DNA from: Synechococcales cyanobacterium PMM_0073
GTDB taxonomy: Bacteria > Cyanobacteriota > Cyanobacteriia > Elainellales > Elainellaceae
Assembly: GCA_949127695.1 (NCBI GenBank)
Contig: CASBQH010000084.1
Coordinates: 1-14,369 of the forward strand
DNA length: 14,369 bases
Direction: 5' to 3'
Shown here: piece after piece, positions 1-14,369 of the stretch
Position numbering within the stretch: position 1 is the stretch's first letter
Layout of the letters: the number at the start of each line of letters is the position of its first letter
Made by a program: the position numbers and the translations under genes
Notes under the pieces: generated by a model
Told to the model about the DNA's origin: nothing
The model's database searches: none
Seen by the model: only the letters and a program-made list of their open reading frames with translations

Positions 1-48
1 ACTATATGCTCAAACTTGAGAAACCTTCAGGGCGCAAATCTTAAGTAA

Positions 49-1632
49 TTACGCAGAAGGCTTGCTGGACTTCGCTTTTTTGCTCGATTTGGCTTTGGCA
101 GGCTTCGGCTCTGGCTCTGGAGCAGCCTCGGCTTCTGTGGTAACTTCCGGTTCTGACAAGACTTCCGCCACAACTTCTGCGACCGCAGCTTCAGGCTCAG
201 CTTCAGGCTCAGCTTCAGAACCTTCTACCTCGACCGCTTCTACTTCTACAGTTGCTGCCGATGCCTCTAGAGTCTCTGCTGCGGTCTCTTCTAGCTCTGG
301 CTCATCTGGCTCCAAAGAACCTTCAGGCAATAGCTCAATGCTGTTGTGCTCTTCTAGCCAAGCAAAGATTTTTTCGCGCAGCAGATCTTCGGCCACCGCT
401 TCGCGCAGCCGCTTCTCATCAACATCCTGGCCTGCATACTGAGCTAGCGTTTCGGTTACTTTGGCCTCCAGCGCTTCATCCTCAACCGAAATCGACTCCC
501 GCTTGGCAATTTCGCCCAGCACCAGCGTCCGCTTCAGCCGCTCTAAGGCTTCGGGGCGCGCCTGTTCGCGCAGCATGGCGACAATTTCTGGAGTGAAGGT
601 TTTTTTAATATCCAACCCCTGCTGGGCAAACTGCATTGCCGTTTGGGTGACGGAGTAATCAACCTCTTGTTTCAGCATGGTTTCGGGCAGTTCAACCTCT
701 AGCTGCTCAACCAGCTTGTTCAGCAATGCCTCCTGCTTGCTCTGCGTGGTTTTTTGCTCAGCCTCTTTTTGCAGGCGGATTTCCAGCGATTCGCGCAGTT
801 CTACCAGCGTCTCAAATTCGCTCACCTCTTCGGCAAACTCGTCGTCGAGTTCGGGCAGCTCGCGCTCTTTAAGTTCTTTAAGCGTGATTGTGAAGGCCGC
901 AGGTTTGCCCGCTAGCTCCGCCTGCGGGTAGTCATCGGGGAAGGCGACCTCAACTTCTTTGGTTTCGCCTACCGTCATGCCAATCACGCCTTCGGTGAAG
1001 CCCTTAATGAACTTGCCTTCGCTCAGCTCAATTTCAAAGTCTTCGGCGCTGCCGCCCGGAATTTCGGCAGATTCGTCTTCCGCGAGTTCGCCAGTCAGCC
1101 GACCCGCGAAATCAACCGTGGACATGTCGCCTTCCTGCGCCGCCCGCTCGACTGGAACCAGCGTGGCGGAACGCTTACGGTAGTCTTCCAGCATACTGTC
1201 CACGCGAGCCGGGTCATACTTAAATTCTTCGGCCTGAACTTCTAGCTCAGAATATTGCTTGACGGTGACTTCGGGCGCGACATCGACCGCAGCGGCAAAG
1301 GTGAGCGCTGCACCGGGCTGGAACTGCTCCACCAGCGTCTCGAAGGTAGATTTCAGCTCTGGCTGGCCAATGGGCTCAATTTTTTCTTGATCCAGCGCTT
1401 GCTTCAGGCCATCTTGAATCAAATCTTCGACCACTGCTGCCTTAATGCGAGTGGAGCCAAACCGCTGAATCAAGACTTGGCGCGGCACTTTGCCCTTGCG
1501 AAACCCAGGAATGTTTGCATGGCGCATGTATTCTTGCAGCGTTTTATCATACGCCTGCTTCGACATTTCGGGCGTAATTTCGATCTCTAGGCCAATCTGA
1601 CTAGCCGGCAGTTTTTCCTGGGTAACTTTCAT
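49..1632 (-). CDS. tig: Trigger factor, ribosome-associated chaperone / peptidyl-prolyl isomerase, with a long charged C-terminal tail
   Basis: Trigger factor binds ribosomal protein L23 at the exit tunnel and shields nascent chains in the cytoplasm. The N-terminal ribosome-binding domain carries the signature GFRKGKVP at residues 43-50, exactly where E. coli has it. This supports the ATG at 1632 (527 aa) over the TTG two codons upstream. An FKBP-type isomerase domain runs from about 165 to 255 (GDMSTVDFAGRL, then KFIKGFTEGVIGM and FPDDYP), followed by the helical chaperone C-domain to about 435. The last roughly 90 residues are unusual: an Ala/Glu/Pro/Val-rich acidic stretch, partly built from an EAEP repeat, ending in a basic Lys/Ser segment. 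E. coli Tig has 432 residues, so this is an appended low-complexity tail. The gene is divergent from asd. In many cyanobacteria clpP and clpX follow tig and would lie left of the window. Identification is certain; the tail's role is unknown. Confidence 0.97.
   Translation of the reverse strand: MKVTQEKLPASQIGLEIEITPEMSKQAYDKTLQEYMRHANIPGFRKGKVPRQVLIQRFGSTRIKAAVVEDLIQDGLKQALDQEKIEPIGQPELKSTFETLVEQFQPGAALTFAAAVDVAPEVTVKQYSELEVQAEEFKYDPARVDSMLEDYRKRSATLVPVERAAQEGDMSTVDFAGRLTGELAEDESAEIPGGSAEDFEIELSEGKFIKGFTEGVIGMTVGETKEVEVAFPDDYPQAELAGKPAAFTITLKELKERELPELDDEFAEEVSEFETLVELRESLEIRLQKEAEQKTTQSKQEALLNKLVEQLEVELPETMLKQEVDYSVTQTAMQFAQQGLDIKKTFTPEIVAMLREQARPEALERLKRTLVLGEIAKRESISVEDEALEAKVTETLAQYAGQDVDEKRLREAVAEDLLREKIFAWLEEHNSIELLPEGSLEPDEPELEETAAETLEASAATVEVEAVEVEGSEAEPEAEPEAAVAEVVAEVLSEPEVTTEAEAAPEPEPKPAKAKSSKKAKSSKPSA
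187..218. repeat. 12-bp tandem repeat inside the tig tail
   Basis: The unit AGCTTCAGGCTC occurs at 187-198 and 199-210, followed by a partial copy AGCTTCAG at 211-218. On the coding strand it specifies Glu-Ala-Glu-Pro units. The length is a multiple of three, so copy-number change would keep the frame. It is likely a slippage-prone low-complexity tract. Confidence 0.85.
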
Positions 1633-1830
1633 TAGCAATTCTCGCAGCGCTGTTCGTGGCTCATAACTTTAGTTGGCTGGCAGAGGGCTATACCCTGACG
1701 CTAGGATTTAGCGCTGCCGCAATAAGCTATGGTAGCGGATTCTGCTTCAGATGTCGGGTAGAGCCGATAAATCTGCTCAATATGATAAGCTGCAAATTAT
1801 TTCCCATCTGCCTAGCCTTTCTGGAGAATG

Positions 1831-1850
1831 GCGTGACGGCAGCATCACGC
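1831..1850. repeat. Short inverted repeat upstream of asd
   Basis: GCGTGA (1831-1836) is the exact reverse complement of TCACGC (1845-1850), with an 8-nt loop. It ends 12 nt before the asd ribosome-binding site. It could be an operator or a 5'-leader hairpin. No T-tract follows, so it is not an obvious terminator. A 6-bp stem can occur by chance. Confidence 0.4.
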
Positions 1851-1862
1851 ACTTTGCCGCTT

Positions 1863-1867
1863 GGAGG
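1863..1867 (+). promoter_or_regulatory. Shine-Dalgarno that fixes the asd TTG start
   Basis: GGAGG at 1863-1867 has a 5-nt spacer to TTG 1873. It overlaps the region immediately after the alternative TTG at 1861, which therefore could not use it. Confidence 0.8.
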
Positions 1868-1872
1868 ATTCC

Positions 1873-2925
1873 TTGCCCCGTTCATATCGCATCGCTATTT
1901 TGGGCGCAACTGGCGCAGTGGGGACAGAGCTACTTCAGCTGTTGGCTGAGCGGCAGTTTCCAATTGCCGAACTGAAGCTGCTGGCCTCTGAGCGCTCCGC
2001 AGGGCAAACTTTAGAATTCAAAGGCGAAAAGCTGACCGTAGAGCCAGTTAAATCTGGGGCGTTTGCTGGCATCGATCTGGTGCTGGCCTCAGCCGGAGGC
2101 TCAATTTCCAAAGCCTGGGCGAAAGAAATTGTGGCGGCTGGAGCCGTGATGATCGACAACTCCAGCGCCTTTCGGATGGCTGCTGATGTGCCGCTGATTG
2201 TGCCGGAGATCAATCCAGAAGCCGCCGCCCAGCATCACGGCATTATCGCTAACCCCAACTGCTCGACGATTGTGATGGCGGTGGCGGTCTATCCGCTGCA
2301 TCAAGTCCAGCCGATTCAGCGGATTGTGGTAGCCACCTATCAGGCCGCCAGCGGAGCCGGAGCGCGAGCGATGGAAGAAGCCAAAACTCAGTCGCTGGCC
2401 GTGCTGCAAGGCCAGCAGCCTGTGCCCGAAATTTTCCCGCATCAGATTGCCTTCAACGTGTTTCCGCATAATTCGCCGCTAAATGAGCTAGGCTACTGCG
2501 AAGAAGAAATGAAAATGGTGCTGGAAACCCGCAAAATTTTCGCAGAGCCAAATCTGCGCGTCACGGCCACCTGCGTCAGAGTTCCGGTGCTGCGCGCCCA
2601 TTCGGAGGCGATCAATCTAGAGTTTGCGGCTCCGTTTGACGTGGCACAAGCCCGCGATATCTTAAGTAAGGCTTCCGGCGTGAAGCTGGTCGAAGACTGG
2701 CAGGCCAATCACTTTCCGATGCCCGTCGAGGCTAGCGGTATCGATGAGGTGCTGGTAGGCCGCATCCGCCAGGATATTTCGCATCCCAACGGCCTAGAGC
2801 TGTGGCTGAGCGGCGATCAAATCCGCAAGGGCGCAGCGCTCAACGCCGTGCAGATTGCCGAACTGCTGCATGAAAAAGACCTGCTGCGTCCGGCGGCTCT
2901 AGCAGGGCAGGCGAAAATTAGTTGA
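1873..2925 (+). CDS. asd: Aspartate-semialdehyde dehydrogenase
   Basis: This enzyme reduces aspartyl-4-phosphate to aspartate 4-semialdehyde with NADPH, the branch point for lysine/diaminopimelate and threonine/methionine. The N-terminal NADP-binding loop reads GATGAVG (residues 11-17). The catalytic cysteine is Cys130 in NPNCSTI, and the substrate-binding elements SGAGARAMEE and the HSEAINLEF strand follow. The reading frame extends upstream to a TTG at 1861, but that codon sits immediately before a perfect GGAGG (1863-1867). This Shine-Dalgarno has a 5-nt spacer to a second in-frame TTG at 1873, so I choose TTG 1873 (350 aa). No in-frame ATG competes, and homologues begin at about this point. 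dapA follows 100 bp downstream on the same strand, and the two genes are probably cotranscribed. Divergent from tig across 240 bp. Confidence 0.96.
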   Translation: MPRSYRIAILGATGAVGTELLQLLAERQFPIAELKLLASERSAGQTLEFKGEKLTVEPVKSGAFAGIDLVLASAGGSISKAWAKEIVAAGAVMIDNSSAFRMAADVPLIVPEINPEAAAQHHGIIANPNCSTIVMAVAVYPLHQVQPIQRIVVATYQAASGAGARAMEEAKTQSLAVLQGQQPVPEIFPHQIAFNVFPHNSPLNELGYCEEEMKMVLETRKIFAEPNLRVTATCVRVPVLRAHSEAINLEFAAPFDVAQARDILSKASGVKLVEDWQANHFPMPVEASGIDEVLVGRIRQDISHPNGLELWLSGDQIRKGAALNAVQIAELLHEKDLLRPAALAGQAKIS

Positions 2926-2963
2926 ATCAGGATGGCTGAATTAAAGTTTTAGATTGGAGATTT

Positions 2964-3029
2964 ATGCTTATGATCAGGGCTCGAAGCATTTCAACCATGG
3001 ATTTCACCGGAGGAAGCTCGCAAGCGTGA
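2964..3029 (+). CDS. Possible 21-residue leader peptide overlapping the dapA start
   Basis: An ATG at 2964 is preceded by GGAGA (2956-2960) at good spacing. It opens 21 sense codons: Met-Leu-Met-Ile-Arg-Ala-Arg, then an Ser/Thr/Gly-rich end. The stop TGA at 3027-3029 overlaps the GTG start of dapA (3026-3028) in a GTGA arrangement typical of translational coupling. No function is recognisable from the peptide: it has no run of regulatory amino acids such as Lys, Met or Thr and no attenuator hairpin. It may be a coupling leader for dapA or a chance ORF. The sequence shows the ORF, its RBS-like element and the overlap. Coupling is inference. Confidence 0.35.
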
Positions 3030-3919
3030 CGATTTTTGGGCGCGTAATGACTGCAATGGTGACACCCTTTAACTCAGAGGGCGGCGTTGACTACGCGACG
3101 GCTGAAGCACTGGCCGCTCACTTGGCTAATCAGGGCAGCGATACGCTGGTCGTCTGCGGCACGACTGGCGAGTCGCCAACGCTGAGCTGGGACGAGGAAT
3201 TTACCTTGTTTCAGGCCGTACAGCAGGCCGTAGCAGGACGCGCTAAAGTAGTAGCAGGGACTGGATCTAATTCCACTTCTGAAGCAATTTCCGCCACAGA
3301 GCAGGCAAATAAGCTAAGATTAGATGGAACGCTGCAAGTCGTTCCTTACTACAACAAGCCACCCCAAGAAGGTCTGTATCAGCATTTTCGGGCAATTGCG
3401 GAGTCCAATCCAGATTTGCCGATGATTCTGTATAATGTGCCGGGGCGCACCAGCCAGAATTTACTCCCTGAAACCGTCAGCCGCTTAGCTGAGATTCCTA
3501 ATATTGTGGCAGTAAAGGAGGCCAGTGGGAACCTTGATCAGGTGAGTCAAATCCGTCGATCTACGCCAAGTAGCTTTGACATCTATTCAGGCGACGACTC
3601 TCTCACGCTGCCGATGCTGGCAGTTGGAGCACAGGGTGTGGTCAGCGTCGCGAGTCATTTAGTGGGTGACAGACTCCAACAGATGATTGCCGCGTTTGAG
3701 CAAGGGCAGGTACAGGCTGCAACTCAAATCCATCTCCAGTTATTTCCCCTGTTTAAGGCATTGTTCCATGTGACAAACCCAATCCCGGTCAAGGCTGCAC
3801 TAGCAATGCAGGGCTGGAGCGTGGGTGGAACGAGACTGCCGCTGGCCGACAAATCTGAAAATCTGAGTCAGATTTTGCACAGCGTCTTAACTGAGCTAGA
3901 GCTTCTGAAAATTGGCTAA
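3026..3919 (+). CDS. dapA: 4-hydroxy-tetrahydrodipicolinate synthase (dihydrodipicolinate synthase)
   Basis: DapA condenses aspartate 4-semialdehyde with pyruvate, the committed step to lysine and to diaminopimelate for peptidoglycan. The TIM-barrel signatures are all present. GTTGES at 45-50 includes Thr46/Thr47, VVPYYNKP contains Tyr109, ILYNVPGRT has Tyr136 and Arg141, and VAVKEASGN has the Schiff-base Lys164. The open frame reaches a TTG at 2954, but the first 24 codons do not resemble the family. Homologues begin close to the FGRV.TAMVTPF strand. I therefore choose the GTG at 3026 (297 aa, the normal family length). GGAGG at 3009-3013 lies 12 nt upstream, slightly far. The gene follows asd, which supplies its substrate. 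Its start overlaps the stop of a small upstream ORF, so translation may be coupled. Confidence 0.95.
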
Positions 3920-4000
3920 TGCGCCAAATCAAACCGCTTGAACCTCAACCCCAGATTTTTGACAACTGAATAGCTGATCTTCACACCCCATCCATTTTTC

Positions 4001-4061
4001 GAGGCGCTCTCTTGAGGCGTATCTCTGGCATGGGCTGCACAGCCCATTGAGGCTCTGAGGC
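4001..4061. repeat. Stem-loop flanked by GAGGC copies, between dapA and rnj
   Basis: ATGGGCT (4030-4036) and AGCCCAT (4041-4047) form a perfect 7-bp stem with loop GCAC. GAGGC occurs at 4001, 4014, 4049-4053 and 4057-4061, twice on each side. No T-tract follows, so this is unlikely to be a simple intrinsic terminator for dapA. It could be an RNA-processing element or operator in the 239-bp gap before rnj. Confidence 0.45.
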
Positions 4062-4090
4062 AGATCAGCAATCCAAATCTCAGATAGATC

Positions 4091-4111
4091 TCCGCACAGA
4101 TTTCCGCACAG
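4091..4111. repeat. Two direct copies of TCCGCACAG upstream of rnj
   Basis: TCCGCACAG is at 4091-4099 and again at 4103-4111, a 12-bp period, ending 47 nt before the rnj ATG. The spacing is close to one helical turn, as for a dimeric regulator site, but no known motif is recognised. Confidence 0.45.
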
Positions 4112-4158
4112 TCTAAATAGACAAATTTCTCAAAACCACAACTTAGTAAAGGATAAGC

Positions 4159-5688
4159 ATGAGTCAAATCGATTCTTCAAACGCCCTCAAAATTATTCCG
4201 CTCGGCGGACTCCACGAAATTGGCAAAAACACCTGCGTCTTTGAATACAACGACGAAATCGTCCTGCTAGACGCGGGCTTGGCCTTTCCCACCGACGGAA
4301 TGCACGGCGTTAACGTGGTGCTGCCCGACATGACCTACCTGCGCGAAAACCGCCACAAAATTCGCGGCATGATCGTGACGCATGGTCATGAAGACCATAT
4401 CGGCGGCATCGCCTTTCACCTCAAGCAGTTCGATATTCCGGTGATCTATGGCCCCAGGCTGGCGATGGCGCTGCTCAAAGACAAGCTGGCCGAAGCAGGG
4501 GTATCTGACCGCACCAAGCTACATACCGTTTCGCCGCGTCAGGTGGTGAGAATCAGCCCCTCGATTTTGGTGGAATATATCCGCAACACCCACTCAATGG
4601 CGGACAGCTTCACGGTGGCGCTGCATACCCCCGTCGGCGTGGTGATCCATACCGGCGACTTCAAAATTGACCATACGCCCGTAGACGGCGAGCTGTTTGA
4701 CTTCCAGCGCTTGGCTGAGCATGGCGAAAAAGGCGTGCTTTGCCTGATTAGCGACTCAACCAACTCAGAAATTCCCGGCTTTACGCCCTCCGAGCGGGCG
4801 GTTTATCCCAACCTGGATCGCGTCTTTTCGCAGGCCAAAGGGCGGCTGCTCGTCACCACCTTTGCCTCCTCGGTGCATCGGGTCAATATGATCTTGGATC
4901 TGGCTAAGAAAAATGGGCGCGTGGTTTCGGTCGTGGGTCGCTCCATGCTGAACGTGATCGCCCATGCCCGTAACTTAGGCTACATCCAGTGTCAGGACGA
5001 CCTGTTTGTGCCGCTGAACATGCTGAACAAGGTGCCAGATGAGAACGTGCTGATTCTCACCACCGGATCGCAGGGCGAGCCAATGGCGGCGCTGACTCGG
5101 ATTGCCAACAGTGAGCATCGGATGCTGGTCAAGCACTCACAAACGGCTCAGAGTATGAACATTCCAGCCGAGAATATGGTGATCATCAACAACGGCGACG
5201 TGGTGGCGCTAAGCCCCGACAGCATTCGCGTGGCGGGTAAAGTGCCTTCTGGAATTGAGCTAGTCGATTCCTCGCAGTCTGGCATGGTGAATCAGCGGGT
5301 GCTGAAAGAGCGGCAGCAGCTGGCTGAAGACGGCATTATTACCGTAGCGGCGGCGATTGGCTGGAATGGCCAATGGGCGGCTAAGCCAGAAGTGCATCTG
5401 CGCGGCGTGGCCACAGCCATCGAAAAGTCGAAGCTAGAGCAGCAAATTGTCAGAACAATTGAGTCTGTGGTGCGCGACCGCTGGGACGACCAGAAGCAGC
5501 CCGTAACGACCGGAGCCGAAATCGACTGGATTCGGCTTAAAGACGAAATCGAAGCCTCGCTGCGTCGGATGCTGCGCCGCGAGCTGCAAAACAACCCTAC
5601 CGTGGTATTCCTGCTGCAACCCCCCGCCGAACCCCCGGCAGCACTGGCAGGTAGAAGGCAGCGTTCTTCCGCTAAGGTCGCCTCCTAG
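4159..5688 (+). CDS. rnj: Ribonuclease J with an apparent internal deletion in the beta-CASP domain
   Basis: RNase J is a zinc-dependent 5'-3' exo/endoribonuclease of the metallo-beta-lactamase/beta-CASP family, central to cyanobacterial mRNA decay and rRNA processing. The ATG at 4159 has AAGGA (4149-4153) upstream. Present are the conserved PLGGLHEIGKN start, the zinc motif THGHEDH (His75, His77, Asp79, His80), His145 in NTHS, Asp167 in GDFK and Asp199 in SDSTN. The VGRSM region, LTTGSQGEPMAALTRIA and the C-terminal KVPSGIELVD domain also remain. After Glu319-His320 the protein jumps straight to RMLVKHSQTAQ. Family members have about 60 further residues here, including a GDTVVFSA/IPGN segment, HxSGH and PVHGE, none of which I find. 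At 509 aa it is shorter than the usual roughly 550 or more. The frame is intact on both sides. Nuclease activity is doubtful. A terminator lies 31 nt downstream. Family identity is certain; the lesion is inferred from remembered family sequences. Confidence 0.93.
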   Translation: MSQIDSSNALKIIPLGGLHEIGKNTCVFEYNDEIVLLDAGLAFPTDGMHGVNVVLPDMTYLRENRHKIRGMIVTHGHEDHIGGIAFHLKQFDIPVIYGPRLAMALLKDKLAEAGVSDRTKLHTVSPRQVVRISPSILVEYIRNTHSMADSFTVALHTPVGVVIHTGDFKIDHTPVDGELFDFQRLAEHGEKGVLCLISDSTNSEIPGFTPSERAVYPNLDRVFSQAKGRLLVTTFASSVHRVNMILDLAKKNGRVVSVVGRSMLNVIAHARNLGYIQCQDDLFVPLNMLNKVPDENVLILTTGSQGEPMAALTRIANSEHRMLVKHSQTAQSMNIPAENMVIINNGDVVALSPDSIRVAGKVPSGIELVDSSQSGMVNQRVLKERQQLAEDGIITVAAAIGWNGQWAAKPEVHLRGVATAIEKSKLEQQIVRTIESVVRDRWDDQKQPVTTGAEIDWIRLKDEIEASLRRMLRRELQNNPTVVFLLQPPAEPPAALAGRRQRSSAKVAS

Positions 5689-5718
5689 CAGCAGCCCGCC
5701 CAAATTAAGCTAAACCCC

Positions 5719-5751
5719 AAAACGCGAGGACATCCGCTTCCTCGCGTTTTT
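5719..5751 (+). terminator. Intrinsic terminator after rnj
   Basis: AAAACGCGAGGA (5719-5730) pairs perfectly with TCCTCGCGTTTT (5739-5750) around an 8-nt loop. The stem has a GC-rich core and runs into a T-tract (5747-5751). It lies 31 nt past the rnj stop and should end the asd-dapA-rnj transcription unit. Because the left arm begins with AAAA it may work in both directions. Confidence 0.9.
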
Positions 5752-6036
5752 CTATGAATAGCCACGTAGTTATCCCCTATCCGCTGCCAGTCATCGCCCG
5801 TAATCTCTCTGAAGCCTGCTGCAACATACTGAAATCCCACCCTAAATCTGGGTAGTCATACCCAATCTGTCGTAGAGAAATTGGGGCAAAATACCAATGT
5901 TGATGACAAAAAGGCTCAGTTTAGCGTTGATGAAGTTTAGCTGAAGCAAGCGACTCTTTCCGAATTGCTACATTCTGCGCCTGTATATCTCATCATCAAA
6001 CTCCACTCATCCTGAATTTAGGAATATAGGAGAGAC
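5752..6036. other. Intergenic region upstream of the PF06967 gene
   Basis: No convincing gene is visible between the rnj terminator and 6037. TGGGTA (5849-5854) and TACCCA (5859-5864) form a 6-bp inverted repeat with a GTCA loop. AGGAG at 6028-6032 is the ribosome-binding site of the next gene. I could not pick a promoter with well-spaced -35/-10 boxes. Confidence 0.5.
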
Positions 6037-6408
6037 ATGAACGCATCTGACCATAACACCGAAGAAAAGCTGGCTCTCGTGAGCTGGGGTTGGGTTGAGC
6101 AGCCCGCATCATTCGCTGCCTCCAGCCTCCAGCCTCCGGCCAAGCCTACCTTCGACTGGTTTTTGCCCATCCGCCGCTGGCTCGACGCAGTTCACGTCGA
6201 AAGTCCGGCGCTAGCGCATCGGCTCTGTCGGCTCATTCCGTCGCAGTGCCCATTTGAGCGCGATGTGAAGCTATTTGGCCAAACGCTGGTTCACATTCCG
6301 CCGCTCTGCAAGCTCAATCCCGTCTACGAAGAAGTGGTAGCGCTCCGCTTCCGCGCCCTCTGCTATCTGGCTGACGACTGCGGCGAAGATATTAGCCAAT
6401 ATTGCTAG
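6037..6408 (+). CDS. Small cyanobacterial protein with the 'Mo-dependent nitrogenase C-terminal' domain (PF06967-type)
   Basis: This protein has 123 residues and starts at an ATG with AGGAG 4 nt upstream. The first 40 residues are variable and Pro/Ser/Ala-rich. The conserved domain runs from about 42 to the end: FLPIRRWLDAVHV, then HRLCRLIPSQCPFERDVKLFG, then HIPPLCKLNPVYEEVVALRF, then CYLADDCGEDISQYC. Six cysteines (64, 71, 91, 109, 115, 123) lie in the domain, suggesting metal or disulphide chemistry. The Pfam name comes from a historical fusion. The family is widespread in cyanobacteria, including non-fixers, so this is no evidence for nitrogen fixation. Biochemical function is unknown. 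It stands alone, preceded by a terminator and convergent with the TMEM14-like gene 13 bp away. Family assignment is from memory of the motif, with good confidence. Confidence 0.87.
   Translation: MNASDHNTEEKLALVSWGWVEQPASFAASSLQPPAKPTFDWFLPIRRWLDAVHVESPALAHRLCRLIPSQCPFERDVKLFGQTLVHIPPLCKLNPVYEEVVALRFRALCYLADDCGEDISQYC
6118..6138. repeat. Three tandem copies of a 7-bp unit inside the PF06967 gene
   Basis: GCCTCCA occurs at 6118-6124 and 6125-6131, then GCCTCCG at 6132-6138. It lies in the variable N-terminal linker (residues 28-34). The unit is not a multiple of three, so gain or loss of one copy would shift the frame. Confidence 0.75.
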
Positions 6409-6421
6409 AGCATTGCTAATG

Positions 6422-6721
6422 CTAGCGCAGGCTGAGTCCGGCTACAGCTAACAGCCCCGCCAGCACCATCAGTCCAGACGGCATGAACTTACGAGTTTTG
6501 AAATAGCGCACCGCAAAAACGCCAATCAAGGCCACTGTCACCACCGCAGCCAACGGCAGTCCCCAAGCCATATTCTGCTGGTAGGCAATCCCAGCCACAA
6601 TCAGCAAAATGCCGCTGACCAACCCTGAAATTAATGAAGTTCGGCTACCCGCTTTGGCATAGCCCAAAATGCCGCCCACAATCGCCAAAATTCCGTATCC
6701 GACTGCCGCTAGAATTACCAA
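6422..6721 (-). CDS. TMEM14-family small membrane protein
   Basis: This 99-residue, very hydrophobic protein has four likely membrane helices (about 3-21, 30-47, 52-72 and 81-97). The family hallmark GYAKAGSRTSLISGLVSG spans helices 1-2. In eukaryotes TMEM14 relatives act in mitochondria and plastids; plant FAX proteins export fatty acids. The bacterial role is not established, and lipid or small-molecule transport is only a possibility. The chosen start is a TTG at 6721, with AGGAGA (6728-6733 on the plus strand, read in reverse) 6 nt upstream. No closer in-frame ATG or GTG fits. It is convergent with the PF06967 gene and divergent from the DUF815 gene, so it is probably monocistronic. Confidence 0.85.
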   Translation of the reverse strand: MVILAAVGYGILAIVGGILGYAKAGSRTSLISGLVSGILLIVAGIAYQQNMAWGLPLAAVVTVALIGVFAVRYFKTRKFMPSGLMVLAGLLAVAGLSLR

Positions 6722-6809
6722 AGGTTTTCTCCTAGTTCAGGTATCGTTGCGTCCTGCTAAAAACCTACAATGAGCTGGCGATTTAAACGGGTTCTTGTAA
6801 GAAAGCGTG

Positions 6810-8114
6810 ATGCAATTTAATGCTTCGGTGCAGTTTTTGCAGCGGCAGGCGGCTTCGCTGCTGCTCTATCAGGCGGTGATACAGGCTGAAGCAGGTCAGG
6901 CTTTTTTGCGACTGCTGGCGGCGCTTCAGCTCGAAGATGCAGATTCGCTGAGCTGCCTTTCGGCTTATGGGCAGTGGTTTCAGGCTTTGGTTGCGGTGGG
7001 CTTGAGCTGGCAGGATTATCTGCTGGTACAGCTGTTGCGAACCGAGAATGCTCTGACGCGCCAGCACTCCGAATATCAGTCTGCCGCGCTGACTGCCGCT
7101 GCTCAGCAAGATCTGCGCGCTCTGCAACAGCTCTATAGCTGGACGGGCAAGCAGTTGAGCCAGTGGGTGCAGGAGAAATCTGGGCTAGAGGTCACGCCTG
7201 TGGTTTGGGAGACGCCGCCCAATCAGCCGACCGTCCAACAGCTGAGCCAGCAGCCGATTTGGTTACAGCTGAAGCAGACTGAAGATTGGGCGGCGCTATT
7301 GCCTGAGCTGACGGCATTTTATCAGCAGTTTGGCACAGGGCTATTTGCGACCTACAGCGCTTTTCGCTGGCAGGCTGAGCCAAAGCAGCTGGTAGGCGTT
7401 GGGCATCCTGACCCGATTCAGCTAGAGGAACTGGTAGGCTACGAGACGCAAAAGTCGGCGCTGTTGCAAAACACGGCGGCGCTGCTGTCGGGCTACCGAG
7501 CGCTGCATATGTTGCTCTACGGCAGTCGCGGCACGGGCAAGTCTTCGCTGGTGAAGGCGCTGCTGTCGGCCTATAGCGAGCAAGGACTGCGGCTGATCGA
7601 GGTCAGCAAGGCCGATCTGCGCGATTTGCCCCAAATTGTTGATCAGCTGCGCGATTTGCCGCAGAAGTTTGTGATTTTTGTGGACGATCTGTCGTTTGAG
7701 GAAGACGACGATGCTTACAAGGCGCTGAAGGTGGTGCTGGAGGGCAACATCACGGCGCGGCCTCGGAATATTGTGCTGTACGCGACTTCCAATCGCCGCC
7801 ATCTGATTCGCGAGTTCTTTGGCGATCGGCCTCGCCCCAGCGACGCAGACGAGATTCATTCCTGGGACACAGTGCAGGAGAAGCTGTCGTTTAGCGATCG
7901 GTTTGGCCTGACGCTAACCTTTGAGCCAGCCGATCAAAACACCTATTTGGCGATTGTTCGGCATTTGGCGCAGCAGGCCGATTTGCCGCTGGAGCCGGAG
8001 CAGCTAGAGTTTCGCGCTTTGCAATGGGCAACCCGGCACAATGGACGTTCAGGCCGCACCGCCCGTCAGTTTGTCGATTTTCTAGAGGCCGAGCTGCGAA
8101 TGGCTCCCGGCTGA
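6810..8114 (+). CDS. DUF815-family AAA+ ATPase (COG2607-type)
   Basis: This is a predicted cytoplasmic AAA+ ATPase of 434 residues. The N-terminal ~200 residues form a Gln/Leu-rich helical region without recognised motifs. The ATPase core follows PDPIQLEELVGYE, with Walker A GSRGTGKSS (238-246), Walker B VIFVDD (288-293) and a sensor-1-like LYATSNRRHL containing Asn328. A DRFG box holds a candidate arginine finger, Arg364. The family's substrates and partners are unknown to me. GTG 6807 and ATG 6810 are adjacent in-frame starts; I prefer the ATG, though no strong Shine-Dalgarno is visible. LRDLPQ is repeated twice near residues 270-286. The gene is divergent from the TMEM14-like gene and ends 7 bp from the convergent oxidoreductase gene, so neighbours give no clue to function. 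Confidence 0.9.
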   Translation: MQFNASVQFLQRQAASLLLYQAVIQAEAGQAFLRLLAALQLEDADSLSCLSAYGQWFQALVAVGLSWQDYLLVQLLRTENALTRQHSEYQSAALTAAAQQDLRALQQLYSWTGKQLSQWVQEKSGLEVTPVVWETPPNQPTVQQLSQQPIWLQLKQTEDWAALLPELTAFYQQFGTGLFATYSAFRWQAEPKQLVGVGHPDPIQLEELVGYETQKSALLQNTAALLSGYRALHMLLYGSRGTGKSSLVKALLSAYSEQGLRLIEVSKADLRDLPQIVDQLRDLPQKFVIFVDDLSFEEDDDAYKALKVVLEGNITARPRNIVLYATSNRRHLIREFFGDRPRPSDADEIHSWDTVQEKLSFSDRFGLTLTFEPADQNTYLAIVRHLAQQADLPLEPEQLEFRALQWATRHNGRSGRTARQFVDFLEAELRMAPG

Positions 8115-8121
8115 GCCAGCT

Positions 8122-9198
8122 CTAGAACGCTAGCGCTGAAGCATCGGGGTAGAGGGCGCTCAAATCTGGCTGATGCCAAGCCTTGCCGTCTAGCGCCATC
8201 TGCTCGATTGAGCTGGCCAGCCGCAGCGCTTTTAATGCCTGTTCGCCGCCCACCGAAGGTTGATTGCCGCCCCGGACGCAGGAAACAAAATGCTCTAGCT
8301 CGGCGTGCAGCGGCTCGATATTACTAGTGTAAACTTTTTCGATCAGGCCATCTTGGCGGTAGAGCACCTGCCCGTAGTCAGTGAGATAGTTGGCGGTGGT
8401 TTGGCGGTGGATCAAAATTTCGTTGTTGAGGAAATCGGCCTCGGTGAGCGAATTTTTGCAGTGCGCGGCAATCCGGCGGATTTTTCGGTGCGTCACTTTG
8501 CTGGCAGTTAGCGTGGCAACAATGCCGTTGGCAAAGCCCAAAATCGCCGTCACGTAGTCGAGATAACCCGAACTCTCGGCGCGACTGCCGCTGGCGGTGA
8601 GCTTAATGACCGGCGAACCCGCTAGCTCCAGCAGCAGATCAATATCGTGGATCATCAGATCCAGCACCACCGAGACATCGTTGGCGCGATCCGAGTAGGG
8701 ACTCATTCGATGGGCTTCTAGTGCCAGCAGCTCCTCGGTTTTCAGCACCTTATGCAGCTCTTGAAAGGCCGGATTAAACCGCTCAATATGCCCCACCTGC
8801 AAAATGCAGTGCGATTCGGCGGCAGCATTCACCAAAGATTCGGCCTCAGCAATGCTGGCGGCAATTGGCTTTTCGATTAGCACATGCCTCCCCGCCTGAA
8901 GGCAGGCCATCCCGACGGTATAGTGCAGCCGGGTTGGAACCGCCACACAGACCGCATCCACATGCGGCAGCAGATCCTGATAGCTCTCAAAAAACTTGAC
9001 CCGATATTTGCTGGCTGTATCTAGCCCGCGCTCGACGTTGACATCCGAAACTCCGACTAGCTCAACATCTTTGAGCAAGCTCAGCACCCGCGTATGGTGC
9101 TGCCCCATATTGCCGACTCCGATCACGCCAATGCGGATTGGCTCCAAGTAATGTCGCTGTCCTAGTCCAATCTGACCGCCCGACAAATTGTCTTGCAC
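8122..9198 (-). CDS. Gfo/Idh/MocA-family NAD(P)-dependent oxidoreductase
   Basis: The N-terminal Rossmann fold begins IRIGVIGVGNMGQHH (nucleotide loop at 26-32). The family Lys-Pro motif is IEKPIA (108-113, catalytic Lys110). VGHIERFNPA (135-144) and LMIHDIDLLL (His184, Asp187) complete the active site, and an alpha/beta C-terminal domain follows. The GHIERFNP pattern resembles UDP-N-acetylglucosamine 3-dehydrogenase-like members, so a nucleotide-sugar substrate is plausible but unproven. The start is a GTG at 9198 (358 aa), preceded by AGGAG with a 9-nt spacer. The first ~19 residues are poorly conserved-looking, and no better start lies nearer the Rossmann strand. It is divergent from the Rre1-like regulator. 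In Synechocystis, as I recall, the Rre1 gene also neighbours a gene of this fold (bvdR), but this protein does not look like biliverdin reductase. Confidence 0.9.
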   Translation of the reverse strand: MQDNLSGGQIGLGQRHYLEPIRIGVIGVGNMGQHHTRVLSLLKDVELVGVSDVNVERGLDTASKYRVKFFESYQDLLPHVDAVCVAVPTRLHYTVGMACLQAGRHVLIEKPIAASIAEAESLVNAAAESHCILQVGHIERFNPAFQELHKVLKTEELLALEAHRMSPYSDRANDVSVVLDLMIHDIDLLLELAGSPVIKLTASGSRAESSGYLDYVTAILGFANGIVATLTASKVTHRKIRRIAAHCKNSLTEADFLNNEILIHRQTTANYLTDYGQVLYRQDGLIEKVYTSNIEPLHAELEHFVSCVRGGNQPSVGGEQALKALRLASSIEQMALDGKAWHQPDLSALYPDASALAF

Positions 9199-9253
9199 TC
9201 CTGCCCTCTCCTACACCACACAAAGAATATCAGACTTGAACTTGGCTTGATGC

Positions 9254-9284
9254 TGGCAGCTATCTGTCTTGGCAGCTATCTGTC
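9254..9284. repeat. Tandem direct repeat of TGGCAGCTATCTGTC
   Basis: Identical 15-bp copies at 9254-9268 and 9270-9284 are separated by one T, a 16-bp period. They lie 56-86 bp upstream of the oxidoreductase GTG and about 230 bp upstream of rre1. This could be a paired regulator site or a recent slippage duplication. Confidence 0.9.
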
Positions 9285-9350
9285 AAAGATCGCAGTTAAA
9301 TGCCCTACACCCAATCTTTTCTAAAGAATTATAAATTTTTGCTCTATCTT

Positions 9351-9379
9351 ACCGTCACAAGCGCCCCCATTCTGACGGT
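9351..9379. repeat. Inverted repeat ACCGTCA / TGACGGT upstream of rre1
   Basis: ACCGTCA (9351-9357) and TGACGGT (9373-9379) are exact reverse complements separated by 15 nt. The 22-bp centre-to-centre spacing is about two helical turns, which suits a dimeric regulator. It could also form a leader hairpin. No known operator consensus is recognised. Confidence 0.5.
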
Positions 9380-9513
9380 TGCCCAAAAATTGCCTGGGGC
9401 TGGATGTGGCAGTTTTTGGCCTGTCCCCGTCGAACTTGGGCGCTATAGTTTGGATAGGAGTCAATCTGACTGCTGCGGCGAGATTTTGTGGGATTCGTTC
9501 ATACCTGACGTTC

Positions 9514-10218
9514 ATGCCTTTGACTGTGCTGGTCGCTGAAGATGATTTGGGAACGCGGCTTTCGGTGAGCGACTATCTAGAGCTGCAAGGCTATGGCGTG
9601 GTGACGGCTGAAAACGGCCAAAAGGCGCTAGAAACCGTCAGTCAGTTTCAGCCGCACCTGATTGTGACGGATATTGCGATGCCGCTGCTCGACGGCTTTG
9701 AGTTTGTCCGGCAGGTGCGGCTTCAGCCGGCGTTTCGGCTGCTGCCCGTGATTTTTTTGACCGCCTGCAATGACACGAAAGCGCGGATTCGCGGCTACCA
9801 GGTGGGCTGCGATGCCTACTTGCCCAAGCCGTTTGAGCTAGCCGAACTTGGAGCCGTGGTGCGAAATCTGCTGGAGCGGGCGCAGATGATTGAATCAGAG
9901 TGGCGGCTGCGGCTGCATTCAGCCGAGGCTGCGGCTCACTCATCAGCAGATGCCAGGGCTGAGGCCAGAGCTGAAGCCAAAGCTGAGGTCGAGCAGCAGG
10001 TGCAAACTGCTCAGCTTGGCCTCACCTGCCGTGAGCAAGACGTGCTGGCTGTGCTAATTGAAGGCCACTCTAATGGTCAGATTGGCGAGCGGCTGCATAT
10101 TAGCGCTCGCACGGTCGAAAAATATGTCAGCAGCCTGCTTCGCAAAACCGAAACCAGCAATCGAGCAGAGCTGGTGCGCTATGCGCTAGAGCATCATTTG
10201 GTCAAAGAGCAGCGCTGA
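9514..10218 (+). CDS. rre1: Rre1/Ycf29-type response regulator (receiver + LuxR-type HTH)
   Basis: In Synechocystis, Rre1 works with Hik34 and Hik2 in heat, salt and osmotic stress and controls chaperone and sigma-factor genes. Here the receiver domain (1-120) has acidic pocket EDD (9-11), phospho-acceptor Asp53 in VTDIAMP, Thr83 and Lys105 in YLPKPFE. The C-terminal LuxR/FixJ helix-turn-helix (170-230) includes LTCREQDVL and recognition segment ISARTVEKYVSSLLRK. The stretches RLSVSDYLEL, QPAFRLLPVI and NRAELVRYA are close to remembered Rre1 sequences. The frame is open 45 codons upstream but without family similarity, so I choose ATG 9514 (234 aa). No clear Shine-Dalgarno precedes it. The linker (about 137-166) is Ala/Glu-rich and built from four 4-residue units. 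Family call is strong; stress role is by homology. Confidence 0.9.
   Translation: MPLTVLVAEDDLGTRLSVSDYLELQGYGVVTAENGQKALETVSQFQPHLIVTDIAMPLLDGFEFVRQVRLQPAFRLLPVIFLTACNDTKARIRGYQVGCDAYLPKPFELAELGAVVRNLLERAQMIESEWRLRLHSAEAAAHSSADARAEARAEAKAEVEQQVQTAQLGLTCREQDVLAVLIEGHSNGQIGERLHISARTVEKYVSSLLRKTETSNRAELVRYALEHHLVKEQR
9946..9993. repeat. Degenerate 12-bp tandem repeat in the rre1 linker
   Basis: Four 12-nt units start at 9946 (GCAGATGCCAGG), 9958 (GCTGAGGCCAGA), 9970 (GCTGAAGCCAAA) and 9982 (GCTGAGGTCGAG). They encode ADAR, AEAR, AEAK and AEVE at residues 145-160. This is a charged helical linker between receiver and HTH. Confidence 0.8.
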
Positions 10219-10353
10219 GCTTTAAGCTGAACTCTAGGCTGAATTCTGAAGAATAGCTGTATCTCAGCCCCATCTGGAAATTTCTAGTTCACAATCAAAC
10301 TAGACGGCTTTAACCGTGGTCAAAATTAGCCAAAATCAATTTAGCTTAAAACA

Positions 10354-10476
10354 ATGGACGTCAAAACAATTTTGCTGGCGCTGACGCCAATTTTTATCCT
10401 GGCCTGCCTGTTTTTCGGCACGCGCAATGGCTTTTACGACACCGACAGCTATCACGGCAACGGCTCAGCTCACTAA
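10354..10476 (+). CDS. Small single-pass membrane protein, 40 residues
   Basis: ATG 10354 opens a 40-codon frame ending in TAA. The peptide begins MDVKTILLALTP, has one hydrophobic helix at about 5-21, then a polar tail with FFGTRNGFYDTD and ending GNGSAH. The Lys-then-helix-then-charged pattern and the tidy composition look like a real cyanobacterial membrane miniprotein rather than a chance ORF. It resembles the class of very small thylakoid-complex subunits. NDH-1 subunits NdhP and NdhQ are the first candidates I would test, but I cannot assign it. No strong Shine-Dalgarno is visible; the upstream sequence is AT-rich (TTAGCTTAAAACA). It lies 135 bp after rre1 and 30 bp before the beta-CASP gene on the same strand. 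Confidence 0.72.
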   Translation: MDVKTILLALTPIFILACLFFGTRNGFYDTDSYHGNGSAH

Positions 10477-10502
10477 AGGCTCCTCTGCGGAGCTGAGAGG
10501 GG
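10464..10502 (+). promoter_or_regulatory. Overlapping stem-loops covering the ribosome-binding site of the beta-CASP gene
   Basis: The Shine-Dalgarno region is GAGAGGGG (10495-10502). Three mutually exclusive pairings are possible nearby. CTCAGCTC (10464-10471) can pair with GAGCTGAG (10490-10497). CCTCT (10482-10486) can pair with AGAGG (10496-10500), which hides the Shine-Dalgarno. GCTCC (10479-10483) can pair with GGAGC (10489-10493), which leaves most of it free. The first arm overlaps the end of the 40-residue gene, so its translation could affect folding. This is inference from pairing alone. Confidence 0.35.
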
Positions 10503-10506
10503 CTGA

Positions 10507-12141
10507 GTGGTTGAACTAGAATGTTTGCCCTATGGGGTGGGTCATGCCGATGAAGGCTTGGCCTTGCTGCTGCGGATGGGGTCACATCGAATTCTGCTGG
10601 ACTGCGGTTTGAGCGACCTCAGCCCAGTTTTGGCGCAGGCCGAACCGCCCGCTGACTTAGTGCTGTGCAGCCACGCCCATGCCGACCATGCCAGAGGGCT
10701 GCTGTCGCTGCATCGCGCCTATCCAGGGCTGCCGATCTACGCCAGCGAGCTAACAACCGAGCTATTGCCGCTGAATTGGATTGGCGAAACCGTGCCCCGG
10801 TTTTGTCAGGCGTTGCCCTGGCGAACGCCGCTAGAAGTGCAGCCCGGACTGACTGTGGAGCTAATCCCGGCGGGACATTTGCCGGGAGCGGCGGCGCTCT
10901 TGCTGACCCATCACGGCGACCGTGCCTATACTGCGCTCTATATGGGCGATTTTTTGCTATCTAACTCGCGTCTAGTAGACGGATTTCCGCTGGATGAGCT
11001 GCGCGGACTCAAGCCTGATGTGCTGCTGTTAGAAGGCAGCTATGGCACGGCTCGGTTTCCGCACCGCCGTCAGCAGGAGAATCAGCTGGCCGAACGAATT
11101 CACCGCGCTGTCTCGGCAGGGCAGTCGGTGCTGCTGCCAACAACCACGCTGGGGCTGGGGCAAGAATTGCTGATGCTGTTACGCAGCCACCATCACTTTA
11201 CGGGGCGCGATCTCGATATTTGGGTAGATGGCAGCGTAGCGCTGGGCTGCGATATCTATCTCGAAATGCTGGATCACTTTCCCGATGCGGTACAGAACTT
11301 TGCGCGGCATCAGGCGCTGTTTTGGGATGAGCGGATTCGACCTCGGCTACGGCGATTTGGGATAGCTACAGCCCTCAAGGCTCCGGCGGTGGTGCTGACT
11401 AGCCAGGATGCCGATTTAACCCGCTACTGTCAGCCTGACGCTCCGCCCGAAACCTCCTGGCTGCTGCTGCTGCCCCAGCAACCTGGTCGGCTGGGTGAGG
11501 TGGAGCGCAGGGTGATGCAGCAGTTGGAAGCTTCAGCGTTACTTCAGCAGATGCGGCAATCGGGACAGCTAACCGTGGAAACCTATCTGCTGGGCGATCA
11601 CTGCGACGGGGCAGGCACGACGCAGCTGATCCACAATCTGCGGCCTCAGCATGTCTTGCTGACGCATGGTTCGCCCAGCTATCTAAGCGATTTGACCAGC
11701 TTGGAAGAACTACAAAATCGCTACCAGCTACATAGCCCTGCTGCCGGAATGCGGGTAGCCTTGCCCATTGGCGAGCGGTTTTTGCAGCCTGCCGCGCCTG
11801 AGATTCGTCCTGATTTGCGCTACGAAGGTGGATTAGTCGAACTCGAAACGGCGGTGATGATTAGCTTGCCAGATGCGATCCGCGCCCATCCCCGCTGGCA
11901 GGAGTTTGCCGATACGGGTTTGGTCGAAGCTCGCTGGCAGGGCGAAGAATTGGTGCTGCGGAGCCTCAGCCAGCAAGAATTGCTCAGCCAAGCCGAGGAA
12001 GAACCAGAAGCCAGCGAAATCCCCTGCTGCCAGAACTGCCTGCACTGTCGAGGGCAGCGCTGCCGCAATCCAGAATCGCCGCTGTTCAGCCTTAAAGTGA
12101 CGCTGGACGGCTGCTGCCCAATGTTTGAACTGCCTGTTTGA
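10507..12141 (+). CDS. MBL-fold beta-CASP metallo-hydrolase (CPSF/RNase-like) with Cys-rich C-terminus
   Basis: This 544-residue protein starts with GTG 10507. The metallo-beta-lactamase core has CSHAHADHARG (His56, His58, Asp60, His61), AGHLPGAA (His124) and YMGDF (Asp148). The beta-CASP insertion carries motif A LLLEGSYG (Glu176), motif B-like GDHCDGAG (His365) and motif C LTHGSPSYLSDL (His387). The family includes CPSF-73 and bacterial RNases, so an RNA endo/exonuclease is likely; the substrate is unknown. After about residue 440 comes an extra alpha/beta segment. It ends in a cysteine cluster (507, 508, 511, 514, 519, 536, 537) in the pattern CCx2Cx2Cx4C...CC, followed by PMF. This probably binds zinc or an Fe-S cluster. 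GAGAGGGG lies 4 nt upstream. The 40-residue membrane gene precedes it by 30 bp, and the gene is convergent with the oxygenase 12 bp away. Confidence 0.9.
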   Translation: MVELECLPYGVGHADEGLALLLRMGSHRILLDCGLSDLSPVLAQAEPPADLVLCSHAHADHARGLLSLHRAYPGLPIYASELTTELLPLNWIGETVPRFCQALPWRTPLEVQPGLTVELIPAGHLPGAAALLLTHHGDRAYTALYMGDFLLSNSRLVDGFPLDELRGLKPDVLLLEGSYGTARFPHRRQQENQLAERIHRAVSAGQSVLLPTTTLGLGQELLMLLRSHHHFTGRDLDIWVDGSVALGCDIYLEMLDHFPDAVQNFARHQALFWDERIRPRLRRFGIATALKAPAVVLTSQDADLTRYCQPDAPPETSWLLLLPQQPGRLGEVERRVMQQLEASALLQQMRQSGQLTVETYLLGDHCDGAGTTQLIHNLRPQHVLLTHGSPSYLSDLTSLEELQNRYQLHSPAAGMRVALPIGERFLQPAAPEIRPDLRYEGGLVELETAVMISLPDAIRAHPRWQEFADTGLVEARWQGEELVLRSLSQQELLSQAEEEPEASEIPCCQNCLHCRGQRCRNPESPLFSLKVTLDGCCPMFELPV

Positions 12142-12153
12142 GCTGCCCGAACT

Positions 12154-12756
12154 TTAATGAAATAACCAGCTGGTGAAGGCATATTTTTCGCCCTGATGCA
12201 GCGGCAGCGACTCGTGCGGATGCGTGAAGGAAGCTGGAAACACTAGCACCGCGCCTGTCTCTGGCGTGACCTTCACCTCCTGTCGGTCAAAATAAGTTTC
12301 GCCACCCTCAAACTCGGCGTTTAGGTAGCCGACAATGCTGATGTCGCGGCAGGGTAGCCCTTGCTCTAGCTCCTCGAAGCGGCTGCCCAGCAAAATATTG
12401 TCGATATGGCGCTTATAAAACTGACCGGGCTGATAGCGCAGCAGCGTACAGGGTTCGGCGTAGGGAAACTTGATGCCATAGACCTGAACTAGCATTTGCT
12501 GAATCACCGCAAACCGATCGATCAGCTGCTGGTTGGCCTGCGTTAGCTCTGGGGCACTTGGGGCATCTGGCGCATTGCCTCCCAGCTGTAGCATATCGCC
12601 GCTGCGGATCTGGTTATCAACCGTTTCGAGCAAAATGCTGGCCGCCTGCCGCTGCTGCGCTATCAGCCCGATCAGCTGCTGACAGAGATCTGGCTCAATC
12701 AGCGACTTGACTAGAAAAATATCTTCGCCCAGCGGCGTTACGGTGTAGGAAATCAT
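12154..12756 (-). CDS. 2OG-Fe(II) oxygenase, prolyl 4-hydroxylase type
   Basis: This 200-residue protein starts at ATG 12756. The double-stranded beta-helix core has LLRYQPGQFYKRHIDN, giving the iron ligands His117 and Asp119. GYLNAEFEGGETYF is the conserved strand pair. FPASFTHPHESLP carries the distal iron ligand, best matched by His181 (His179 is two residues away), and GEKYAFTSW supplies Lys191 for 2-oxoglutarate. Such enzymes hydroxylate prolines or other side chains with O2 and 2-oxoglutarate; the bacterial substrate is usually unknown. Residues 59-72 form an Asn/Pro/Ala-rich loop. No purine-rich Shine-Dalgarno precedes the start. It is convergent with the beta-CASP gene (12 bp) and divergent from the propeller protein (60 bp). 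No substrate candidate is visible in the neighbourhood. Confidence 0.9.
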   Translation of the reverse strand: MISYTVTPLGEDIFLVKSLIEPDLCQQLIGLIAQQRQAASILLETVDNQIRSGDMLQLGGNAPDAPSAPELTQANQQLIDRFAVIQQMLVQVYGIKFPYAEPCTLLRYQPGQFYKRHIDNILLGSRFEELEQGLPCRDISIVGYLNAEFEGGETYFDRQEVKVTPETGAVLVFPASFTHPHESLPLHQGEKYAFTSWLFH

Positions 12757-12816
12757 GCGGGCAGAGAGGCTTTAGAATAGAGTGCCTGAGAATTATCCTC
12801 ACATGCCGGGTTCGCT

Positions 12817-14361
12817 ATGTCTAACCTTTCGCCTCGCAAGCTTCAGCCGCTGGATCGCACGGCCATTCTGATCCTGCTGATTTTGAGCATCGTAATTGGC
12901 GGGCTGCTGCTGCTGGGCGACCGCGCCTCAGCCAGAGTTCGCAGCTTTAGCTGGGCAGAGCAGCAGGTGGGCGCAACCGATGCCGCTTTTGTGATGGCCT
13001 TTAGCCGTCCGATGGATCACGCCAGCGTTGAGCAAAACTTGCAGATTCAGCCTGCTCTAAATGGCAAATTTAGCTGGGCGGGGCGGCGGATGGCCTACAC
13101 GCTAGAGCGGCCAGCTCCTTACGGCGAAAATTTTGAGCTAAAGCTAGAAAAAGCCAGGGATCGCTTCAGCATAGATGATCAAAGCCTCAGCCAGATTCAG
13201 CCCTTTGCCAGCAGCTTCCGCAGCCGCGACCGGGCGTTTGCCTATCTGGGGGTGCAGGGTGAAGAGGCGGGCAGGCTGATTCTGGCCAATCTCACCCAGA
13301 AAAAGCAGGAAATCCTGACGCCTGAAAACCTGGTCGTGATGGATTTTAAGATTTACCCCAACGGCGACAGAATTTTGTTTTCGGCCACCGAGCGCAGCAG
13401 CAAAGCCAAAGGACAGCTCGATCAGCAGCTCTACAGCGCTAGCACGGGCTTGCTGTTTGCCGATGCGCCTTCGTTGACGGGAGATAGCCCGAAGCCGCCG
13501 CTCCAGTCGCCTAGTCCAGCTGGCGAAATCACGCCAATTCTGGATAGCAAAACTTACCAGAACCTGAAGTTTGACCTCTCCCCCGACGGTCAAACCATCG
13601 CCGTGCAGCGGGTGAAGCGCGACAGTCCGGGCGATTTGGGGCTGTGGATTATCAAGGGAGATGCTGCACCCCAAAGGGTAGAGGCTGAAGCAGGCGGCAA
13701 CTTTTTAATTGCGCCAGATAGCCAGTCGCTGGCCATGTCGCAGGGGCAGGGGATGGCGATTTTGCCGCTGGATATCCAAGCCCAAACTCTGGATTTTTTG
13801 CCTAAATATGGTGTGATTCTCAGCTTTGCTCCAGACGGCTCGGCAGCGGCTTTCGTCAAGTTCAACGTTGACCCGCAGAATCCCACCCGCTCGCTGTATC
13901 TGGTGACAAACCAAGGGCTTGAGCAAAAGCTGCTGACCACCAACGGCTCTATCTTAAAAGCCACCTTCGACCCGACTCAAACTATGCTTTATTGCCTTTA
14001 CAGCAAGCGCCTCGCGGGCGAAACCTACCAAGAACAGCCCTATATTGCCGCAATTCCGCTGCCGCCCAAAGGCCAGAGCGAAGCCTCGACTCAAGAGCCA
14101 GAATGGTTTGATCTGCTGCAACTGCCCGTCCAGCGTGATATTCAAATTAGCCTTGCCCCAGACGGACTGGGAATTTTGTTTGACCAAATCGTGTCTGACA
14201 ACAGCCAGCAGACCAACGCGCTGCGTGGCAGCGATGGCAAAGTAATCACAGACAGTCAGCTCTGGTTTTTGCCGCTGACGCAAGATGCCGAAGGACTTCC
14301 CACCCCTGCCGAGCCGCAGCCGCTGGCGCTAGCCGGACTGCGGCCACAGTGGCTGCCCTAG
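12817..14361 (+). CDS. Membrane-anchored Ig-like (Big_5-type) plus WD40-like (TolB/PD40) propeller protein
   Basis: This 514-residue protein starts at ATG 12817 with no strong Shine-Dalgarno. A basic N-terminus leads into one transmembrane helix (about 16-34), a signal-anchor that would place the rest in the periplasm or cell envelope. Residues about 50-115 (VGATDAAFVMAFSRPMD...YTLERPAPYGENFEL) match a bacterial Ig-like SbsA/Big_5 domain. The remainder has repeated PD40-like strand motifs: YPNGDRILFSA (180-190), LSPDGQTIAVQ (254-264), IAPDSQSLAMS (298-308), FAPDGSAAAFV (337-347), FDPTQTMLYCL (384-394) and LAPDGLGILFD. Together these suggest a six-bladed propeller. A Pro-rich linker lies at about 222-240. 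Function is probably protein or polysaccharide binding at the envelope; nothing points to an enzyme. The stop codon is 8 bp from the window end, so the gene is complete. Confidence 0.85.
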   Translation: MSNLSPRKLQPLDRTAILILLILSIVIGGLLLLGDRASARVRSFSWAEQQVGATDAAFVMAFSRPMDHASVEQNLQIQPALNGKFSWAGRRMAYTLERPAPYGENFELKLEKARDRFSIDDQSLSQIQPFASSFRSRDRAFAYLGVQGEEAGRLILANLTQKKQEILTPENLVVMDFKIYPNGDRILFSATERSSKAKGQLDQQLYSASTGLLFADAPSLTGDSPKPPLQSPSPAGEITPILDSKTYQNLKFDLSPDGQTIAVQRVKRDSPGDLGLWIIKGDAAPQRVEAEAGGNFLIAPDSQSLAMSQGQGMAILPLDIQAQTLDFLPKYGVILSFAPDGSAAAFVKFNVDPQNPTRSLYLVTNQGLEQKLLTTNGSILKATFDPTQTMLYCLYSKRLAGETYQEQPYIAAIPLPPKGQSEASTQEPEWFDLLQLPVQRDIQISLAPDGLGILFDQIVSDNSQQTNALRGSDGKVITDSQLWFLPLTQDAEGLPTPAEPQPLALAGLRPQWLP

Positions 14362-14369
14362 CACAGTGG

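Follow-up and report, generated by a model that had tools for sequence, protein, structure and literature searches.

The rnj gene in this DNA encodes an RNase J that appears to lack part of its beta-CASP segment, and this raises the question of whether a cyanobacterium carries a new kind of RNase J or whether an ordinary gene has been joined wrongly. The window, that is, the whole stretch of DNA that was analysed, is the entire contig C84 (14,369 bp). A sequence-only reading of it had proposed a clean in-frame loss in rnj. DNA alignment with Pegethrix bostrychoides GSE-TBD4-15B, the nearest relative found, confirmed this loss; the RNase J of this relative has 585 aa and served as the reference for the coordinates of the loss. 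Most likely, as argued below, two short look-alikes were joined, either falsely or very recently, and the short form is not a new kind of enzyme. The gene and its parts are as follows.

4159..5688, + strand: rnj, the RNase J open reading frame in its short form, 509 aa (TIGR00649; Pfam RNase_J_b_CASP and RNase_J_C)
4159..5112, + strand: intact N-terminal part, codons 1-318, with the MBL domain and the first part of beta-CASP (dN/dS values; MBL residues invariant)
5113..5121, + strand: junction GAG CAT CGG, Glu319-His320-Arg321, lying within both alignment blocks, where 231 bp of the relative are missing (BLASTN overlap; 120-protein alignment)
5122..5685, + strand: intact C-terminal part including RNase_J_C (dN/dS values; PF17770 at residues 381-485)

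An NCBIfam search assigned the ORF to TIGR00649 with 549.8 bits (cut-off 400), the match falling in two stretches, and 486 of the 508 residues aligned with P. bostrychoides RNase J are identical. BLASTN gave two blocks: the first pairs nt 1-963 of the ORF with the same positions of the reference, and the second begins at ORF nt 955 and reference nt 1186. The deletion relative to P. bostrychoides is exactly 231 bp, or 77 codons, and in frame; the earlier estimate of about 60 residues (180-190 bp) was too low. The two BLASTN blocks share GAGCATCGG (5113-5121) and the join lies inside it, which bears out the position proposed from the sequence. The rnj of P. bostrychoides has GCGAGCATCGG as its left site and GCGAGCACCGG as its right site; 10 of 11 bases are equal and the longest exact run is 7 bp, a likeness measured in P. 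bostrychoides, as the right-hand site is absent from the window's own sequence. Glu-His-Arg is encoded at both ends of the deletion, in agreement with the suggestion that the loss took place at a short Glu-His look-alike. Deletions by slippage or template switching between short direct repeats cleanly remove one repeat copy and the intervening DNA. The window junction likewise lies inside a look-alike, and may have arisen in the cell or in the library.

In P. bostrychoides numbering, the deleted stretch runs from E319 up to, but not including, E396, and contains HVSGH (368-372) and PVHG (392-395). The 5'-phosphate-binding motif HxSGH of RNase J is absent from the window protein. The window protein has N317 in place of P. 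bostrychoides H394, the counterpart of residue 390 of RNase J1 (3zq4) in the alignment, so that the metal-binding His of PVHGE is also missing. According to PMC7864078, His-390 of Staphylococcus epidermidis RNase J1 binds metal; among the mutants H364A, S366A and H368A, examined there for phosphate recognition, those of Ser-366 and His-368 were impaired. The claim that HxSGH and the His of PVHGE are lost is supported. It had also been claimed that the MBL zinc motifs and the C-terminal domain are intact, and this holds as well: H75, H77, D79, H80, H145 and D167 are all kept and are invariant in a 25-row alignment, and PF17770 (RNase_J_C) matches residues 381-485 of the window protein with 47.1 bits. 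PF22505 (RNase_J_b_CASP) matched only at model positions 1-98 of 126, leaving the beta-CASP/RMMBL segment incomplete, and RMMBL (PF07521) is listed for P. bostrychoides RNase J and not for the window protein.

AlphaFold2 models of the two proteins were built from alignments of 25 (window protein) and 24 (P. bostrychoides) sequences, which are shallow, so that the comparison is relative only. Mean pLDDT was 61.3 and pTM 0.48 for the window protein, versus 73.2 and 0.68 for P. bostrychoides, and residues 302-342 flanking the join scored below 50. Compared with S. epidermidis RNase J1 (6k6s_A), the window model gave a TMt of 0.49 at 15.2 A rmsd and the P. bostrychoides model 0.87 at 3.8 A. Thus, the window model does not show an intact RNase J fold, as far as prediction from shallow alignments goes; the catalytic core is predicted to be lost in the short form and is reproduced in the model of its full-length relative.

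The window also encodes a different MBL/beta-CASP-like protein of 544 aa (10507-12141, + strand), with a Lactamase_B_2 match, an RMMBL match barely above the cut-off and a Cys-rich C-terminal stretch. Its best NCBIfam matches, aCPSF1 and a ligase-associated exonuclease, are both far below the cut-off. It was also matched in the fetched P. bostrychoides and Elainella loci.

If the short form were inherited, relatives should be informative. We searched 60 genomes including the window's own; of the 59 others, two (G033 and G034) had no match and one (G018) had only the first 167 residues, at a contig end. All 56 measurable relatives carry extra codons at the site: 77 in 54 genomes, 78 in one and 80 in one. 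An inherited short form in close relatives, which the sequence-only reading had allowed for, was found in none of them. Of 7999 scored homologues, the 120 listed include the query; all 119 others likewise keep the segment, filling 70 or more of the 77 gap columns with residues. HxSGH and HGE were present in 109 of 109 fetched loci (29 from the 60-genome search and 80 kept of 212, with partly overlapping genomes); the count depends on the strictness of the scan, since demanding PVHGE found the segment in 84 of the 109 and the looser HGE in all. A degenerate DNA pattern for the joined RIAxxEHRML, which detects joins at this exact site only, occurred in one of 388 genomes of the class, the window's own, and its reversed control gave 0 among the rows listed. 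The protein cluster of the short RNase J has a single member from a single contig. Among the titles found on truncated or deleted beta-CASP RNase J, none was about such a form, although this is no proof of absence. Judged by these sequence comparisons, the missing segment of rnj is not normal divergence.

The rest of rnj is conserved in the usual way. In the comparison with P. bostrychoides, dN is 0.007 and dS 0.503 for the N part (dN/dS about 0.014), and dN is 0.054 and dS 0.84 for the C part (dN/dS about 0.064); eleven other window genes have dN of 0.015-0.105 and dS of 0.659-0.981. At columns at least 95% conserved among 120 proteins, the window protein deviates once (G334N, 13 residues past R321) and P. 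bostrychoides RNase J four times. Neither dN/dS nor these columns gave any sign of decay in the remainder of the gene. An old loss in a gene without a job would be expected to leave more traces; therefore, the loss either happened recently or is not biological. Relaxed selection after the junction was considered, since 19 amino-acid changes fall in the C part and 3 in the N part, which looked uneven. It was not accepted, because at the same columns P. bostrychoides has three odd residues in the C part and the window protein one.

A chimera of two strains at the junction was also considered, as the 5' part of rnj has 90.4% DNA identity to P. bostrychoides and the other large blocks of the contig have 80-86%. 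This was rejected because gene order and divergence are similar on both sides of rnj, because differences are spread across rnj beyond its first ~100 nt, and because the comparison with Elainella likewise shows the N part of RNase J to be better conserved (dN 0.059 versus 0.18); the rejection does not extend to a very close strain. The first 98 nt of rnj (4159-4256) are identical to P. bostrychoides, the synonymous divergence of window genes being 0.50-0.98, and the 38 nt upstream have 13 ungapped differences. No Rfam match was found in the window at gathering scores. The identical stretch is possibly a constrained start region.

In P. bostrychoides rnj, 14 of the 16 exact 9-bp repeat pairs and 44 of the 53 8-bp pairs are spaced in frame, presumably since codons shape the repeats of coding DNA. 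Joins at such repeats will usually be in frame without any selection, and the in-frame state of the loss is weak evidence for biology. The pair at the deletion site is one of 8 in-frame near-repeats of equal grade in that gene. An exact run of at least 10 at the two sites was present in only 2 of the 109 loci.

The draft genome has 3,607,093 bp in 529 contigs and is 77.75% complete. We searched it for a second full-length rnj, as the sequence-only reading had suggested, with the window protein, PF22505 and full-length P. bostrychoides RNase J as queries, and found none in this incomplete draft. A query of 281 bp of P. bostrychoides DNA across the missing segment found both flanks only and no piece of the segment elsewhere in the draft. 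Weak extra matches numbered three for this DNA query (best E 0.0195 over 24 bp) and one for the full-length protein query (E 0.196). From 60 sampled contigs, of which 4 read as N and gave no frames, and from the window, we kept 72 non-overlapping frames with an ortholog-like match, 60 elsewhere (some maybe shadow frames) and 12 in the window; the latter include rnj and at least one shadow frame over it, and hence 11 window genes were counted. None of these 71 other frames lacked more than 12 codons compared with P. bostrychoides. Systemic assembly trouble was therefore rejected, the largest gap apart from rnj being 12 codons. The reverse comparison (91 frames) gave many 'internal stops', which were attributed to stop-to-stop and shadow frames, and it was left out of the results. 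As no sampled contig is smaller than 2707 bp, a short one that carried the intact path may have been left out of the draft.

The contig is otherwise collinear with P. bostrychoides. The order of an asd-like gene, a dapA-like gene and rnj (window 1861-5688; the first two names are a reading of the sequences alone) is conserved in P. bostrychoides, Elainella saxicola and RM1_2_2. Elsewhere, two loci, L183 and L195 (G000 C29 and C41), match P. bostrychoides with a frame change or a break in two, possibly through small indels in one of the two drafts.

Which explanation accounts for these observations? The weights that we give are judgement and were not computed. We consider it probable that this is an ordinary single-copy cyanobacterial rnj that bears a false deletion from the library or the assembly, in this draft only. 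During library amplification or contig building, the end of a molecule or contig would have jumped between the EHR sites, from left to right, as a chimeric read, a template switch or a short-overlap join, and the draft would have retained the jumped sequence; the true RNase J of the organism would then be normal, with about 585 aa. Codons and frame are identical at the two EHR sites, so the product would be in frame without selection. This artefact is favoured because no other occurrence of the form was seen, the gene is essential in a model relative, one copy was found in the draft, the remainder shows no decay and the draft is fragmented. The absence of a similar gap in the 71 compared frames means that the assembly is not generally prone to such errors and counts against it, as do the failure to find fragments of the segment elsewhere, the weakness of the look-alike and the collinearity of the contig. 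The sequence-only reading had offered collapse of a repeat by the assembly as an alternative to a tolerated, crippled enzyme. We favour its artefact alternative, or else a null allele of very recent origin, but not the usual repeat collapse, the sites being only ~9-11 bp. An overlap of such length is shorter than usual assembler word lengths. Plain collapse is therefore unlikely, and a chimeric read, a template switch or a short end-overlap must be assumed.

A possible but clearly less probable explanation is a real, very recent deletion by replication slippage between the EHR sites, giving a null allele in a minority strain or beside intact copies. The junction at a short look-alike, the sampled draft free of a general deletion problem and the undecayed remainder of rnj all fit a recent event. 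According to PMC7283877, rnj deletion could not be driven to full segregation in Synechocystis: disruptions segregated unstably and partially, and wild-type copies persisted beside the disrupted ones. Since Synechocystis can carry mutant and normal rnj together, a null allele could persist beside intact chromosome copies. On the other hand, few members of the population should carry a null allele of an essential gene, so that the assembly should show the intact form, and no carrier independent of this contig was found among the 120 listed of 7999 homologues or in the 388 genomes. It is improbable that the short rnj is a real but dispensable duplicate, with the intact gene hidden in the quarter of the genome that was not assembled or binned. 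At 77.75% completeness, failure to find a second copy does not prove that there is none; however, each matched relative has one rnj locus at E up to 1e-20, split into two matches that are halves of it (G030 and G031 show three pieces and G018 one), and the short copy stands in the same gene order as that of P. bostrychoides and is constrained like a single working copy. Still less credible is an inherited, functional but catalytically crippled RNase J that might serve as a structural or RNA-binding subunit, by analogy with partners of the RNase J2 type. The intact frame, the retained C-terminal domain and purifying selection on the remainder agree with it, and PMC7864078 describes altered active-site residues in S. 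epidermidis RNase J2. But the form turned up in no relative that was examined, the 77.75%-complete draft yielded no partner RNase J, and the short form is modelled with less confidence than its full-length relative. The tolerated structural subunit of the sequence-only reading is thus disfavoured, as every measurable relative keeps the segment and the catalytic core is lost in the model. We regard as least likely that the 509-aa protein, fixed or beside intact copies, contributes to RNA decay as a non-catalytic partner or a regulator while RNase E and other nucleases take over the essential load; it would then be without the 5'-phosphate pocket and the final metal ligand but still have the MBL ligands and the C-terminal domain.

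Compared with full-length cyanobacterial RNase J (P. bostrychoides, Synechocystis slr0551), the window rnj is the same gene with the same neighbours, but its product is without 77 residues including HVSGH and PVHG, and no RMMBL match is listed for it. Firmicute RNase J2 (S. epidermidis, 6k6w) also has an altered active site and has lost equivalents of metal-binding residues of J1, according to PMC7864078. However, RNase J2 keeps the fold, as its solved structure shows, and has a separate J1 beside it, whereas the window protein has lost a segment of the fold and the draft yielded no other RNase J. If real and fixed, the short form would contradict the essentiality of RNase J reported for a cyanobacterium (Synechocystis; PMC7283877), and would show that life without the catalytic pocket of RNase J is possible. 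Most likely, though, rnj of this organism is a caution: a clean in-frame 'domain loss' in a draft can come from a join of stretches that resemble each other at the codon level, and an in-frame product does not guarantee biology, because repeats are mostly spaced in frame in the one rnj examined.
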